From NCBI GenBank assembly GCA_001940725.1, contig MDVR01000007.1, positions 14,213-78,212 of the forward strand: 64,000 nt of DNA, in the 5' to 3' direction. The stretch is from Candidatus Heimdallarchaeota archaeon LC_2. GTDB taxonomy: Archaea; Asgardarchaeota; Heimdallarchaeia; Heimdallarchaeales; Kariarchaeaceae. The notes below the pieces were generated by a model. The model was not told the origin of the DNA and searched no databases. It worked only from the letters and a program-made list of their open reading frames with translations. The stretch's first letter is position 1. Every line of letters begins with the position of its first letter. The position numbers and the translations under genes were made by a program. Positions 1 through 64,000 of this stretch are shown here, piece after piece.

Positions 1-2821
1 TATGTATCTTAACTTTAACCTCATCTTTTGATAATTCAAATTCATCATTAAGATGCAATGTATTTCCATTAAGGGTATGTAACCAAGCCATTACTTTTTC
101 CTGTGAAAGCTTTTGTAATTCTTTCTCAAGATTATGTGTTCGATTACCTAATTTCGGTCCTAGAACATCATATCGTGGTTTCAATGTGTAAAAAAGATAA
201 GGGCTCAAATCTTGAACAACTTCAACTTTCTTTACATTTAATTCCTCCAGCAAATCTTTACTATATTTGGAAAGAAGCAATTGTAAACTTGAATCTGAAG
301 ACCAAACAAGTAACTTTTCGAGTGGTTGCCGTACGCGCAATCCATTATTACTTCGTAAGTTTAATCCCATCGAAACCATATTTCTCAATCTGTAAACCTC
401 ATCTCTCAGTGTGGAATTAAATCTATCTGTAGATTGAGGATAATCACTCAAATGCACGCTTTCTTCAGTGAGATTATCATTATATTCTCGTAAAGATTGA
501 TATACAACCTCAGACATGAATGGAGTAAATGGAGCAAACAATCTACTTAAAGTCAATAAAACATCAAACAATGTTTTTAGTGCTGCTTTCTTGTCTTCAT
601 AATCATCATCTGCCCACAATCTCCTTCTAGATCTCCTGACAAACCAACTGGAAAGATCATCCATGAATTTTACAACCGTTTGCTGTAATTTTGTGAATTG
701 ATAATTTTCAAGCATTTCATTTACTTGGGTTACTGTAAAATCTAATTCAGAAAGAACCCATTCATCCAATACTGATAATTCTAGAGGATCTGACGAATAC
801 TTATAATTTTCGAAATCTGCTAGTGAAGTAAAGAATTTGAGAACATTCCATAATAAGAAAAGAGGACGTGAATATTTTGATTCTTCGTCAAGATTAAACC
901 TCATATTTGTGGATTGATTCTGAGCTAAATACATTAATCGAAGAGTATCAGCCCCAAATTTTTCTACAGCATCACTGAACCATACAGCATTCCCTGTTGA
1001 TTTATGCATTGGTTTATCATACTTATCATTGACCTTTTCGTAAGAAACAACCGTTTTAAATGGAGCTTTGCCTTCCAAGGTTACTGACATAAACATAGTT
1101 GCATAGAACCATAAGCGAGTTTGTTCTCTCATTTCACAAACAAAATCAGCTGGGAACCATTCATTCCAATATTCTTTATCAGTGAAATATTGTACTGTAG
1201 AAAATGGCATGGCACCAGCGTCCAACCAACAATCCCCGACCTCTTTTACTCTTTCAGCAGGCATTCCACATGATTCACACCATACTTGAACTTTATCAAC
1301 CCAAGGGCGATGAAGTTCTTTGACTTCTGAGACGTCTCCAACAGCTCTATCAAAAAATTCTTGTTTTGATCCAATAACATTTAGATGGCCACAATCACAT
1401 TTATAGAATGGTAAAGGCAATCCCCAGTATCTTTTTCTGCTTATACACCAGTCGCCCATATTCAGTAGCCAATCATCAAATAATTTACCAACATATGGAG
1501 GTTTCCATTCAACAGTTTTTGCAGCTTTTTGCATTAAAGGACGGACCTCTTCTGTGGATATAAACCACTCTTCAACTAAACGAAAGACCAATTCTTCTTT
1601 ACAACGCCAACAGTGAGGATATCGATGTTCATAATTCTCAGTAGTCAAAAGAAGATCTTTTTTCTTTAAATCATCTAAAACCAAATTATTTACCTTGGTA
1701 TAATGATGACCACTGAAATCGCCATATCCTTCATTATACAAACCATCCTCATTCAAAGGTGCAAGGGTAAGAAGATTATATTTTATTGAGAATTCATAAT
1801 CATCATAACCACACCCTGGTGTAACGTGTATCATCCCAGACCCCTCATCTTCAGTTACTTCATCCCACAAGTACACATGATGTGATACCTCTGGACGTAC
1901 TGACAATTCGGGAAACGGATCATAATACTCAAGTCTTTCAAGTACAGCTCCTTTAAATTCTTCAACAACTTTGCAATCCTTTAGTACTGAATCCTTTAAC
2001 CACAATCCAGCGACAATCAATTTTCCCTCAGGTGTTTCGAATTTAGCATAATTTAAATCAGGATGAACCGCTACAGCCATATTTGCAGGTAAAGTCCACG
2101 GAGTTGTTGTCCAAACTAGGAGAGAAAAATCTTCGCCTAATACCTTAAATTTCACAAAAGGAGATCGATGTATCACCTTCTTATATGAATCTGCTTGTTC
2201 ATGATTTGATAAGGATGTTCCGCATCTCCAACACCAAGGCATTGGTTTCTTGGCCTTATACAACCATCCTTTTTCATGACATACTTTCAAGAAATGCCAT
2301 ATTGCAGATATATTTTCATCAGTATGAGTAAAGTAACTATTTTCCCAATCCATATTCTGACCAAGTCGTTTTGATTGACTGGTCTGCAATTCGGAATATT
2401 TTTCTACTCTTTCCTTGGATGCTTCAGCAAATTTTTCCAATCCATAAGCCTCTATTTCCTTTTTAGATCCTAAGTTAAGTGATTTTTCAACTTCAACCTC
2501 AACCCAAAGTCCTTGAGTATCGAATCCATTTTGAAAACGTTGATCGAACCCTTGCATTGATTTAAATCTTTGAACTACATCTTTGTAAGTTCTTCCCCAA
2601 GCATGATGCACACCTAAGGGATTATTTGCTGTCAAGGGGCCGTCAAAGAAACTAAATTTTGGATTACCCTGATTTTTCATCAGTAATTTCTTTTGCAAGT
2701 CCATTCTTTCCCAAAAGCTAAGGACATTGTGTTCTAATTCTACTAGATCTCTGAGATCATTTGTTTCGAATAATTCTTGTGCAACATTGAATTTTTTAGC
2801 CATCCGAGTTGCGAATTTCAT
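1..2821 (-). CDS. ileS: Isoleucyl-tRNA synthetase, 3' end cut by window edge
   Basis: Class I aminoacyl-tRNA synthetase that charges tRNA-Ile in the cytoplasm. Reading the minus strand from the ATG at 2819-2821 gives about 940 open codons to the left edge without a stop, so the C-terminus is missing. The HIGH-type signature is GVHHAWGRT, about 60 residues in, followed by QNGFDTQGLWVEVEVEK. The KMSKS-type loop is PMHKSTGN near 1000-1020. Cys pairs in the insert (CWRCG near 2235; CESCG near 1270) look like zinc sites. These variant signatures resemble the bacterial-type IleRS of some Chloroflexi and Actinobacteria as I remember them, not the common archaeal PHYGH form; this is recall, not a search. 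The family runs to about 1,000-1,100 residues, so little is missing. Confidence 0.93.
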   Translation of the reverse strand, partial: MKFATRMAKKFNVAQELFETNDLRDLVELEHNVLSFWERMDLQKKLLMKNQGNPKFSFFDGPLTANNPLGVHHAWGRTYKDVVQRFKSMQGFDQRFQNGFDTQGLWVEVEVEKSLNLGSKKEIEAYGLEKFAEASKERVEKYSELQTSQSKRLGQNMDWENSYFTHTDENISAIWHFLKVCHEKGWLYKAKKPMPWCWRCGTSLSNHEQADSYKKVIHRSPFVKFKVLGEDFSLLVWTTTPWTLPANMAVAVHPDLNYAKFETPEGKLIVAGLWLKDSVLKDCKVVEEFKGAVLERLEYYDPFPELSVRPEVSHHVYLWDEVTEDEGSGMIHVTPGCGYDDYEFSIKYNLLTLAPLNEDGLYNEGYGDFSGHHYTKVNNLVLDDLKKKDLLLTTENYEHRYPHCWRCKEELVFRLVEEWFISTEEVRPLMQKAAKTVEWKPPYVGKLFDDWLLNMGDWCISRKRYWGLPLPFYKCDCGHLNVIGSKQEFFDRAVGDVSEVKELHRPWVDKVQVWCESCGMPAERVKEVGDCWLDAGAMPFSTVQYFTDKEYWNEWFPADFVCEMREQTRLWFYATMFMSVTLEGKAPFKTVVSYEKVNDKYDKPMHKSTGNAVWFSDAVEKFGADTLRLMYLAQNQSTNMRFNLDEESKYSRPLFLLWNVLKFFTSLADFENYKYSSDPLELSVLDEWVLSELDFTVTQVNEMLENYQFTKLQQTVVKFMDDLSSWFVRRSRRRLWADDDYEDKKAALKTLFDVLLTLSRLFAPFTPFMSEVVYQSLREYNDNLTEESVHLSDYPQSTDRFNSTLRDEVYRLRNMVSMGLNLRSNNGLRVRQPLEKLLVWSSDSSLQLLLSKYSKDLLEELNVKKVEVVQDLSPYLFYTLKPRYDVLGPKLGNRTHNLEKELQKLSQEKVMAWLHTLNGNTLHLNDEFELSKDEVKVKIH

Positions 2822-3778
2822 ATTCACCTTTCATAATTTTCACCTTTTAATTTCTTAAAAAAACGATAAGTCTGAGTTTCACTAAAGTAAAACATTCCTT
2901 TAGTAAATAATAATTTGACAATTCCTCATTGTCTCAGACATATTCACTTATCACTTAAAATTATAAAAACCTGTTGATTTCACAGATATGCTTAAACTCT
3001 TGATTTAGTTTAATTTTAAGTCACGTAATAAGTAAAAATTATCGTTTTGCAAATAATTTTATTATTTTTTGATTATGTTAAATTGAATATTATTGTTATA
3101 TTGTAGGAATTTCCATTGTTAATTAAAATGGAGAAAATGTATGATAAAGAATGAATGAATAAGACAGCTTTCACATGCGTCTTACACTACTAATAATATA
3201 GTTTTTTGTTAATAAACTTTATTGTCAATACCGACCAATTACACAATAAATAACCTATATACGAAACATTTATCCCAAAACTATTGGAAAAATACAATGT
3301 TTTGTATATATTTTGTAAAATATTATGCAATTATTTTTTATTAAAGAATGACCACCTCAATATATATGTGATATCTTGACCCATCCATTACTCCTTGTCT
3401 AACAAGATCCTGATGATCTAGGTAACTTTGATTATGAATTTCATAAATAAAATATGAAGAATTAATTTTTTAGACTACTAATCGGCAATACTGACAATCC
3501 CTCTTTATTTAAAATAAGAACAATTAGAAAAATCCTCAAGAAAATTTGAAATAAGATAGTAACATCATTTGAATTAAGTCAATTAAAATCACCACCTCAA
3601 ATACGATTCTCATTAAATCAAATATTAGGAGAGTTATTGAGATTATCCATTGAGTTCTTGTAAGAAAATATGAAAGTAATTTGATTATACATTTTTACTT
3701 GGGCGAATATTTATTACTAAACAAGTTTAACTTGAATTATTCCAAATTATATCTTAATATCTGGATAGAAAATTGACT
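2822..3778. other. AT-rich intergenic gap of about 950 bp
   Basis: No convincing gene, tRNA or long ORF is visible on either strand. The stretch is very AT-rich. It does hold two identical 10-base copies of ACCACCTCAA at 3351-3360 and 3591-3600, exactly 240 bp apart. On the minus strand these read TTGAGGTGGT, which contains the Shine-Dalgarno-like GAGGTG seen before a real gene at 41438. Only tiny reading frames follow them, so they may mark decayed small genes or a regulatory repeat. Confidence 0.5.
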
Positions 3779-4294
3779 TTATGATAGTAAGGGGTATTGT
3801 TTTACGACTTTGAGGTTCTCCCATTTCTTACCTAATCCAAGATATTTACCGCTTTCAGGATTAAATGCAAAGAATAAGAACATTGCCCCATAAATTACGT
3901 GATCATCTAATAATGGATTGTGAGATACGCCTTTCTCAAAAGGTAATCCAGCAAGATACATTAGAGTCATTAATAATACTCCTGAGAATCCAGCAATTCG
4001 TACACCGACTCCCAAAATTAAGGATAAACCAATTCCAAATAATCCTATCATGAACATCCAATCTACCCATACTTGACCAGCCAAAGGTGTGAACAAATCT
4101 TCAAACCAACCTCCTGCTGCTCCAAATTTTAAAAATCCGGTTGTGGGTGAACCCCCGTTAATCCATGCGCTACTCTCTGAAGTATTGAATTCTAATCCAA
4201 ATGTTTTATCAAGAAAAGCCCAGAGCATATATGCACCAAGGACAATTCGAGCCATACCAATAGGGTATCTGTAAGTGTTTGTTTCTTTAGACAT
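3779..4294 (-). CDS. DoxX/DoxD-like small integral membrane protein
   Basis: A 171-residue membrane protein with four predicted membrane segments near residues 11-30, 74-98, 100-118 and 130-145. The first carries the RIVLGAYMLWAFLDK pattern and the last the DDHVIYGAMFLFFA pattern, both typical of DoxX-family proteins. Some members (DoxD) form the large subunit of thiosulfate:quinone oxidoreductase; many others have no proven substrate. No DoxA partner or other sulfur gene is adjacent, so the substrate cannot be assigned. It stands alone between two AT-rich gaps. The start ATG at 4292-4294 fits, because the hydrophobic region begins about ten residues later. Confidence 0.75.
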   Translation of the reverse strand: MSKETNTYRYPIGMARIVLGAYMLWAFLDKTFGLEFNTSESSAWINGGSPTTGFLKFGAAGGWFEDLFTPLAGQVWVDWMFMIGLFGIGLSLILGVGVRIAGFSGVLLMTLMYLAGLPFEKGVSHNPLLDDHVIYGAMFLFFAFNPESGKYLGLGKKWENLKVVKQYPLLS

Positions 4295-4594
4295 TTACTG
4301 TGTTCCTCTTAGGCAGCTGTTTGACAGTTACCTTCACTATCAAATATATAGTTTTTTACTATTAAAGGTTTTGTTCAAAATCACTCACTTGCATAGTTTT
4401 TCAATATATTTTGCAACATATGGTGGTTTTTTTCGTGATTTTTCGTACATATGTGTTATTATTATGAATAAAGTAAATAATAGTTCATTGCACAAATAAT
4501 ATTACATCAGCATGCATAATTTCACAACTTATTTGTGTTTATATTCCTTAAATTCATACCATATTTGTAATATAGTCTTGTTTATGAAGTTATA
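4295..4594. other. AT-rich intergenic region
   Basis: About 300 bp upstream of the DoxX-like gene. Its promoter should lie here on the minus strand. AT-rich runs are everywhere, so I cannot single out one TATA box. No gene is supported on either strand. Confidence 0.4.
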
Positions 4595-4801
4595 TTAATC
4601 ATAATAACAATTCAAATTAAGACTAAAGTGTTCATTTTGCGATTTTTTATAATCAGGTTGCGTATAGTTCGTGTTACTTCTCACATAATCGATCATTAAA
4701 CTAAATCGCAATTTACTTATTTTAACAATAGTTTCAATTTCTGCTGATTTGATATCCCCAAACTTTTTTGTGAAAAATTCAACGAAATGCGTGGTGTGCA
4801 T
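4595..4801 (-). CDS. Possible small protein, 68 residues, doubtful
   Basis: An ATG-started frame of 68 codons in a region with no competing gene. The product is Phe/Lys/Asn-rich, has no recognisable domain, no signal peptide and no cysteine pattern beyond one residue. The ATG follows an AT-rich stretch that could serve as a promoter. It might be a real orphan, a fragment of a decayed gene, or chance in AT-rich DNA. Nothing in the neighbourhood suggests a role. Confidence 0.25.
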   Translation of the reverse strand: MHTTHFVEFFTKKFGDIKSAEIETIVKISKLRFSLMIDYVRSNTNYTQPDYKKSQNEHFSLNLNCYYD

Positions 4802-4883
4802 ATAATACCTACTTCATTATTAATTTGAATTGTATCCTGTCGCCTGTGTAATTCAATCATTGATGATGATCAATTTGCGTTTT

Positions 4884-5798
4884 TTATTTAGTTCTTCGTT
4901 TAATTATCCCATAAACTATTATGCCAAACAGTGACAACCAAGTTAAAGGACTATCAGATGTAGTTGAATTTATAACTGAGGATGTATCAGTATGGGATTT
5001 ACCTGAACTTTGTTGATCAGTTGAAGTCGTCGTTATTGTAGTTTTCGTGTAAGTTGAAGTATTAGTTATCATGTCTTGAACTACAACATTGTCAAATATT
5101 ATTCCGGGTTCTGATGTAAAATAAAAGGATTTTGACGTTTTGTATGTGTTATCTTGAACCTCAATACGAAGAGAATCATTAATGAATACTTTGAATAATC
5201 CTGTTTCATCTCTGGTTACTTCAATGTGATACCAGCCCTTGATTTCGTCTACTCTGTACTCTCCAATAATAAGAGTTGGATTTCGTCTGACAAGAAGAAA
5301 TGAAGGAGCAGTATCATCAAATGGTTTCATCCAATTTGGTGGTCCATAAGTATATGGTGCAGAATAAATGAAAATGTCATAACAACAGAATGTACTGTCA
5401 TAAAGAGGCACTTGATCTGGTTCCCGATCTTCTATGAAATAAATGTGAGTATGGTTAGAAGAGCCAAAAAAAGGTTCAACCTTTACATCAAAACTCCATG
5501 AGCCATAAGCAATCTGACTTTCATGGGTTGCATAACTAAAATTTCTAAATACCCTGTCACCATTAAAAACCAGTTCATTGTTTATAACATCAACCGAACC
5601 TTGGGTATATCGATCAGAGCCACTAGGAGGCGCGTAATATCCATTAATTATCCATCCATCGTGATCTCCATCATTGAAATCGTCTGACCAAGTAATTGAT
5701 TGGGTTAATAAGTCATTTGATTGTGAAGTTATCAGATTTGATGAAGAGATCAAAAGTACAATCAGAAGTGGAAGATTGCTTAGGGTTTTATGTGTCAT
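4884..5798 (-). CDS. Secreted, membrane-anchored surface protein (jelly-roll-like ectodomain)
   Basis: A 304-residue protein with an N-terminal signal peptide (hydrophobic residues about 9-24). A beta-rich ectodomain opens with WSDDFNDGDHDGWIING, the kind of opening seen in concanavalin/laminin-G-like secreted domains. A Thr/Ser-rich stalk follows at about 245-282, then one membrane helix near 284-299 and the basic tail KRRTK. It has adjacent cysteines in STFCCYD. It is probably displayed on the cell surface and may bind sugars or another surface polymer, but the ligand is unknown. It is divergent from the beta-helix regulator gene that starts at 5998, with about 200 bp of shared upstream DNA, so the two may be co-regulated. 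Confidence 0.75.
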   Translation of the reverse strand: MTHKTLSNLPLLIVLLISSSNLITSQSNDLLTQSITWSDDFNDGDHDGWIINGYYAPPSGSDRYTQGSVDVINNELVFNGDRVFRNFSYATHESQIAYGSWSFDVKVEPFFGSSNHTHIYFIEDREPDQVPLYDSTFCCYDIFIYSAPYTYGPPNWMKPFDDTAPSFLLVRRNPTLIIGEYRVDEIKGWYHIEVTRDETGLFKVFINDSLRIEVQDNTYKTSKSFYFTSEPGIIFDNVVVQDMITNTSTYTKTTITTTSTDQQSSGKSHTDTSSVINSTTSDSPLTWLSLFGIIVYGIIKRRTK

Positions 5799-5997
5799 AT
5801 ATGAAGTTCGTATTATTTTTCTTAAATTACTTAATAAGTGTTATTTAACTCGAAAAAATACGCACAACCAATGTTTATATATGATTTACTTCGAACAAGA
5901 TTTAATATAAAATTTTCCTTTAACTGAAAAGTTGTTGGGAAGTTAGATTACTAGTTGGTGGATCAAGAACATTAAAATCGATAGATCAATAATTACT

Positions 5998-7869
5998 TTG
6001 TCTTTAATAATCATAGGAATACAAGTGATAATTACAAGTTCGAATCTAAGTATCTTGGGTAATAATACAAACACAATCAAAACCGATCAAATCATTGAGG
6101 ACTCAACAATAATAATTGGAAATGATGAATTCTTGGATTTTTCCGAGGATTATAATTTACCCGGTAATGGGTCCCAACAAAATCCATTTGTGATATCCAA
6201 TTTTGAATTTTCACGCCCTGATGCTCCAACAAGTCCATATACCCCATTATTTTATCTTGAAGGAATTTCATACCATATTGTGATAACTGATAGCATATTT
6301 TATGAACGAAAATCAGAAGGATGTGGCCCTTGTGATGCTGGATTTGGACTTTCACCATTTACAATAAAAGGAGGGACAAATCTGACTATTCTTAGAAATA
6401 TAATTGACATCGCAGTTTACGGAGACACAGGTATAAAAATTGAAGGTGATGATATTAAGATGATCGAAAATGATCTAGGCTGTGATAATACAGGAGGGGA
6501 GGAAGCATCGTTTAATGATTTTCTAATGAGCGGTAATCATAATGTATTCTCACGAAATTGCATTGGTTATACAATTCGGGGATTATATTTTAATGTCAAT
6601 AGCTCGATTATTGAAAATAATATCATTCAAACCACATTTACTGGATCGAGAAGACTTTCAACATCTCCGGGTGAAATTGCAATGTCACTTAATGGTAATA
6701 ATAATATTATACAAGATAACTTAATTACTAGTGTTTCAGTTGGCATTGTAGTTCATAATGGATTAAATAACCTTATTTATAATAATTCTATAACTTCAGG
6801 TTTGATTACTAATAATCAGCAAGATGCTATTGTTATTTCGGGTGGTTATACAACAGTAATCGGGAACACAATATCGAATTCTTACGGATATGGTATTAGC
6901 CTTGGATTTCTATATGGGGATGAAAATGAAATAGCAGATCAGCCAATTATATATAACAATTTTATTAACAATAGTATTAGCGTGAATGTTTTACCTTTCC
7001 AAACTCAAGCTTTCGATCAGAATGGATTGGCTTATTTTTCAAGTAATTTCTGGGATGACCACACAAACTTTGACGAAAATCAAGATGGAATTGCAGATGA
7101 TCCGTATTTGATAATTAACAACACCGATAATGAGCCATTAATCAATCCAGTTTCTCCATCTGACACTCGCATTAATGAGATACTCAACCAACTAACTGTT
7201 TACAAACAATTGAAAGACGAGTTTGATCTTGACATCGACCTAAATGAGGAGTTTGATGATAGTACGAATGAATATTTGAATTTTCGCGAAAGTAAGCTCA
7301 TTCTTGCTGGAATTGGATTATTCACACTCTCTGGTATTGGGTTTGCTGGTTACATCTGGTATCAAAGATCGATATTAACTCAAATATCGTCGTTAGTCAT
7401 TAATGATCATACTAATCTTAATTTGAAAGAACTGTTCAATGGAAAATCTTCCGAATTTCTATTAATAGCGAATGGTGTTCTTAGACCTGATAAAAGTTAT
7501 ACATCAGGTTCTAAAATACCTGAAAAAATTTTTGAATTCAAGTTTTTAATGCATCCTGTCCGTCTATCAATAATGAAATTATTAGTTGAAAACCCATATA
7601 CTACTAGCAATGAGATTAGAGAACGCTTGAAGATATCTTGGGGCGAGTTTTCCAACCATCTGAGAAACATGAGAAAAGCCAACTATATCGAAACAAAGGA
7701 TCAATTCATTGATGGTATAAGACGCCAGGTAATGGTAGTTACAGATGATGGTAATACTAAATATCAACAGCTGATCTCGATACTTACTGAATTCATTACT
7801 TCGGGTGATTTTGAGTCTTACATGAATGATACAAAAAATATTGCGAATCAAGAATCAGGATTAAATTAA
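5998..7869 (+). CDS. Membrane-spanning beta-helix protein with cytoplasmic winged-helix domain
   Basis: A 623-residue protein with three parts. Residues about 1-20 form a signal anchor. Residues about 50-380 are a run of short Asn/Ile-rich repeats (IIENNII, NNIIQDNLI, NNLIYNNSI, TTVIGNTIS) typical of a right-handed parallel beta-helix of the NosD/CASH type. A membrane helix at about 434-455 is followed by a C-terminal winged helix at about 510-600, with HPVRLSIMKLLVENP and an ArsR-like recognition helix (SWGEFSNHLRNM). The order predicts an outside sensor joined to an inside DNA-binding domain, a one-component membrane regulator. The start is uncertain: there is no in-frame ATG or GTG back to the stop at 5944-5946, so TTG at 5998 is used. 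Basic residues just upstream would suit a longer signal peptide started at a non-standard codon. Confidence 0.85.
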   Translation: MSLIIIGIQVIITSSNLSILGNNTNTIKTDQIIEDSTIIIGNDEFLDFSEDYNLPGNGSQQNPFVISNFEFSRPDAPTSPYTPLFYLEGISYHIVITDSIFYERKSEGCGPCDAGFGLSPFTIKGGTNLTILRNIIDIAVYGDTGIKIEGDDIKMIENDLGCDNTGGEEASFNDFLMSGNHNVFSRNCIGYTIRGLYFNVNSSIIENNIIQTTFTGSRRLSTSPGEIAMSLNGNNNIIQDNLITSVSVGIVVHNGLNNLIYNNSITSGLITNNQQDAIVISGGYTTVIGNTISNSYGYGISLGFLYGDENEIADQPIIYNNFINNSISVNVLPFQTQAFDQNGLAYFSSNFWDDHTNFDENQDGIADDPYLIINNTDNEPLINPVSPSDTRINEILNQLTVYKQLKDEFDLDIDLNEEFDDSTNEYLNFRESKLILAGIGLFTLSGIGFAGYIWYQRSILTQISSLVINDHTNLNLKELFNGKSSEFLLIANGVLRPDKSYTSGSKIPEKIFEFKFLMHPVRLSIMKLLVENPYTTSNEIRERLKISWGEFSNHLRNMRKANYIETKDQFIDGIRRQVMVVTDDGNTKYQQLISILTEFITSGDFESYMNDTKNIANQESGLN

Positions 7870-8018
7870 TCAATCGATTTATTTTTTTATATATTTGTAA
7901 TTCTAAAGCACAAAACATTGGAGTAATGCCCAGTAAAGAGAATAATGGTTGTATAGTGTAACAAATGTCAGACAATAAAGAACATAGCTCGTGTTATATG
8001 CAATTACCTATGCTAAAA

Positions 8019-9005
8019 TTATAAAATTGAATGAATTTCGTTTTTCTCTTCTTCAGTCAGAAATGAGGCTTGTAAAGCATTTTTTGTAATAGACTTAAGA
8101 TCCTCTAATGTGAATCCCAAATCAAGAAAGCGTAGATATTCTTTGTTTAAATTTGTATTAAAGAAGCCAGGATCATCTGTATTGAGTGAAATTTTACAAC
8201 CCTTCTTGTACAGCTCTCTTACAGGATGATTACCTTCTTCTGCAATCCCGGTAAAGTAATTACTGTTTATTGAGATATCCAAATTAATTCCTCTCTTAAT
8301 CAATGTTGATATCAACTTTTCATCATAGATTGATGTTATCCCATGTCCAATTCTATCAACTTGTAAAAGATTAATTGCATCCCATATACTCTGGGCACCA
8401 TCCCATTCGCCAGCATGAGCAGCTAATTTCAAACCATTTTCACGTGCTAAATTGAAATGATCTACAAACAACCGACCGGGGTTGTCTAATTCATTTCCAC
8501 CGATAGAGATTCCCTTTATCCAATTATTCAATTCAGGGTCATTTCGTCTCAATTTAATTATCACATTTAGACAATTCATCATACTTTCATATCCTGCCTG
8601 TCTAACCAGATCAATTACTAATCCAGTTTTACAATCATAAGAATCAAATGCTTCCATAATTGAATGCAATATCATACTCACCTCAAGCCCCATATCGATA
8701 AAAGGTTCCGGTGAAAATAGGAATTCAGTATACACGATGTTTTCGCGAATTAAATCTTGAGCAATACCCTCTGCGAGAATTTTAAAATCATCATATTCTC
8801 TAATGTGATTTACTACTACCCTAAAAGCCTCAAGAAATCCAACAAAATCCGGAAAAGAATAGAGTTCATCGATTTTACTCAAATCAATGTAAGAACTATT
8901 TGGGTGATTTCTTTTTATGAGATCATGAAATATTTTTGGAGTAATACATCCCTCAAAATGTCTGTGAAGTTCTACTTTTTTAAGATTCCGAACTTTATCC
9001 TCCAT
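8019..9005 (-). CDS. Adenosine deaminase family protein
   Basis: Amidohydrolase-fold enzyme that deaminates adenosine (or a related aminopurine) to inosine plus ammonia, in purine salvage. The 328 residues carry the full metal and catalytic set: HRH at 14-16, AAHAGE with His197 and Glu200, RIGHG with His221, and NTDDPG with Asp277 and Asp278. The length is normal for the bacterial/eukaryotic ADA family. Adenine deaminase of the Add type and N6-modified-adenosine deaminases share these motifs, so the exact substrate is open. It stands alone on the minus strand. Confidence 0.9.
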   Translation of the reverse strand: MEDKVRNLKKVELHRHFEGCITPKIFHDLIKRNHPNSSYIDLSKIDELYSFPDFVGFLEAFRVVVNHIREYDDFKILAEGIAQDLIRENIVYTEFLFSPEPFIDMGLEVSMILHSIMEAFDSYDCKTGLVIDLVRQAGYESMMNCLNVIIKLRRNDPELNNWIKGISIGGNELDNPGRLFVDHFNLARENGLKLAAHAGEWDGAQSIWDAINLLQVDRIGHGITSIYDEKLISTLIKRGINLDISINSNYFTGIAEEGNHPVRELYKKGCKISLNTDDPGFFNTNLNKEYLRFLDLGFTLEDLKSITKNALQASFLTEEEKNEIHSIL

Positions 9006-9087
9006 AAATTTATGTAATAGTTACGTGATAATAATATTTTCCTTAAAACCCTAATCTAAGTAAGATATAACAATAATATCCCATCCA

Positions 9088-9753
9088 CTAATTTGATCTT
9101 CTTTTAACTAAAATGAATAGTCCAAATGATGAAAGACTCAAAACGATGCTTGGAAAATTAACTTCCAATGATCCTGATTTTGTATCTGGTGAATCAGTTA
9201 TCACATTCCAATAAGTTGGAACTTTATCACTACTAAATTCGACAACTCCATTTGATAAATTCATGAAAGCTTTTACAAATGATACATCATCCTTGTAAGA
9301 CCAAGAATTGGGATCACCCAAAGTAAGTTCATATGAACCATCAGGAAGAGTATCAATAGATGAATCCTCAAATAGTAATTCTGTATTTCCAGATATTGCT
9401 GTTAATCCTGGAGAATAATTGACATGAGTGATTGCCTCACCGCAAGCAATAGAATTGTAAATACGTGTACCATCTGAAATAGTAGGAGGATCAATAACTA
9501 AGTGAAATTTACAAGTATTTGAGTGTTGGATTTCGATCGAAGTATCATACCTATTCCATATCTCAGCTTCATAAATAACTTCGAATGTAGTATAACCAGT
9601 TCCCTTGTTGCTATTTCCTATGGATACAGAAGTTACTCTCGTAGTAAGTTGATTATCCACTTCAGGATGGGAATTAGATTGTGCCAATTGAATTTGGGTA
9701 GCAAAAAGGATTAATATTAAAAATACAAATATTCCACTAATTCGATAATTCAT
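9088..9753 (-). CDS. Secreted surface protein with C-terminal membrane anchor
   Basis: A 221-residue hypothetical protein. It has a clean signal peptide (residues about 6-25, ending near AQS), a beta-rich ectodomain of about 165 residues with two cysteines (CKFH and IACGE) that could form a disulfide, then a membrane helix near 199-216 and the basic tail KRRSN. The end layout matches the proteins at 4884-5798 and 23359-25746. No family is recognised. It lies between adenosine deaminase and the TnpB gene, all on the minus strand but with separate spacers, so an operon is unlikely. Confidence 0.7.
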   Translation of the reverse strand: MNYRISGIFVFLILILFATQIQLAQSNSHPEVDNQLTTRVTSVSIGNSNKGTGYTTFEVIYEAEIWNRYDTSIEIQHSNTCKFHLVIDPPTISDGTRIYNSIACGEAITHVNYSPGLTAISGNTELLFEDSSIDTLPDGSYELTLGDPNSWSYKDDVSFVKAFMNLSNGVVEFSSDKVPTYWNVITDSPDTKSGSLEVNFPSIVLSLSSFGLFILVKRRSN

Positions 9754-9903
9754 AAGTTAAGTTCTGCCTAATCTTATATAAAACCAATTTGAATTTCATT
9801 ACACATTATAACTTCAAGATACTTCTATATTGCAAATTAAAATTAGAAGAAAGCAAATGTCTTAATCATTCAAAAAAGTATTCTTTTCAAGTTACCTTTT
9901 CTT

Positions 9904-9924
9904 GTAGCTATCCTAGGATGCTAC
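9904..9924. repeat. Near-perfect palindrome at the tnpB stop codon
   Basis: GTAGC and GCTAC arms flank the ten-base palindrome ATCCTAGGAT, with one unpaired T at 9909. The TAG stop of tnpB (9913-9915, minus strand) lies inside the palindrome. IS200/IS605 elements carry imperfect palindromes near their ends that TnpA recognises and that often shape the end of the guide RNA, so this may mark the right end of the element. Confidence 0.65.
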
Positions 9925-10040
9925 GATAGGGATAATGACGGGAGCCCCTCTCAGAAAACCTATAGCCTTCTGAGCTAGTTTATTCAATACATATTCATCG
10001 TCAAAATATTTATCTTCAATATTACGTGAAGCATTAAGAT
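9904..10040 (-). ncRNA. Candidate TnpB guide (omega/right-end) RNA
   Basis: TnpB proteins use an RNA made from the 3' end of their own gene plus the flanking right end. Here the last part of tnpB and the first bases beyond its stop hold nested inverted repeats: CTCAGAA at 9950-9956 with TTCTGAG at 9968-9974, and the palindrome at 9904-9924. An alternative pairing is CTATC 9908-9912 with GATAG 9925-9929. These fit a structured scaffold reading leftward. The guide itself would be the DNA immediately left of the element, and neither RNA boundary can be fixed by eye. Confidence 0.4.
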
Positions 10041-11073
10041 CTGAAGTAAGGTTAAAACCACAGGATGTACACAAAAAATGTGCACCATTGCGATTATTGC
10101 GTGATATATATGCACAATTATTACATCGTTGTGATGTATATGCAGGATCGACATATATAATTTCAATATTTTTTTCCTTAGCTTTGTACTCTAGAAAAAT
10201 TTGAAATTGATAGAAACCCCAAGAATTCAGTTCTCTACTTTGTCTTGATCTTTTACGATATCTGGCAGTTTTCCTTATTTTGATTAAATCTTCTAATATT
10301 ATTGTTGAATTTAATTTCATATTTTGAATGAATGTTTTTGTAATACAATGGTTCTGATCCCTCTGAAACCGTCTTTCTCTACCAGCAATTTGTTTTAATC
10401 TTCTCTTTGCTGATGGAGTGCCTTTCTTCTGGAGTCCACGTTTAAGTCTAAAATATCGATTTTTTATCTCACGAAGACGTATACCATTGTAGAATTTATT
10501 TTGCGATGTTACTGCTATATGCTTTATACCACGATCAATACCAATAAATTGACCAGAATGTTTTCCTTCTACTTTAGAATACTTTCTGACAACAAAATGT
10601 AGAAAATATCTATCACCTCTCTTCAACAATTCAAAACTACGAAATTCCCAATCAACATATTGTTGATAACATTTCGGAAGAGAGTATTGAAGTGTCACTC
10701 GTTTTTTAGTTGTGGAGAGAGTCACATATCTCGATTCATGAAATATGGTTGAAGATCGGTAATCATATCGAATGGGGATTTTATTGGAGAAATTTACAAG
10801 TCGTCTTATTCTTTTTGCCTTCAAGCTCTTGATTACATCGACAGCCTTGTTTTTTGCATTAATTACAAGCTGAGAATTGAGCGAGGACTTTTCACGAACT
10901 GATTTGTAAATTGCATGATGAATTTTTATTCGATTAGAAGTATCGTTGGTGTAAGCGTAGTTGTATGCAGTTTGAGCCGCTTTGGAATATTCTTCAAAAG
11001 TTCTTTCTAATTCTTTTTTGATTTGATTATCTGGATAAACTTGAACTCGCAAAGTTCTCGTAAGAATACTCAC
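9913..11073 (-). CDS. tnpB: TnpB, RNA-guided nuclease of IS200/IS605-type elements
   Basis: A 386-residue TnpB with an intact RuvC-like active site: Asp180 in FIGIDRGIKHIAV, Glu261 in IILEDLIKIR and Asp345 in TSDLNASRNI. A four-cysteine zinc ribbon sits inside the last part (Cys317, Cys320, Cys335, Cys338). The length is usual for the family. In characterised members the enzyme cuts DNA matching a guide RNA transcribed from the element's own right end, which helps the element persist. No TnpA transposase lies beside it, so this is either an IS1341-type lone tnpB, mobilised in trans, or a stranded copy. The frame is undamaged, suggesting a recent arrival or selection to keep it. Confidence 0.93.
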   Translation of the reverse strand: MSILTRTLRVQVYPDNQIKKELERTFEEYSKAAQTAYNYAYTNDTSNRIKIHHAIYKSVREKSSLNSQLVINAKNKAVDVIKSLKAKRIRRLVNFSNKIPIRYDYRSSTIFHESRYVTLSTTKKRVTLQYSLPKCYQQYVDWEFRSFELLKRGDRYFLHFVVRKYSKVEGKHSGQFIGIDRGIKHIAVTSQNKFYNGIRLREIKNRYFRLKRGLQKKGTPSAKRRLKQIAGRERRFQRDQNHCITKTFIQNMKLNSTIILEDLIKIRKTARYRKRSRQSRELNSWGFYQFQIFLEYKAKEKNIEIIYVDPAYTSQRCNNCAYISRNNRNGAHFLCTSCGFNLTSDLNASRNIEDKYFDDEYVLNKLAQKAIGFLRGAPVIIPIVAS

Positions 11074-11195
11074 TGTTTCATATTAGTTATTTTAAGTATT
11101 TAAGTACAGAATCAAAGAGGTAACTGAAAGTAATATGTCCATGACCATATGAATTGAAAGACAAAACAAATAAAATAAGTATACAATTTTAAATC

Positions 11196-13919
11196 ATGAT
11201 AAGCGAAAGGAAAAATCCTATGGTTATTTTATCTGAATCTGAAATTCTATCACTTAAAGAAAAAACGACATTAAATTCCGAAGAATTCACATTTTATAAC
11301 ATTTCATCCTTATCTAAATACGGCATCAATTTGGAAAAGATCCCATTTACAATAAGAATTCTAATGGAAAATATGATTCGTAATTATGATGGTTTTCTAG
11401 TTACACAAAATGATGTGAACTCTGTGTTAAATTGGCCAAATAGGGTTGGAGTCGCTGATGTACCATACATGCCGGCTCGAGTGGTTCTTCAAGATTTTAC
11501 TGGGGTTCCCCTTATTGTTGATTTAGCCGCAATCAGAGAAAAAATGAGCGAGATAGGTGGAGATCCAGCTAAAATAAATCCGCTTGTGCCTACTGATTTA
11601 GTTATAGACCATTCCATTCAAGTTGATTCATTTGGTTCGTCTGATTCACTTCAAATTAATCAAGATCTCGAGTATTCAAGAAATCTAGAACGATATCAGC
11701 TAATCAAGTGGGCACAGCATAGTTTTGAAAATTTCAGAGTGATTCCACCTTCAAATGGCATAGTTCACCAAGTTAATCTTGAATATCTTGCATCAGTTGT
11801 TGATGTACGAGATTTCAAGGGAGAAAAAACCGCAGTAATTGATACATGTGTTGGTACAGATTCCCACACAACAATGATAAATGGATTAGGGATTTTAGGA
11901 TGGGGAGTTGGAGGAATCGAAGCTGAAGCAGTTATGCTGGGGCAACCTTATAACATGTTATTGCCCGAAGTAATCGGATTCAAATTAACAAATGAATTGC
12001 CAGAAGGTACCACAGCAACAGACTTAGTACTTACAGTCGTACAGATGTTGAGACAAAAAGGAGTTGTTGCAAAATTTGTTGAGTTTTATGGACTTGGATT
12101 AGATAACTTATCCACACCTGATAAAGCAACGATTTCCAATATGTGTCCAGAGTATGGAGCAACTGTCGGCTTTTTCCCAATTGATGAAAGCACATTGGCG
12201 TATCTTCGTTTAACTGGAAGAAGTGAAGATCATATTCAATTTGTTGAAGAATATGCAAAGAAAAATTCGATTTTTAGAATGAGTGGATCACCTGACCCAG
12301 TATTTTCCGATACATTGGAATTAGATATGTCGACTGTTGAACCGTCTATATCCGGCCCTTTAAACCCTGAGGAAAGAGTCTCCTTACATGAAGCTTTGGA
12401 GAGAGCAATTGAATTTCAAGAAGCACACATTAGTAAAAGATCACCCAATGCAGAAGTACGTACTGCAGAGTTTGAATACAAGGGTGAAAATATTAAGTTA
12501 ACTGATGGAAATATAGTCATTGCCGCAATAACAAGCTGTACTAATACTTCCAATCCCTCAGTAATGATAGGTTCGGGAATACTTGCAAAAAATGCTGTTG
12601 AAAAGGGTCTTACTACGAAACCATATATCAAAACTAGTTTTGCACCGGGATCATTAACTGTCACCCAGTACATGCAAAACCTTGATTTAGAAAAGTATCT
12701 AGATGAATTAGGCTTTCATACTGTTGGATATGGCTGTACTACATGTATTGGAAATAGTGGGCCTTTACCAGATGAAATTCATAAAGCAATTGTTGATAAT
12801 GATTTATATTCTTCTGCTGTGTTAAGTGGAAATAGGAATTTTGCAGGTCGAGTACATTCATTAACATTAGGTAATTATTTAGCTTCACCCATGTTAGTTG
12901 TGGCATATGCCATTGCAGGTAGGACTGACATCGATTTAACTGAAGAACCTCTTGGGAAAGGAAAAGATGGACAGGATGTATTCCTAAAAGATATCTGGCC
13001 ATCTCAGCAAGAAATTAAAACAGCAGTAGAGAAGGGATTAAACCCCCAAATGTTCAAAAGTATTAATGCTCGAATCCTTGATGGTGATATCAATTGGCAA
13101 ATCCTAAAAGCACCCACATCTACTTTATTTGACTGGAAACCAGAATCAACTTATGTTAGGCTTCCACCATTTTTAGATGAATTCAACGCAAAGAGTGGTA
13201 ATCCCAGTGACATAATAGGTGCAAGGGTCCTAGTACTTTTTGATGATAAAATTTCTACAGACCATATTAGTCCAGCTGGTTCAATTGCCATTGATAGTCC
13301 AGCGAGCAAATACCTACAATCAAATAACGTCGAAGTTGCAAATTTTAATTCTTATGGATCTAGAAGAGGAAATCATGAGGTAATGATAAGAGGCACATTT
13401 GCGAATGTCAAAGTGAAAAACCAACTTGTTGTTGGGACAGATGGTTGGTGGACTAAATATTTACCGTCAAATGAAGTCGATACAATATATAATGCTTCTC
13501 GTAAATATATTGATCAAGAAATACCCCTTATTGGAATTGGAGCTAATCAATATGGTCAGGGATCATCTCGTGATTGGGCAGCTAAAGGACCCGCTTTGTT
13601 AGGAATGGAAGCAGTAATCATTAAAAATATTGAAAGAATTCACAGAAGTAATCTCATTGGGATGGGTGTTCTACCCTTACAATTTGAAGAAGGTGAGGGA
13701 TGGAGAGAATTAGATTTAGATGGATCAGAGGTATTTGATATAACCGGTATTTCTGAAGGGTTATCAGTATTGAAAAAACTTGATGTGAAGGCAACTAAAT
13801 CTGATGGCAGTTATGTTTCATTTAAAGTAACAGCTAGATTAGATACAGAAGTTGAGATAGAATATTTCAAATATAAGGGTATTCTTAATTATGTACTTGC
13901 TCAACTATCTAAAGAGTAA
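11196..13919 (+). CDS. acnA: Aconitate hydratase, AcnA type
   Basis: Iron-sulfur enzyme that interconverts citrate and isocitrate in the TCA and glyoxylate routes. The 907 residues match the AcnA/IRP1 length. The three [4Fe-4S] ligands are visible as Cys448 (ITSCTN) and Cys514 plus Cys517 (GYGCTTCIGNSG). Other family blocks include VGTDSHTTMINGLGILGWGVGGIEAEA and the C-terminal swivel domain with GSSRDWAAKGP. ATG at 11196 is used; a second ATG eight codons later is also possible. An AT-rich, TATA-like stretch lies about 20-30 bp upstream. Isocitrate lyase (53862-55157) and fumarase (49561-50967) are elsewhere in the window. Confidence 0.97.
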   Translation: MISERKNPMVILSESEILSLKEKTTLNSEEFTFYNISSLSKYGINLEKIPFTIRILMENMIRNYDGFLVTQNDVNSVLNWPNRVGVADVPYMPARVVLQDFTGVPLIVDLAAIREKMSEIGGDPAKINPLVPTDLVIDHSIQVDSFGSSDSLQINQDLEYSRNLERYQLIKWAQHSFENFRVIPPSNGIVHQVNLEYLASVVDVRDFKGEKTAVIDTCVGTDSHTTMINGLGILGWGVGGIEAEAVMLGQPYNMLLPEVIGFKLTNELPEGTTATDLVLTVVQMLRQKGVVAKFVEFYGLGLDNLSTPDKATISNMCPEYGATVGFFPIDESTLAYLRLTGRSEDHIQFVEEYAKKNSIFRMSGSPDPVFSDTLELDMSTVEPSISGPLNPEERVSLHEALERAIEFQEAHISKRSPNAEVRTAEFEYKGENIKLTDGNIVIAAITSCTNTSNPSVMIGSGILAKNAVEKGLTTKPYIKTSFAPGSLTVTQYMQNLDLEKYLDELGFHTVGYGCTTCIGNSGPLPDEIHKAIVDNDLYSSAVLSGNRNFAGRVHSLTLGNYLASPMLVVAYAIAGRTDIDLTEEPLGKGKDGQDVFLKDIWPSQQEIKTAVEKGLNPQMFKSINARILDGDINWQILKAPTSTLFDWKPESTYVRLPPFLDEFNAKSGNPSDIIGARVLVLFDDKISTDHISPAGSIAIDSPASKYLQSNNVEVANFNSYGSRRGNHEVMIRGTFANVKVKNQLVVGTDGWWTKYLPSNEVDTIYNASRKYIDQEIPLIGIGANQYGQGSSRDWAAKGPALLGMEAVIIKNIERIHRSNLIGMGVLPLQFEEGEGWRELDLDGSEVFDITGISEGLSVLKKLDVKATKSDGSYVSFKVTARLDTEVEIEYFKYKGILNYVLAQLSKE

Positions 13920-13963
13920 TCCTTTGATTTTATAATATCAATTACTTTGGAGTTCCAAATATA

Positions 13964-14818
13964 GTGACCTTTGCAATAATAACGGATTCAGCATCTGATA
14001 TAGAACCAGAGTTTGAAAGAAAAGAGAATATCTTTATTGTACCAACTATAATTATTTTTGATAAAGAAGAGTTTAGAGATACAGAAATAAATCGAAATGA
14101 GTTTCTCAATCGCATTAAATCTGGTGATATAGCTACCACTTCACAACCTTCACCTGCAGATATTGATGATAAATATAGGGAAGCATTGAAAATCTCCGAA
14201 AGTAAGGAAATATTAGGAATCCATTTAACCTCTAGGCTCAGTGGTACATTTTCTACAGTTTATAGTGTGGTAAATAATTTGGAGACAGGTACCATAAAAT
14301 TATTCGATTCACTGAGCATTTCAATAGGCTCCGGATATTTTGTTTATTTAGCGGCATTTCTTCGAAATAAAGGTTATTCATTAGATGAAACATTGAATAT
14401 TCTGGTAAAAGCAAGAAATCAAATTCATGTCGAAATTTATATTCAAGGGGTTCCATACCTACATAGAAGTGGAAGAATAAGCCTTGGTCAATATTCATTG
14501 CTAAGATTATTGAGATTGAAACCTATTCTGAATATTGTTGATGGATTATTAGTACAGAAAGGTCTGGTATTTGGGCAATCTGGGGGATCTAAAAAACTAA
14601 TTTCTAGGATTTTAAAGATAGATAAGGGTATGAATCCATTTATTATGATTGGTCACGCAACAAATCCTGAATTTATGGATATTTTTAGGAAGGAATTAGC
14701 TGTTTTAAATCCTTCACAAATTGCTGAAGTTGAAATTTGTAATACTTTGATTTCCCACACGGGTCTTGGACCATTGGGTATCGGCATAGCCCCAAGTTTT
14801 GAATCGTTAATTCAATAA
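13964..14818 (+). CDS. DegV family fatty-acid-binding protein
   Basis: A 284-residue DegV-like protein, started at GTG 13964 because no ATG fits the conserved N-terminus. It opens with IITDSASDIEPEF, the usual strand and phosphate-binding Ser. TSQPSPADI and HLTSRLSGTFST are the two other family signatures. Bacterial homologues (FakB) hold a fatty acid for a kinase partner (FakA); no FakA-like gene is present here, so the role may be fatty-acid carriage. It lies 44 bp after aconitase and about 175 bp before an acyl-CoA synthetase, a lipid-related setting. Confidence 0.88.
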   Translation: MTFAIITDSASDIEPEFERKENIFIVPTIIIFDKEEFRDTEINRNEFLNRIKSGDIATTSQPSPADIDDKYREALKISESKEILGIHLTSRLSGTFSTVYSVVNNLETGTIKLFDSLSISIGSGYFVYLAAFLRNKGYSLDETLNILVKARNQIHVEIYIQGVPYLHRSGRISLGQYSLLRLLRLKPILNIVDGLLVQKGLVFGQSGGSKKLISRILKIDKGMNPFIMIGHATNPEFMDIFRKELAVLNPSQIAEVEICNTLISHTGLGPLGIGIAPSFESLIQ

Positions 14819-14993
14819 TCCTAAATTTACCTCTTAACTTATTTCTATTAATTAAGTACCTCTAAATGAAGAACCAAAAGAGCCTTTTGAAAAATCGCTA
14901 GATGGATGTGAAATCAAATGAAATGTCTACCTTTTCATGGGTTAAATTAAATAACTCAATATTTCATCTAATTTATAATACTGAGGAATATTA

Positions 14994-16712
14994 ATGGCAG
15001 AAATAGAAATTCCAATGCCTTGGATCAAAACTCTTGAAGGTGTAAGAAAATCAAGTATTGAATACCAAGACATTTCAACTTATGGATTCATGAAATTGCA
15101 AGCAGAAACAGTCCCGGATCAACTTAGCATGATTTTTGGAGTAAAAGGTGGGAAAAGCCTTACCTACAGTGAGTTGCTTCAAAATGTAAAGAAAATGGCT
15201 GTAGCACTTGAACAGAAGGGAGTAAAGCATGGTTCAAAAATTGCACTAATGCTTCCTAATACCCCTCATTACGTCATCACACATTTTGCACTCCTTGCTC
15301 TAGGAGCAACTGTTGTGCAAACAAATCCGTTATATACAGGACGTGAGCTAAGACATATTCTTAGTGATTCCGGTGCAACTGGTATTATTTCTATTACTAG
15401 ATTCGCACCATTGATTAACACCATCCTAGATGATCCTGAAAGCACCCTTGAGTGGGCAGTTTATGGTCAAATCGGAGATTATATGTCCCCAATTATTGTA
15501 TTTCTTGGCAAATACATTTTGCGAAAATTAGATGATCCTGCAGTTCCATCCCATTCAAAGAATTTCAAATATAAAGACCTATTAAAATCAAACGATGGAT
15601 CAGCTTTCAAAGAGGCAAAGATTAATTTGACCAAAGATCTTGCTTTGTTACAATATACAGGAGGAACTACTGGTCTCTCAAAAGGTGCAGCACTTTCATA
15701 TATGAACATAAGTGCTAATGCTCAACAAGCAAGAGAATGTATCCATATGGTACCTAATGGGAAAGGCAGTGTTCTTACTGCACTACCACTTTTCCATAGT
15801 TTTGCACTGACTTCATGTCTTGGATTAGCAATCATGCTGGGTGTACCAATGATACTAGTTCCAAATCCTAGGGAACAACTGCCAACAGGTGAAGTACATA
15901 CACTAATTGAAAAACATAAAATTACATTTGTACCAGGAGTTCCAACATTACTTAGCGGACTTTTGAACCATCCTAAAGCAAAGACAACTGATTGGAGCAA
16001 TGTTATAGTTGCACTTTCAGGAGGAGCTGGACTACCAAAAGAACTTGCTAAACAATTCGAAAAAGTTACTGGAAAACAAGTTGTTGAAGGATACGGATTA
16101 AGCGAAACTTCGCCCTTATTAACCATAAATCCTATTGGTCATGATACAGTAAAACCCATAATAGGATCAATCGGCCTACCAGCACCCGACACAATAATTC
16201 GAATAGCAAATATGGATGATACCTCAAAAACCATGCCACTTGGAGAGAATGGAGAAATTGTGGCTAAAGGTCCTCAAGTGATGAACGGATATTATAATAA
16301 ACCCGATGAAAATAAAAACGTGATAGTTGATGGTTGGTTTTTGACTGGTGATGTTGCATATATGGATGAACAAGGTTTCACCTATATAGTTGACCGAAAG
16401 AAAGATATGATTCTAGTAAGTGGTTATAATGTGTACCCACTTGAAGTTGAACAAGTGTTGTATTCTCATCCTGCCGTTCTAGAAGCAGCGGTTGCTGGCC
16501 TCCCACATGAAGTAAAAGGAGAGATTGTGGCTGCATGGATCATTTTACGAGAGGGTATGGCAGCTTCAGAAGAGGATATTTTGAAATATTGTAAAGAAAA
16601 TCTTGCTGCATATAAGGTACCAAAGCAAATTACTTTTAGAGATGAACTACCAACAAGCTTGATTGGTAAAATACTGAGACGAAAATTACAAGAAGAAGCT
16701 GCATCTTCATAA
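14994..16712 (+). CDS. Long-chain acyl-CoA synthetase (AMP-binding)
   Basis: A 572-residue adenylate-forming enzyme that activates a fatty acid to acyl-AMP and then acyl-CoA. Visible blocks are the P-loop-like TGGTTGLSKGA near residue 222, the GYGLSETSP adenine-binding block near 366, WFLTGDVAYMDEQG near 447 and VDRKKDMILVSGYNVYP after it. The C-terminal catalytic lysine lies in LIGKILRRKL near 557. The layout matches FadD-like ligases; chain length cannot be read from sequence. It follows a DegV fatty-acid-binding protein, and an enoyl-CoA hydratase occurs at 52623-53408, which together suggest beta-oxidation capacity. Confidence 0.93.
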   Translation: MAEIEIPMPWIKTLEGVRKSSIEYQDISTYGFMKLQAETVPDQLSMIFGVKGGKSLTYSELLQNVKKMAVALEQKGVKHGSKIALMLPNTPHYVITHFALLALGATVVQTNPLYTGRELRHILSDSGATGIISITRFAPLINTILDDPESTLEWAVYGQIGDYMSPIIVFLGKYILRKLDDPAVPSHSKNFKYKDLLKSNDGSAFKEAKINLTKDLALLQYTGGTTGLSKGAALSYMNISANAQQARECIHMVPNGKGSVLTALPLFHSFALTSCLGLAIMLGVPMILVPNPREQLPTGEVHTLIEKHKITFVPGVPTLLSGLLNHPKAKTTDWSNVIVALSGGAGLPKELAKQFEKVTGKQVVEGYGLSETSPLLTINPIGHDTVKPIIGSIGLPAPDTIIRIANMDDTSKTMPLGENGEIVAKGPQVMNGYYNKPDENKNVIVDGWFLTGDVAYMDEQGFTYIVDRKKDMILVSGYNVYPLEVEQVLYSHPAVLEAAVAGLPHEVKGEIVAAWIILREGMAASEEDILKYCKENLAAYKVPKQITFRDELPTSLIGKILRRKLQEEAASS

Positions 16713-16893
16713 GTTATGTACAAATTTACTTAATCCATAATATTAATAGAACTAAGTTTAATTAATCATCAATTAAATTTTGATTAAGCCCTTAGTGTAA
16801 TCAAAAAACTTGGCTAGGCGAAAAAGGTAAGTATATCCTATGGAAATATACGATAATAAAGAAAATTGATTAGTAATTAACAGATCCAGATAG

Positions 16894-17187
16894 TTAAGTA
16901 AAATCATCCAAATCTTCTTGATGGTAAATATCCTCATAAACAGCATCTTTATTATCAAATACTTCATTGAAATCATCAATGTCTAATTGACCTACGAATT
17001 CATCAATAAATGCCTTCATAACCCAAAATATTACTGAGAAAACGAGAATGAAAATGATAAAATAAAATGTTGCTTCAATTGAAAAATCAGTAAAGATATC
17101 TGTTGCATGATTCATAGTCAAATATAGTAATAATTGAATAGGAATTGCAAGAACAAACACAATTGTATTTCTAAGTCGATCTTTCAT
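16894..17187 (-). CDS. Small two-helix membrane protein with acidic tail
   Basis: A 97-residue hypothetical protein. Residues about 7-24 and 38-60 are hydrophobic and should cross the membrane. The last 30 residues are strongly acidic (DIDDFNEVFDNKDAVYEDIYHQEDLDDF), which suggests a soluble tail that could bind a basic partner or metal. No family is recognised. It sits alone on the minus strand between acyl-CoA synthetase and hutI, both on the plus strand. A reading frame overlapping its 3' end on the same strand (16773-16979) is probably chance. Confidence 0.6.
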   Translation of the reverse strand: MKDRLRNTIVFVLAIPIQLLLYLTMNHATDIFTDFSIEATFYFIIFILVFSVIFWVMKAFIDEFVGQLDIDDFNEVFDNKDAVYEDIYHQEDLDDFT

Positions 17188-17297
17188 CCAATTATATAAT
17201 ACTCAACAAAATATTTAATGATGATTATTGATGTTGAATTTTCAATTACTTTTTCCAAATGATGATGAAATAATCTACAAGAAGAGAAATATTTAGG

Positions 17298-18521
17298 ATG
17301 TTATCATCTGATTTACTTAAACTATTAATTCAATATGATCCAATTGAAATTGTGGAAATCAGTGGATTAACTGGATATTTCGATGGGTATGTTTGGCATG
17401 AAGGTCCTATTTCAGTTATAATTGAAAATAATAAGATTAAGAGTATAGTGAAAAATACTTCAAAAAATGGAGATTATAATCTACCAGGACACATATTATC
17501 GCCTCCATTTGCAGATGGACATACACATCTGATATTTGCTGGAGATCGATCTTTTGAACTTTCGATGAAAATTGGGGGAAAATCTTACGCTGAGATTTTA
17601 GAAAGTGGTGGAGGAATATTGAATACCGTAAAATACACGAGAAAGGCGACCGATGATGATTTATTGGAATTAGTCTTGAAACGATTAGATTTGATGTTGG
17701 ATCATGGGACTCTAATGGTTGAAGCTAAATCTGGATATGGGTTAACTGCGGAGCATGAATTACGAATGTTACATATTTTGAATAAAGCAAATGAGATCCA
17801 TCCCGTTGAAATTATTCCAACATATTGTGGAGCTCATGCTTTAACCGGTGAGACATCTCGTGAAGATTTTGTTGAAGAAGTAATTTCCATAATTCCAGAA
17901 ATTAAGCAAAAAAAACTAGCAACCTCTACTGACGTTTTTTGTGATCGCGGAGCATTTACTGTTGAAGAAACAAGAAAGATACTAAAAGCTTCAAAAGATG
18001 TAGATCTAGCAGTTCGAGTTCATGCTGAAGAGCTAGAATATACAGGGATTGGAAGAATTGCTGCTGAAGAATTTAATGCATTAAGTGTTGATCATTTACT
18101 TCATTCGAAAAGTGAGGATTTCAAAATTTATGAAAAAACAAATACAACTGCAATGTTTATGCCTGCAGCCACAATTGGACTTTTCACAACACAAAAACCA
18201 ATAGGCTGGAAGGATAGTAATGTCAATATTGGTCTTGGAAGTGATTACAATCCGAATAATTTAGTGGTATCAATGCAAACAGCTATCAGATTAGCTGTAT
18301 ATCTCTATCGCATGCAACCAATTAATGCCTTGAAAGCAGCTACTTCAGGAGCCTATAAAGGAATTACAGGGGATGAGTCAAGTAAATTGCAAGAAGGCTC
18401 AGATGCTGATTTTATAATATTAGAGGCTAATTCAATTAATGAGTTAATCACGAGATTTGATCAGAATCTAACCAAATTAGTTGTAAAAAATGGAGAGATA
18501 GTCTTATCAAAATTGAAATAA
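17298..18521 (+). CDS. hutI: Imidazolonepropionase
   Basis: Amidohydrolase that opens imidazolone-5-propionate to N-formimino-L-glutamate in histidine breakdown. The 407 residues have the metal site ADGHTHLIFAGDR, the substrate block IGGKSYAEILESGGGI, the central VRVHAEEL and SVDHLLHS histidines, and GLGSDYNPNN near the end. The length is normal for HutI. No hutU, hutH or hutG is adjacent, so the rest of the pathway, if present, is encoded elsewhere. Start ATG at 17298 is the only one that keeps the N-terminal beta-sandwich strand. Confidence 0.93.
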   Translation: MLSSDLLKLLIQYDPIEIVEISGLTGYFDGYVWHEGPISVIIENNKIKSIVKNTSKNGDYNLPGHILSPPFADGHTHLIFAGDRSFELSMKIGGKSYAEILESGGGILNTVKYTRKATDDDLLELVLKRLDLMLDHGTLMVEAKSGYGLTAEHELRMLHILNKANEIHPVEIIPTYCGAHALTGETSREDFVEEVISIIPEIKQKKLATSTDVFCDRGAFTVEETRKILKASKDVDLAVRVHAEELEYTGIGRIAAEEFNALSVDHLLHSKSEDFKIYEKTNTTAMFMPAATIGLFTTQKPIGWKDSNVNIGLGSDYNPNNLVVSMQTAIRLAVYLYRMQPINALKAATSGAYKGITGDESSKLQEGSDADFIILEANSINELITRFDQNLTKLVVKNGEIVLSKLK

Positions 18522-18573
18522 TGAATTTTTTTGAATTATTGAATTTTTTAATATTAAATAGGATAAAAATATA

Positions 18574-19707
18574 TTATTGATCAGCTAGAGGTATTGATGG
18601 ATCGAATCCTAATACTTTCAAGGTTAGAGATAGAAATTCAAATTCTTTCAATACAGTCATATCATGAATAGAAATTTGATAAGTTTCTGGTTCATCTACA
18701 ATGTAATCCTGTTTTAAATAGTATTTCATCACTTCGTCAAAGGCTTTGTTATATTCATCAAAAGTTGAATGTGCAGAGATTAAGAAACCATCAAGATTTT
18801 TAGAAACATAGAAATGTGGTGAAATAAGTCTTCGTACTAACTCAACCGCTTCTTCCCTTTCATTCATAGTGGTTTTTGCATTAAATTTACGATGAGTAAA
18901 CACTAATAATTTAAGTCCTAACTTCTCAAGATTAGGAACAACTCTTGGAAAACAAATCTTGTTCTTCAAGAATTTCCTCTTGGCATTGGCAACGGTATTT
19001 CTAGATACACCTACTTTTTCTGCGATTAAAGTGTCCGATTCTTCAGGATACTTAACTAGACCTGCAAGTACCTTTCGTTCGGCTTTAGAGAGCTTAGCCA
19101 AAACCACACCATCAGTAGGAATGAGAAGGTCTTCATTGTATTCCGAAGATTCGAAACCGAATAATCTTGCAACTAGGGCTTCATAATCCATAAAAGCTCT
19201 TACCCTAGAAATCTCAAATGGATATGCATCAATCTGCATTCCTTGTCTGGTTAAGAATTTATTTTCAGAATATAATTGATAGAACTTCTCTTGATTCTTA
19301 GAATACTCAGTATAATTCTCAGATATTGATAAATTGAATGCTTTATTGGATTCCGAAACAACATAAAAATCTTCAATAAATCCCTTAATTGTCTCACCAG
19401 CAACTCGCATTCGTTCCTCAAGTGTTGTGAAACGATTGAGATGACCATGCATTACCATTAACAACTCAAATCCTATTAATGGAAAATTAGGAATATAATA
19501 ACGACGGTAATAATCATGTTCCCTTAATCGAGCTTTAATAGAACTGAATGTACTCTTCTTCATACCAATTTCGGAATGAATAGCTTGATCAGATAGATTA
19601 GGCCATCGAACTAATGAATGAAGAACTCTAGCTTCATTCTGACTCAATTGGTGAACTGCTGAATTACGGCTAATATCAGCAAGTCCTGTTGGTGAGAAAT
19701 TTTGCAT
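18574..19707 (-). CDS. Transcription regulator with two similar HTH modules
   Basis: A 377-residue regulator formed of two related halves. The first half has a winged-helix block starting LSQNEARVLHSLVRWPNLSD with recognition helix KKSTFSSIKARL near residues 50-65, followed by an alpha/beta domain. The second half repeats the pattern with LSKAERKVLAGLVKYPEESD and helix SRNTVANAKRKFL near 230-245, again followed by a similar domain (LEKLGLKLLVFTHRKFN matches FPLIGFELLMVMHGHLN). This looks like an internal duplication giving a built-in pseudo-dimer, perhaps Lrp-like in origin. Its target is unknown. It converges with hutI with only about 50 bp between stops. Confidence 0.8.
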   Translation of the reverse strand: MQNFSPTGLADISRNSAVHQLSQNEARVLHSLVRWPNLSDQAIHSEIGMKKSTFSSIKARLREHDYYRRYYIPNFPLIGFELLMVMHGHLNRFTTLEERMRVAGETIKGFIEDFYVVSESNKAFNLSISENYTEYSKNQEKFYQLYSENKFLTRQGMQIDAYPFEISRVRAFMDYEALVARLFGFESSEYNEDLLIPTDGVVLAKLSKAERKVLAGLVKYPEESDTLIAEKVGVSRNTVANAKRKFLKNKICFPRVVPNLEKLGLKLLVFTHRKFNAKTTMNEREEAVELVRRLISPHFYVSKNLDGFLISAHSTFDEYNKAFDEVMKYYLKQDYIVDEPETYQISIHDMTVLKEFEFLSLTLKVLGFDPSIPLADQ

Positions 19708-19859
19708 TAATTCGAAATAATTAGGGCTATTTAAAAAAGTTATAGAAAGTATGCATTTGATCAGATAACTTAAAAATTATTTTTTTTTCTTATCTGTCAC
19801 AACATATTTATACTAGACTTTGATTTAACGATGTATTATTGATTACAATATATTGGTTG

Positions 19860-21056
19860 TTAGTTCCTTTTCCTCAATTCTGTGATAATCAAATCAATAC
19901 CTTCAATTAATCGTTCTTTAGATGTCGCACAATTTACACGGATATGATTTACACCCGTTGGCCCAAAATGGCTTCCTTCGACAACCTGAATTCCTTTATT
20001 TTCTAGCAATTTAGGCACAAATACAGCGTCATCAACACCGATATCAGGAAAAACAAAGAAACAGCTATCAGGAGTTTGACAATCATGACCAGCTTCTCTA
20101 AAATACTTGGATGCTATTTCTGTATTACTTTTCATCAATTCGCGAAATTCGCCTACCCATCTCTTTGAAAATTCATTTGACAGAGCAAAATCACATACAA
20201 TAGAGGATAATGGACTTGGTGATACCAATATGGAATTTGTTATTCCCCTAATCTCTTCAATCAAATCATCACCAGCATGAATGAAACCGGATCGATAACC
20301 AGCTAATCCATAAGCTTTTGAAAATCCATAAAGACATATACTTCTTTCTTTTAACCCCTCTATTGAAAGAACTGATGTTTGAGGTTGATTAAATACTAAT
20401 GGTTCGTATAATTCATCAGAAAAACATACTAGGTTATTATCTATAATAATATCTCTTAAGCCCTTCAAATCTGATGATGAGTAAATATAGCCAATAGGAT
20501 TAGTCGGATTACAAATGGCAATCATTTTTGTTTGATTGTCAACAGAGTTATTGAGAGTATCAATATCGAATTTATTATTCTCTAAATTTACCCAATCAAT
20601 CGGATTTCCATTATCTGTGGCATGTCTGTGAATTGGTTCATATATTGGCCCTACACAAATTACTTTTCCTTCTCTTCGACTTGCCCATTTCATTGCAGCA
20701 TAAATTCCCAACATTGTACCAGGTATTACCTGTAGGTTATTTTTATCAACTTTTATTGATTTCGAATCGAAATAATTTTCAATTGAATTGAAAGCATAAT
20801 CCATTCCTTTTTGGCCTTGATAGAAAGAAAAACTGTCATCTAATCTTGATTTAATATATTCATTTATTCCTTCTGGACCTTCAAAATCAACATCAGCTAC
20901 ACCAAGTGAAATACCGGTTTCAGGTGGTATATTTTCATGCCATTTTAGTGGGCATTGTTTTCTAAGATCATTTTTTGATAGTAACTTGATAATTTTCACC
21001 TTAAGTACTGACACTGATAGTGTAGAGCATATTTTTCCTTCACAATACCTTTTCAA
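19860..21056 (-). CDS. PLP-dependent aminotransferase, class I/II
   Basis: Fold-type I pyridoxal-phosphate enzyme of up to 398 residues. The cofactor lysine is in YGFSKAYGLAGYR, the Asn-Pro block is ICNPTNPIGY, and FSDELYEPL carries the cofactor-ring Asp. The C-terminal HIRVNCATS holds the carboxylate-binding Arg. The substrate cannot be assigned; PatB/MalY-type lyases and aspartate-like transaminases share these blocks. The start is uncertain: the first 19 residues from ATG 21056 (Cys/Ser-rich) look unlike the family, and GTG at 20997-20999 would give a more usual N-terminus. A second aminotransferase starts divergently at 21265. Confidence 0.87.
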   Translation of the reverse strand: MKRYCEGKICSTLSVSVLKVKIIKLLSKNDLRKQCPLKWHENIPPETGISLGVADVDFEGPEGINEYIKSRLDDSFSFYQGQKGMDYAFNSIENYFDSKSIKVDKNNLQVIPGTMLGIYAAMKWASRREGKVICVGPIYEPIHRHATDNGNPIDWVNLENNKFDIDTLNNSVDNQTKMIAICNPTNPIGYIYSSSDLKGLRDIIIDNNLVCFSDELYEPLVFNQPQTSVLSIEGLKERSICLYGFSKAYGLAGYRSGFIHAGDDLIEEIRGITNSILVSPSPLSSIVCDFALSNEFSKRWVGEFRELMKSNTEIASKYFREAGHDCQTPDSCFFVFPDIGVDDAVFVPKLLENKGIQVVEGSHFGPTGVNHIRVNCATSKERLIEGIDLIITELRKRN

Positions 21057-21264
21057 AATGCTTTGTTTGTATAGTAAGGATAATCAACATAAAATTTAAT
21101 TTTCTAATTTTCTTGGGGTATAACATAGTACCAAACGAACAAAATTTGAAATTTATCATAAAATATAGGAAAATATCTGAACTATGATTAAATTTTTATA
21201 ATATAATTTTACAAATATTCGAAAACAACGATTAATTTATATTCCTTTGATCGAAGATATAGGT

Positions 21265-22485
21265 ATGAGTTTCGAATTGAAATCCATAACAGTAGAAAAA
21301 AAACCTCATCTCATGGAAAACATTGTCCTTGGGAAAATAGTTAGTATTAGAGATCAAATTTTAAAGGCTCAAAGTGAAGGAATGGCCGTATATCGATTTG
21401 AATCTGGAGATCCTAGTTTTTCTATTTCTGATGATGTGTTAAAAACAATTCAGAAAGTTTCCCAAGAGGGAAAAACTCATTATCCAACAAGTGTTGGAAT
21501 TCTTGAATTAAGAGAAGCAATCATATCGAAATTGAAAGTGAAAAATAAAATTATTGTTTCATCTGTAGATTCCATTTATGTCACACATGGAGCAATGAAT
21601 GCGATATTTTCAACGATTTTTTGCATTGTAAATCCTGGAGATGAGGTAATTATACCCGATCCAATGTGGCCAGAAATAGCTGAAAACATCAAAATAGCAC
21701 GTGGAATCCCAGTACGAGTTAAACTGAATGAAGAAGATGGATTTCAATATTCGGTTAAAAAAATCGAGGAAAAAATTAGTGATAAAACTAGGGCCATTTA
21801 CCTGAATACCCCACATAATCCTACTGGAGCTGTTTTATCTAAAGAAACATTATTAGATATTATTAGAGTTGCAAAAAAATACAATCTATGGATAATCTCA
21901 GACGAAGCATATGAGGATATCTTATACGAGCCATATCAACATTATTCCATTGCCTCTCTTGCCAAAGAATATTCTTGTAAAGTTGTATCTATATTTTCAT
22001 TCTCAAAAAGTCATGCCATGAGTGGGCTAAGGTTGGGATACATTGTAACCCAATCATCAATTCTTAAAGATAGATTACCAAAAATTTTGAGATGTGCAAT
22101 TAATGGTGCAAACAGCATAACTCAATGGGCTGGAATAACTGCATTAGAGAAAGATCATGATTATATTGAATTTATGAGGATTGAATATAGAAATCGAAGA
22201 GATGTTCTTTTAGAGGAATTAAGTAAAGTAAAAGATATTACCGTGTTCATCCCCAAAGGATCTTTCTTCATTTGGATCAAATTCCATCCTGCTATCCTTC
22301 AAAGATTAAAATGTAAAGATTCTGATCAAGTATCTGAGTATCTTTCAAAAATTGGTATTGGAAGTATCCCGGGTACAACTTTCGGGGAAAGCAATTCAAA
22401 CTACGCTAGATTTGCATTCAGCTGTAATACAGAAATGGTTATTGAGGGAGCTAATGCCCTGCGTGAGGCATTAACCCCTGTGTGA
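21265..22485 (+). CDS. Aspartate-type aminotransferase, class I/II
   Basis: About 406 residues, PLP-dependent. Family blocks are YRFESGDPSFSI, HYPTSVGILELREAI, NTPHNPTGAV, ISDEAYEDILY and the cofactor lysine in SFSKSHAMSGLRLGY, with ARFAFSCN near the end for the substrate carboxylate. The set matches the AspC / alanine-type aminotransferases of archaea; the amino donor is not determinable. The start is set to ATG 21265; a TTG at 21247 would add six residues. It is divergent from the aminotransferase at 19860-21056, so the two probably share a control region. Confidence 0.88.
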   Translation: MSFELKSITVEKKPHLMENIVLGKIVSIRDQILKAQSEGMAVYRFESGDPSFSISDDVLKTIQKVSQEGKTHYPTSVGILELREAIISKLKVKNKIIVSSVDSIYVTHGAMNAIFSTIFCIVNPGDEVIIPDPMWPEIAENIKIARGIPVRVKLNEEDGFQYSVKKIEEKISDKTRAIYLNTPHNPTGAVLSKETLLDIIRVAKKYNLWIISDEAYEDILYEPYQHYSIASLAKEYSCKVVSIFSFSKSHAMSGLRLGYIVTQSSILKDRLPKILRCAINGANSITQWAGITALEKDHDYIEFMRIEYRNRRDVLLEELSKVKDITVFIPKGSFFIWIKFHPAILQRLKCKDSDQVSEYLSKIGIGSIPGTTFGESNSNYARFAFSCNTEMVIEGANALREALTPV

Positions 22486-22514
22486 ATGAATATACTAAGG
22501 AAATAAATTATTAT

Positions 22515-22736
22515 TCAGGATTTTGGAAAATCTAAAGTTTCTTGTTCATAAATTATGTGTTTCTTTTTTCTACCTAAAAGAATCATTTTACGAATTTTTG
22601 TTTCATGTAAATCACATGTTTCAATAAACAATTGTGTAATCGGGTGTATCAAAATTTTGGATGACGTTTTGTTGCAACCAATATAACTACATCTTGTCAA
22701 GATTATAATACACCGTTTTGTTAATTTATTTTTCAC
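22515..22736 (-). CDS. Small putative zinc-binding protein
   Basis: A 73-residue frame whose product has the spacing RCSYIGCNKTSS ... ETCDLHETKI, that is two Cys, about 20 residues, then Cys-x2-His. That is the pattern of very small treble-clef or zinc-ribbon proteins. The rest is rich in Lys and Ile. No family name is certain. It begins about 80 bp after the end of the ACT-domain gene on the same strand, so it may be read from the same message. It could still be a chance frame. Confidence 0.5.
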   Translation of the reverse strand: MKNKLTKRCIIILTRCSYIGCNKTSSKILIHPITQLFIETCDLHETKIRKMILLGRKKKHIIYEQETLDFPKS

Positions 22737-22815
22737 GAATGTAGATTAATTGTTATGGCATTGAATTCATATTATTGAGGTAGATTTAGTAAAAATTTAA
22801 CTTTCAAATTTTGAT

Positions 22816-23208
22816 TTAGTTAACTTCAAAATTCATAAGTAACGCTCTTACTGCTTCAGAATCATGGTCGGTATGCATAGCAAATAATCTTTTCTTTTCA
22901 AATTGATTATACAAATATGCGTATTCAACAGAAATTTCATTTGCAGCCAAAACTGTAAATATTTTTGCCATCTGTCCGGGTTCATCTAACAAAGTGATAC
23001 CTACAACATCAACTACATGTGATATTATGCCTGCGTTTTCCAGAAATTCTTGAGCTACAAATGGCTCGTTTACCAATAAACGAATTTCTGCAACAGGACC
23101 ACGCTCAGTGCATAAGCCATAAACATTAACATCATGTCTAGCAATTATATCCAAAACAGTTGCAAGCATGCCGACTTTATCTTCAATTGGAACTGTTAAT
23201 TGATCCAT
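22816..23208 (-). CDS. Tandem ACT-domain protein
   Basis: A 130-residue protein made of two ACT domains, at about 1-65 and 66-130. Each starts with a strand and a Gly-Met/Gly-Gln helix entry (EDKVGMLATVLDIIARHDVNVYG and LDEPGQMAKIFTVLAANEISVEYA). ACT domains bind amino acids at the domain interface and regulate enzymes or act alone as sensors. With no enzyme fused, this is likely a free-standing amino-acid sensor. Similar stand-alone pairs are common in bacteria and archaea. The flanking aminotransferases make an amino-acid role plausible. Confidence 0.85.
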   Translation of the reverse strand: MDQLTVPIEDKVGMLATVLDIIARHDVNVYGLCTERGPVAEIRLLVNEPFVAQEFLENAGIISHVVDVVGITLLDEPGQMAKIFTVLAANEISVEYAYLYNQFEKKRLFAMHTDHDSEAVRALLMNFEVN

Positions 23209-23358
23209 AATTTTTTTATTTAAGTAAGATAATTAAACATTGTAATGTGTGCATAATGTTTTAACCGAATTATTACTTAACATTAGGTTCAATTGTAATG
23301 TTAATATTATAGAATTATGATAATTCACTTGAAAGATAGTTTGGATTTATTTAATTTT

Positions 23359-25746
23359 TTAAGAAAAATTCTTTTTCTTTCTGGAAATTATTGTAAGTCC
23401 AAGAATTGAGAAGATAATTAAATAGATATTTGAAAACGGGAGTGGCAATTCAGCTGTTGTTTCTTCTTCACTAATATTTGGATCTGAAGTTGTGGTACGA
23501 GGTTCTGATGTTGATGTAGGAAGTACTGATGTTGTTGGGTCATCGGATGTATTTCCTGTTGGTTCTGATGAAACTACTTCGGGTTCAACAGTTACAATAG
23601 TTTCTGCCACACCAACATTTCCTGAACCATCTGAAAATTCTGCTCGGTAAACATATTCACCAACTTCCAATCCGTCAATATCGAGACCGATTTGAACAAA
23701 ATCAGACCAAAAGCCGTTATCTAACATCGTAACAACTCCAGATACGTCGGTTCGATAAATGACATAAGTATCAGGATCTACATCAGAAGGTTGCCAAAAT
23801 AGAACATTCAAAGTACTCCCAACCACATATGAATACCGATCTAAGGCACTACCAATAACTGGAGCAACTGTGTCCCTCACAAAAACAATAGTTGTGAATG
23901 ATGCTTCATTCCCATAAATATCAGTTGTATTAAGTTGGAATTCATAAGTTCCGGGAGTAAATGGTGTTAGATCAACACCAGGTTGAAATAAGCCGTCTGT
24001 CCAACTGCCAGATGACAAAGATGTGCCATTCAAATAAATATTAAAAGATCCGTCACTATCATCAGTAATTAACCATTGAACTTGTGCACTGGGATCACCC
24101 AATTCAACTAGAAGTTCGACGGGTCCGGTGATTATTGGTGCTGTATTATCACCGATGAGTTGATTTCCACCCCATGATAAATTATCAATAATCCATTGTC
24201 CGTCATCTGCTATAGGATAATCAAAATGGATTGAAGAAATATCATCAGTAGAGCTTGATAAAGATACAAAATACGTTTCAGTATTGGCAGGTATGTTTAC
24301 AATTGCTACTATTCCGCCTGTAGAATTTAGAGCTTCTACTGGGAATGGTTCTGAACCAACATTAGTAACATAAACGCTTACATATCTTGCTGGTTGATCA
24401 AATTGGATGAAATTTTTGAAATCATAACTATAAGCAACGAAATGAGGTGAAGATGCTGTAAATGAAGTACTTGTTGAATTCCATGTTAGCCAATCAAATG
24501 AAAATGTTACTCCAGAATATGCAGTTTCTAAAATTGTAGATCCTGGAAGAGTGTCAAACGTAATCCATTCACTATATGCAGTAGGAATGGGATTTGTACT
24601 CCAATGTAAATCATCAATAACCCATTGTCCATTTGTAGATGGAGCATAGTTGAAATGAATATTGTCAATATTAGGAACATCTGATGCGACTGAAACATAA
24701 AAAGCTTCAACATTACCAGGTATTGTTGCATTTGAAACTAATTTTCCTAGAGAGTCATAACCTTCTAGGAAAATTGGAAGTGAAAAAACATTAGTGACAT
24801 AAACGCTAACAAATTTTGCAGCTTGATCGAATTGGACGAAATTATTAAAATCATAACTATAAGCAACACTTGGAGCTGAGGATGCTATAAATGGGCCAGA
24901 AGTAACCCAAGATTCCCAGTCCCATGAAAATGTAACTCCAGAATATGCATTAGTTAGATTTGTAAAGTTTGGCACTTCATCAAATGTAATTAAATTATCA
25001 ATCACAGGTATATTTGTGTAAAGTAGATAATCTACAGCATTTGTTATAATTTCACCCAAATCACCAACTACGTTGAGACCGACATAGGCATTTAATGCAA
25101 CAACTGAACCTTTTTCTGCAACCATTGGTTGACCGTCAGTATATGAGGCAACTAATTTAGCACCTGAAGTTAAGGAAACAGTTTGGGCATATCCGGGATT
25201 AAATGAATTAATACCATTCATAATAGCGTGGTTTGATAATCCATCATATGTTCTGTTTATATTTGATACTGATCCCCAAACAGGCGAATATCCGGATGAA
25301 TTAAATCTACCTAAAATACTATACCCTGATGAGAAAGAATGAGCTAACAGGAGAACCTTACCTCCTTGATCTATGTAATCTGCAACAACATTACCCATAG
25401 CAGTTGAATTATAATAATTCCAGTTATTCATAAGAATAACCAAAGGGTAACTAGATAAATCAGTCAGTGCAGGTGTTGCAGATTGAGCATCTAAATAAAC
25501 TGCTGAATAATCTACAAGCCCTGCAAATGCAAAATCTAGAGAAGTAACAGAATCTGCATGCACAACAAGAATTTCTGTTAATGCATTGGTGTTATAACTA
25601 GTAGATTCTCCTATTGATGATAATTCGTAATCATTACTGCCATTTGATGATCCAATAACTAAAAAACCGGATCCTAAAACTAATATTACAGCAAGGAGTG
25701 AGAAGCTAAATATTTTATTTTTGATCATATGTTCCACTTTTTTCAA
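23359..25746 (-). CDS. Large surface protein with duplicated beta-domains and membrane anchor
   Basis: A 795-residue secreted protein. A signal peptide lies at about 8-32 (ATG at residue 7 may be the true start). Residues about 50-245 resemble a glutamine-amidotransferase/ThuA-like fold (LVILMNNWNYYNS, DQGGKVLLLAHSF). Two closely related modules follow at about 253-390 and 394-525 (YSGVTFSWDWESW / YSGVTFSFDWLTW; YSYDFNNFVQFDQ / YSYDFKNFIQFDQ). Then come two Ig-like domains (about 535-705), a Thr/Ser/Pro-rich stalk, a membrane helix at about 772-789 and the tail SRKKKNFS. It likely projects from the cell surface, for adhesion or polymer binding. The duplicated modules have similar but not identical DNA, so the duplication is old. 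Confidence 0.85.
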   Translation of the reverse strand: MKKVEHMIKNKIFSFSLLAVILVLGSGFLVIGSSNGSNDYELSSIGESTSYNTNALTEILVVHADSVTSLDFAFAGLVDYSAVYLDAQSATPALTDLSSYPLVILMNNWNYYNSTAMGNVVADYIDQGGKVLLLAHSFSSGYSILGRFNSSGYSPVWGSVSNINRTYDGLSNHAIMNGINSFNPGYAQTVSLTSGAKLVASYTDGQPMVAEKGSVVALNAYVGLNVVGDLGEIITNAVDYLLYTNIPVIDNLITFDEVPNFTNLTNAYSGVTFSWDWESWVTSGPFIASSAPSVAYSYDFNNFVQFDQAAKFVSVYVTNVFSLPIFLEGYDSLGKLVSNATIPGNVEAFYVSVASDVPNIDNIHFNYAPSTNGQWVIDDLHWSTNPIPTAYSEWITFDTLPGSTILETAYSGVTFSFDWLTWNSTSTSFTASSPHFVAYSYDFKNFIQFDQPARYVSVYVTNVGSEPFPVEALNSTGGIVAIVNIPANTETYFVSLSSSTDDISSIHFDYPIADDGQWIIDNLSWGGNQLIGDNTAPIITGPVELLVELGDPSAQVQWLITDDSDGSFNIYLNGTSLSSGSWTDGLFQPGVDLTPFTPGTYEFQLNTTDIYGNEASFTTIVFVRDTVAPVIGSALDRYSYVVGSTLNVLFWQPSDVDPDTYVIYRTDVSGVVTMLDNGFWSDFVQIGLDIDGLEVGEYVYRAEFSDGSGNVGVAETIVTVEPEVVSSEPTGNTSDDPTTSVLPTSTSEPRTTTSDPNISEEETTAELPLPFSNIYLIIFSILGLTIISRKKKNFS

Positions 25747-25955
25747 TATTTATGATTCAATTTTAATTAAAGTGGTATTTAAACAATTCAGATAATCATA
25801 CTAATTTCGCTAAATTAAATTTTCTACAAATTCAGTATTTCTTGATAGCAATTCTTTCAATTTCTTTGAATGATCGATTTATTGCATTTTGATAATTTAG
25901 TTAAAATTAATATTATTTTTTATTTCTGTTTTTCGTAGTAATTATTAATATTTAA

Positions 25956-27566
25956 TTAAGCGACTGCCGGACCTGACACATTATAAAGATTGAACAGTGT
26001 TAGAGCGACTGAAAATAATATCATCATTAGACCCGCAACTTTTGCTTCTCTTTTTGACGAGAATTTCCTTTGCGGTTCCCAGTTAGACACTGTTTTCCAG
26101 ATTGCCCAAGCTGATGCAAAGAAACCAAGAGTCAAGAAGAATGCTTGAATACCAAATATTATCACAGGGTCGTTCAGGGCTGCAGGAGAGTAAACCTTAT
26201 GTGTTTCTGAGTCGAATAAACCACCCAAACCGGCTTTTTCGCTTCCTTCGGCACCTCGGGGAAAGTCAACAATAAAATTGTGAACTACCCACACAACTGA
26301 TGATCCATTTCTTACAATATGGTCTGAGATATCGGCTATTAGCTTCATTAATGGTATTGGAACAAGCGGTGCTGCATACACATTTGCATAGTGCTTCCAA
26401 CCCTTGTAACCTTCTTCTGGTTTTGCTACATAACTTACGATTGTTGCAAATAGGATAACCACAATAAATGCTACAATTAAGCCACCTATATACAATCCTG
26501 TTTTTGCAAATATATCTGCATATCGTGTATTTGTCAACGGTGTATTATCCAAGAGCCAGTCTTGCCATTTCAAAGTATTTTTAATTAAAAGAATGGGTGC
26601 GATTGAACTGACACCGAGCAAGGCGATAATATTGAAGCTCTCATCCCATGAAAATGCTTTGTTAGCCCATAAATCCTTAAGTGGTGGACGAGTGCCTAAA
26701 CGCATCGTATTATTGGGACAGGACTTCAGGCACTCAGTACATAATATGCAATATTTATTTGTGTCATTCCCTCCAGGATAAAGGAACATAGGGCACCCAT
26801 AACCGCCCCCATCATCTTCTCGGCCCTTTAAACACCATTTACCTCGGCATTGTCTACAAACTTGAGATGATTTTGAACGCATCTCAAAACCTGCAAAAAG
26901 ACCTTGTAATCCGATGAAACCATTAATTGGACACATATAACGGCAAAATGAACGTTTCTCAAATACTAATCCAACACCAACATCAAGCACAACTAATACA
27001 ACGATGAAATAACCGGTAAGTACAGGACTGTTTCCGAAGCCAAATACATTATCCATCCATAAGAAGAATATAAAGAAGGCATTGACCATCCATATACCTT
27101 TCAAATTCTTAGGCCATGTGAAATTCAATGAAAATCTCTTTTGTCCAGTTCCCCAGAGCGAAAATCTATGGGCCCATTCACCCATTGCTCCGAAAGGACA
27201 AATAACACACCATAAACGTGAAAGACCTGCGATCATAAGCAAAAGGAAAGCCCACCAAACAATCCAAGTTAGGACTGTAGCAAGGGATACTGAAGCGTTA
27301 TCAGTTCCGAAGAAACCAGATAATGCTGCCATTAGAAAAATTAAAAAGTTCGGAATAATCAACATAAATTGGAATTGACGACTTCTCAACATTGGCCTTA
27401 GTGTCTTACCAAAAAATCCAAAGTTTTGAATGTCGTTATAATCTGGGTTATCCCAGACTTCTTTCGGAGGACCCGAAATTTGAGAAATCTGAGCGGGAGT
27501 CCAGTTTTCTAACTCTATGTTATCACGAATTGTAGGCCCCACTTTCGGAGCGCTTTTAGTACTCAT
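25956..27566 (-). CDS. Membrane iron-sulfur protein, NapH/CcoG/NosR-like
   Basis: A 536-residue membrane protein with several helices and many cysteines: WCVICPFGA, FCRYMCPING, CRQCRGKWC with a later GCPMF, and the full ferredoxin motif CILCTECLKSCPNN. The first two CxxxCP motifs in membrane loops are the hallmark of NapH/NosR/CcoG-type electron-transfer proteins. The ferredoxin motif should hold one [4Fe-4S] cluster, and the other Cys a second. It probably passes electrons between the quinone pool and a partner, but no catalytic partner gene is adjacent. The start ATG (27564-27566) lies just left of a cluster of CTTCAA/TTGAAG half-sites. Confidence 0.85.
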   Translation of the reverse strand: MSTKSAPKVGPTIRDNIELENWTPAQISQISGPPKEVWDNPDYNDIQNFGFFGKTLRPMLRSRQFQFMLIIPNFLIFLMAALSGFFGTDNASVSLATVLTWIVWWAFLLLMIAGLSRLWCVICPFGAMGEWAHRFSLWGTGQKRFSLNFTWPKNLKGIWMVNAFFIFFLWMDNVFGFGNSPVLTGYFIVVLVVLDVGVGLVFEKRSFCRYMCPINGFIGLQGLFAGFEMRSKSSQVCRQCRGKWCLKGREDDGGGYGCPMFLYPGGNDTNKYCILCTECLKSCPNNTMRLGTRPPLKDLWANKAFSWDESFNIIALLGVSSIAPILLIKNTLKWQDWLLDNTPLTNTRYADIFAKTGLYIGGLIVAFIVVILFATIVSYVAKPEEGYKGWKHYANVYAAPLVPIPLMKLIADISDHIVRNGSSVVWVVHNFIVDFPRGAEGSEKAGLGGLFDSETHKVYSPAALNDPVIIFGIQAFFLTLGFFASAWAIWKTVSNWEPQRKFSSKREAKVAGLMMILFSVALTLFNLYNVSGPAVA

Positions 27567-27573
27567 ATTATCA

Positions 27574-27611
27574 CTTCAAATCAAGTTGAAGCCGTTTTGG
27601 ATCAGCTTCAA
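27574..27611. promoter_or_regulatory. Three CTTCAA/TTGAAG half-sites upstream of the iron-sulfur protein
   Basis: CTTCAA at 27574-27579, TTGAAGC at 27586-27592 and GCTTCAA at 27605-27611. The outer two pair as a perfect 7-bp inverted repeat with a 12-bp spacer; the first two form a second 6-bp inverted repeat. They lie 8-45 bp before the start codon, where a repressor or an RNA hairpin would act. Confidence 0.45.
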
Positions 27612-28013
27612 TTTAGTTTAATCTATTCTTATTACTCCGAAACTAGTTTATTAAGTGTTTTATCAGTGGGCTTGACTGATAGAAATATTATCATTCTTGA
27701 TTAAAGATAATTTATTTGAACAATTACTGTATTATCGTTAAAATAGAAATAATTACTATACATTTATGTACGGACTTAATTTACATTTACAATATCTAAT
27801 TTCTAATTATATTATGAATACGAGGAAATTTATAAAATAATACATTTTAAATTCTATCCAAATTTCATTTAAATCGGAAAATTGAAAAATTACTTTTAGC
27901 AAGTAGAAGATGTAAATTATAACTTATAACTTCCTAATTGATTATTTAAAATGAGCAATACAATTAATTTCTCCCATATTAAATTTATACAATGATAATT
28001 TTGATCTTCAATT
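27612..28013. other. Intergenic promoter region, AT-rich
   Basis: About 400 bp between the divergent iron-sulfur protein gene and the TerB-like gene. The sequence is very AT-rich with many TATA-like runs, so I cannot choose one promoter. No gene or RNA is supported. Confidence 0.4.
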
Positions 28014-28340
28014 ATGAAACGGGACCGTAATGAGATTGATAATACTTTAAACGTGTGGTTAAATAAACTAAAAGCCGTTTCAAGAACAGATAATGTAATT
28101 TCAGAGGATGAACAAGCTTTGATTGATATTATTCAAGAAGATTTCATCTTACTCCGTTCTCAACTTAATGATGCAGTGGATACGGATTTATCCGATGAAG
28201 AATTTGATAGTGTTGCAACAGATTTTTTGAATGACCTAGTTTACAAGCTAATTAAAAGTGCAAAATCAGATATGGTCATAAACAATGACGAGTTAAATCT
28301 CATTAATGCTCTTCATAAAATTGCCAATGACGAAGAGTGA
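28014..28340 (+). CDS. TerB-like small acidic protein
   Basis: A 108-residue, acidic, all-helical protein with two similar halves. Each ends in a pattern of the TerB type (VSRTDNVISEDEQALIDIIQ and AKSDMVINNDELNLINALHK): a small residue, Asp, hydrophobic, Ile-x-x-Asp-Glu, hydrophobic. TerB-like domains occur in tellurite-resistance and DnaJ-linked proteins and may bind metal at the acidic residues. The assignment rests on this pattern alone. The gene lies about 100 bp before a zinc-ribbon membrane protein on the same strand. Confidence 0.55.
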   Translation: MKRDRNEIDNTLNVWLNKLKAVSRTDNVISEDEQALIDIIQEDFILLRSQLNDAVDTDLSDEEFDSVATDFLNDLVYKLIKSAKSDMVINNDELNLINALHKIANDEE

Positions 28341-28446
28341 GATTTCAATTTGAATATTGATCCCGAATTTTATTAATTTTGACAACTCTCTGAATTTCAA
28401 CGTACAGCTAGAATTTAAATAATCAACTAAAGTAATTAATTTAGCA

Positions 28447-29244
28447 ATGACAGAACAACCTTGTTTGAATTGTGGTCACTTACTCGGGAAAAAAGATAAG
28501 GTTTGCAAATCTTGCAATACAAAGGCAGAATCGAGTAAACCAATTTATGTAACTCGCACAGATAGTTCCGAAGCAATTGATTATGACTCTCAGAATATCA
28601 ATGTAATAAGTTTCAGATCTGTCTTACATCGAATTATCAAATTGTTATTTATTGTGTCTTTCATTGGACTAATAGTTGTTTCTCCTATGCATTTAGCTGA
28701 ATTGCAGAGAACAGAGTGGATGTCCCCAGATGATAGTTTTCATACTGATTCTAGTCAAGAATCAATAAATCTATTCTTTTTTGGGGGTCATACTTATCGA
28801 ATTCATCTAGAAGCTCGTAATTCATTCGACCAAACTTGTGGACTCACAACTGATTTTAGTGTACAAGATTCTAATAATATTGTGGTATTTTCAGAATCCG
28901 TTTCGGATAATGATGATCCATCGGGTGAATCTAGTTGTTGGGCTTACACTTCAACAAATTACGAATTTGAAGCTACCGAAGATATATGGTTAACTGTGAA
29001 TGTAACGATTGTTCAGTTTATCACTGCATGGAATTCGATTGATATTGAAGTATATGAGGATCGTCAAGCTTACGATGCACCTGAAATAGAAATGTGGTTT
29101 ACAATATTCGCTTTCGGATTTTTAATAATATTAGTCCCGTCAATATTTTACTATGTGGCCAAATTTGTATATATCTTCAATAAGAAATTTATGGAGTTTG
29201 GAAGGGATGAGAAAAAAAATATTCGTAGAAAAAGAAAAATATAA
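28447..29244 (+). CDS. Zinc-ribbon membrane protein with external domain
   Basis: A 265-residue protein. Residues 6-23 form a zinc ribbon (CLNCGHLLGKKDKVCKSC), expected in the cytoplasm. A membrane helix follows at about 63-80, then an external beta-rich domain of about 130 residues with two Cys (TCGLT and SSCWAY) that may pair, a second helix at about 218-241 and a very basic end (EKKNIRRKRKI). The ectodomain pattern, with YRIHLEARNSFDQ, suggests a C2-like or pre-peptidase-like beta sandwich. Function unknown. Confidence 0.7.
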   Translation: MTEQPCLNCGHLLGKKDKVCKSCNTKAESSKPIYVTRTDSSEAIDYDSQNINVISFRSVLHRIIKLLFIVSFIGLIVVSPMHLAELQRTEWMSPDDSFHTDSSQESINLFFFGGHTYRIHLEARNSFDQTCGLTTDFSVQDSNNIVVFSESVSDNDDPSGESSCWAYTSTNYEFEATEDIWLTVNVTIVQFITAWNSIDIEVYEDRQAYDAPEIEMWFTIFAFGFLIILVPSIFYYVAKFVYIFNKKFMEFGRDEKKNIRRKRKI

Positions 29245-29324
29245 AAAATTCAGTAATATATGAAAAGAGTTCAGAAAAGGATAAAATATAATATCATTAG
29301 GAAATGTTACATTTGCAACCAGTC

Positions 29325-29406
29325 TGACCGATTGGTCAATTTTTACCGACCGAGCGGTCAATATTTACTGACCGAGTGGTCAGATTTATATATGACCGGT
29401 TGGTCA
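29325..29406. promoter_or_regulatory. Array of four TetR-type operator palindromes
   Basis: Four copies of a 14-bp palindrome of the form TGACCGNNNGGTCA: 29325-29338 (centre AT), 29347-29360 (GC centre, first base C), 29369-29382 and 29393-29406. They are spaced 22, 22 and 24 bp, about two helical turns, so bound dimers would sit on one face. TATA-like TTTATATA (29386-29392) and GTATATAT (just after the last site) lie among them. The first gene downstream is a TetR regulator, so self-repression of the operon is the natural reading. Confidence 0.85.
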
Positions 29407-29450
29407 GTATATATGTTATCATTAACAAGGTGAGTTAACTGAATAATAAA

Positions 29451-30056
29451 ATGACAGATGACAGTTCTGAGATATCTAAAAAAGAGAAAATATTACTTGC
29501 AGCAAGTAAATTGTTTCTGGAAAAAGATTTTAAAACTGTCTCAACACAAGAAATAGCATCAAAAGCTGGTGTGGCCAAGGGAACAGTGTTTCATCATTAC
29601 GAAAACAAACATCTACTTGCGCTCGCAGTTTTAGACGTATTTGTCAATCAAATGGTTTCAGATTTTGATAAAATGAAGGAAACTACGGAACCCAAGGAAA
29701 TAATTATCGGGATGATCCATTATTCTATGGACCTTGTTACGAATTCTACAGGTTTAACGCAACTTCTTTTTCAAGTAATTGGGGATATTGATCATCTAAC
29801 TAAAGAACCTGAGAATGAAGTTGAAAAACAAATACAAAATGAGGTTAGGAAAGTTGAAAATCTCTTGGTAGGCTTCATAAATGAATTTGCAATTATATTT
29901 AAGAGAATGGGTTTTGAAAACCCAATAGCATATTCAAGAATTTTCATTGGTGTATTAGACGGATTAGGGTTACAATTCGCTCTAAATCCTAAACCTGATA
30001 CAAAATTAATGGAAGAACTCACAACAACAATGATAGCACTATTTACAAAACGGTGA
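29451..30056 (+). CDS. TetR family transcription repressor
   Basis: A 201-residue TetR-type regulator. The N-terminal HTH is complete (residues about 10-55, with TVSTQEIASKAGVAKGTVFHHYENKHLLALAVLD), followed by an all-helical ligand domain of normal size. Family members release DNA when a small molecule binds. It heads a three-gene run with an ABC ATPase and an FtsX-like permease, with stop and start overlapping (GTGA at 30053-30056). It probably controls its own operon through the four palindromes just upstream, and the exported substrate or a related molecule may be the inducer. Confidence 0.92.
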   Translation: MTDDSSEISKKEKILLAASKLFLEKDFKTVSTQEIASKAGVAKGTVFHHYENKHLLALAVLDVFVNQMVSDFDKMKETTEPKEIIIGMIHYSMDLVTNSTGLTQLLFQVIGDIDHLTKEPENEVEKQIQNEVRKVENLLVGFINEFAIIFKRMGFENPIAYSRIFIGVLDGLGLQFALNPKPDTKLMEELTTTMIALFTKR

Positions 30057-30769
30057 ACATCATGGAACCACTAATAAAAACTGTAAACGTACATCGTGAA
30101 TTTCAAGTAGGAGAAATCACAGTAAAGGCCCTTCGCGGCGTAAACTTGGAAATAAAAAAATCGGATTTTGTAATCATATTAGGTGCATCCGGATCAGGAA
30201 AAACTACTCTTCTTAATCAGATAGGTGGAATTGATCAGCCTACCGAAGGTCAAGTAATAATTGGTGGAAATGATGTCTCCAAATATAATGATAAAGAATT
30301 GACTGAACACAGAAGATCGCAAATTGGTTGGATTTTTCAATTTCATAATCTTATTCCATCATTAACTGCAGTTGAAAATGTCCAATTGGCATTGGAAATG
30401 ATGGGGGTTTCTAAAGATCAGAGAAAACGATCCGAAGAGGCCTTAATAGCAGTTGGATTGGAAGATGAAATTGATAGATTTCCAGCTCAACTATCAGGTG
30501 GTCAACAGCAGAGAGTTGCAGTTGCTAGAGCCTTGGTGAAAAAGCCTCAAATAATTGTTGCGGATGAACCCACAGGTAATCTTGACAAGAAGTCCGGTAA
30601 AAATATAGTCGACTTGATGGTCAAATTGTGCAAGGATGAAGGAATTACATTTTGCGTTGTTACACATGATCCTACTTTATCTTCTGTAGCAGATAGATTA
30701 TTAATTATGGAAGATGGAGTTCTTTACGAAACCAAAGAAAAATATGCCGAATTCGGCATTGTGAGATGA
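30053..30769 (+). CDS. ABC transporter ATPase, MacB/LolD type
   Basis: A 238-residue ATPase subunit. Walker A is GASGSGKTT, the signature is LSGGQQQR, Walker B is IIVADEPTGNLD and the switch His lies in VVTHDP. The combination with DEPTGNLD and the following permease is typical of MacB/LolCDE-type machines, which move lipids, lipoproteins or peptides outward or act on the membrane from one side. The start is GTG 30053, overlapping the TetR stop; ATG 30062 is an alternative. Its own stop overlaps the ATG of the permease gene (ATGA at 30766). Confidence 0.94.
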   Translation: MNIMEPLIKTVNVHREFQVGEITVKALRGVNLEIKKSDFVIILGASGSGKTTLLNQIGGIDQPTEGQVIIGGNDVSKYNDKELTEHRRSQIGWIFQFHNLIPSLTAVENVQLALEMMGVSKDQRKRSEEALIAVGLEDEIDRFPAQLSGGQQQRVAVARALVKKPQIIVADEPTGNLDKKSGKNIVDLMVKLCKDEGITFCVVTHDPTLSSVADRLLIMEDGVLYETKEKYAEFGIVR

Positions 30770-33153
30770 TAATTATGGGTATCTTAAGAAAAAAACTTTT
30801 TCGAGATTTAAGATACAATAAAGGTCGAACATTTTCAATAATTTTCATTGTGGCAATCTCTACGGCCCTTTATGGTGGGTTGAATTTAGCTTATGTCAAT
30901 ATTCAAGATACTTTTGAATCAAATGAAGAAAAAACTCATATTGAATCAGTTCGATTTTTATTGGAAAATTACACAGATCCTAATTTAATCAATTTGGACG
31001 GAATTTCATCTGTACAATACTGGGATTACCGTTTAGCAGAAGTGACAAGCCTTCAAATCCCGAATGATGATAATATTTATACAGCTGTCCTATTTGGTGT
31101 TCCCTGGAGACAAGGAGAGACCCAACCCCGAGTAAACGGTTTTATTAAAAACGAAGGGGATTACTTCCAATCTGCTGATTCATCAAATGTTATGTTGTCA
31201 GAAACTTTTATGAAACTAAATAAGCTTGAATTAAATGATATAATTCAGTTACCAGCAATTAATCAAGAGTTAACAATTAGTGCAAAAATATTCAGTCCAG
31301 AATATGTTTACAATGTAAATCCCAGCAGTGGGTTACCTGATGTAAGTGGATTAGCTGCGGGTTGGTTAACATTAGAGCATGCACAAATTATTTTCGATCG
31401 ACCAAATCAGATTAATGAGGTTGTGGTAAGATTTACTGATGATGTTCAGAAAGATGATGTAGAAAGGAAAAATGCAATTAATGCTGTGAAAACAGAACTT
31501 CAGAAGATTACAACATTTGTGAGCTATGTTGAATTGAGTGACGAGGCAGAACAGCAAATGAAAAACGCAGATGTCGATGCCTTAGATGAAATGGCGAGAC
31601 TATTTGGAATGGTTGTGCTTCTATTAGCATTATTCGCCATCTATGATAATATTTCAAAATTAATTGCATCACAAAGAAATTACATTGGCACAATGAGAGC
31701 ATTAGGTGGTTCTAAATTAACAGTAACTCTTCATTATACAATGATGGGTACATTGCTTGGATCAGTCGGAGTAATTGTTGGAGTTCCTTTTGGATGGGGG
31801 TTATCAAATCTTATGACTATTGAATATGCGCATCTGTTAGGAATTCCAGAACCTTCAACAGGTTTTATTTTATCTGCTTTCTATGAAGCAATAATAATTG
31901 TATTTGGGCTGAGTTTGGCCATTTCATTGTTAAGTTCTCTCAGTGCTAGCAGAATTGAACCAAGAGAAGCCATGTCCTCTGCGTATATTGGTCAGATATA
32001 TGATTCAAAACCTATGTTGGAAAAATTATTCACGAAAATACCTGGAATGAATTCACCTTCCTCAATTATACCCCTTAGAGGATTATTCCGGAATAGAAAA
32101 AAAACACTAATAACAATTTTTACTTATTCTGTTTCCCTTTTACTGATCATCTCAGCATTTGGATTCATGAATTCTTTCAGTTCTGGAATCGAGACTCATT
32201 ATGATGAGAATGAAAAATACGATCTACAAATTTATTTTGCTCCTGGAAGTTCAGTAGACCCAATTGAACTACAGGCATCAATGTCGAATATTAATGGTAT
32301 TGATGTATATGAAGGATTCATCTTTGCAGAGGTTGAAGCTTCAAAGAATGATATAAGTAAAAATGTAGCATTATATGGATTTAGTCCGGATTCAGAATTA
32401 CGTAGTATAAATTTTGATAAAGGTAATTTCGAAGGGTTGGTATTGGGAACTTCTATTGCAAGCCATTTGAAAGCAGGATATGGTCAAGATGTTGATATAT
32501 TTGGAGAGATTTTTCCAGTTACTGGTATATCATCAGAATTAATTTCTGAAAGTGCATTTCTTCCAATTAGTCAAATGCAATCAATGTTTAATTTAGGTGC
32601 TAATATCACTGGGATTATTTTAACAATAGAAGACGGAACTGAAGAAAATGAGGTGAAAACAGCTTTATTAGAATCTGATTTACCCGTTGGATTAATAATA
32701 TCCATTGAAGAAGTAAAAACTTCACTGGCTACCCTAATACAGGGATTAATGGCAATGATTGGAGTCATGGTTTTCATAGGATTTATTACAGTAGCATTGT
32801 TTAGCTTCAACACAGTGGTCCTTGATGCTATGACTCGAGAGAATGAATTTATCAATCTCAGATCCCTTGGAGGAGGAAAAAGAAAGGTAACCAAAGTAAT
32901 TATGGTACAAGGTATAATTATTTCAACAGTTGGTGGTATCATATCAATCCCCCTTGGCTATTATGTGACAGATTGGTTAATCAAAGGAATGGTAGGAGAT
33001 CTTATGACATTACCAACTGTTATTTATCCTGCAAGTTATGCAGTCGGAATTATTTCTGCTTTTGTAGCCTCATTTTTCGGAATTTGGGCAGCTGTACGAC
33101 ATATTATGAAGATAAATATGGTCGATGCACTAAGAACAAGAGTTAGTAATTGA
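30766..33153 (+). CDS. FtsX-like ABC permease, two-module
   Basis: A 795-residue membrane protein of the FtsX/MacB permease class. It has an N-terminal helix (about 17-37), a large outside domain, three helices near 280-395, then a second helix-ectodomain-three-helix module (helix near 450-470; helices near 660-790). This eight-to-ten-helix duplicated layout matches DUF-type FtsX permeases that work with a MacB-like ATPase. It ends the operon begun by TetR. The substrate is unknown; repression by TetR suggests export of a toxic or signalling compound. Confidence 0.9.
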   Translation: MIIMGILRKKLFRDLRYNKGRTFSIIFIVAISTALYGGLNLAYVNIQDTFESNEEKTHIESVRFLLENYTDPNLINLDGISSVQYWDYRLAEVTSLQIPNDDNIYTAVLFGVPWRQGETQPRVNGFIKNEGDYFQSADSSNVMLSETFMKLNKLELNDIIQLPAINQELTISAKIFSPEYVYNVNPSSGLPDVSGLAAGWLTLEHAQIIFDRPNQINEVVVRFTDDVQKDDVERKNAINAVKTELQKITTFVSYVELSDEAEQQMKNADVDALDEMARLFGMVVLLLALFAIYDNISKLIASQRNYIGTMRALGGSKLTVTLHYTMMGTLLGSVGVIVGVPFGWGLSNLMTIEYAHLLGIPEPSTGFILSAFYEAIIIVFGLSLAISLLSSLSASRIEPREAMSSAYIGQIYDSKPMLEKLFTKIPGMNSPSSIIPLRGLFRNRKKTLITIFTYSVSLLLIISAFGFMNSFSSGIETHYDENEKYDLQIYFAPGSSVDPIELQASMSNINGIDVYEGFIFAEVEASKNDISKNVALYGFSPDSELRSINFDKGNFEGLVLGTSIASHLKAGYGQDVDIFGEIFPVTGISSELISESAFLPISQMQSMFNLGANITGIILTIEDGTEENEVKTALLESDLPVGLIISIEEVKTSLATLIQGLMAMIGVMVFIGFITVALFSFNTVVLDAMTRENEFINLRSLGGGKRKVTKVIMVQGIIISTVGGIISIPLGYYVTDWLIKGMVGDLMTLPTVIYPASYAVGIISAFVASFFGIWAAVRHIMKINMVDALRTRVSN

Positions 33154-33324
33154 GACAATATTTAAGATAAAATAATCATAAATTTCTTACCTTAACACCT
33201 TTAATTAACGTACTTAAATTACTGAAATTTAATTTCTAAATCAGAATATATCTAATTCTAATAAATTCAAAATTATGTTATTATTAAGCAATAATAAAAT
33301 AGTCCGAAACAAGTTTACAGTAAG

Positions 33325-35082
33325 ATGAAATGGTTTTCCCTTCAACAATTCATTTTAATCTTATTATTAACCAGTACTTTTGTTACCGCTCAAGTATCTC
33401 AACCTGTTGAGACATTTGGTGTTAATGTTGGGGATACATATAATTATGTGATATCCCGCAAGTTAGGAATAGATGGACCTGTTTTTACCGATGGTTATGA
33501 AGAGTTAAATCTGGAGAATGGAGATACATTTAATTTAACCATACTTAATACATCCCCAAGTCTTGCTGGTACAATAAATTTGGAATTATGGAACCAAGAG
33601 GCAAATGTAACTTATGAAAATAATATTGCATTTTTCGATTTCATTGTATTTGTTGACTGGGAGTACACAGTTTCAGTTTTAGAAAGTTTTAATTTAGAAT
33701 ATTACATAGATAAAGAAACGATTCATTTTACATTTTTTATTGAAGGTGAGAATGGGGAAGCTACCTACTTTGAATACGCGTATATTTTAGATACAGGTGT
33801 ATTATTTCACAAACTTGAATATACTGCACCTGTTAATAATTTTCAGAATCCATCAAAAATATTGCAAATTGATTTGGGTGATACTGCAATACCTCGACCT
33901 AATATTGATAATATTGGCTTCGAAGTAGGTGATTATTATATATATGATATTATCCAAATTCAAGGATTTGAAACCCAACCAGTATTCCAAGGTAAAAATG
34001 GCACATTAATAATTAATAGTGGAGACCGATTTGTCGTCTCGCCTTTATCTTCAAACCCGAATTCAGTTAATTCAATTCCTCTGAGTTTTCAATCCACTGA
34101 GAGTGGTATTGAATATGATAACAAGTTGGATTTTCAAAGTTCTTTCAATAATCCTTCATTCTTTGTGTATACAGATTGGGATTACATCGAAAATATTGTT
34201 AAAATATTAGATTCAAATAGTAATGATGTTAGAACATTTGATTATTCAATCACTTCAACGAAATTTATTTACAAAGAATCTTTTGTAAGTGCTGATAGCT
34301 ATTATGCACTAGAATTGCATTATGATCTAAATAATGGTGTTTTACTTTATGAATCCCTAGTTCTTGAAAATTTCCTGAATATATCCTTCGGCATAATTGA
34401 ATTTGAATTAAATAACCTAGAAAACATAAATCAAGATAAATTGTCAATTGATTTAGATTTCAGTTATAATTACATACTGATCAAATACGAATCAGCTGAC
34501 TTAAGTCCATTTTTCAGTTCTGATGATGGTAATCTGTGGCTATTTAGTGGAGATACTTTTTCTATTTCTCCAATTACATCTCCTGAAAATAATAGTGAAA
34601 TTGATGTTTATGTTGAAGCGGATGGTGATATAATTATGTCAATTAATGATTTGGACTCACTTGGTTCATATTTTATCTATACCGATTGGGATTACTGGAA
34701 TGATCTAATTTTAATTTTAGATGAATTTTCACCACCTGAAATCAGTTATCAGCTAATAAGAGCAAATGCAGAAGTGGAATATACGCAAACGGTGGATATC
34801 GCAAATTTACAAATTGTTGAAACTATGATTTATGATGAAACATCAGGAGTATTGAATTATTATTCTCTTGAAATTAGAGAAACTAGCCCAACAGGGGGAT
34901 TAATATCTACATCGATTGAATTAGAATTAAAGAGTATTACTCTTCAAACACTAGCTCAACAACCTGAACAACAATCCAATGGGGAAGACGGTTTAATCCA
35001 ATTATTACCATTTGTACTATTATCAGGCATGATTGCGATCTTAGTAATTCAACAAAGAAAATCAAGTAGATTTTCGTCTTAA
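33325..35082 (+). CDS. Surface protein with three internal repeats and membrane anchor
   Basis: A 585-residue secreted protein. The signal peptide (about 1-22) ends at VTA. Three related domains of about 170-190 residues follow, each with a GD-Y-Y opening (VGDTYNYVI, VGDYYIYDI) and a W-containing core (VDWEYTV, TDWDYIENI, TDWDYWNDL). A membrane helix lies near 556-574 and the tail is QQRKSSRFSS. The repeats have drifted apart. It follows the TetR/ABC operon by about 170 bp with no shared signal, so linkage is uncertain. Function unknown; likely a surface binding protein. Confidence 0.78.
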   Translation: MKWFSLQQFILILLLTSTFVTAQVSQPVETFGVNVGDTYNYVISRKLGIDGPVFTDGYEELNLENGDTFNLTILNTSPSLAGTINLELWNQEANVTYENNIAFFDFIVFVDWEYTVSVLESFNLEYYIDKETIHFTFFIEGENGEATYFEYAYILDTGVLFHKLEYTAPVNNFQNPSKILQIDLGDTAIPRPNIDNIGFEVGDYYIYDIIQIQGFETQPVFQGKNGTLIINSGDRFVVSPLSSNPNSVNSIPLSFQSTESGIEYDNKLDFQSSFNNPSFFVYTDWDYIENIVKILDSNSNDVRTFDYSITSTKFIYKESFVSADSYYALELHYDLNNGVLLYESLVLENFLNISFGIIEFELNNLENINQDKLSIDLDFSYNYILIKYESADLSPFFSSDDGNLWLFSGDTFSISPITSPENNSEIDVYVEADGDIIMSINDLDSLGSYFIYTDWDYWNDLILILDEFSPPEISYQLIRANAEVEYTQTVDIANLQIVETMIYDETSGVLNYYSLEIRETSPTGGLISTSIELELKSITLQTLAQQPEQQSNGEDGLIQLLPFVLLSGMIAILVIQQRKSSRFSS

Positions 35083-35097
35083 TATTAATCTTACTTG

Positions 35098-35451
35098 TTA
35101 AGAATGAGCATTGTAATTTCTTATCAGAGCGATAACAACATCAGAAATTGATACTGAACCTACTCCTCTACTTGTAGCATCAGTAGCTCTTAAATATTTC
35201 ACTTTGTAATCTGCTAATCTTTGGTGAATATCTAAAACTACAACTATGGTCTTGGGCCCTTGTTTTGGTGTTTTTTCTTCACTTTTCAGAGCCATTTGCT
35301 CAGATATATCGGGAGGAGCTTCAAGCCCCTCAAACAATAAATTAAACACATCCGAATAATTCCTCATTCCCTTATCAAATTTTAAATTCCTCAAATCTCG
35401 CCATGCTAGATGAGATAAACGGATGTTCTTCATAGGATTCTTTTCTGACAT
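35098..35451 (-). CDS. Tandem ribbon-helix-helix-like small DNA-binding protein
   Basis: A 117-residue protein with two similar halves. Each starts with a short strand and is followed by two helices, ending in the S-x-V-I-x-L-L pattern: KNIRLSHLAWRDLRNLKF with YSDVFNLLFEG (about 8-43), and TIVVVLDIHQRLADYKV with SISDVVIALIRNYN (about 69-115). That is what two ribbon-helix-helix units joined in one chain would look like. The assignment is by pattern only. Just before its start lie 8-bp direct repeats (35459-35482) of the kind such proteins bind, which supports self-regulation. It converges with the surface protein gene to its left. Confidence 0.6.
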   Translation of the reverse strand: MSEKNPMKNIRLSHLAWRDLRNLKFDKGMRNYSDVFNLLFEGLEAPPDISEQMALKSEEKTPKQGPKTIVVVLDIHQRLADYKVKYLRATDATSRGVGSVSISDVVIALIRNYNAHS

Positions 35452-35458
35452 GTATAAT

Positions 35459-35482
35459 CCATGTTTGTATGTTAGTATGTTA
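35459..35482. promoter_or_regulatory. Tandem 8-bp boxes upstream of the ribbon-helix-helix gene
   Basis: Two exact boxes GTATGTTA (35467-35474 and 35475-35482), preceded in register by the weaker CCATGTTT (35459-35466). Direct repeats with an 8-bp period are the way MetJ and similar ribbon-helix-helix repressors bind. The boxes end 8 bp from the start codon at 35449-35451, close to the expected transcription start. Confidence 0.55.
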
Positions 35483-35713
35483 TTAAATATTCTTGCATAA
35501 ATTGTTAAATAAATGTCAAATGATCTCTAAATTCATTTTCTGCTATGCAGTATAAATAATTGAAAAGACCGCTATCCAAAATTTAAATAAAATTACTATG
35601 GTGATTTGACCCTTTTGGAACCCTCAAAATTTTTGCTATGAGACAATTTTACAAATAATATCTTTTATTCAATAAAGTTTTTTTAAGCTATCGCAAATGA
35701 ACCCTTGTTCTAA

Positions 35714-36712
35714 ATGGAACCTACAGAGATTATACTGGGATTACTGAAAAAAGTCGATCGAGAGAATTTAATGGATGAAATCTACGATTCTACTTTGACT
35801 AGATTTCAAGAGAAAAATTTAATTTCCTTGGATCTCGGATCGCTAGAATTGATTTCACTCCCTGAAGATTTATTTGATGGATTAGACACAATTGAGGAAA
35901 TCTATCTAATAAATAATAAATTAACAACTCTCCCACAAAAAATATTCAGACAGTTAAATGACTTAAAATCAATTGATTTATCTGATAATGAACTCGAAGA
36001 ATTACCCGACGGTATTTTTAGTAATAATCCCAATCTGAAAGTCCTTGATTTGGAAGGTAACAACTTGACTAGATTACCATCTGAAATCCGAATAATGAAA
36101 AATTTATTAGAATTAGATTTATCCTCAAATAATTTTGAAGATCTAAATGTAGATCAATTTGAAAATATGACAAAGCTTCAATTGCTGGATCTTGATGATA
36201 ATCAAGTATCAAATCTTCACGATAATTTATTTGATAATTTATTAAATTTAAAAGTTTTAAATATTTACAACAATCGTGTTACAGAAGTTAATCATTATTT
36301 ATTTCATAAACTAATAAATTTAGAAATTTTATCGTTATCAAAAAATTTAATCAAGAACCTTTCCGAAGATAATTTTAAGCATTTGAAGAACTTAACTTAT
36401 CTAGGAATTGGGGGTAATTATCTCACTTCACTTCCAAATAATGTGTTTGATAATTTATCAAACTTAGAGACATTGTCATTATCATATAATAAAATTCAAA
36501 CTTTAGAAGAAAATGTGTTTAACAATCTAGGTAATTTAACAAGGATAGATCTTGTTGATAATAATTTAACGAAAATTCCTTCATCGATTAAAAATTTGGA
36601 CAAATTAACTGTTTTAAATCTAGAGGGAAATCCTTTACCAGAGAAGCTTGCAAATAATTTTGAAACGATAGACCAAGTGAAAGGGATTTACGGATATATT
36701 AAATCGGAATAG
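35714..36712 (+). CDS. Leucine-rich repeat protein
   Basis: A 332-residue cytoplasmic protein. After about 40 residues come some eleven leucine-rich repeats of 23-24 residues (for example LKSIDLSDNELEELPDGIF, LKVLDLEGNNLTRLPSEI, LQLLDLDDNQVSNLHDNLF). The repeats form a solenoid used for protein binding; consensus L-x-L-x-N is clear. There is no signal peptide or catalytic domain, so it is probably an adaptor. LRR proteins of this kind are frequent in Asgard genomes. Its last 14 bp overlap tail-to-tail with the RidA gene on the other strand. Confidence 0.9.
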   Translation: MEPTEIILGLLKKVDRENLMDEIYDSTLTRFQEKNLISLDLGSLELISLPEDLFDGLDTIEEIYLINNKLTTLPQKIFRQLNDLKSIDLSDNELEELPDGIFSNNPNLKVLDLEGNNLTRLPSEIRIMKNLLELDLSSNNFEDLNVDQFENMTKLQLLDLDDNQVSNLHDNLFDNLLNLKVLNIYNNRVTEVNHYLFHKLINLEILSLSKNLIKNLSEDNFKHLKNLTYLGIGGNYLTSLPNNVFDNLSNLETLSLSYNKIQTLEENVFNNLGNLTRIDLVDNNLTKIPSSIKNLDKLTVLNLEGNPLPEKLANNFETIDQVKGIYGYIKSE

Positions 36713-37079
36713 CAATTATTGCTTCAATTTCAACGCGAGCTCCTATCGCAAGATTTGATACTTCAACAGTACTTCTAGCTGGTGGATCATTTACAAAGAA
36801 TTTTGCATATGCTGTATTTATTTCTTTGAAATCAGCTATATCAGTTATGAAAATCGTAGTTTTCACAGTATTCGATAGAGAGGTCCCCGCGGCAACAGCA
36901 ACTGCCTTCAAATTGTTCATTATTTGATTGACTTCTTCAGTGATAGAATCTTGTATTAATTCCTTATTGATATTTTGTCCAATTTGACCAGCTGTAAATA
37001 AAAGATTACCAATAATTTTTCCTTGAGAAAAATGTCCTCCTGGCATTGGAGCGTGTGGTGTTGAAACAGTTTGTAACAT
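36699..37079 (-). CDS. RidA family enamine/imine deaminase
   Basis: A 126-residue RidA (YjgF/YER057c) protein. It hydrolyses reactive enamines and imines released by PLP enzymes such as threonine dehydratase, releasing ammonia. The signature region is PPARSTVEVSNLAIGARVEIEAIA, with the key Arg in PPARST and the C-terminal Glu in VEIEA; GQIGQN and the preceding LLFTAGQ are also typical. The size is standard and it should form a trimer. Two aminotransferases in this window are possible sources of its substrates, though they are not adjacent. Confidence 0.9.
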   Translation of the reverse strand: MLQTVSTPHAPMPGGHFSQGKIIGNLLFTAGQIGQNINKELIQDSITEEVNQIMNNLKAVAVAAGTSLSNTVKTTIFITDIADFKEINTAYAKFFVNDPPARSTVEVSNLAIGARVEIEAIIAIPI

Positions 37080-37146
37080 GTATTTTGATTTATTCTATTA
37101 ATAAATAAATTTTAAGATTAAAGCACTTATTTTACTTATCAATTTA

Positions 37147-37746
37147 TTAACGATCTAGTTCTAATTTTCTTTGAGCAATAGTAGCGTGACGTCGTACATC
37201 TCCACTTATATCATTTTTTGCTGCATTTACGATTACTTCATAACTATCCTGAAACCCTAAAATACCTATAGCTTCAGCTGCATCCGCACGAACTCCAGGA
37301 TCTAAATCTGTTTCTAATGTCGAGGTCAAAATTGGACCTGCTTTGATTGATCCAATCATTCCCAATGAATGTGCAAAATGTCTCCTAGCACCAGCATCTC
37401 GATCTTTATCAATAAATTCAATTAGCAAATTCTCAATTTCTTCATGATCCAAATCCAAATTTGCCAATGCTGAAGCTGCAAATCCCCTTACCCATTCAGA
37501 CCCATCTTCTTTTAATGAAATTATCAAATCGTTCTTAGCACGACGCATTTTTAATTCACCCAAAGCAAATGCAGAATTCATTCTAACCGAAGGTTCAGGA
37601 TCATTTTTCAGTGCATCAATTAAAGGTTCCAGATATTTCGACTCCTTACGAGCACCAATATCCAATGCTGCTTGAGAACGACGAACATAATCTCCAGATC
37701 GATCTAATAGGATTTCTATCAGGTCCTTTTTCTTTCTTCGAAACAT
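37147..37746 (-). CDS. HEAT-repeat protein (PBS-lyase type)
   Basis: A 199-residue helical repeat protein. About six HEAT-like repeats of 31 residues are visible, each with an A-A-x-A-L-G core (VRRSQAALDIGA, VRMNSAFALGELK, VRGFAASALANL, ARRHFAHSLGMIG, VRADAAEAIGILG, VRRHATIAQRKL). The Asp/Arg-rich turns match the PBS-lyase HEAT family. Such proteins act as scaffolds. It is divergent from the AOR gene. A second HEAT protein is found at 58485-59195, with different sequence. Confidence 0.85.
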   Translation of the reverse strand: MFRRKKKDLIEILLDRSGDYVRRSQAALDIGARKESKYLEPLIDALKNDPEPSVRMNSAFALGELKMRRAKNDLIISLKEDGSEWVRGFAASALANLDLDHEEIENLLIEFIDKDRDAGARRHFAHSLGMIGSIKAGPILTSTLETDLDPGVRADAAEAIGILGFQDSYEVIVNAAKNDISGDVRRHATIAQRKLELDR

Positions 37747-37909
37747 TACAAATCATCTTTTCAAATCATTAATAATAAATTAAAGGATAATTACAAATGA
37801 AGATATCAAGTGTAATTATTAAATAAATTCTGAATTTCAAACACTTTTTCTAATTTCATTTTCGCCAAGAATTCTCTTCATTCAATGCCTTTTTGTTTAG
37901 TCTTTCACA

Positions 37910-39784
37910 ATGCAAAATATGAACCATGGCAACTATGGAAAATTATTAGATGTAAATCTTAGTTCTGGAGAGATCAAAGATTATGAAATACCAAAAGATT
38001 ATTTACAAAATTTTCTTGGAGGAAAGGGTCTAGCTGCACGATTATTATGGGATTTATTACCAGCTGATGGTTCCGCAGATCCCTTAGGTCCGGAAAATCC
38101 TTTGATATTCCTAACAGGCCCATTGGTGGGTTTAAATGTTATGGGTTCAGCTCGATATGTGGTAATGACTAAATCACCTCTATCCAAATTTGTAGCTGAA
38201 GCCTATGGCGGAGGTTTTTTCCCTTATGCATTGAAATCTACCGGATATGATGGAATAATTTTTAGAGGGAAAAGTGTAAAACCAGTGTATTTGAATTTAG
38301 TCGATGAGAAAAAAGAATTAGTTGATGCATCAGATTTATGGGGTAAAGGAGTTTTTGAGGTTCATGATGGTTTTGTTAGTGAATATGGAAAGAATTTACG
38401 AACTGCAATAATTGGACCCGCGGGTGAAAATAAAGTAAGATATGCGGCAATTATTAACGATAGAAACCGTGCTGCTGCTAGAGGAGGAGTTGGTGCCGTA
38501 ATGGGATCAAAAAATCTTAAAGCAATAATTGCCAAAGGAAAATTAAAACCAAATATTGCAGATAATGAAACATTCAAAGAAGCCAATGAGACTTACAGAC
38601 ATGGACTCGTAAAAGAGATGAAGATAAAAGATACTTTTGGAGTTTATGGCACCTCAGGAGGGGTTGGATACCTCAATAAAACCAACACGTTGCCAACTAA
38701 AAATTTCAGTAAAGGCCAATTTGAAGGTCATGAAACACTCACAGGAAAATATATGGAAGAAAGTGGTCTTCTTGTAGGTAGAGATACATGTTCAGCATGC
38801 TCAACATTTTGCAAAAGAAAAATCGAGGGAGAATTCAAAGGACAAAAATTAACTCAAGATGGTTCTTCACTAGAGTATGAAACCATTGCTGCATTCGGAT
38901 CAATGATCTTGAATAGTGATTTAAGATTGAATGGACTCGCAAATCAACTTTGCAACGACCTAGGCCTTGATACAATTTCTACAGGAGGTTCTTTAGCATT
39001 TGCAATGGAAGCAAATGAAAATGGTCATGGAGAGAAGTTAGGTGTGAACTTAGAATGGAATAATGCAGATCAAGTAATTGAAGCCATCAATAAAATTTCA
39101 TATCGTGAGGATTATGGGGATACACTTGCAGAAGGAGTTATGCGAATGGCTGAAAAAATTGATGACCAATCCTACGCAATCCATACTAAGGGAATGGAAA
39201 TTGCATATCATGAACCAAGAGGCAAAGTTGGATTAGGATTATCATATGCAGTGTCACCAAGAGGTGGTAGTCATATGGAAGGATTTCACGATACAATGTT
39301 TATGAGAGAAAATGCAAGTCCAAAACTCGGTGCAATTCAAGCAATGAGTAGATTTGATCATATGAACAAAGCTCCATTAGTTGTCACAATAGAAAATGCA
39401 ACGAGTTTTACAAATAGTTTGATAATGTGTGCTTTCGATGTTGCTAAAACTGGAAAATATTACAATTTGGATTATCTTAGTAAGTTAACCCAAGCAGCAA
39501 CTGGTTACAATATCGATCATAATGAAATGCTAAAAATTGGTGACCGAGCATATAATATGTTAAGAATGGTAGCGGTAAGAGAAGGGTGTACTTCAAATGA
39601 TGATGATTTACCTGGGAGATTCAAAAATGAAACACTTGATTATGGTGAGGATGGTGAGAATGCAATAACCCAAGATAAACTCGACTATATGATTAAAGAA
39701 TACTATGAATTCAGAAAATGGGACAATGATGGTAAACCATCTGACGAATTAATTGCAGAATTAAATCTACCAAATTGGAATTAA
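37910..39784 (+). CDS. Aldehyde:ferredoxin oxidoreductase (tungsten enzyme)
   Basis: A 624-residue AOR-family enzyme that oxidises aldehydes to acids with ferredoxin as acceptor, using a tungsten-bispterin cofactor and one [4Fe-4S] cluster. Visible blocks are LGGKGLAARLLWDLLP, GSARYVVMTKSPLSKFVAEAYGGG and GYDGIIFRGKS for the pterins. The cluster ligands are CSACSTFC near residue 290 and the late Cys in REGCTSNDD. AYHEPRGKVGLGLSYAVSPRGGSHMEG is a further family block. It is followed 4 bp later by a hydroxyacid dehydrogenase in the same direction. The aldehyde is unknown; GOR and FOR subtypes share this architecture. Confidence 0.93.
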   Translation: MQNMNHGNYGKLLDVNLSSGEIKDYEIPKDYLQNFLGGKGLAARLLWDLLPADGSADPLGPENPLIFLTGPLVGLNVMGSARYVVMTKSPLSKFVAEAYGGGFFPYALKSTGYDGIIFRGKSVKPVYLNLVDEKKELVDASDLWGKGVFEVHDGFVSEYGKNLRTAIIGPAGENKVRYAAIINDRNRAAARGGVGAVMGSKNLKAIIAKGKLKPNIADNETFKEANETYRHGLVKEMKIKDTFGVYGTSGGVGYLNKTNTLPTKNFSKGQFEGHETLTGKYMEESGLLVGRDTCSACSTFCKRKIEGEFKGQKLTQDGSSLEYETIAAFGSMILNSDLRLNGLANQLCNDLGLDTISTGGSLAFAMEANENGHGEKLGVNLEWNNADQVIEAINKISYREDYGDTLAEGVMRMAEKIDDQSYAIHTKGMEIAYHEPRGKVGLGLSYAVSPRGGSHMEGFHDTMFMRENASPKLGAIQAMSRFDHMNKAPLVVTIENATSFTNSLIMCAFDVAKTGKYYNLDYLSKLTQAATGYNIDHNEMLKIGDRAYNMLRMVAVREGCTSNDDDLPGRFKNETLDYGEDGENAITQDKLDYMIKEYYEFRKWDNDGKPSDELIAELNLPNWN

Positions 39785-39788
39785 CAAA

Positions 39789-40757
39789 ATGAAAAATAAT
39801 GTTGCCTATGGGATATCATGGATACCAGTCAGTTTAATTCAATCCTTTATGAAAAGTGAATGGAATTTTTTGGATTATACAAGACGACAATTAACATATG
39901 AAGAGGTCAATCTCAAAAAACCTAAGGTAATAATCTCATTTAGAGCTCCACCTAATCAATTATTGGATACAGGGAATGTTAAGTGGGTAATCTCGCCGGG
40001 TGCTGGAATAGATAATATTTCATTGGATGAAATACGTAAAAATAAAATCACTCTAATTAATAATCACGCAAATTCATCAACTGTTGCAGAACAGGCTTGG
40101 GCTTTACTGCTCAATGCTGCAAAAAAAATAAACAAATATGATACAATTGTGAGATCACAAGGTCTATGGCCGGATCGGTCATCTCAGATCAAAGATGTCA
40201 ATACCGAGCTAAAAAATAAAACAATTGGAATACTCGGCTATGGTCCAATTGCACAAAAAATTGAAAAATATGCAAATGCATTTGCAATGGAACATATTAT
40301 TTTCAGAAGGAATCCAACTCAAACACAATTTCATTTTACAAAATTACTGGATGAAGCTGAAAATTTAGATGTTTTAATTCTTGCTTGTCCCTTAACACCT
40401 GAAACAAAGGAGATTATCTCAGAAGATATTATTGAGAATCTACCGGCCCATTGTATACTGGTGAATATTGCAAGGGGAGAATTGATCGATGAAGAAGCTG
40501 TATTTGATGCGTTGAGAGAAGGTAAAATTCATTCCTATGCTTCAGATGTATGGAAAAATAGCCCAGTCATTAAAAATGAAAAAGGTACAAAACCAATTGA
40601 ATTAATTGAAGTTCCAAATCTTATTATAAGTCCACATCGAGCCTGGATTTCAAATGAATCACATATAAAAGTTGCAGAACAAATTGCTTTTGAATTAGAT
40701 AGCATTGCAAAGGGCATCAAATCATCAAATATTGTCGATTTATCTCTTGAATATTAA
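39789..40757 (+). CDS. D-2-hydroxyacid dehydrogenase, NAD-binding
   Basis: A 322-residue member of the D-isomer-specific hydroxyacid dehydrogenase family. The Rossmann motif is GILGYGPIAQKI; the catalytic set is visible as Arg in VNIARGELID, the acid near DALREGK and His in SPHRAW. It reduces a 2-keto acid or oxidises the D-hydroxy acid, substrate unknown; glyoxylate/hydroxypyruvate reductases and phosphoglycerate dehydrogenases are alternatives. It begins 4 bp after the AOR stop, so the two are almost certainly co-transcribed, and could convert an aldehyde to an acid and onward. Confidence 0.88.
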   Translation: MKNNVAYGISWIPVSLIQSFMKSEWNFLDYTRRQLTYEEVNLKKPKVIISFRAPPNQLLDTGNVKWVISPGAGIDNISLDEIRKNKITLINNHANSSTVAEQAWALLLNAAKKINKYDTIVRSQGLWPDRSSQIKDVNTELKNKTIGILGYGPIAQKIEKYANAFAMEHIIFRRNPTQTQFHFTKLLDEAENLDVLILACPLTPETKEIISEDIIENLPAHCILVNIARGELIDEEAVFDALREGKIHSYASDVWKNSPVIKNEKGTKPIELIEVPNLIISPHRAWISNESHIKVAEQIAFELDSIAKGIKSSNIVDLSLEY

Positions 40758-40869
40758 TAATGGCTGGATCGATGATTATTGTGATAAATAATTTGTTAGA
40801 AGAAAAAATTAAAATGTTCATCACCTTAATTATTAAGTTTTCAGAAATAGTAGAGGAGGATGATAAAAA

Positions 40870-41397
40870 ATGCTGAATTTTCGATCTGATTTTTCTGAAA
40901 AATCTCCTTTAGATGGACCTCCATTTTCAATTATATTAAAAGAAAAAAAGAAAAAAAAGCTCAGGAAGATCTATCAATTAATCATTTTTCTCATGATTTT
41001 ACTCACAATAATTAGATATTTTATTGAGGGTTCAATCCTGGTTGAAAGTTATCCGGTGTTATTCTTAATTTTAATTCCGACATTTTTTTTATTGATGGAC
41101 AATTTAATATTAATTGAGGGCAATCATGGGAATTGGAAAGTGTCTAAAATAAAAATAATCAAGACATGGGGAATTGTATATTATTATGTTAACACTGAAA
41201 AAATTAAAATTGAGATCAATGTTGTATCCCATCTTCCAAAGTCAGTTTCACTTGTAACGATAAAAAATAAGATCCGGGATATAAATATAAAAGCAATGAA
41301 TTTTAAAGTTAAAGAATTTCAGGATGATTGTGAAATTATTAATTTATCAGTTGTTATAAAAAAACGTGGAAAACGGACGGGGATGATCATTAAATGA
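40870..41397 (+). CDS. Small two-helix membrane protein with basic cytoplasmic part
   Basis: A 175-residue unknown protein. A Lys-rich run (EKKKKKKLRK) precedes two membrane helices at about 37-57 and 62-84, and a soluble, mainly beta C-terminal part of about 85 residues follows. A strong ribosome site GAGGAGGAT lies at 40853-40861, 8 bp before the ATG. Codon use is AT-rich like its neighbours. The layout resembles small PH-like bacterial/archaeal membrane proteins, but I cannot name a family. It is followed by another unknown gene 40 bp later. Confidence 0.65.
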   Translation: MLNFRSDFSEKSPLDGPPFSIILKEKKKKKLRKIYQLIIFLMILLTIIRYFIEGSILVESYPVLFLILIPTFFLLMDNLILIEGNHGNWKVSKIKIIKTWGIVYYYVNTEKIKIEINVVSHLPKSVSLVTIKNKIRDINIKAMNFKVKEFQDDCEIINLSVVIKKRGKRTGMIIK

Positions 41398-41437
41398 TTC
41401 ACATTGATGAATAGAATTGAAAATTGAGGTGTATTAA

Positions 41438-41932
41438 ATGGAAAGACCTGAAATATTGCTTAGAACAACTATAGTTGAAGAATTTGCTCACAAATCCACA
41501 CATATAACTTTAGATGAGATAATTAAAGCACTTCAAAATTGGCCAGGTGTATGGTGGAATGCATATTCACAAAAATACGGAATTGAAATTAAAAAATTCC
41601 CATATGAGGCTCGAAATGGATTTTTCATTGATGTGGATAAAAGAATGGCAACCCATAGATTTTCCTCAAGTGGAATTGTTAGACGAGATGAATTATTTGA
41701 AGAAAAAGAATATGAAAAAATTGTATTAAAACCTTACCAAAAATTATGGTACGACCTCTCTGATGCAAATCGATGTTATGCTGTATTAATCACATCGATT
41801 AGAAAATTATCAACACCAATTAATGTAGAAGATTTTGGATTGTTTAACTCATGGGGGCGAGTATCACCCCAAGACCAATTTCATAGACCGCGGGTAATAA
41901 AAGCAAGTTGGAATGATGAAGAAATCAAATAA
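41438..41932 (+). CDS. Unknown soluble protein, 164 residues
   Basis: A soluble protein with no signal peptide or membrane segment and no recognised family. It contains conserved-looking Trp-rich stretches (NWPGVWWNAYSQKYG and FNSWGRVSP) and few Cys. A Shine-Dalgarno site GAGGTG (41426-41431) precedes ATG 41438, so it is very likely translated. It converges with the surface protein gene at 41941-43728, with only 8 bp between stops. Function unknown. Confidence 0.6.
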   Translation: MERPEILLRTTIVEEFAHKSTHITLDEIIKALQNWPGVWWNAYSQKYGIEIKKFPYEARNGFFIDVDKRMATHRFSSSGIVRRDELFEEKEYEKIVLKPYQKLWYDLSDANRCYAVLITSIRKLSTPINVEDFGLFNSWGRVSPQDQFHRPRVIKASWNDEEIK

Positions 41933-41940
41933 AATTCAGT

Positions 41941-43728
41941 TCATATATTATCATAAAATTGTTTTTTATTCAGAGTAAATAATTTTAATGTAGAAATTAA
42001 ATACAATAAGACTAAAACAATTGCGATTAATTCGATACCATTGTAAAATGCACCTTGAAGTTCTGTGAGGTCATCTTTCGCAACAATCCAATCTTCATAA
42101 CCCTTTATATATAATTCAGCAGCCCCTGTATAATTTCCTTGAGCATACTCAAAATTTCCTATTTCTAAAGTTACTTCTGCATCATTTAAGCTAGATCGAT
42201 CCATCCACCTAAAAGCACCACCTTTCAAATCAGCCCTCAAGGCATTTAAACTATGAATTGCGGAATTATTATAATATGCACCTAAACGTCGAGCTACAGA
42301 ATCTCTCTCAAACTCGGAATAATAAGGACTCGAGTTATCAGTAAATCCATAATCCGACATAGGAGAATCAATTTGAGAAGCGAATTTGTTGGTGTAAATT
42401 GGGAGACCCATTATCTGACCAAAATTTTTTAACCCTAGTTGTTTTATGTCCATCCTAGATTTTGCAACTACATCTGTCATACTTCTCCAGTCAGCTAAAT
42501 TAAGAATCCCAAAACCGATTTCTCCATATTCATATTCTTTTTCCCCTTCAACGGTGTTCCAAATAAATTTTCGATCTTTTGAATCAAGAAAAATTATTGA
42601 CATGAAATAAAACCCCACTGGCCATTCTTCATGGTATTCGGTTCTTATTTTATTTTTGAATTGTTCGGCAATTTGGTTTGTAATTTTTATATAGGTTCCA
42701 GTAGAATTTGAATCTTCATTTTCCAAACTTTTAATATAATCAAAAATTGGATCTTCAAGATTATTAATTTGGATAAATTTTCCAGACACTTGTAAATAAG
42801 GAAAAAGATTCGACAGGATTTTATCAAATTCTTTACCGGAATTAAGTACATTATCCAAATCTGTGTTTACTTTTATATATTCAGGGCCCCTTGGTCCAAT
42901 TAATACTTGGTCAAAATGAACAATTGGATTGAGAAAATTATAATTGATATTTATAGGTGATCCTACAAATATGTTTTCAACTAACTCAGTGATTCTTATC
43001 GATAAAGTGTTCAACAAATTGTCCATATTGGAATTTTCAAAGTAGCTGGGATCAAAATGAGGTGCTGAAGCTGAAGGATCATAGAACAACCCAGTTTTAC
43101 CAACTATTCCAACATTTCTAATATCATCTTGATCTATTATCCCCTTCAAATTGCCTAGGCGAAACCAGTGTTTAGCATTTGTATTATTTATTTCACTGTC
43201 TATTTCTGTAAAATTAAGAAGATGGAGGGTGTAACCATTTTCATTATTATATGGTTTTAAATAATTGGAAAATGACCCCATGTCAATCACAAAACCAGAT
43301 TGTTCAATAATCACATTATCGAAATATTCTGCAGTCATTCCACCATCTACATCATTGTTAAGATAATACGGAATATTGTCTAACAAATTATTATGTTCAT
43401 TGGATGCCATTGTTTCCAAATTATAGGTGATCTTATTTTGAATCCCCCAAAATCGATCCCTGATAAACATTACCTGCTGATCTATTTTGTCTTCTGATGG
43501 ATAAACTGATTCTCCAACTATGTTTTTTGGTAAAGTGTTATCTAAAATCGGGATAAGATCTGATGAAATATCATCAAAGCCCCATAATTTAATTGAGATC
43601 TCAATAGGTAAATTAATTTCTTTAAATCCAGATTTAAGATCCCCTGTATCTAGGGAATTTGCCGGGTTTGCAAGTAACAGAATCACAAGAATTGCCAATC
43701 CATTAAATATGAATTTCTTATTACCCAC
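41941..43728 (-). CDS. Large secreted protein with C-terminal anchor, in ABC cluster
   Basis: A 595-residue protein. A signal peptide (about 6-25, ending near ANS) leads a large ectodomain with no clear family, several acidic and Asn-rich stretches and no Cys. A segment near 525-560 (AEVTLEIGNFEYAQGNYTGAAELYIKGY) looks like a TPR pair. One membrane helix lies at about 568-587, ending the protein with a short inside tail. It is the last gene of a minus-strand run whose earlier genes encode an FtsX-like permease, its ATPase and a coiled-coil protein. The order suggests an exported or membrane-side partner of that system. Confidence 0.75.
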   Translation of the reverse strand: MGNKKFIFNGLAILVILLLANPANSLDTGDLKSGFKEINLPIEISIKLWGFDDISSDLIPILDNTLPKNIVGESVYPSEDKIDQQVMFIRDRFWGIQNKITYNLETMASNEHNNLLDNIPYYLNNDVDGGMTAEYFDNVIIEQSGFVIDMGSFSNYLKPYNNENGYTLHLLNFTEIDSEINNTNAKHWFRLGNLKGIIDQDDIRNVGIVGKTGLFYDPSASAPHFDPSYFENSNMDNLLNTLSIRITELVENIFVGSPININYNFLNPIVHFDQVLIGPRGPEYIKVNTDLDNVLNSGKEFDKILSNLFPYLQVSGKFIQINNLEDPIFDYIKSLENEDSNSTGTYIKITNQIAEQFKNKIRTEYHEEWPVGFYFMSIIFLDSKDRKFIWNTVEGEKEYEYGEIGFGILNLADWRSMTDVVAKSRMDIKQLGLKNFGQIMGLPIYTNKFASQIDSPMSDYGFTDNSSPYYSEFERDSVARRLGAYYNNSAIHSLNALRADLKGGAFRWMDRSSLNDAEVTLEIGNFEYAQGNYTGAAELYIKGYEDWIVAKDDLTELQGAFYNGIELIAIVLVLLYLISTLKLFTLNKKQFYDNI

Positions 43729-43817
43729 ATTGATCAGATAAGTTAAACAAAATTAAACCTAGTGAATTACACATGTTAGATAATGACTTGTAATTATATT
43801 TTTATAAAATTGTTTAG

Positions 43818-45434
43818 CTAACCAGAAGTCCATACTTCAGTTAATCTATCATTGGCCTTCTTCATTGATTTTTTATCCACCTTTAACTTATCAACCATTA
43901 GCGATTGAGAATTGAAGAAAGTATCTCTCAGTTGTGATGGGTTATCTAATAAATTTTCAATAGAAGACATTTGAGCTTGAATATCTCGGGTCAATAATGC
44001 CTTTTCCAACCAATCAGATAAAATTTTTCTAGAATTTGGAACAGTTAAATCATAATAAACTGTCTTAGCACCACCAAGTAAACTTTCTTTCTTTGGCTTT
44101 TTGAAAGTTTCAGGTAAATGAACTGGCGGAACAACTACAAAATAAAATTCACCATTTTTTGAATATTGGAAAATATAAAGGGGTATTTTTAGTTCAACTA
44201 ATTTTGCATTACCAGTATCACCTATAATTGAAGAGGAAATCATTTTTGCTGTTTGGGTTTGCATATTAGAAACAATATCATTTGTCCATTCATTACGCAA
44301 ATCTTTGAATTTAGTTAAAGTAGATAAAACATCATCCCGTTCTTCTTTTATCACTTTCATTTCTTTATCCCGCGTTTTTTCGATTTTTGATGATTCTTCT
44401 TTCAAGACTTCTTTATCCATTTCTGCTCTATTTGCTAGAAATTCAACTTCAATTCGGAAATTTTCCCTTAAATCTTCTTCCTTAGTTTTAGTATTTTTTA
44501 CTTGTCGAGTTGCAAAGCCAACTGCAGCGCGTAGTGTTTCAGTTTCATCGGATAATTGCTTCAATAACCGATCAATCTTTTGAATATCTTCTGCTTTTTT
44601 TGCTGTTTTAGTTAGTTTTTCTAAAATTTGAATTGAGGATTCAATTGGTTTTTCATCCCTTCGAATATTTTTAGCGACTCCATCAAGGAAATTCTGCAAA
44701 TTGATTTCAACTTTTGATGCCATATCATTCTCAAATTTTTTAGTATCTGCTGCAAGTTTTTTATCTCTAGCCCCTAAATCTCGTTTAAGATTTTGATGCT
44801 TGTTTGTAATTTCAACCTTCCAAAATTGAGTTTTTTCTTTATAATTAGTCTCTGCTAGATTTGCCTCCTCTAATAGTACTTTTTCAACTAAATCCAATCT
44901 ATCCTTGATGTTTTTCTTAAGGGAAGCGTCATCGTACACACGAGTATTGATTTTTCCAAATTCTTCTTTTAATTCTTCTTTAGATCTAAGTGAAGGAAAG
45001 TTGTGAAAACCAGACACAGCACCTCTAGGTGATCTTAAAAGATCTTCAATAATCTCAACTTGTTTTAAGGTGTACCCCCCTACCAATTCGGTTTGTGAAG
45101 ATCCAAATTCCATTAATTTATCATATAACTTATTTAATCTAAGATTGTTTTTGTCACCACAAAATTCCTTTATTTCAGTTAAAGTGGATAACTGCATTAT
45201 CGGTAAGGGTATACTTTCCTTCGAAATTCCATTAATTGGAATGTATTGTCCAATTTTTGTTTTGAAAAGGTATATAGGAAAATTAACTTTAGAAATTCTA
45301 TCAAGGGATTTTGCTCGATTCACTTTTCCACTATCGATAAAATCAGAGGCTAGAAGAAGCATTCCGGTAATTTCAGCTTTTTTATCTTCGTCATCCGATA
45401 AACTTGAATTATGAAATGCTAATTGAATACTCAC
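43818..45434 (-). CDS. Cytoplasmic coiled-coil protein, in ABC cluster
   Basis: A 538-residue soluble protein. Residues about 140-400 are strongly helical, charged and Lys/Glu-rich, with heptad character, and should form a long coiled coil. The two flanking globular parts share a strand pattern (FPIYLFKTKIGQYIPI near 52 and IPLYIFQYSKNGEFYFVVVPP near 410), so the N- and C-terminal domains may be related and come together. No signal peptide. It lies between an ABC ATPase and a large secreted protein, all on one strand, and may be a cytoplasmic tether or actuator of the transporter. No known family is recognised. Confidence 0.72.
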   Translation of the reverse strand: MSIQLAFHNSSLSDDEDKKAEITGMLLLASDFIDSGKVNRAKSLDRISKVNFPIYLFKTKIGQYIPINGISKESIPLPIMQLSTLTEIKEFCGDKNNLRLNKLYDKLMEFGSSQTELVGGYTLKQVEIIEDLLRSPRGAVSGFHNFPSLRSKEELKEEFGKINTRVYDDASLKKNIKDRLDLVEKVLLEEANLAETNYKEKTQFWKVEITNKHQNLKRDLGARDKKLAADTKKFENDMASKVEINLQNFLDGVAKNIRRDEKPIESSIQILEKLTKTAKKAEDIQKIDRLLKQLSDETETLRAAVGFATRQVKNTKTKEEDLRENFRIEVEFLANRAEMDKEVLKEESSKIEKTRDKEMKVIKEERDDVLSTLTKFKDLRNEWTNDIVSNMQTQTAKMISSSIIGDTGNAKLVELKIPLYIFQYSKNGEFYFVVVPPVHLPETFKKPKKESLLGGAKTVYYDLTVPNSRKILSDWLEKALLTRDIQAQMSSIENLLDNPSQLRDTFFNSQSLMVDKLKVDKKSMKKANDRLTEVWTSG

Positions 45435-45504
45435 ATTTAAACTATATTTGTTAATATTATTAAGCGATTCTAATTGGTTTCAGTCTTTAGGTAAATCTAA
45501 TATC

Positions 45505-46194
45505 TTACACAACATTTCCTTGAGATAATACAATTACTCGATCTGCATAGCGTTTCAAACTCTCATTATGGGAAGCGACAATTACTGTTGTACCTTGACG
45601 ACTAATCCTTCTCAATAAATTCATAATGTTTTCTGCATTGTCAATATCCAAATTTGCAGTAGGTTCATCAGCAAAGATTACCTTGGGATTTTTTACTAAA
45701 GCACGGGCAATTCCAACCCTCTGAGCTTGACCACCTGATAATTGACCTGGAAATTTAGGAAAATGTTCATCATGTAAATCCAATCTCCTTAGTAATTCCT
45801 TAGCCTTAGCACGGATTTTACCAGCGTCTTCTTTCTCAGGATATAACGGAACTTCAACATTCTCAAGGGCTGTCAGGTTAGGTATTAATTCCCATGATTG
45901 AAAAATAAATCCAACATGATTTCTTCTAAGTTTAGTTAGTTCCTTTTCACTATATTTTGTTATATCCTCACCCATAAAATTGATAGTACCCTCAGTAGGA
46001 TTATCTAAACCAGATAACATGTTTAACATAGTAGATTTTCCAGATCCACTTTCTCCTCTGATCAATATCAATTCAGCCTCGTAAAACTTGACGTTAATAT
46101 TACTGATAGCTCTAACTATTTCAGAGCGTCCTCTCTTGTATTCTTTCACTAGATTTTCGGTTTCAATTATAACTTCTACACTCATTTTAATCAA
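45505..46194 (-). CDS. ABC transporter ATPase, LolD/MacB type
   Basis: A 229-residue ATPase. Walker A is GESGSGKST, the signature LSGGQAQR, Walker B VIFADEPTANLD, the switch His SHNESL. As with the ATPase at 30053-30769, the EPTANLD block marks the LolD/MacB branch. Its ATG overlaps the end of the permease gene (46191-46194), so the two are translationally coupled. It is the energy source for the permease and probably for the coiled-coil and secreted proteins downstream. Confidence 0.94.
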   Translation of the reverse strand: MIKMSVEVIIETENLVKEYKRGRSEIVRAISNINVKFYEAELILIRGESGSGKSTMLNMLSGLDNPTEGTINFMGEDITKYSEKELTKLRRNHVGFIFQSWELIPNLTALENVEVPLYPEKEDAGKIRAKAKELLRRLDLHDEHFPKFPGQLSGGQAQRVGIARALVKNPKVIFADEPTANLDIDNAENIMNLLRRISRQGTTVIVASHNESLKRYADRVIVLSQGNVV

Positions 46195-47411
46195 AGTCCC
46201 CTGAAAGCCTCACTCGGGCTAACTTGTAAAACACGCCAGCTAACTAAAAGCATCCCTGGTAATGTAACTATTACTGTTATCCCGAAGGAAACTAGTACCG
46301 ATTCCTTGCTTAGTAAGCTGGTTGTCGAAAAATCTGAAAGATAGAATAGTAACCCTTGGGCCATTGAAACCCCAAAAATAAATCCAACAAATGCTATTGT
46401 CAATATTTCAGCCATCAAGGTAGTACGAACGGATGATTGAGCATACCCCATCGCTTTCAATATTGCAATCTCTCTTCTTCTAAATCGAGAAATTAGATAT
46501 GCGAACATGGTCGTTAGGATAATGCCACCTAAAACCACAAACAAGAGATTTGCCCAGTTCTGAATCGCCTCGTCTTCGGCTTTATCGGTTGGTAAACTAT
46601 CAGGTTGAGGTTCCCAATCTCCATGCTCTCCAATTCTGTTTTCTTTAAGAAGGCCTTTGATCTGTGTATTCAATGCAGTAACTAGCTTGTTTGCCCCTCT
46701 TGAAATAATATTTCCAGGTACTACGAAAGTAATACTATAAGTATAAGCATCTGCTGTTGTTTTGCCAAATAATTTTAATAAGCTTTCAAATTTCGATTTA
46801 TCGGCAAAGATCCAAAGCCTATCCTCATCACCTTGTTCCTGGATTTGACTCGAATCGAATTTACCAGATACTCGTAATTCTATGGGATCAGAACCTGCTT
46901 TTTCAAATGTAAATAACTGACCAACTGCAATTTCTGTATCTACGACTACACCAGTCGAAGAAGAATTGTATATTTGTTTAGAACCTGATGGAACCAAGAT
47001 ATGACTTTTTGAGGTTGGGTATTCCCCAGCTGAGACCAAACTTGGTTTAACAAATTCACTATACCATGGATGATGTATATCCATACTGTAAAGTCGGATA
47101 TACGGATCCAGTTCCGCATAATGAAATATAATACTTGTCTCTATCTTAATATCATCGTCACTATCTTCAATTAAAAGTATATCACTTAATATTTTAGTTC
47201 CCTGAGCATAGGTAACGGTTTTACTATCCTCTTGGTACATTGAGACTCCTTTTTGTTCTAGTATTCCATCTGTTCTCATATCATCTAAAGTATCAATATA
47301 AAATGCAATGAAGGTTGATACAATTCCAAAAATCATTAGAAAAACAAAAAATCTACGTTTTGATCGAAATGTAAATCGAACTGATTTCTTGAAAACTCGA
47401 AAATTACCCAT
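46191..47411 (-). CDS. FtsX-like ABC permease, single module
   Basis: A 406-residue membrane protein with an N-terminal helix (about 19-37), a long outside domain of about 230 residues and three C-terminal helices (about 287-307, 335-355, 374-395) ending SWRVLQVSPSEAFRGL. That four-helix layout is typical of MacB/LolC/FtsX permeases. It is the first gene of a four-gene minus-strand cluster with ATPase, coiled-coil protein and secreted protein. Known relatives act by transmitting force across the membrane instead of forming a channel, which would suit a cytoplasmic coiled coil and an external effector. Confidence 0.9.
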   Translation of the reverse strand: MGNFRVFKKSVRFTFRSKRRFFVFLMIFGIVSTFIAFYIDTLDDMRTDGILEQKGVSMYQEDSKTVTYAQGTKILSDILLIEDSDDDIKIETSIIFHYAELDPYIRLYSMDIHHPWYSEFVKPSLVSAGEYPTSKSHILVPSGSKQIYNSSSTGVVVDTEIAVGQLFTFEKAGSDPIELRVSGKFDSSQIQEQGDEDRLWIFADKSKFESLLKLFGKTTADAYTYSITFVVPGNIISRGANKLVTALNTQIKGLLKENRIGEHGDWEPQPDSLPTDKAEDEAIQNWANLLFVVLGGIILTTMFAYLISRFRRREIAILKAMGYAQSSVRTTLMAEILTIAFVGFIFGVSMAQGLLFYLSDFSTTSLLSKESVLVSFGITVIVTLPGMLLVSWRVLQVSPSEAFRGL

Positions 47412-47591
47412 AATTTCTCTACATCACTAGTTAATAGTTTATTTTATATTAATTTATACAAAATAGTTTGATACTTCGATGATTAATTCCATATGAAAGG
47501 GTAAATTACCAAACCATTAATTCAATGGGATTCAGAACAATTTGTAACCGATCTTCTAATAAATTAAAACAAATGACAGATAATCATACAT

Positions 47592-48557
47592 ATGCGATCT
47601 GTTGCAGTGTTAGGTGCCACTGGGGCTTTGGGAAAAGCTACAGTTGATGAATTGATCAAACAAAAAATCTCAGTCAAAATATTGGTGAGAGATATTGAAA
47701 AATACAAAGCATTATACCCAAAGCAAAAAGTCCCAGGAAGGGTTAATGCGGTTCAAGGAGATTTAGATACAAATCAATCAATAGCAACTGTTATGGAAAA
47801 CATTGATACAGTATTCCTCTGTTATAATACGAATTTACAATATTGGGAAAGAGATATGATAAATTGGACTGATAAAATTGCGAAAGTTGCAGCTGCATTG
47901 GAAGCACGAATCATTTACCCAGGATGTAAATTAAATTACGGTATTAAAGATGCACCAATATCTGAGGAAGACACCCAAAATGCCAATTCTGAAATTGGTC
48001 AATTAAAAATTGCTTTGGAAAAGCGATTATACAGAGCTGCCCAAGAGGGAGCCAAATTAACAATTATTAGATTTTCACCAATTTATGGCCCTGCAGATTT
48101 TAATTCTCAATTTTCAAAAGTCTTTGAAGCGGCCATAAAAAATCGTGCAAGTACTTGGATCGGAAATGTAGATATTAATCATGATTTCCTTTATAGTAAA
48201 GATGCAGCTAATGTTTTTGTCAAAGCAGCTCTTTCAGAAAATGCTGTGAATAAAGTATTCCATTTTGAAGGGAAAAAGATCTTGGTTAAGGAATGGATAT
48301 CGAAAATATATAAATTCGTAGGGAGCGAGATTCCCTATAAATATAATATCCAATCTGAGTTAGAAGATAAAATCAAAGGTTTATTCTCCAAGGAGAAAAA
48401 GCTGAAAAATCAATTAAGGTATTTTACTGAAAATGAAATTTATTTTGATGGATCTTTATTTAAAAAAGAGATTGGAAGTGTTCAAATCACTCCTTTCGAT
48501 ACATCACTTCCTGAAACTCTTGATTGGTACAAATATTGGTTTCAAAATCAATCATAA
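47592..48557 (+). CDS. NmrA-like/NAD(P)-binding epimerase-fold protein
   Basis: A 321-residue short-chain-type reductase. The Rossmann motif GATGALGKA is at residues 8-16, and the chain resembles the NAD(P)H-binding and NmrA-like family, including complex I assembly homologues. The catalytic Tyr/Lys pair seen in typical SDR enzymes is not clear, so it may sense nucleotide state or bind NAD without catalysis. Its 3' end overlaps the following GNAT gene tail-to-tail by 6 bp. Confidence 0.82.
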   Translation: MRSVAVLGATGALGKATVDELIKQKISVKILVRDIEKYKALYPKQKVPGRVNAVQGDLDTNQSIATVMENIDTVFLCYNTNLQYWERDMINWTDKIAKVAAALEARIIYPGCKLNYGIKDAPISEEDTQNANSEIGQLKIALEKRLYRAAQEGAKLTIIRFSPIYGPADFNSQFSKVFEAAIKNRASTWIGNVDINHDFLYSKDAANVFVKAALSENAVNKVFHFEGKKILVKEWISKIYKFVGSEIPYKYNIQSELEDKIKGLFSKEKKLKNQLRYFTENEIYFDGSLFKKEIGSVQITPFDTSLPETLDWYKYWFQNQS

Positions 48558-49442
48558 ATCGGTGTTTACACTATATCTAATTGTTTCATGCGAAAGTTTC
48601 ATGTTAAAGTAATTCTCTATACTTGGATGGTATTCATTTACTCGAATAATTCTTAATCTTGAGATACCTTTCGATTTCCAAAAGGTAAGCGTTTCTGCAA
48701 TTAAATTTCTCAGAACTTTAGGTTCTTTAGAATGAGGTCCATATAGAATAGCACGGGGTTCTTCTTTTTCTACCGTAAGAAATGAAGCAGCGAAGCCTAC
48801 AAGTATATTTTTATCATCTTCAACTGCAACCCATGAGTTATTAGCAATATCGGGTAATTGCGTCCCTAAATTTACAAATTCACTTTTTGAGATAAAAATA
48901 TATGAAGTCTTATCTAAATCTGGTTTAATTATCGTATCATAAATAATTGGTAATTCAGCTATATTAACTGCCCTCATCACATAACCCTCAGGAAGTTCTT
49001 CAGTATACCATTCAGTTTGTACGTTGTAAGAAGTAATTAATATCCTCTCCTTGGAGAATCCACTATCCATTAAACTACTAATTAATGGTGAAAATATAGG
49101 CAAATCAACTCGAAAAATATTGGCTTGGGTTCTTGATGAAGCTAACCATTCAATCAATAGTGGTTTTAAAGTAGATCCAGTTTCTTCCAATTGAAAATTA
49201 CCCATCCAAAATAATCTTAAAAAGGAAAATTCATTGGAAAAACCAACTGTGAGGGCACTTCGCAACTGATCTGATGAATCTACTACCACCCACCAATTAC
49301 CATTTGTTGATTCAGTTTCTTCAACATCAAGTAGAAATTGACCAAGTCCTGAACCATCATCTCCACTCTCATGTAGGAGGGATTGAAGTCTTAGTTTCAG
49401 ATCTCCATCTCCTTTACGAACTTGAAATGTCATGTCTCTCAA
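48552..49442 (-). CDS. GNAT-like acetyltransferase
   Basis: A 296-residue protein with an N-terminal half that may be an inactive GNAT-like domain and a C-terminal half (about 145-290) with the pattern of an N-acetyltransferase: YVMRAVNIAELPIIYD, WVAVEDDKNILVGFAAS and a glycine-containing helix start near AILYGPHSKEPKVLRNLI that should bind the CoA pyrophosphate. The usual Q/R-x-x-G-x-G/A motif is altered (GPHSKEP), so the CoA site may be different. Substrate unknown. It stands alone on the minus strand between the NmrA-like gene and fumarase. Confidence 0.6.
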   Translation of the reverse strand: MRDMTFQVRKGDGDLKLRLQSLLHESGDDGSGLGQFLLDVEETESTNGNWWVVVDSSDQLRSALTVGFSNEFSFLRLFWMGNFQLEETGSTLKPLLIEWLASSRTQANIFRVDLPIFSPLISSLMDSGFSKERILITSYNVQTEWYTEELPEGYVMRAVNIAELPIIYDTIIKPDLDKTSYIFISKSEFVNLGTQLPDIANNSWVAVEDDKNILVGFAASFLTVEKEEPRAILYGPHSKEPKVLRNLIAETLTFWKSKGISRLRIIRVNEYHPSIENYFNMKLSHETIRYSVNTDL

Positions 49443-49560
49443 ATGTTACATGTTTTTTGGCATTAATAAAGTTAATTCAAAGGAAAAAAAAAGAGTTTAG
49501 TTGAAAATCAGATCATACAAATAAACACAGATATTTGAATTAGAATTTAATATCACTCTT

Positions 49561-50967
49561 ATGTCATCACAAGAAATTAGGATTGAAAACGATACTATGG
49601 GTGAAGTTGAGGTACCCAGTAACGCAATTTGGGGAGCTCAGACTCAACGGTCTATTCAAAATTTTCAAATTTCAACTAGAAGATTTCCAAAATCTTTCAT
49701 TATTGCTCTAACTCAGGTTAAAAGAGCATGTGCAATTGCAAATGGTGAATTGGGAGTAATAGAGAGAGACATAGCTGAAGTAATTACAAAAGCCGCTAAT
49801 GAGATAATAAATGATGGATTGCATTTGAATCAATTTCCATTGGATATTTATCAGACTGGATCTGGTACACAAACTAATATGAATGCCAACGAAGTATTGA
49901 GCAACAGAGCAATCCAAATTATGGGTGGACAAATTGGTTCCAAAACACCTGTACATCCGAATGATCATGTGAATAAAGGGCAGAGTTCAAATGATGTGAT
50001 ACCAACTGCAATGCATTTATCCGCTTTAACTGAAATTACAAAAACCCTTGAACCAGCATTAGAAGGATTAATTATCTCACTTAGATCGAAACAAAACGAA
50101 TTCATAAATATTGTAAAAATTGGCCGTACACATCTTCAAGACGCAGTTCCATTGACTTTAGGCCAAGAATTCAGCGCTTATGTTTTTCAATTAGAAACTG
50201 TAAAATCACATATTAAAGAAGCATCAAGATATCTTGAACAATTAGCAATTGGAGGTACTGCAGTTGGGACTGGATTAAATGCTCATCGAGATCTTGACAA
50301 AAAAGTATGCTCGATTTTATCAAATGACACAGGATTGAATTTCCGATCTGATGGAAATAAGTTTGCTCTTATTGCAAGCAAAGATGCATTAGTTGGAGTT
50401 AGTGGTGCCCTCAAAACTCTCGCAATCACACTCATTAAAATTGCGAATGACATTAGATGGCTTTCATCAGGACCTAGATGTGGATTAGGAGAGATATCAC
50501 TCCCAGAAAATGAACCGGGATCCTCTATTATGCCTGGAAAGGTGAATCCTACACAGAATGAAATGTTAATTCAAGTCGGAGCTCAAGTAATTGGTAATGA
50601 TGTAGCTGTATCGATGGGTGGTTCTTGGGGAGTTCTGGAATTAAACTTGATGAAACCAATGATAATTAGTAATGTACTTGAAAGCATTGAATTATTAGCC
50701 AATGGGATGAATTCCTTCTCAATCAATTGCATATCTGGCATCAAAGCTAATGAAACAAGAATTAATAATTTAGTAAGTCAATCATTAATGCTTGTTACGG
50801 CTTTAACTAAAGATATAGGGTATGATAAAGCTGCATATATTGCAAAAAAGGCTTTCAAAGAAGGTAAAACTATTAGAGAAACAGTACTTAATGAAGGACT
50901 AATTCCAGAATCAGAAATAGATAAAAAATTAGATTTGACAAAAATGGTCCATTTAGATAGAATGTAA
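49561..50967 (+). CDS. fumC: Fumarate hydratase, class II
   Basis: Converts fumarate to L-malate in the TCA cycle, without an iron-sulfur cluster. The 468 residues match class II fumarase. Signatures are QTGSGTQTNMNANEV, the HPNDHVNKGQSSND block with active-site His/Ser, GRTHLQDAVPLTLGQE and the superfamily motif GSSIMPGKVNPTQNE. It should form a tetramer. It is not linked to other TCA genes here. Aspartase and argininosuccinate lyase belong to the same fold, but these motifs point to fumarase. Confidence 0.96.
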   Translation: MSSQEIRIENDTMGEVEVPSNAIWGAQTQRSIQNFQISTRRFPKSFIIALTQVKRACAIANGELGVIERDIAEVITKAANEIINDGLHLNQFPLDIYQTGSGTQTNMNANEVLSNRAIQIMGGQIGSKTPVHPNDHVNKGQSSNDVIPTAMHLSALTEITKTLEPALEGLIISLRSKQNEFINIVKIGRTHLQDAVPLTLGQEFSAYVFQLETVKSHIKEASRYLEQLAIGGTAVGTGLNAHRDLDKKVCSILSNDTGLNFRSDGNKFALIASKDALVGVSGALKTLAITLIKIANDIRWLSSGPRCGLGEISLPENEPGSSIMPGKVNPTQNEMLIQVGAQVIGNDVAVSMGGSWGVLELNLMKPMIISNVLESIELLANGMNSFSINCISGIKANETRINNLVSQSLMLVTALTKDIGYDKAAYIAKKAFKEGKTIRETVLNEGLIPESEIDKKLDLTKMVHLDRM

Positions 50968-51012
50968 AATGCTTTGAAACCATATAAATTTTATAGATCA
51001 ACTAATTTGAAA

Positions 51013-51345
51013 TTATTCTTTACGTCTTTTGATTATAATATTTGTATAGAATAGTAATATAATAGTGCAAACGATTCATTGAAAGAAAATGAAATAAAGG
51101 CGTCTTCATCAGAATCATCGGGTATCCCGTCTTGGAATGGGTCTTCAGATTCTGTCGATGATATTTCTGGATTGAAATCACCCTTAGCTGTTGAAGTTTT
51201 ATCTGTAACAGGAACGCATGTGTTTGCAATAATCTCAAAAATCTCTAAGGTCACATAATCGGATTCAGATCTAAGTCCATCTGAATCTTCTGCATAAACT
51301 TCAAAATAATAAAATAAATTTGGTAATCCAGTAATATCTAGGAAT
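51013..51345 (-). pseudogene. Decayed 3' end of a surface protein, frameshifted
   Basis: Read on the minus strand from about 51345, the frame gives FLDITGLPNLFYYFEVYAEDSDG, a clear fibronectin-type III end, then an acidic Ser/Thr/Pro-rich stalk (TEDPFQDGIPDDSDEDA-like) and the start of a membrane helix (SFALLYYYSIQI). That frame then stops, while the next frame continues with IIIKRRKE and a stop at 51013-51015, restoring the usual basic tail of these anchored proteins. So a frameshift near 51045 and a missing 5' part mark a remnant. An in-frame stop just before FLDITG shows that the upstream coding part is gone. Confidence 0.65.
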
Positions 51346-51439
51346 CAATAAAATCTGTTTTTAAGAATTAAAACCTATATTCGATCATAAAACGTTGGAA
51401 ATTATTAAATTAAAAATAATTAGATCTTAATTAATTACT

Positions 51440-52267
51440 ATGAATATTCTTGAGACAGCAAAGAATTGGGCAGTTGAAAATTTAAAAGATGATGATACAA
51501 TCTCAATCTTACTAGTTGGCTCATGGGCAAAAGGTAGTGGAACCGATGTTAATGATATCGATATAATCGTTATAAAACAATTTCAGCTAATTGCAATCGC
51601 TCATCAGGAACATAAACTAGATAACTTCACTTTGGATATATGGGTTCACGATATTGATGCAATTAAGGAGGACATTTTTGGAATCCCAATTGACTTAAAT
51701 CAGATTAACAATACCTCTATGATACTTTCATTTCTTGAACATGCGATTGTGTGGTTTGAAACCGAATCGATACTTTCTGAACTGAAAGAAAAAGCATCAG
51801 GTTGGTCATGGTCATCAGAATATTCAAAATTCTTAGAATTCGACAATATAACACCTAAGACCCCTTATTTACTCAATGCGTACAATGAAAGTTTACAATT
51901 AATTGATGCTGCAAAAGTGAGATTGAGAAAAGGTAAGCCAGTAAGCCATAGAAGAAAAGATTATCCTGAACTTATTTCTGAAAAAAGTGAAGAGAAGGCA
52001 AAATTGGTTCATGACCTTACAGAAAAGGTTTATTCAACATCAGGAATAGATCGCCACTGGACTGAATTTGATGATGCAAGAAAAGCGATACAAACAGGCC
52101 AATGGGCAAATGCTGTTGCATCACTCAAGGATGTCTTGAGGTTTATTGTAAGATATCAATTACCATTAGTACCAGAACAATTACTAGATCCATCAATATG
52201 GAAAGCTGTTGAGGATATGACATTGAGTGAAGAATTGAAAAATGCCCTCGAAGAAGCTTATACATGA
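51440..52267 (+). CDS. Nucleotidyltransferase-domain protein
   Basis: A 275-residue protein with an N-terminal minimal nucleotidyltransferase fold: LLVGSWAKGSGTDVNDIDIIVI at about 24-45 has the GSxAxG and D-x-D metal motif. The middle and C-terminal parts are helical (HEPN-like in feel but with no clear R-x4-6-H), ending in a DVLRFIVRYQLP helix. Such proteins add nucleotides to small molecules, tRNA or a toxin partner. No antitoxin or HEPN gene is adjacent, so it stands alone and its substrate is unknown. Confidence 0.75.
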   Translation: MNILETAKNWAVENLKDDDTISILLVGSWAKGSGTDVNDIDIIVIKQFQLIAIAHQEHKLDNFTLDIWVHDIDAIKEDIFGIPIDLNQINNTSMILSFLEHAIVWFETESILSELKEKASGWSWSSEYSKFLEFDNITPKTPYLLNAYNESLQLIDAAKVRLRKGKPVSHRRKDYPELISEKSEEKAKLVHDLTEKVYSTSGIDRHWTEFDDARKAIQTGQWANAVASLKDVLRFIVRYQLPLVPEQLLDPSIWKAVEDMTLSEELKNALEEAYT

Positions 52268-52274
52268 AGTTTAA

Positions 52275-52562
52275 TTATTCCAAATCATCAAATGCTAGCA
52301 TAATTTCAGCAATTTTACCAGCATATCCTTTTGAAACATTGAATTTTTGACGATTTTTGTATTCGCCTTCCTTATTTTTTTGCCAACCATAAAATCGCAA
52401 TTGTTTTTTACCTTGTACTTCAACCAATAATAATGCCTTGAGCCATTGGGACGTTTTAGCAAGTGTTTTTCCCCTCAATACTTTTATCCCTTCACCAACT
52501 GGAAAGCCCTCTGTTTGGGGAAGAAGTTCTTCTAGACTGCCTGTAGATTTCATTGTTATCAT
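52275..52562 (-). CDS. Small unknown protein, 95 residues
   Basis: A short, basic, soluble protein with no known family. It contains WLKALLLVEVQGKKQLRFYGWQKNKEGEYKNRQKFNV, which alternates in a way that suggests a small beta barrel or sheet, then a helix (YAGKIAEIMLAFDDL). It converges with the nucleotidyltransferase gene with 7 bp between stops, and lies 60 bp before the enoyl-CoA hydratase gene end on the same strand. It may be a nucleic-acid binder, but that is a guess. Confidence 0.5.
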   Translation of the reverse strand: MITMKSTGSLEELLPQTEGFPVGEGIKVLRGKTLAKTSQWLKALLLVEVQGKKQLRFYGWQKNKEGEYKNRQKFNVSKGYAGKIAEIMLAFDDLE

Positions 52563-52622
52563 TTCTTTCTAAAACTTGTAATCTAATATACATTATGTTA
52601 TTTTGTTAGACCAATCATGTAA

Positions 52623-53408
52623 TCATTTAGCTTGAAGATCAGTAAAATCAGGTTTTCTTTTTTCGAGAAAAGCTTGAACTCCTTCTTTATGTTCATCTGA
52701 AGTGAACGCAGTACCCTGAGAAAGCCCTTCAACTTTCAGATGAGTTAATAATTGATTTTCAAATGCTGCATTAAGCAAATCTTTGGAAAGTCCAAGTGTA
52801 TCAACCGGGCCTTTTGATAACTCTGTTGAAAGATTGTTAATTTCAGAATTAAAGATATTACTATCAATAATCCTGTTAATAAGTCCGTAAGATAGAGCTT
52901 CATTGGGTGAGAGCGTTTTTCTAAAAAAAACTAATTCCTTTGCCTTAATTAATCCAACTAACCTGGTGATGAAGTATGATGCTTCAGGTATCAATCCAAT
53001 ATTTCCATAAGCAAATCCAAATTTAGATTCTGATGAGGCATATAATAAATCACATGCTGTTGCAATTACAAATCCTGCACCATAGCACGGACCATTTATC
53101 GCTGCAATCACCGGTCGTTTAATTGAGCGGATTAATCGTACAATTTCATTAAGTCCTGTATCTAATCTGATGTTAGACACGAGGGCTTTGCCAAACCTAT
53201 CGCTCATTTCAGAAATATCACCACCCGCACTAAAAGAATTTCCACTTCCAGTGATTACAACACATCTAACTGAAGAATCATCTTTTACTTTTTGTAATGA
53301 TTTCTTTAAAGCTAAAATCATTTCAATATTAATTGCATTTCTCTTTTCAGGACGATTTAATGTAATTGTGGTCACATTATTATTATCATGAGAAATCAAT
53401 ACCGTCAT
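52623..53408 (-). CDS. Enoyl-CoA hydratase/isomerase family protein
   Basis: A crotonase-fold enzyme of about 261 residues. It has the oxyanion-hole blocks SGNSFSAGGDISEM and INGPCYGAGFVIATACDLLYASSESKFGF. The LIPEASYFITRLVG block carries the first catalytic Glu; the second usual Glu position is less clear. It may hydrate enoyl-CoA in beta-oxidation or do a related isomerisation. The start is put at ATG 53408 because the 16 residues from the longer frame (53456, Cys/Tyr-rich) are not family-like. Acyl-CoA synthetase at 14994-16712 would feed the same pathway. Confidence 0.88.
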   Translation of the reverse strand: MTVLISHDNNNVTTITLNRPEKRNAINIEMILALKKSLQKVKDDSSVRCVVITGSGNSFSAGGDISEMSDRFGKALVSNIRLDTGLNEIVRLIRSIKRPVIAAINGPCYGAGFVIATACDLLYASSESKFGFAYGNIGLIPEASYFITRLVGLIKAKELVFFRKTLSPNEALSYGLINRIIDSNIFNSEINNLSTELSKGPVDTLGLSKDLLNAAFENQLLTHLKVEGLSQGTAFTSDEHKEGVQAFLEKRKPDFTDLQAK

Positions 53409-53503
53409 AATTGGACATAAGCTAATGCAAACAAAAGGGTAACTATTATAGGTCAATTACAAATTGCTGATTATGTCAAATATTTTTTCGATTTATTTTA
53501 ATG

Positions 53504-53755
53504 CTAAGATAAATACCTAATAATTTCTTTAAAATGGTCCTCCTTTATTATCAAGAGCTGGTGGCTGACCTGCTCTTTATTCATTCGATTTTCAGAATAT
53601 ACTGCTGTATTTACATGTTTTACTTTCAAATCAGTCCTAAAGATCTTACCAAATAACGATAATAGTAGATTGTAAATCGTGGCGATAATTACAAGTCCTG
53701 CTAATAATAATAGTCCGTGAAATAATAGAATAATAATGCCAATCAACGTGTTCAT
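53504..53755 (-). CDS. Small single-helix membrane protein, 83 residues
   Basis: A short protein with one long hydrophobic segment (about 4-35) near its N-terminus, followed by a basic-to-neutral soluble tail of 48 residues. No family is recognised. The frame lies in a gap with no competing gene, on the same strand as isocitrate lyase and enoyl-CoA hydratase but with separate spacing. It could be a small membrane subunit or chance; the clean hydrophobic/soluble division makes a real protein more likely. Confidence 0.5.
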   Translation of the reverse strand: MNTLIGIIILLFHGLLLLAGLVIIATIYNLLLSLFGKIFRTDLKVKHVNTAVYSENRMNKEQVSHQLLIIKEDHFKEIIRYLS

Positions 53756-53861
53756 TCAGTAAAATATTGGTGATCCAATTATATAAATACGTCATTCATT
53801 ATTGGAGTTTGAAAAGATAATCTCGACATGTGGGTTAAAAAATTTTTATCTTAAACCATCT

Positions 53862-55157
53862 TTATGATGAAAATTGTATTTCTTCTGTTGAATTCTTAAG
53901 TGCAGTTGTGGATGAATTACCTGAGCTTATGGTTAACGCTATTTCATCAAAATAACCTGCGCCTACGAATGTTTGATGTTTAACAGCTTTAAATCCATAT
54001 TTTTTTTCAGCATCAAATTCTTTATTTTGAAGTTCAACATACCCTCGCATACCAGTTTCAGCATATTTTCGAGCCAGTTTAAACATACCATAATTATTGT
54101 CATGAAATCCTGCTAATGTTACAAATTGGAATTTATACCCCAATTTCCCTAAATCTTTCTGAAACGTTTCTATTTCATCCATCCCTAATTTTTTGCTCCA
54201 GTTGAATGATGGAGAACAGTTATAGGCAAGTGGCTTACCTGGGAATATTTCATGAATCGCTTTTGCAAAAGATTCTGCCTCCTCTAGATCAGGAGTTTTT
54301 GTTTCAAACCAGAGCAAATCACAATATGGTGCGTAGGCTAATGACCTTTTTATGGCTGCGTCTAAACCACCTGAAACATAATAAAATCCTTCAGGTGAAC
54401 GATCACCCATAATAAATTCCCGATCCAACGGATCTACATCTGACATCAATAAATTTGCGGATTCTGCGTCAGTTCTTGCAATAACCAGGGTTGGTACTTC
54501 CATAACATCAGACGCAAGTCTAGCAGCAATCAGTGTTTGAATAAATTGAGAAGTTGGAACCAGAACTTTTCCACCTAAATGACCACACTTCTTGTAACTA
54601 GATAATTGATCTTCAAAATGCACCCCTGCCGCTCCAGCTTTAATCATGGCTTTCATAAATTCAAATACATTTAATGGACCACCAAAACCAGCCTCTCCAT
54701 CCGCCACAATAGGTTGAAAATAATCTATTTCTGATTTTTCGTCCATATGTTGAATCTGGTCGGCTCGTAATAATGCATTATTAATTCTCCTAACTAATTT
54801 AGGAGCACTGTCAGCAGGATATAAACTCTGGTCAGGATACATTTCCCCTGCTTCGTTCATATCTGCAGCGACTTGCCAACCGGATACATAAATTGCCTTC
54901 AATCCTGCCGAAACAATCTGTAAGGCTTGATTTCCAGTTAAGGCACCCAGAGTATTTATGTAGGGTTCAGTTTGAATGTAATTCCAAAGTTTTTCTGCTC
55001 CAATTTCAGCTAATGTAAAACATTTATTGATAGATCCTTTTAGCTTCCATACTTGCTCTGCTGAATAAAGACGGGTTATTCCGATCCATCTAGGATCATT
55101 TTCCCATTCAGCTTTTATTCTCTCGAGGTATTCGTTCTTTGATTCGGTTTTTCTCAT
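53862..55157 (-). CDS. aceA: Isocitrate lyase
   Basis: Splits isocitrate into succinate and glyoxylate, the first step of the glyoxylate shunt used to grow on acetate or fatty acids. The 431 residues carry the catalytic loop [13 protein letters not shown], plus [27 protein letters not shown] and the C-terminal NCSPSFNW block. Length and blocks match bacterial AceA. Malate synthase is not in the window. It fits with acyl-CoA synthetase and enoyl-CoA hydratase genes here. Just upstream is a perfect inverted repeat (55167-55185) that may control it. Confidence 0.96.
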
Positions 55158-55166
55158 ATTTAATTC

Positions 55167-55185
55167 CCCATAAATGAGTTATGGG
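55167..55185. promoter_or_regulatory. Inverted repeat just upstream of isocitrate lyase
   Basis: CCCATAA and TTATGGG form a perfect 7-bp inverted repeat around ATGAG, 9 bp before the start codon of aceA. The embedded ten-base word AATGAGTTAT (55173-55182) recurs exactly at 55247-55256, 74 bp away or about seven helical turns. AT-rich TATA-like DNA lies between them on the minus strand. A carbon-source regulator binding both sites, or a 5' hairpin near the ribosome site, would both fit. Confidence 0.5.
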
Positions 55186-55601
55186 TTGAATAACACCAAG
55201 AATTTTCTGAGATTTTATTGATGACTATTATATCTCAATATAATACAATGAGTTATTCAAGTTATATTACTGATAATCAAATAAAAGAGATTCGGTTAAT
55301 CTCAGATTATTACACACTATTTCCATATAAGGCGATTTTAGACAGAATAATTTCCATTTTTTTATAGATTATTAAAAATATATTTCATAAAGCATAAAAA
55401 TATTTAATTTTATTGCTTCTATTGTCAGATACAGTCTAAATTCCATTCAAGAGGGCAGGGGTTATATCATTGAGATCCAAAAAAATTAATTAAAATTAAA
55501 AAATTTGAAACATATAATTAATATCATTAATATGTCATTTTTTGATATATCATAATGTGATATGCGGATAGATATAATAATGGAATTTATCATAATAAAA
55601 T
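55186..55601. other. AT-rich intergenic region with one hairpin
   Basis: About 415 bp upstream of isocitrate lyase. It holds a second copy of AATGAGTTAT (55247-55256) and a 6-bp stem with a 5-base loop, GAGATT / AATCTC at 55287-55303. The right part must also contain the promoter for the small Cys-rich gene at 55602. No other gene is supported. Confidence 0.45.
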
Positions 55602-55841
55602 ATGGACGAACTTAAACGTGATTTTTCCGTTTTATATGTTTGTGAGAACTGTAATAAGGCAACACCACCACCGACACATTGTGGGAAAGCAATGCAAGTA
55701 GAAGTTAAAAAGAGTACTATCAATTGGATTTGTTGGAAAGGAGAACATACACCTTGCTGTGGTAAAGAATCATTCTTTGCTTATGACAATTGTTGTGTAG
55801 ACCCCAATTTAGTAATGCAACTTCAAAAAGTACTGGTCTAA
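55602..55841 (+). CDS. Small cysteine-rich zinc- or iron-binding protein
   Basis: A 79-residue protein with ten Cys/His-like ligands. An N-terminal CENCNK and PPPTHCGKAM form one candidate metal site (Cys15, Cys18, His/Cys near 27-28), and WICWKGEHTPCCGKESFFAYDNCC forms a second set. The PPPTHCG-A-M pattern recalls short zinc-ribbon or desulforedoxin-like proteins. Function unknown; redox or metal buffering is plausible. It stands alone. Confidence 0.65.
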   Translation: MDELKRDFSVLYVCENCNKATPPPTHCGKAMQVEVKKSTINWICWKGEHTPCCGKESFFAYDNCCVDPNLVMQLQKVLV

Positions 55842-55946
55842 TCAATTTCTTTATTTATTGAAGGTGTTGAATATCGAGGTGTATAGCACTAATAATTGAA
55901 ATATTATCATTTGGATTTTAAGTTGAATATTACATTATAATAACAA

Positions 55947-56549
55947 ATGCAACTGAGCGAGAGGATTACTTCTGATAAATTGAATTCTCAAATATTCAAA
56001 CCTGAATTTATTTTAAGTTTATTAAATCATAAAAAACATCTCATTATACTATCTGCTTACCTCTTTTTCTCTCTAACATTTAATCCCCCATTTTATACTC
56101 TTATTGCCTATTTGATCTACATAATTTTGATAATCGATGGATATAATCACGGTAAAAGGCAAATCAAAAAAAATGAACCTACATATTTTCAGGTTATTCA
56201 ACCAATATTCATTGGTATTTTGATCGCACTTTACATTTCCTATTTTTACATTTTGATCACTAATTTGAGTGGAGTTTATGAAGATTGGATAAACAATTAT
56301 TTCGAGGCAGTACCATCAATAATTGCGTCAATTGTTATGATTATTTTCGGTACAGTCAGTTTTATTATTTTTCCACTTATTATTGCCTCTATGTTTTCTT
56401 TCTTTTTTTTCGTTCCGTATTTCATAGGCTATCAATTTGGTAAATTCTTTTATGCAAAAGCACGTAGATCAAGACCAAATGAAATGTTAGACTTCTTAAG
56501 CGAACTGAAATCCGAAAATGCTAGCCATTCCGAAGAATTACTTAATTAA
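55947..56549 (+). CDS. Multi-helix membrane protein, unknown
   Basis: A 200-residue protein with four or five hydrophobic segments: about 30-60 (paired helices), 78-102, 125-150 and 152-172. The C-terminus is short, charged and Ser-rich (RRSRPNEMLDFLSEL). No family is recognised. It is AT-rich like its surroundings. It follows the Cys-rich gene by about 100 bp on the same strand and could share its promoter. Confidence 0.6.
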   Translation: MQLSERITSDKLNSQIFKPEFILSLLNHKKHLIILSAYLFFSLTFNPPFYTLIAYLIYIILIIDGYNHGKRQIKKNEPTYFQVIQPIFIGILIALYISYFYILITNLSGVYEDWINNYFEAVPSIIASIVMIIFGTVSFIIFPLIIASMFSFFFFVPYFIGYQFGKFFYAKARRSRPNEMLDFLSELKSENASHSEELLN

Positions 56550-56624
56550 TTTAAAGCAAATAAAATCTACTAATTGCGGATAACCCGCACTATACGTAAA
56601 ATTAACTGAAAAGGAAAGGATATC

Positions 56625-57089
56625 TCACGTGATATTTCGTTTATACTCTACCTGTACCGCAAGTGCTTCTGTCCCATCAGGGAGGATATTATACATCTCG
56701 AAAGTAAATGCATCAGATGATTTTGGTATAATTTTTGTCCTCCACTCCCAATTTGGACCTTCAAGAGCTTCATAACTACCTTTAGCACTAATTTTATTGT
56801 CAGAATCTATTGATCCCTCACAGAGCATAAAGTCAGGTTGATGCCATGAATCAATCCATGTCATTAGGATTTTCTTCTTTTTTTCATTATAGCGAAAAAT
56901 AAGTAATCCTTCTTGCTTTTTTCCATCATATTCCCACGCATAATCAATTTTCATGTACCGATCCATTACCACTTTTTGAATACTGGAAGTTGAATTACAT
57001 TTTACTGATGGTTGAGTTGGATTCAGCCACAAAAGATATTCCCCCATCCATTTTCCTGATAATTGTTCTGACAATTCTTCAAAGGTCAT
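56625..57089 (-). CDS. DUF1579-like protein
   Basis: A 154-residue, lipocalin-like beta-barrel protein, with LSGKWMGEYLLW near the start and KKILMTWIDSWHQPDFMLCEGSI in the middle, both in line with the DUF1579 pattern (a G-x-W opening and W-D-S block). No signal peptide. Members are found in many bacteria, with unknown ligands. It converges with the small membrane protein gene on the left. The family name is from memory of the pattern. Confidence 0.65.
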   Translation of the reverse strand: MTFEELSEQLSGKWMGEYLLWLNPTQPSVKCNSTSSIQKVVMDRYMKIDYAWEYDGKKQEGLLIFRYNEKKKKILMTWIDSWHQPDFMLCEGSIDSDNKISAKGSYEALEGPNWEWRTKIIPKSSDAFTFEMYNILPDGTEALAVQVEYKRNIT

Positions 57090-57340
57090 TTATTACTAAT
57101 AAGTCTATTTTTTATATAAGGAAGATGTACCTTATTAAAAGTAAAATAAGATTCTTTTTGTTACAAAAAATATGGTTCAAATATAATCAAAATAAATAAT
57201 TGTAAATTAATTTTGTATTAAAATGTAAATTTAAACCATGAATTCATTATTTTTGATGGGTATATAAGATATTCTCCAATCTATAAAGCCCCCTCATATA
57301 ATATTATCTCACTTTCTAATATGCGTTTATTGACCAAACC
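57090..57340. other. AT-rich intergenic region upstream of TFB
   Basis: About 250 bp between the DUF1579-like gene start (minus strand) and the TFB promoter. It must hold the promoter of the minus-strand gene. No tRNA, ORF or inverted repeat stands out. Confidence 0.4.
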
Positions 57341-57350
57341 TTTATATAAG
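57341..57350 (+). promoter_or_regulatory. TATA box with BRE of the TFB gene
   Basis: TTTATATAAG preceded by CCAAACC, the form of an archaeal TATA box with purine-rich BRE. Transcription should begin near 57375. That would leave a leader of about 105 bases before the TFB start codon at 57481, long for an archaeal gene. Confidence 0.7.
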
Positions 57351-57388
57351 TAGGTGCGCAATTAAAAGAATAGAGAAGTATCATTTTG

Positions 57389-57480
57389 ATACCGTTGGAA
57401 TCTAGATGATCGAATTCTTTAATAATTTTGGAATTCGTGATACAAACGGTCTATGAAACAACATCTGGAGGAAAAAAATT
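57389..57480 (+). promoter_or_regulatory. Structured 5' leader of TFB with upstream mini-ORF and SD
   Basis: Between the TATA box and the TFB start, ACCGTT (57391-57396) can pair with AACGGT (57445-57450). Inside this, CGAATTC (57411-57417) pairs perfectly with GAATTCG (57431-57437). A 17-codon ORF starts at ATG 57453 and ends at TAA 57504-57506, overlapping the TFB start in another frame. The Shine-Dalgarno GGAGG (57467-57471) serves the TTG start. Such a leader could tune TFB translation. Confidence 0.5.
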
Positions 57481-58431
57481 TTGAGCACCTCAGCCAACAA
57501 ACCTAATAGTAATACCAATGCCACTGGTCTTATATGTCCAGAATGTGGATCAAAAAATTTGATTGTCGATAAAACCCGAGGAGAAACAATCTGTAGAGAA
57601 TGCGGGACAGTAGTCGACGACTTACTAATTGATGATGCACCAGAATGGAGAGCTTATAATTCTTCTGAAAGAGAGAGTAGGTCAAGAATAGGTGCACCTA
57701 CAACTTATACAATACACGATAAAGGTTTATCAACTCAAATCGGTAGTGAAGATAGGGATGTATTTGGACAGAAATTATCTGCAAGTGCAAGAAATCGATT
57801 TCATAGACTAAGAAAATGGAATGCTAGAAGTAGAATTCATTCATCAAGTGATAGAAATCTTACCAAGGCAATGCGAGAATTAGACAGATTAGCAAGTCAA
57901 ATGACTTTACCAAAAACGGTGAAAGAAACAGCTTCTATTATTTACAGAAAAGCATTACAAGCAAATTTAATTCGAGGAAGATCTATTGAAGAAATGATTT
58001 CAGCAGCCACTTATGCGGCAGCCAGACAAAGGCATCTACCAAGAACCCTTGATGAAATTGCAAGTCATTCTAGAATCAGCAAGAAAGATTTAGGTCGTGC
58101 TTATAGACTATTAATAACTGAATTAAAACTTAATATCCCCCTTGCAGATCCAATTAACTATATTGTTAGGTTTGCATCCGAATTAGGTTTAAGTGGAGTT
58201 GTAGCTGCAGAGGCCAGAGATATCGTTCTCAGAGCCAAAAGTCAAAGATTAGCAATGGGTAAGGACCCTGTATCATTAGCAGCAGCAAGTATTTACATTG
58301 CTGGAATTCTACATAGTCAACAATTAACTCAGCAAGGTATTGCAGATGTTGCCGGCGTAACAGAAGTAACAATTAGAAATAGATACAAAGAACTGGTTAA
58401 GAAATTAGAAATTACAGCACCGCTCTATTAA
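57481..58431 (+). CDS. tfb: Transcription initiation factor IIB (TFB)
   Basis: The archaeal TFIIB homologue, which joins TBP-bound promoters to RNA polymerase. The 316 residues have the N-terminal zinc ribbon (CPECGS ... CRECGTVVDD, about 19-42), the B-reader region (APEWRAYNSSERESRSRIG), and two cyclin-like repeats (about 115-205 and 210-305), with the recognition helix QQGIADVAGVTEVTIRNRYKEL near the end. The start is TTG 57481, because a GGAGG site sits 9 bp upstream and no ATG fits. A HEAT-repeat protein follows 54 bp later. TFB is the clearest evidence that the window is archaeal. Confidence 0.97.
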   Translation: MSTSANKPNSNTNATGLICPECGSKNLIVDKTRGETICRECGTVVDDLLIDDAPEWRAYNSSERESRSRIGAPTTYTIHDKGLSTQIGSEDRDVFGQKLSASARNRFHRLRKWNARSRIHSSSDRNLTKAMRELDRLASQMTLPKTVKETASIIYRKALQANLIRGRSIEEMISAATYAAARQRHLPRTLDEIASHSRISKKDLGRAYRLLITELKLNIPLADPINYIVRFASELGLSGVVAAEARDIVLRAKSQRLAMGKDPVSLAAASIYIAGILHSQQLTQQGIADVAGVTEVTIRNRYKELVKKLEITAPLY

Positions 58432-58484
58432 ATCGATTTACCCAACATAAATAATTTATTCATACCTTAATTATTGAAAATAGG

Positions 58485-59195
58485 ATGTCAGCTGGTACAC
58501 TAAAAGATGTCATGGATCGGTTGTATTCAATCGATGCAAATGAGAGAGTAAAAGCAGCCAATGAAATTGGGGAAATTGGAACTGAAAAAGAAGCACCTAT
58601 CGTCCTGAAAGTTGCTCATGAAGATGAGACAAGTACCGTAAGACAAATGGCTATTCAGTCGTATTTTGAAATATTAAAGGAAAAAGCCTATGAAGATATT
58701 CTCAAAGCAGCAAAATCCCACTTTGATCAGTATGTAAGGATATATGCAATTAGCATTCTTGGAAAATTAGATCAAAATCAAGTTTCTGAGCCTCTTCTTG
58801 AATTAATGAAAGATGAAGATCCCAAAATAAGGGCGACAGTTGTTAAATCGATGATACATGCTAATACCATTCAAAACGCAAAACACCTAGAAACATTTTT
58901 TGAAAATGAAACACATATGTTAACGCAGTGTAATATTATAGAAGCTTGGGCTATTTGGAACTATAAACAAGCAAAAGGGAAAATCAACAAGCTCTTTGAA
59001 AATACTGATAAAATGGAATCCCAAATCGAATTAAAAACGATATCACTTTTTACTTTGGCTTTATTTGGAGATAAAAAAGCACTGAAAGAATTGAAAGAGG
59101 GTAATATTGATACTTATTACCGTATCAAAGTAGATTCTAAGCATTTTACTGGTAGAAAGGGGTTGGTAAAAGCATTGGAATTATTGAAAAATTAG
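58485..59195 (+). CDS. HEAT-repeat protein
   Basis: A 236-residue helical protein. The N-terminal two-thirds has HEAT-like repeats (VKAANEIGEIGTEKEAPIVLKVAHED, VRQMAIQSYFEILKE, VRIYAISILGKLDQNQVSEPLLELMKDED, IRATVVKSMIHA), the rest is divergent helices ending YRIKVDSKHFTGRKGLVKALEL. Such proteins bind others. It follows TFB by 54 bp in the same direction, so it may share its transcript. It is related only in type to the HEAT protein at 37147-37746. Confidence 0.8.
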   Translation: MSAGTLKDVMDRLYSIDANERVKAANEIGEIGTEKEAPIVLKVAHEDETSTVRQMAIQSYFEILKEKAYEDILKAAKSHFDQYVRIYAISILGKLDQNQVSEPLLELMKDEDPKIRATVVKSMIHANTIQNAKHLETFFENETHMLTQCNIIEAWAIWNYKQAKGKINKLFENTDKMESQIELKTISLFTLALFGDKKALKELKEGNIDTYYRIKVDSKHFTGRKGLVKALELLKN

Positions 59196-59281
59196 TTGTA
59201 AGTCTTCATAAGTATTCAAATTTAGTATACTCTTTTTGTCAGTTTGATGTGATTTATTAATTCACAGGTTAATATTAAATT

Positions 59282-59767
59282 GTGCTAGATACCGGGCTTC
59301 TTCGTCTCGAACTAATTCCAGGTAAGAATATTTCTAATATTTGTGAATCACATGAGGGAATTGTTCTATTTGTAGTGCCAAATCTTATTGATGTTATATC
59401 AGAAATTGAATTAAAATATATACAAGATCATTACAACAGATTCAAGAAAATGAATTGGGAAATCGTAGTAATCACTGTCGATACTGAGGAGGAGATTGAA
59501 TTATTTCAAACAAGGAATAAGCCTCAATTTATAATTTACAGAGATTATGATCTGACATTTTGTAAGTCACTTGGAATAATAGGAGAAGATGACGTACCAT
59601 TAAGACGAACCTTGATTATAGACAAAAAACACGCAATTAGAAGAATTTTTAAGCAAATATTACCTAAAGAACATACTCAAGAAATAATTAAGTGGATTGA
59701 ATTAAACTCTCATCAAGCGATGACTATTCTTCAAAATGGTACTGGTAATAATAAAAAAGAAATTTAA
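59282..59767 (+). CDS. Thioredoxin-fold/peroxiredoxin-like protein without active cysteine
   Basis: A 161-residue protein with the order of an AhpC-type peroxiredoxin: strand VLFVVPNLIDVISE where the peroxidatic PxxxTxxC would sit, then a helix, the strand WEIVVITVDTEEEIELF, FIIYRDYDLTFCKSLGI and LRRTLIIDKKHAIRRIFKQILP. The peroxidatic Cys is replaced by Ser and the Thr by Asp, so peroxidase activity is unlikely. It may be a structural relative. Start GTG 59282. It converges with the PIG-L gene, with a few bases of overlap (59764-59767). Confidence 0.65.
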   Translation: MLDTGLLRLELIPGKNISNICESHEGIVLFVVPNLIDVISEIELKYIQDHYNRFKKMNWEIVVITVDTEEEIELFQTRNKPQFIIYRDYDLTFCKSLGIIGEDDVPLRRTLIIDKKHAIRRIFKQILPKEHTQEIIKWIELNSHQAMTILQNGTGNNKKEI

Positions 59768-60474
59768 GTAAATAATTTTCCTACTGACGACCCTCGCATA
59801 ACTAATCTAAAGACTTCAGCGAATTTCACCCCAGCTAACAAACCATTTTGAACCATAGAACTTTGTTTGAAATCACCAACAGGCCAGTCACCATAAGCTT
59901 CAATATAAATATCGATAAAATCTTTTATTCGATCTTGTTGATGGGTTACATCAATGAATTTTAAACGAGTATTATTATTTGATGTGAAATCCACATAGGT
60001 GTAAAAATCAATTCTCTCTCTATGTGGAGGAAAATTACTACCATTTCGTTTGTATCTAGCATAACTTGTTGCATCCCTGACTAAATCCGCACAATTACGA
60101 TGATCTGGATGACCTCCACCAACAGATTCATATTTTCCCCAAGTGATAATAATGTGTGGCTGAATTTCTTTTATTAATTCAGCAACCTTATACCCATTTT
60201 CTACAGTATATGCTATATTCGAATCTTCAAAATCCAAATATTTAACTTTCACACCTATCAGGTTCTCAATTTTTTCAGTATGGATCTTTCTCTTCCTAAC
60301 AACTTCCTCGGAATTTCCTTCAACGGTCGTTGAATTTTCACCCTTTGTCAAAAAAGCCAAATATACATTATGTCCATCATCTGCATAGTTTGCCAATGTT
60401 CCTACACAACCGAGTTCATCATCAGCATGTGCAAATATTGCTAGCACTGTTTTTTTATCGGTTTCAGTTTTCAT
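59764..60474 (-). CDS. PIG-L/LmbE family deacetylase
   Basis: A 236-residue zinc-dependent deacetylase of the LmbE family, which acts on N-acetylglucosamine-type substrates in glycolipids or in small thiols such as bacillithiol/mycothiol. The metal block is FAHADDELGCVGTLA (usually AHPDDE), and GGHPDHRNC gives the second. Length and motif order are typical. The Pro-to-Ala change in the first block is unusual but leaves the metal ligands. Its 3' end touches that of the peroxiredoxin-like gene. Confidence 0.88.
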   Translation of the reverse strand: MKTETDKKTVLAIFAHADDELGCVGTLANYADDGHNVYLAFLTKGENSTTVEGNSEEVVRKRKIHTEKIENLIGVKVKYLDFEDSNIAYTVENGYKVAELIKEIQPHIIITWGKYESVGGGHPDHRNCADLVRDATSYARYKRNGSNFPPHRERIDFYTYVDFTSNNNTRLKFIDVTHQQDRIKDFIDIYIEAYGDWPVGDFKQSSMVQNGLLAGVKFAEVFRLVMRGSSVGKLFT

Positions 60475-60689
60475 AATTTTTCATGCATGAATTTCTATTT
60501 CAAAGACTCGGTAAGGGTAATATCATTTTCATTTTTTTGTCGCAATATTAATATTCTTTATGATCATTTTCTTATATAATTTGATAATTATTTAGAATTC
60601 AAGTTCTGCAACTCCATATCTGATGTCACCAACACTTCATTTCTCTTTTAAAAAAAGATAAATCAAATTGAAATGGATCTTGTCCAATA

Positions 60690-60925
60690 ATGAACGGTGC
60701 TTCCTTCTGCTTCTCATCCTACTGGAGTTAACAAAGACAGCGTTTCCGTGATTTTTTACCATTGGTTGATCATTTTCAGTCCGTGAGCTGAGTACCAGCG
60801 CTTCTGAATTAACAGGGTAGGATAACCAATATGGTCTTTCGATACGCTCCTACTCTACCGTTCTCCTCCCTAAATTGTAGGAAGAAGTGACAGGGAGACA
60901 CTTACCTAGCCCTCTTACACCTTTA
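60690..60925 (-). ncRNA. Candidate structured RNA, family not identified
   Basis: A non-coding stretch richer in G and C than its surroundings, with nested inverted repeats. GAACGGT 60692-60698 pairs with ACCGTTC 60857-60863. Inside, TCCTAC 60717-60722 pairs with GTAGGA 60817-60822, TTCAG 60775-60779 with CTGAA 60804-60808, and GCTG 60787-60790 with CAGC 60796-60799. To the right, AAGTG 60885-60889 pairs with CACTT 60899-60903. On the minus strand the 5' part reads GGGCTAGG then CCCTGT, which resembles the Alu end of archaeal SRP RNA. I could not find the SRP helix-8 core nor RNase P signatures. TATA-like DNA at 61024-61031 supports the minus strand, but the strand remains uncertain. Confidence 0.45.
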
Positions 60926-61036
60926 GTTACTAAACGTAGAAATGTAATGTAAATAGTCTAAGGATTGTCTCAACCATGATTGCGTGTTATACTAGTTTAA
61001 AGAACTGAAACTCAAATTGTGATTTTATATAACATT

Positions 61037-61831
61037 TCAACTATGCGATCTATTTATCGGTGGTAAAGGTAACACTCCAGTCTCTTTTGAAAAAGGAAAA
61101 ATTTGCTGACTCTCAGTGACGGCGTTTTCTCTCAGATAAGGAGAGAAAAAATCTGTGTTTTTCTTTATTGGAAAAATAACACCTGATGAAATAAAATTAG
61201 CTGGCGGTAAGATCACAATATCGGTATTAGTTTTACTTTTTAATGTAACAAATGCCATTATTCTGACTTTCTCAAAATTATTTCCTCTGAATATGAAGGA
61301 AGGGTGCTCATGACTCAAAATTATAATTTCACATTCGGTGTTTGAATTATCTTCATGTCCGTGAAAAATACATATTGGAGGTTCGCAAATGTTATCACAA
61401 ATGGTGATATTATTGTGTTGGATGTGGCGTAAAGATTGCCGAAGCAATACATCATGATTACCTTTTATTAGAGTAATTTGTAAATCTGCTACACGAGAAT
61501 CATTCAAAAAATATTGCAATGAGTTAATTTCCTGCCCATTGGTTCCAAAAATTTCATGTTTTATATCCCCATTTAACACAAGATTATCTATTGTAATAGT
61601 CTTTCTAATATCTGAAATTGTTCTTAATAAGTATTCAGCCAGTATTGATTTTTCAGTTGAAACATCACAATCTAATAATCCAATTGCGTATTCTTGACCA
61701 AAATGTAAATCACCAAAAACAAGTGTCTTCGATTGTTTTATTAAAAGGAAAGGAGTTCCTGAAATAATTGCTAACTTCTCATTCAAATCAAATTGAGAAT
61801 ACAATGGGTGATTACATTCTTGTTGAATCAT
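61037..61831 (-). CDS. Calcineurin-like metallophosphoesterase
   Basis: A 264-residue phosphoesterase with the two-metal motifs in order: FGDLHFGQ, LNGDIKHE, IKGNHDVLL, FHGHED and LSHEHPS. The pattern resembles the MJ0037/SbcD-like subgroup, whose members cleave phosphodiesters and are often linked with DNA repair or nucleotide signalling. A partner could not be found. The gene starts 11 bp after the KaiC-like gene stop, so the two are likely one operon. The C-terminus is Ser/Pro-rich and probably flexible. TATA-like DNA lies right after its stop, for the candidate RNA gene. Confidence 0.88.
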   Translation of the reverse strand: MIQQECNHPLYSQFDLNEKLAIISGTPFLLIKQSKTLVFGDLHFGQEYAIGLLDCDVSTEKSILAEYLLRTISDIRKTITIDNLVLNGDIKHEIFGTNGQEINSLQYFLNDSRVADLQITLIKGNHDVLLRQSLRHIQHNNITICDNICEPPICIFHGHEDNSNTECEIIILSHEHPSFIFRGNNFEKVRIMAFVTLKSKTNTDIVILPPANFISSGVIFPIKKNTDFFSPYLRENAVTESQQIFPFSKETGVLPLPPINRSHS

Positions 61832-61842
61832 AGTATCTTCAT

Positions 61843-62625
61843 TTAATCTAAATCTTCAATTCTTCCACCAAAGAAACGGAAACGTTTCTTTCTACCAGCG
61901 AGTTCGGCCTTTCCCTTAATCATAACGATTTCAACTTGCTGAATAGGATCACTAAAATTTGGATCATCAACACGAGTAACACTCAGAATTCCATCTGTCA
62001 TATGTTCAATAGCTCGAACAAACATAGGGTCATGTGCATCTGCATTTAGAGATATCAAAGTGGTAGAATTTTCTACTTTATCCATTGCCCTTCTATTTTG
62101 AAGAAAACTGAATACCATTTTATTGTTACCAACTGTGTTAATGATAGAAGATAAACTCATGACCGCACCCCGTATTCCTACTGTTGGACCTTTTTGAACA
62201 TGTAGTAAAGAACGTCTTATAGCCTCATTTACCTCACGAGGCTCAGTAATATCAGCTATTCGCTCAATACCAATACCTTCATCTTCTACGGATATAACTG
62301 AAGAGAGTCCAGTTTGGAATGATCCTGAAAATGCATCAATAAACCTCAATCTACCAGTACGTAGTTCCATATCAGGATTACGCCCAAAACCTTGAAAAAT
62401 ACGCTTATAGTGATCAAATGTTTGTTCAGTAGATAATAAGTAAGTATAATCCATACTTTGTAATCCATTTGCAAGGAAACTGAGAATAAATGGGTCCGCA
62501 TCAGCACCAATGGTTTGCTCCACTACTAAGGTCGCACCGCGTGCTAATCCACCACCTAATGCTTCATCTAGGGAAGGTAAACCAAATTTACATAAATTGG
62601 TTGTTGGTGTAAAAGTTCCGAACAT
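61843..62625 (-). CDS. KaiC/RadA-like protein with degenerate P-loop
   Basis: A 260-residue RecA-fold protein. The start of the domain is recognisable (LPSLDEALGGGLARGATLVVEQ), but the Walker A that should follow (GSGKT) is replaced by TIGADADPFILSF, with no Lys and no Ser/Thr pair. The later strand ISLNADAHDPMFVRAIEHMTDGILSV matches the KaiC-type end. ATP binding is therefore doubtful. Similar degenerate KaiC-like proteins occur in archaea with unknown roles, perhaps as binding partners of active family members. It is co-directional with the metallophosphoesterase (11 bp) and with the Ala/Pro-rich repeats to its right (about 100 bp). Confidence 0.7.
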   Translation of the reverse strand: MFGTFTPTTNLCKFGLPSLDEALGGGLARGATLVVEQTIGADADPFILSFLANGLQSMDYTYLLSTEQTFDHYKRIFQGFGRNPDMELRTGRLRFIDAFSGSFQTGLSSVISVEDEGIGIERIADITEPREVNEAIRRSLLHVQKGPTVGIRGAVMSLSSIINTVGNNKMVFSFLQNRRAMDKVENSTTLISLNADAHDPMFVRAIEHMTDGILSVTRVDDPNFSDPIQQVEIVMIKGKAELAGRKKRFRFFGGRIEDLD

Positions 62626-62731
62626 CGATATGTCATAGTAAAATTATTTAATGAAAAGGTTTGTTCGTTTCAAAAGGAATTTTCATTAGATCAATTAATA
62701 AAATGTGGAGAATGTTTAAAGTAAAGTTTCA

Positions 62732-63289
62732 TTATTTCTTAAAGGCTTGTTTTAATCTAGCTTGAAGTTGACTTTTCATATCTTCTGCTGAAACTGGTTT
62801 ATCTCCATCTTCATTATCATCATCAGACGGGGGTGTACCATCCTTTTTCGGAGTTTTCTTTAATCCAGCTAAAGCTTGTTTTGGATCAAAACCTAGTGGC
62901 CCACTTCCAGAGTCTTTTTCTTTAACTGGAGCTTTTTTTAGTCCAGCTAATGCTTCCTTGGGATCAAAACCGGCTGCACCGACTTCAGAAGCTATTTCCT
63001 CTACAGGTGCTTTTTTAAGACCAGCTAATGCTTCTGCAGGGTTAAAACCCATTGACCCACCTCCTGAAGGAGGTGCCGCAGATAGGCTTGGACCTGCTGA
63101 TGGAGCGGGGGCGGATTCAAGACTAGGACCTGGTGCAGGTGCTACAGGTGCCGCAGATAAATTTGGACCTGCTGATGGAGCGGGGGCGGATTCAAGACTC
63201 GGACCGGGGGCTGCTGCTGCGGGTGCTACGGGGGCAGCGGATAAGTTTGGACCAATAACAGTAACAAATTCTTGAGGTTTAATGGTCAA
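62732..63289 (-). CDS. Ala/Pro-rich protein with three FxPxxALAGLKK motifs, intact C-terminal copy
   Basis: A 185-residue product of the first repeat unit. The N-terminal third is Ala/Pro/Gly/Ser-rich (repeated PNLSAAPVAP and GPSLESAPAPS), likely unstructured. Three copies of a short motif follow: GFNPAEALAGLKKAP, GFDPKEALAGLKKAP and GFDPKQALAGLKKTP. An acidic stretch (DDDNEDGD) and a basic amphipathic helix ending QARLKQAFKK complete it. The TTG at 63287-63289 is the only start available; in the original gene it may be an ATG just beyond the repeat junction. It resembles eukaryote-like linear-motif proteins in layout. DNA is much richer in G and C than its surroundings. Confidence 0.55.
   Translation of the reverse strand: MTIKPQEFVTVIGPNLSAAPVAPAAAAPGPSLESAPAPSAGPNLSAAPVAPAPGPSLESAPAPSAGPSLSAAPPSGGGSMGFNPAEALAGLKKAPVEEIASEVGAAGFDPKEALAGLKKAPVKEKDSGSGPLGFDPKQALAGLKKTPKKDGTPPSDDDNEDGDKPVSAEDMKSQLQARLKQAFKK
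62754..63288. repeat. Tandem 535-bp repeat, unit 1
   Basis: This unit is repeated at 63289-63823 and again, cut by the window edge, from 63824. Units 1 and 2 differ at a single base (A at 62807, T at 63342) over 535 bp; unit 3 agrees with unit 2 as far as it goes. The shared sequence begins with AATCTAG, a likely micro-homology at the junctions. 535 is not a multiple of three, so each junction shifts the reading frame. Confidence 0.93.
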
Positions 63290-63824
63290 ATCTAGCTTGA
63301 AGTTGACTTTTCATATCTTCTGCTGAAACTGGTTTATCTCCTTCTTCATTATCATCATCAGACGGGGGTGTACCATCCTTTTTCGGAGTTTTCTTTAATC
63401 CAGCTAAAGCTTGTTTTGGATCAAAACCTAGTGGCCCACTTCCAGAGTCTTTTTCTTTAACTGGAGCTTTTTTTAGTCCAGCTAATGCTTCCTTGGGATC
63501 AAAACCGGCTGCACCGACTTCAGAAGCTATTTCCTCTACAGGTGCTTTTTTAAGACCAGCTAATGCTTCTGCAGGGTTAAAACCCATTGACCCACCTCCT
63601 GAAGGAGGTGCCGCAGATAGGCTTGGACCTGCTGATGGAGCGGGGGCGGATTCAAGACTAGGACCTGGTGCAGGTGCTACAGGTGCCGCAGATAAATTTG
63701 GACCTGCTGATGGAGCGGGGGCGGATTCAAGACTCGGACCGGGGGCTGCTGCTGCGGGTGCTACGGGGGCAGCGGATAAGTTTGGACCAATAACAGTAAC
63801 AAATTCTTGAGGTTTAATGGTCAA
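63279..63824 (-). CDS. Copy 2 of the Ala/Pro-rich gene, truncated at the repeat junction
   Basis: The same 178 residues as the copy at 62732-63289, with one change in the acidic stretch (Asp to Glu), but its end is FDH and a stop instead of LKQAFKK. The repeat junction shifts the frame and replaces the last seven residues. Without the basic end helix the product may not work. If the array is real, only the last copy on the minus strand (62732-63289) keeps the full protein; if the array is an assembly error, this copy does not exist. Confidence 0.35.
   Translation of the reverse strand: MTIKPQEFVTVIGPNLSAAPVAPAAAAPGPSLESAPAPSAGPNLSAAPVAPAPGPSLESAPAPSAGPSLSAAPPSGGGSMGFNPAEALAGLKKAPVEEIASEVGAAGFDPKEALAGLKKAPVKEKDSGSGPLGFDPKQALAGLKKTPKKDGTPPSDDDNEEGDKPVSAEDMKSQLQARFDH
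63289..63823. repeat. Tandem 535-bp repeat, unit 2
   Basis: Second unit of the tandem array, directly joined to units 1 and 3 with no spacer. It is identical to unit 1 except for T in place of A at 63342. Confidence 0.93.
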
Positions 63825-64000
63825 ATCTAGCTTGAAGTTGACTTTTCATATCTTCTGCTGAAACTGGTTTATCTCCTTCTTCATTATCATCATCAGACGG
63901 GGGTGTACCATCCTTTTTCGGAGTTTTCTTTAATCCAGCTAAAGCTTGTTTTGGATCAAAACCTAGTGGCCCACTTCCAGAGTCTTTTTCTTTAACTGGA
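63814..64000 (-). CDS. Copy 3 of the Ala/Pro-rich gene, 5' end outside the window
   Basis: C-terminal part of a third copy, in the same frame and with the same FDH-type truncated end as copy 2. It includes the acidic stretch and parts of the last ALAGLKK motif. The start lies beyond the right edge. Whether further copies follow cannot be seen. Confidence 0.3.
   Translation of the reverse strand, partial: PVKEKDSGSGPLGFDPKQALAGLKKTPKKDGTPPSDDDNEEGDKPVSAEDMKSQLQARFDH
63824..64000. repeat. Tandem 535-bp repeat, unit 3 (partial)
   Basis: The first 177 bp of a third unit, identical to unit 2 over that length, running off the window edge. Confidence 0.9.

What the first reader, a model, noticed from the sequence alone, without database searches (positions are those of the whole stretch)
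5998..7869. Extracellular beta-helix fused through the membrane to a winged-helix DNA-binding domain
The sequence shows a signal anchor, a long beta-helix repeat region, one membrane helix and a cytoplasmic winged helix in a single chain. Beta-helix domains bind polysaccharides or process surface polymers; winged helices of the ArsR type bind DNA. The simplest reading is a one-component receptor that senses a surface or environmental polymer and changes transcription directly. The divergent neighbour at 4884-5798 is a surface protein and a possible target. I know of membrane-bound HTH regulators (CadC/ToxR type) but do not recall this particular pairing as a described system.
Basis: partly seen in the sequence, partly recalled or inferred. 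Interest (0 to 1): 0.78.

Follow-up and report, generated by a model that had tools for sequence, protein, structure and literature searches.

The report
Predicted membrane-bound gene regulator
A gene probably from a Heimdall-type Asgard archaeon encodes a predicted one-piece receptor (a sensor-like domain outside the cell, one membrane helix, a DNA-binding-type domain inside), and four relatives were found whose inner part is shared while the outer part is of one of three different kinds.

Summary
The architecture is real. The ORF at 5998-7869 encodes a hydrophobic N-terminus, a parallel beta-helix, one membrane helix and a C-terminal winged helix (Pfam HTH_34, 50.7 bits, cut-off 27). Charge patterns fit N-out/C-in in 5 of 5 family members. 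New here: the last ~190 residues recur in four other proteins, two of them from Heimdallarchaeota LC_2, under different outer domains: beta-helix (2 of 5), beta-propeller (2 of 5), family-5 solute-binding domain (1 of 5). All 10 pairs share the inner part, only 2 of 10 the outer part, as expected of receptors with exchangeable sensors. It fits the published class of transmembrane transcription regulators, so the principle is known; this subfamily did not appear in the listings searched. Ligand, target promoter and the role of the divergent surface gene are untested: no whole genome was reachable, and the intergenic palindrome is no better than chance. The AF2 model supports the beta-helix only; its C-terminal part has low confidence and shows no wing, so the winged helix rests on sequence profiles.

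The parts
5998..7869 (+). whole gene of the predicted receptor, 623 aa from TTG (start possibly further upstream, e.g. ATT 5971)
5998..6060 (+). N-terminal hydrophobic signal anchor or signal peptide
   Evidence: hydropathy peak 2.07; P0007 likewise; P0008 and P0009 begin alike by eye
6073..7119 (+). parallel beta-helix ectodomain (about residues 26-374)
   Evidence: AF2 model and structure matches; sub-threshold NosD profile match at 311-377; homologous in P0007
7294..7362 (+). transmembrane helix (residues 433-455), acidic side outside
7363..7557 (+). juxtamembrane linker on the cytoplasmic side, conserved in P0006, P0007 and P0008, diverged in P0009
   Evidence: alignment A6, pairwise matches
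7558..7797 (+). winged helix-turn-helix, HTH_34 family; K-F-L-x-H-P-V-R and W-x-x-x-x-x-H invariant in five proteins
   Evidence: Pfam PF13601; profile match to PH1061, 1ub9, E 2.8e-7; A6
5799..5997 (.). divergent intergenic region; TATA-like motifs at 5874 (+) and 5911 (-); imperfect dyad 5874-5911, not significant
4884..5798 (-). divergently transcribed, apparently exported protein with a C-terminal hydrophobic stretch (by eye); possible but untested target
   Evidence: no Pfam family over its cut-off; only non-significant PDB matches, best E 0.59

Best explanation
The protein is a single-pass transmembrane transcription regulator. The beta-helix lies outside the cell and binds a ligand (inferred; glycan, surface polymer or metal are the candidates). 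Binding changes the oligomeric state or conformation of the chain across one membrane helix and the linker (inferred), which changes how the cytoplasmic HTH_34 winged helix binds promoter DNA while still tethered to the membrane (inferred from the domain and from known transmembrane regulators). It belongs to a family, so far found here in Heimdallarchaeota LC_2 and two unnamed sources besides this window, in which one membrane-helix, linker and winged-helix part is combined with different outer domains: beta-helix, beta-propeller or family-5 solute-binding domain (shown by sequence and structure comparison).
Against: No ligand, target or DNA binding is shown. Both AF2 models are low in confidence in the C-terminal part and show helices without wing strands there. 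The last 130 residues have nearly balanced charge (18 positive and 17 negative in the window protein; 14 and 19 in P0008), so strong DNA affinity is not evident from charge. N-glycosylation sequons are not enriched outside over shuffles in any of the five. No dyad beyond chance lies upstream. Only five members were found, by searches that miss relatives; two scans of genome contigs and one of viral contigs found none.
Confidence: 0.75

Rival explanations
1. The receptor works by regulated proteolysis: a signal leads to cleavage at or near the membrane helix, and the freed linker plus winged helix acts as a soluble regulator.
For: Same anatomy (membrane helix, C-terminal DNA-binding-type domain inside). 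A linker of about 65 residues would leave the winged helix free after a cut.
Against: None of the four neighbouring proteins scanned matched a protease family; other genes were not examined for this, and no cleavage motif was tested. The survey PMC10269533 describes such regulators as acting from the membrane.
Confidence: 0.13
2. The winged helix does not read promoters but serves protein contact or general tethering of DNA to the membrane.
For: Charge of the last 130 residues is nearly balanced; some archaeal winged helices have structural roles (recalled).
Against: K-F-L-x-H-P-V-R, a tryptophan and a following histidine are invariant in five proteins, and HTH_34 and ArsR-type HTH_5 are over their cut-offs. 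Exchange of outer domains is harder to explain for a mere tether.
Confidence: 0.08
3. The outer beta-helix is mainly an anchored enzyme or adhesin and the inner domain only adjusts its own gene's expression.
For: Structure matches include alginate epimerases, PL6 lyases, polygalacturonases and an adhesin.
Against: The same inner part is joined to a propeller and to a solute-binding domain. Catalytic residues were not examined.
Confidence: 0.03
4. Assembly or gene-calling artefact joining a surface protein and a regulator.
For: Non-ATG start and a shorter database version.
Against: One unbroken frame, and four other proteins with the same inner part fused to an outer domain.
Confidence: 0.01

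Closest known systems
Transmembrane transcription regulators (TTRs) as surveyed in PMC10269533
   Same: [quoted passage not shown] single-pass, which the survey calls the most prevalent form.
   Different: The main text held has no occurrence of 'asgard', 'beta-propeller' or 'solute-binding' and says about 57% of TTRs contain only a DNA-binding domain. Here the outer domain is recognisable and exchanged within one family. Its supplementary lists were not seen.
ArnR / ArnR1 of Sulfolobus acidocaldarius (PMC6396743)
   Same: Archaeal membrane-bound one-component regulators, controlling surface structures.
   Different: N-terminal HTH, putative HAMP and sensing domain, two C-terminal membrane helices. 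Here the HTH is C-terminal, with one internal membrane helix and a large outer domain.
CadC / ToxR-type regulators
   Same: DNA binding from the membrane with an extracytoplasmic sensor (recalled; abstract of PMC5430869 seen in a listing).
   Different: Recalled: their DNA-binding domain is N-terminal and of the OmpR type. No such match here; the order is reversed.
TfoS and ChiS, chitin-responsive membrane regulators of Vibrio cholerae (PMC11856585)
   Same: Regulators that answer a polysaccharide from the membrane (passages).
   Different: No sequence relation was tested; a polymer signal here is only a guess.
NosD, beta-helix protein of the NosDFY transporter
   Different: 29.8 bits against a family cut-off of 300; none of the four neighbouring proteins scanned matched a transporter family; fused to a membrane helix and winged helix.
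PH1061 (1ub9), HTH_34-like winged helix
   Same: Closest solved sequence to the inner part (E 2.8e-7).
   Different: PH1061 is a 100-residue chain without membrane helix or outer domain.

Membership tests
Transmembrane transcription regulators (PMC10269533) | predicted membrane region | tested here: met
   hydropathy
Transmembrane transcription regulators (PMC10269533) | predicted DNA-binding domain in the same chain | tested here: met
   PF13601, PF13412, PF01022 over their cut-offs
Transmembrane transcription regulators (PMC10269533) | regulates transcription from the membrane | not testable with these tools
   needs experiment
HTH_34 winged helix (PF13601) | score over Pfam's gathering cut-off | tested here: met
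   50.7 against 27 bits; also over it in P0006, P0007, P0008, P0009
HTH_34 winged helix (PF13601) | winged-helix fold in a model | tested here: inconclusive
   AF2 pLDDT block means 30-55 over 521-600, helices only, no wing
ArsR/SmtB metalloregulator (NF033788) | score over NCBIfam cut-off | tested here: not met
   30 against 55 bits
NosD (TIGR04247) | score over NCBIfam cut-off | tested here: not met
   29.8 against 300 bits
Parallel beta-helix proteins | beta-helix fold of the ectodomain | tested here: met
   modest model confidence (block means 46-87 over 31-330)
ArnR/ArnR1 | N-terminal HTH and two C-terminal membrane helices | tested here: not met
   HTH is C-terminal, one internal membrane helix; ArnR layout
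CadC/ToxR | N-terminal OmpR-type DNA-binding domain (recalled) | tested here: not met
   no such Pfam match up to E 1, HTH at the C-terminus

The most novel reading that the evidence does not exclude
Heimdall-type Asgard archaea own a dedicated plug-in receptor family: a common membrane-helix, linker and winged-helix output part joined in evolution to unrelated extracellular sensors (beta-helix, beta-propeller, solute-binding domain), so that surface glycans, nutrients and other cues are read straight into transcription without kinases or second messengers.
Probability: 0.55. Interest if true: 0.62.

Novelty: new variant of a known kind. Interest (0 to 1): 0.5.

Why it matters
How Asgard archaea, the closest known prokaryotic relatives of eukaryotes, sense their surroundings is little known. 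A family with one output part and interchangeable outer domains gives a direct handle: the shared winged helix can be tested for its DNA motif, and each outer domain for its ligand. It would also show modular receptor building in archaea with the DNA-binding domain at the C-terminus.

Tried and rejected
Genome context: two scans of genome contigs and one of viral contigs confirmed no relative; these scans need exact short peptides, so distant relatives may be missed. The window's own genome is not held. So conservation of the divergent surface gene, number of paralogues per genome and spread among Asgard lineages could not be tested.

Plasmids: tblastn of the full protein against 72,556 plasmid records gave no match at E 0.01. 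Four haloarchaeal plasmids, of 256 with a TFB match, were searched with the five-protein profile: 1 of 4 had a weak match (E 8e-4) over 50 positions in a 134-aa frame. A haloarchaeal family recalled as an ectodomain-membrane-HTH type (DUF7343) was sought in the same four: 3 of 4 had matches, 5 in all, 1 over the cut-off. The frames at two of the five were read and look soluble by eye; three were not read. This comparison gave nothing usable. HTH_34 itself was sought in one plasmid only: two weak matches, none over the cut-off.

Operator: the dyad at 5874-5911 is reached by 490 of 2000 shuffles (143 of 1000 if only even-centred dyads are compared) and is rejected as evidence. TTCGAA, its centre, occurs 21 times in the window.

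N-glycosylation sequons as a topology sign: no enrichment.

The full-length search (only 7998 candidates scored) gave, besides the query, four beta-helix proteins without an HTH family in their listed Pfam content; they do not show the fusion.

A literature search for SgrR, a solute-binding plus winged-helix regulator (recalled), gave no usable paper among the 8 of 98 listed.

No second copy of the inner part was found in the window: the next best match among six-frame ORFs of 50 aa or more has E 0.11.

Full report
The finding. All four are supported. The frame is open for 623 codons from a TTG. Two hydrophobic segments pass the threshold used, one at the N-terminus and one at about residues 433-455. 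Residues 521-600 match Pfam HTH_34 with 50.7 bits against a cut-off of 27; HTH_24 and the ArsR-type HTH_5 are also over their cut-offs, the other 4 of 7 listed families are not. All 9 NCBIfam matches listed are under their cut-offs, for instance NosD 29.8 of 300 bits and ArsR/SmtB 30 of 55.

Start codon. The database copy of this protein (P0001, 614 aa) starts at GTG 6025 and cuts into the hydrophobic N-terminus. TTG 5998 keeps it. An upstream ATT at 5971 would add basic residues in front of the hydrophobic stretch, and a GGTGG lies nine bases before it. Because only 7 of 31 ATG-start ORFs checked show a Shine-Dalgarno-like motif, this remains a guess.

The inner part. A profile of the five C-terminal parts finds PH1061 (1ub9) at E 2.8e-7 over profile positions 81-172; with three sequences E was 3.1e-6. 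The columns invariant in all five include K-F-L, H-P-V-R, M-K, a tryptophan and a histidine six residues later.

Topology. In 5 of 5 proteins the outer part is strongly acidic (-22 to -50, first 30 residues left out) and the inner part slightly basic (+1 to +4); the charge of the 20 residues before the membrane helix is -2 to -6 and after it 0 to +5. The membrane helix was located by a hydropathy scan in three proteins and set by eye in P0008 and P0009. P0008 and P0009 start with what look like signal peptides (by eye). This places the winged helix inside. Glycosylation sequons give no signal.

Organism. No name is held. The window has a TFB gene (57481-58431; all 256 matching plasmid records are under 60% identical, the ten records listed being haloarchaeal with the product 'transcription initiation factor IIB'), and the two named relatives are from Heimdallarchaeota LC_2. 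A Heimdall-type Asgard archaeon is the likely source; this is inference.

Mechanism. Shown: architecture, topology signs, reuse of the inner part. Inferred: ligand binding outside changes the dimeric state or conformation, passed through one membrane helix and the linker, and alters DNA binding by the tethered winged helix. The ligand is unknown: glycan or surface polymer is plausible from the fold, metal from the NosD resemblance. Release of the winged helix by proteolysis is the main rival.

The divergent gene. 4884-5798 looks like an exported protein with a C-terminal anchor (by eye). It has no Pfam family over its cut-off and only non-significant PDB matches (best E 0.59, a levanase). TATA-like motifs for both genes lie at 5874 and 5911 inside an imperfect dyad that 490 of 2000 shuffles equal. 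Its status as a target is untested.

What is known. PMC10269533 (outline with abstract, sections 6 and 10, and passages) defines transmembrane transcription regulators and counts 50,302 of them, 1,384 archaeal; about 57% contain only a DNA-binding domain. ArnR and ArnR1 (PMC6396743, abstract and passages) are the archaeal cases characterised there, with the HTH at the N-terminus. TfoS and ChiS (PMC11856585, passages) are chitin-responsive regulators acting at the membrane. PMC5847659 (passages) covers archaeal two-component systems, Asgard included; the word 'one-component' does not occur in it. The passages of PMC13286277 seen mention ArnR and EarA. Nine searches of the library listed no paper whose title or opening abstract describes this family; five of them listed only part of what matched (8 of 98, 10 of 26, 10 of 36, 10 of 16, 10 of 14), and subscription papers are mostly not held.

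Verdict. The architecture is confirmed, and its family is a new variant of a known kind, with exchange of outer domains as the strongest argument for a receptor function.

Noticed in passing
62732-63824 (-): Two neighbouring ORFs (185 and 181 aa) are nearly identical Ala/Pro-rich proteins, each with internal 75- and 78-base repeats; a tandem duplication offset by about 535 bases, or an assembly duplication.
   Followed up: partly
9913-11073 (-): IS605 OrfB/TnpB-like gene with a Cas12f1-like TNB domain (Pfam E 9.8e-22).
   Followed up: partly
18574-19707 (-): 377-aa protein with an HTH match in each half (TrmB over its cut-off, MarR under it).
   Followed up: partly
35714-36712 (+): 332-aa leucine-rich-repeat protein (LRR_8, E 4.6e-52) without an obvious signal peptide by eye.
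   Followed up: partly
1-64000: No tRNA (ARAGORN) and no Rfam match at gathering threshold in the 64 kb window.
   Followed up: no
4884-5798, 9088-9753, 23359-25746 (-): Three apparently exported proteins end in a hydrophobic stretch followed by K/R residues (by eye), like a common C-terminal surface anchor.
   Followed up: no
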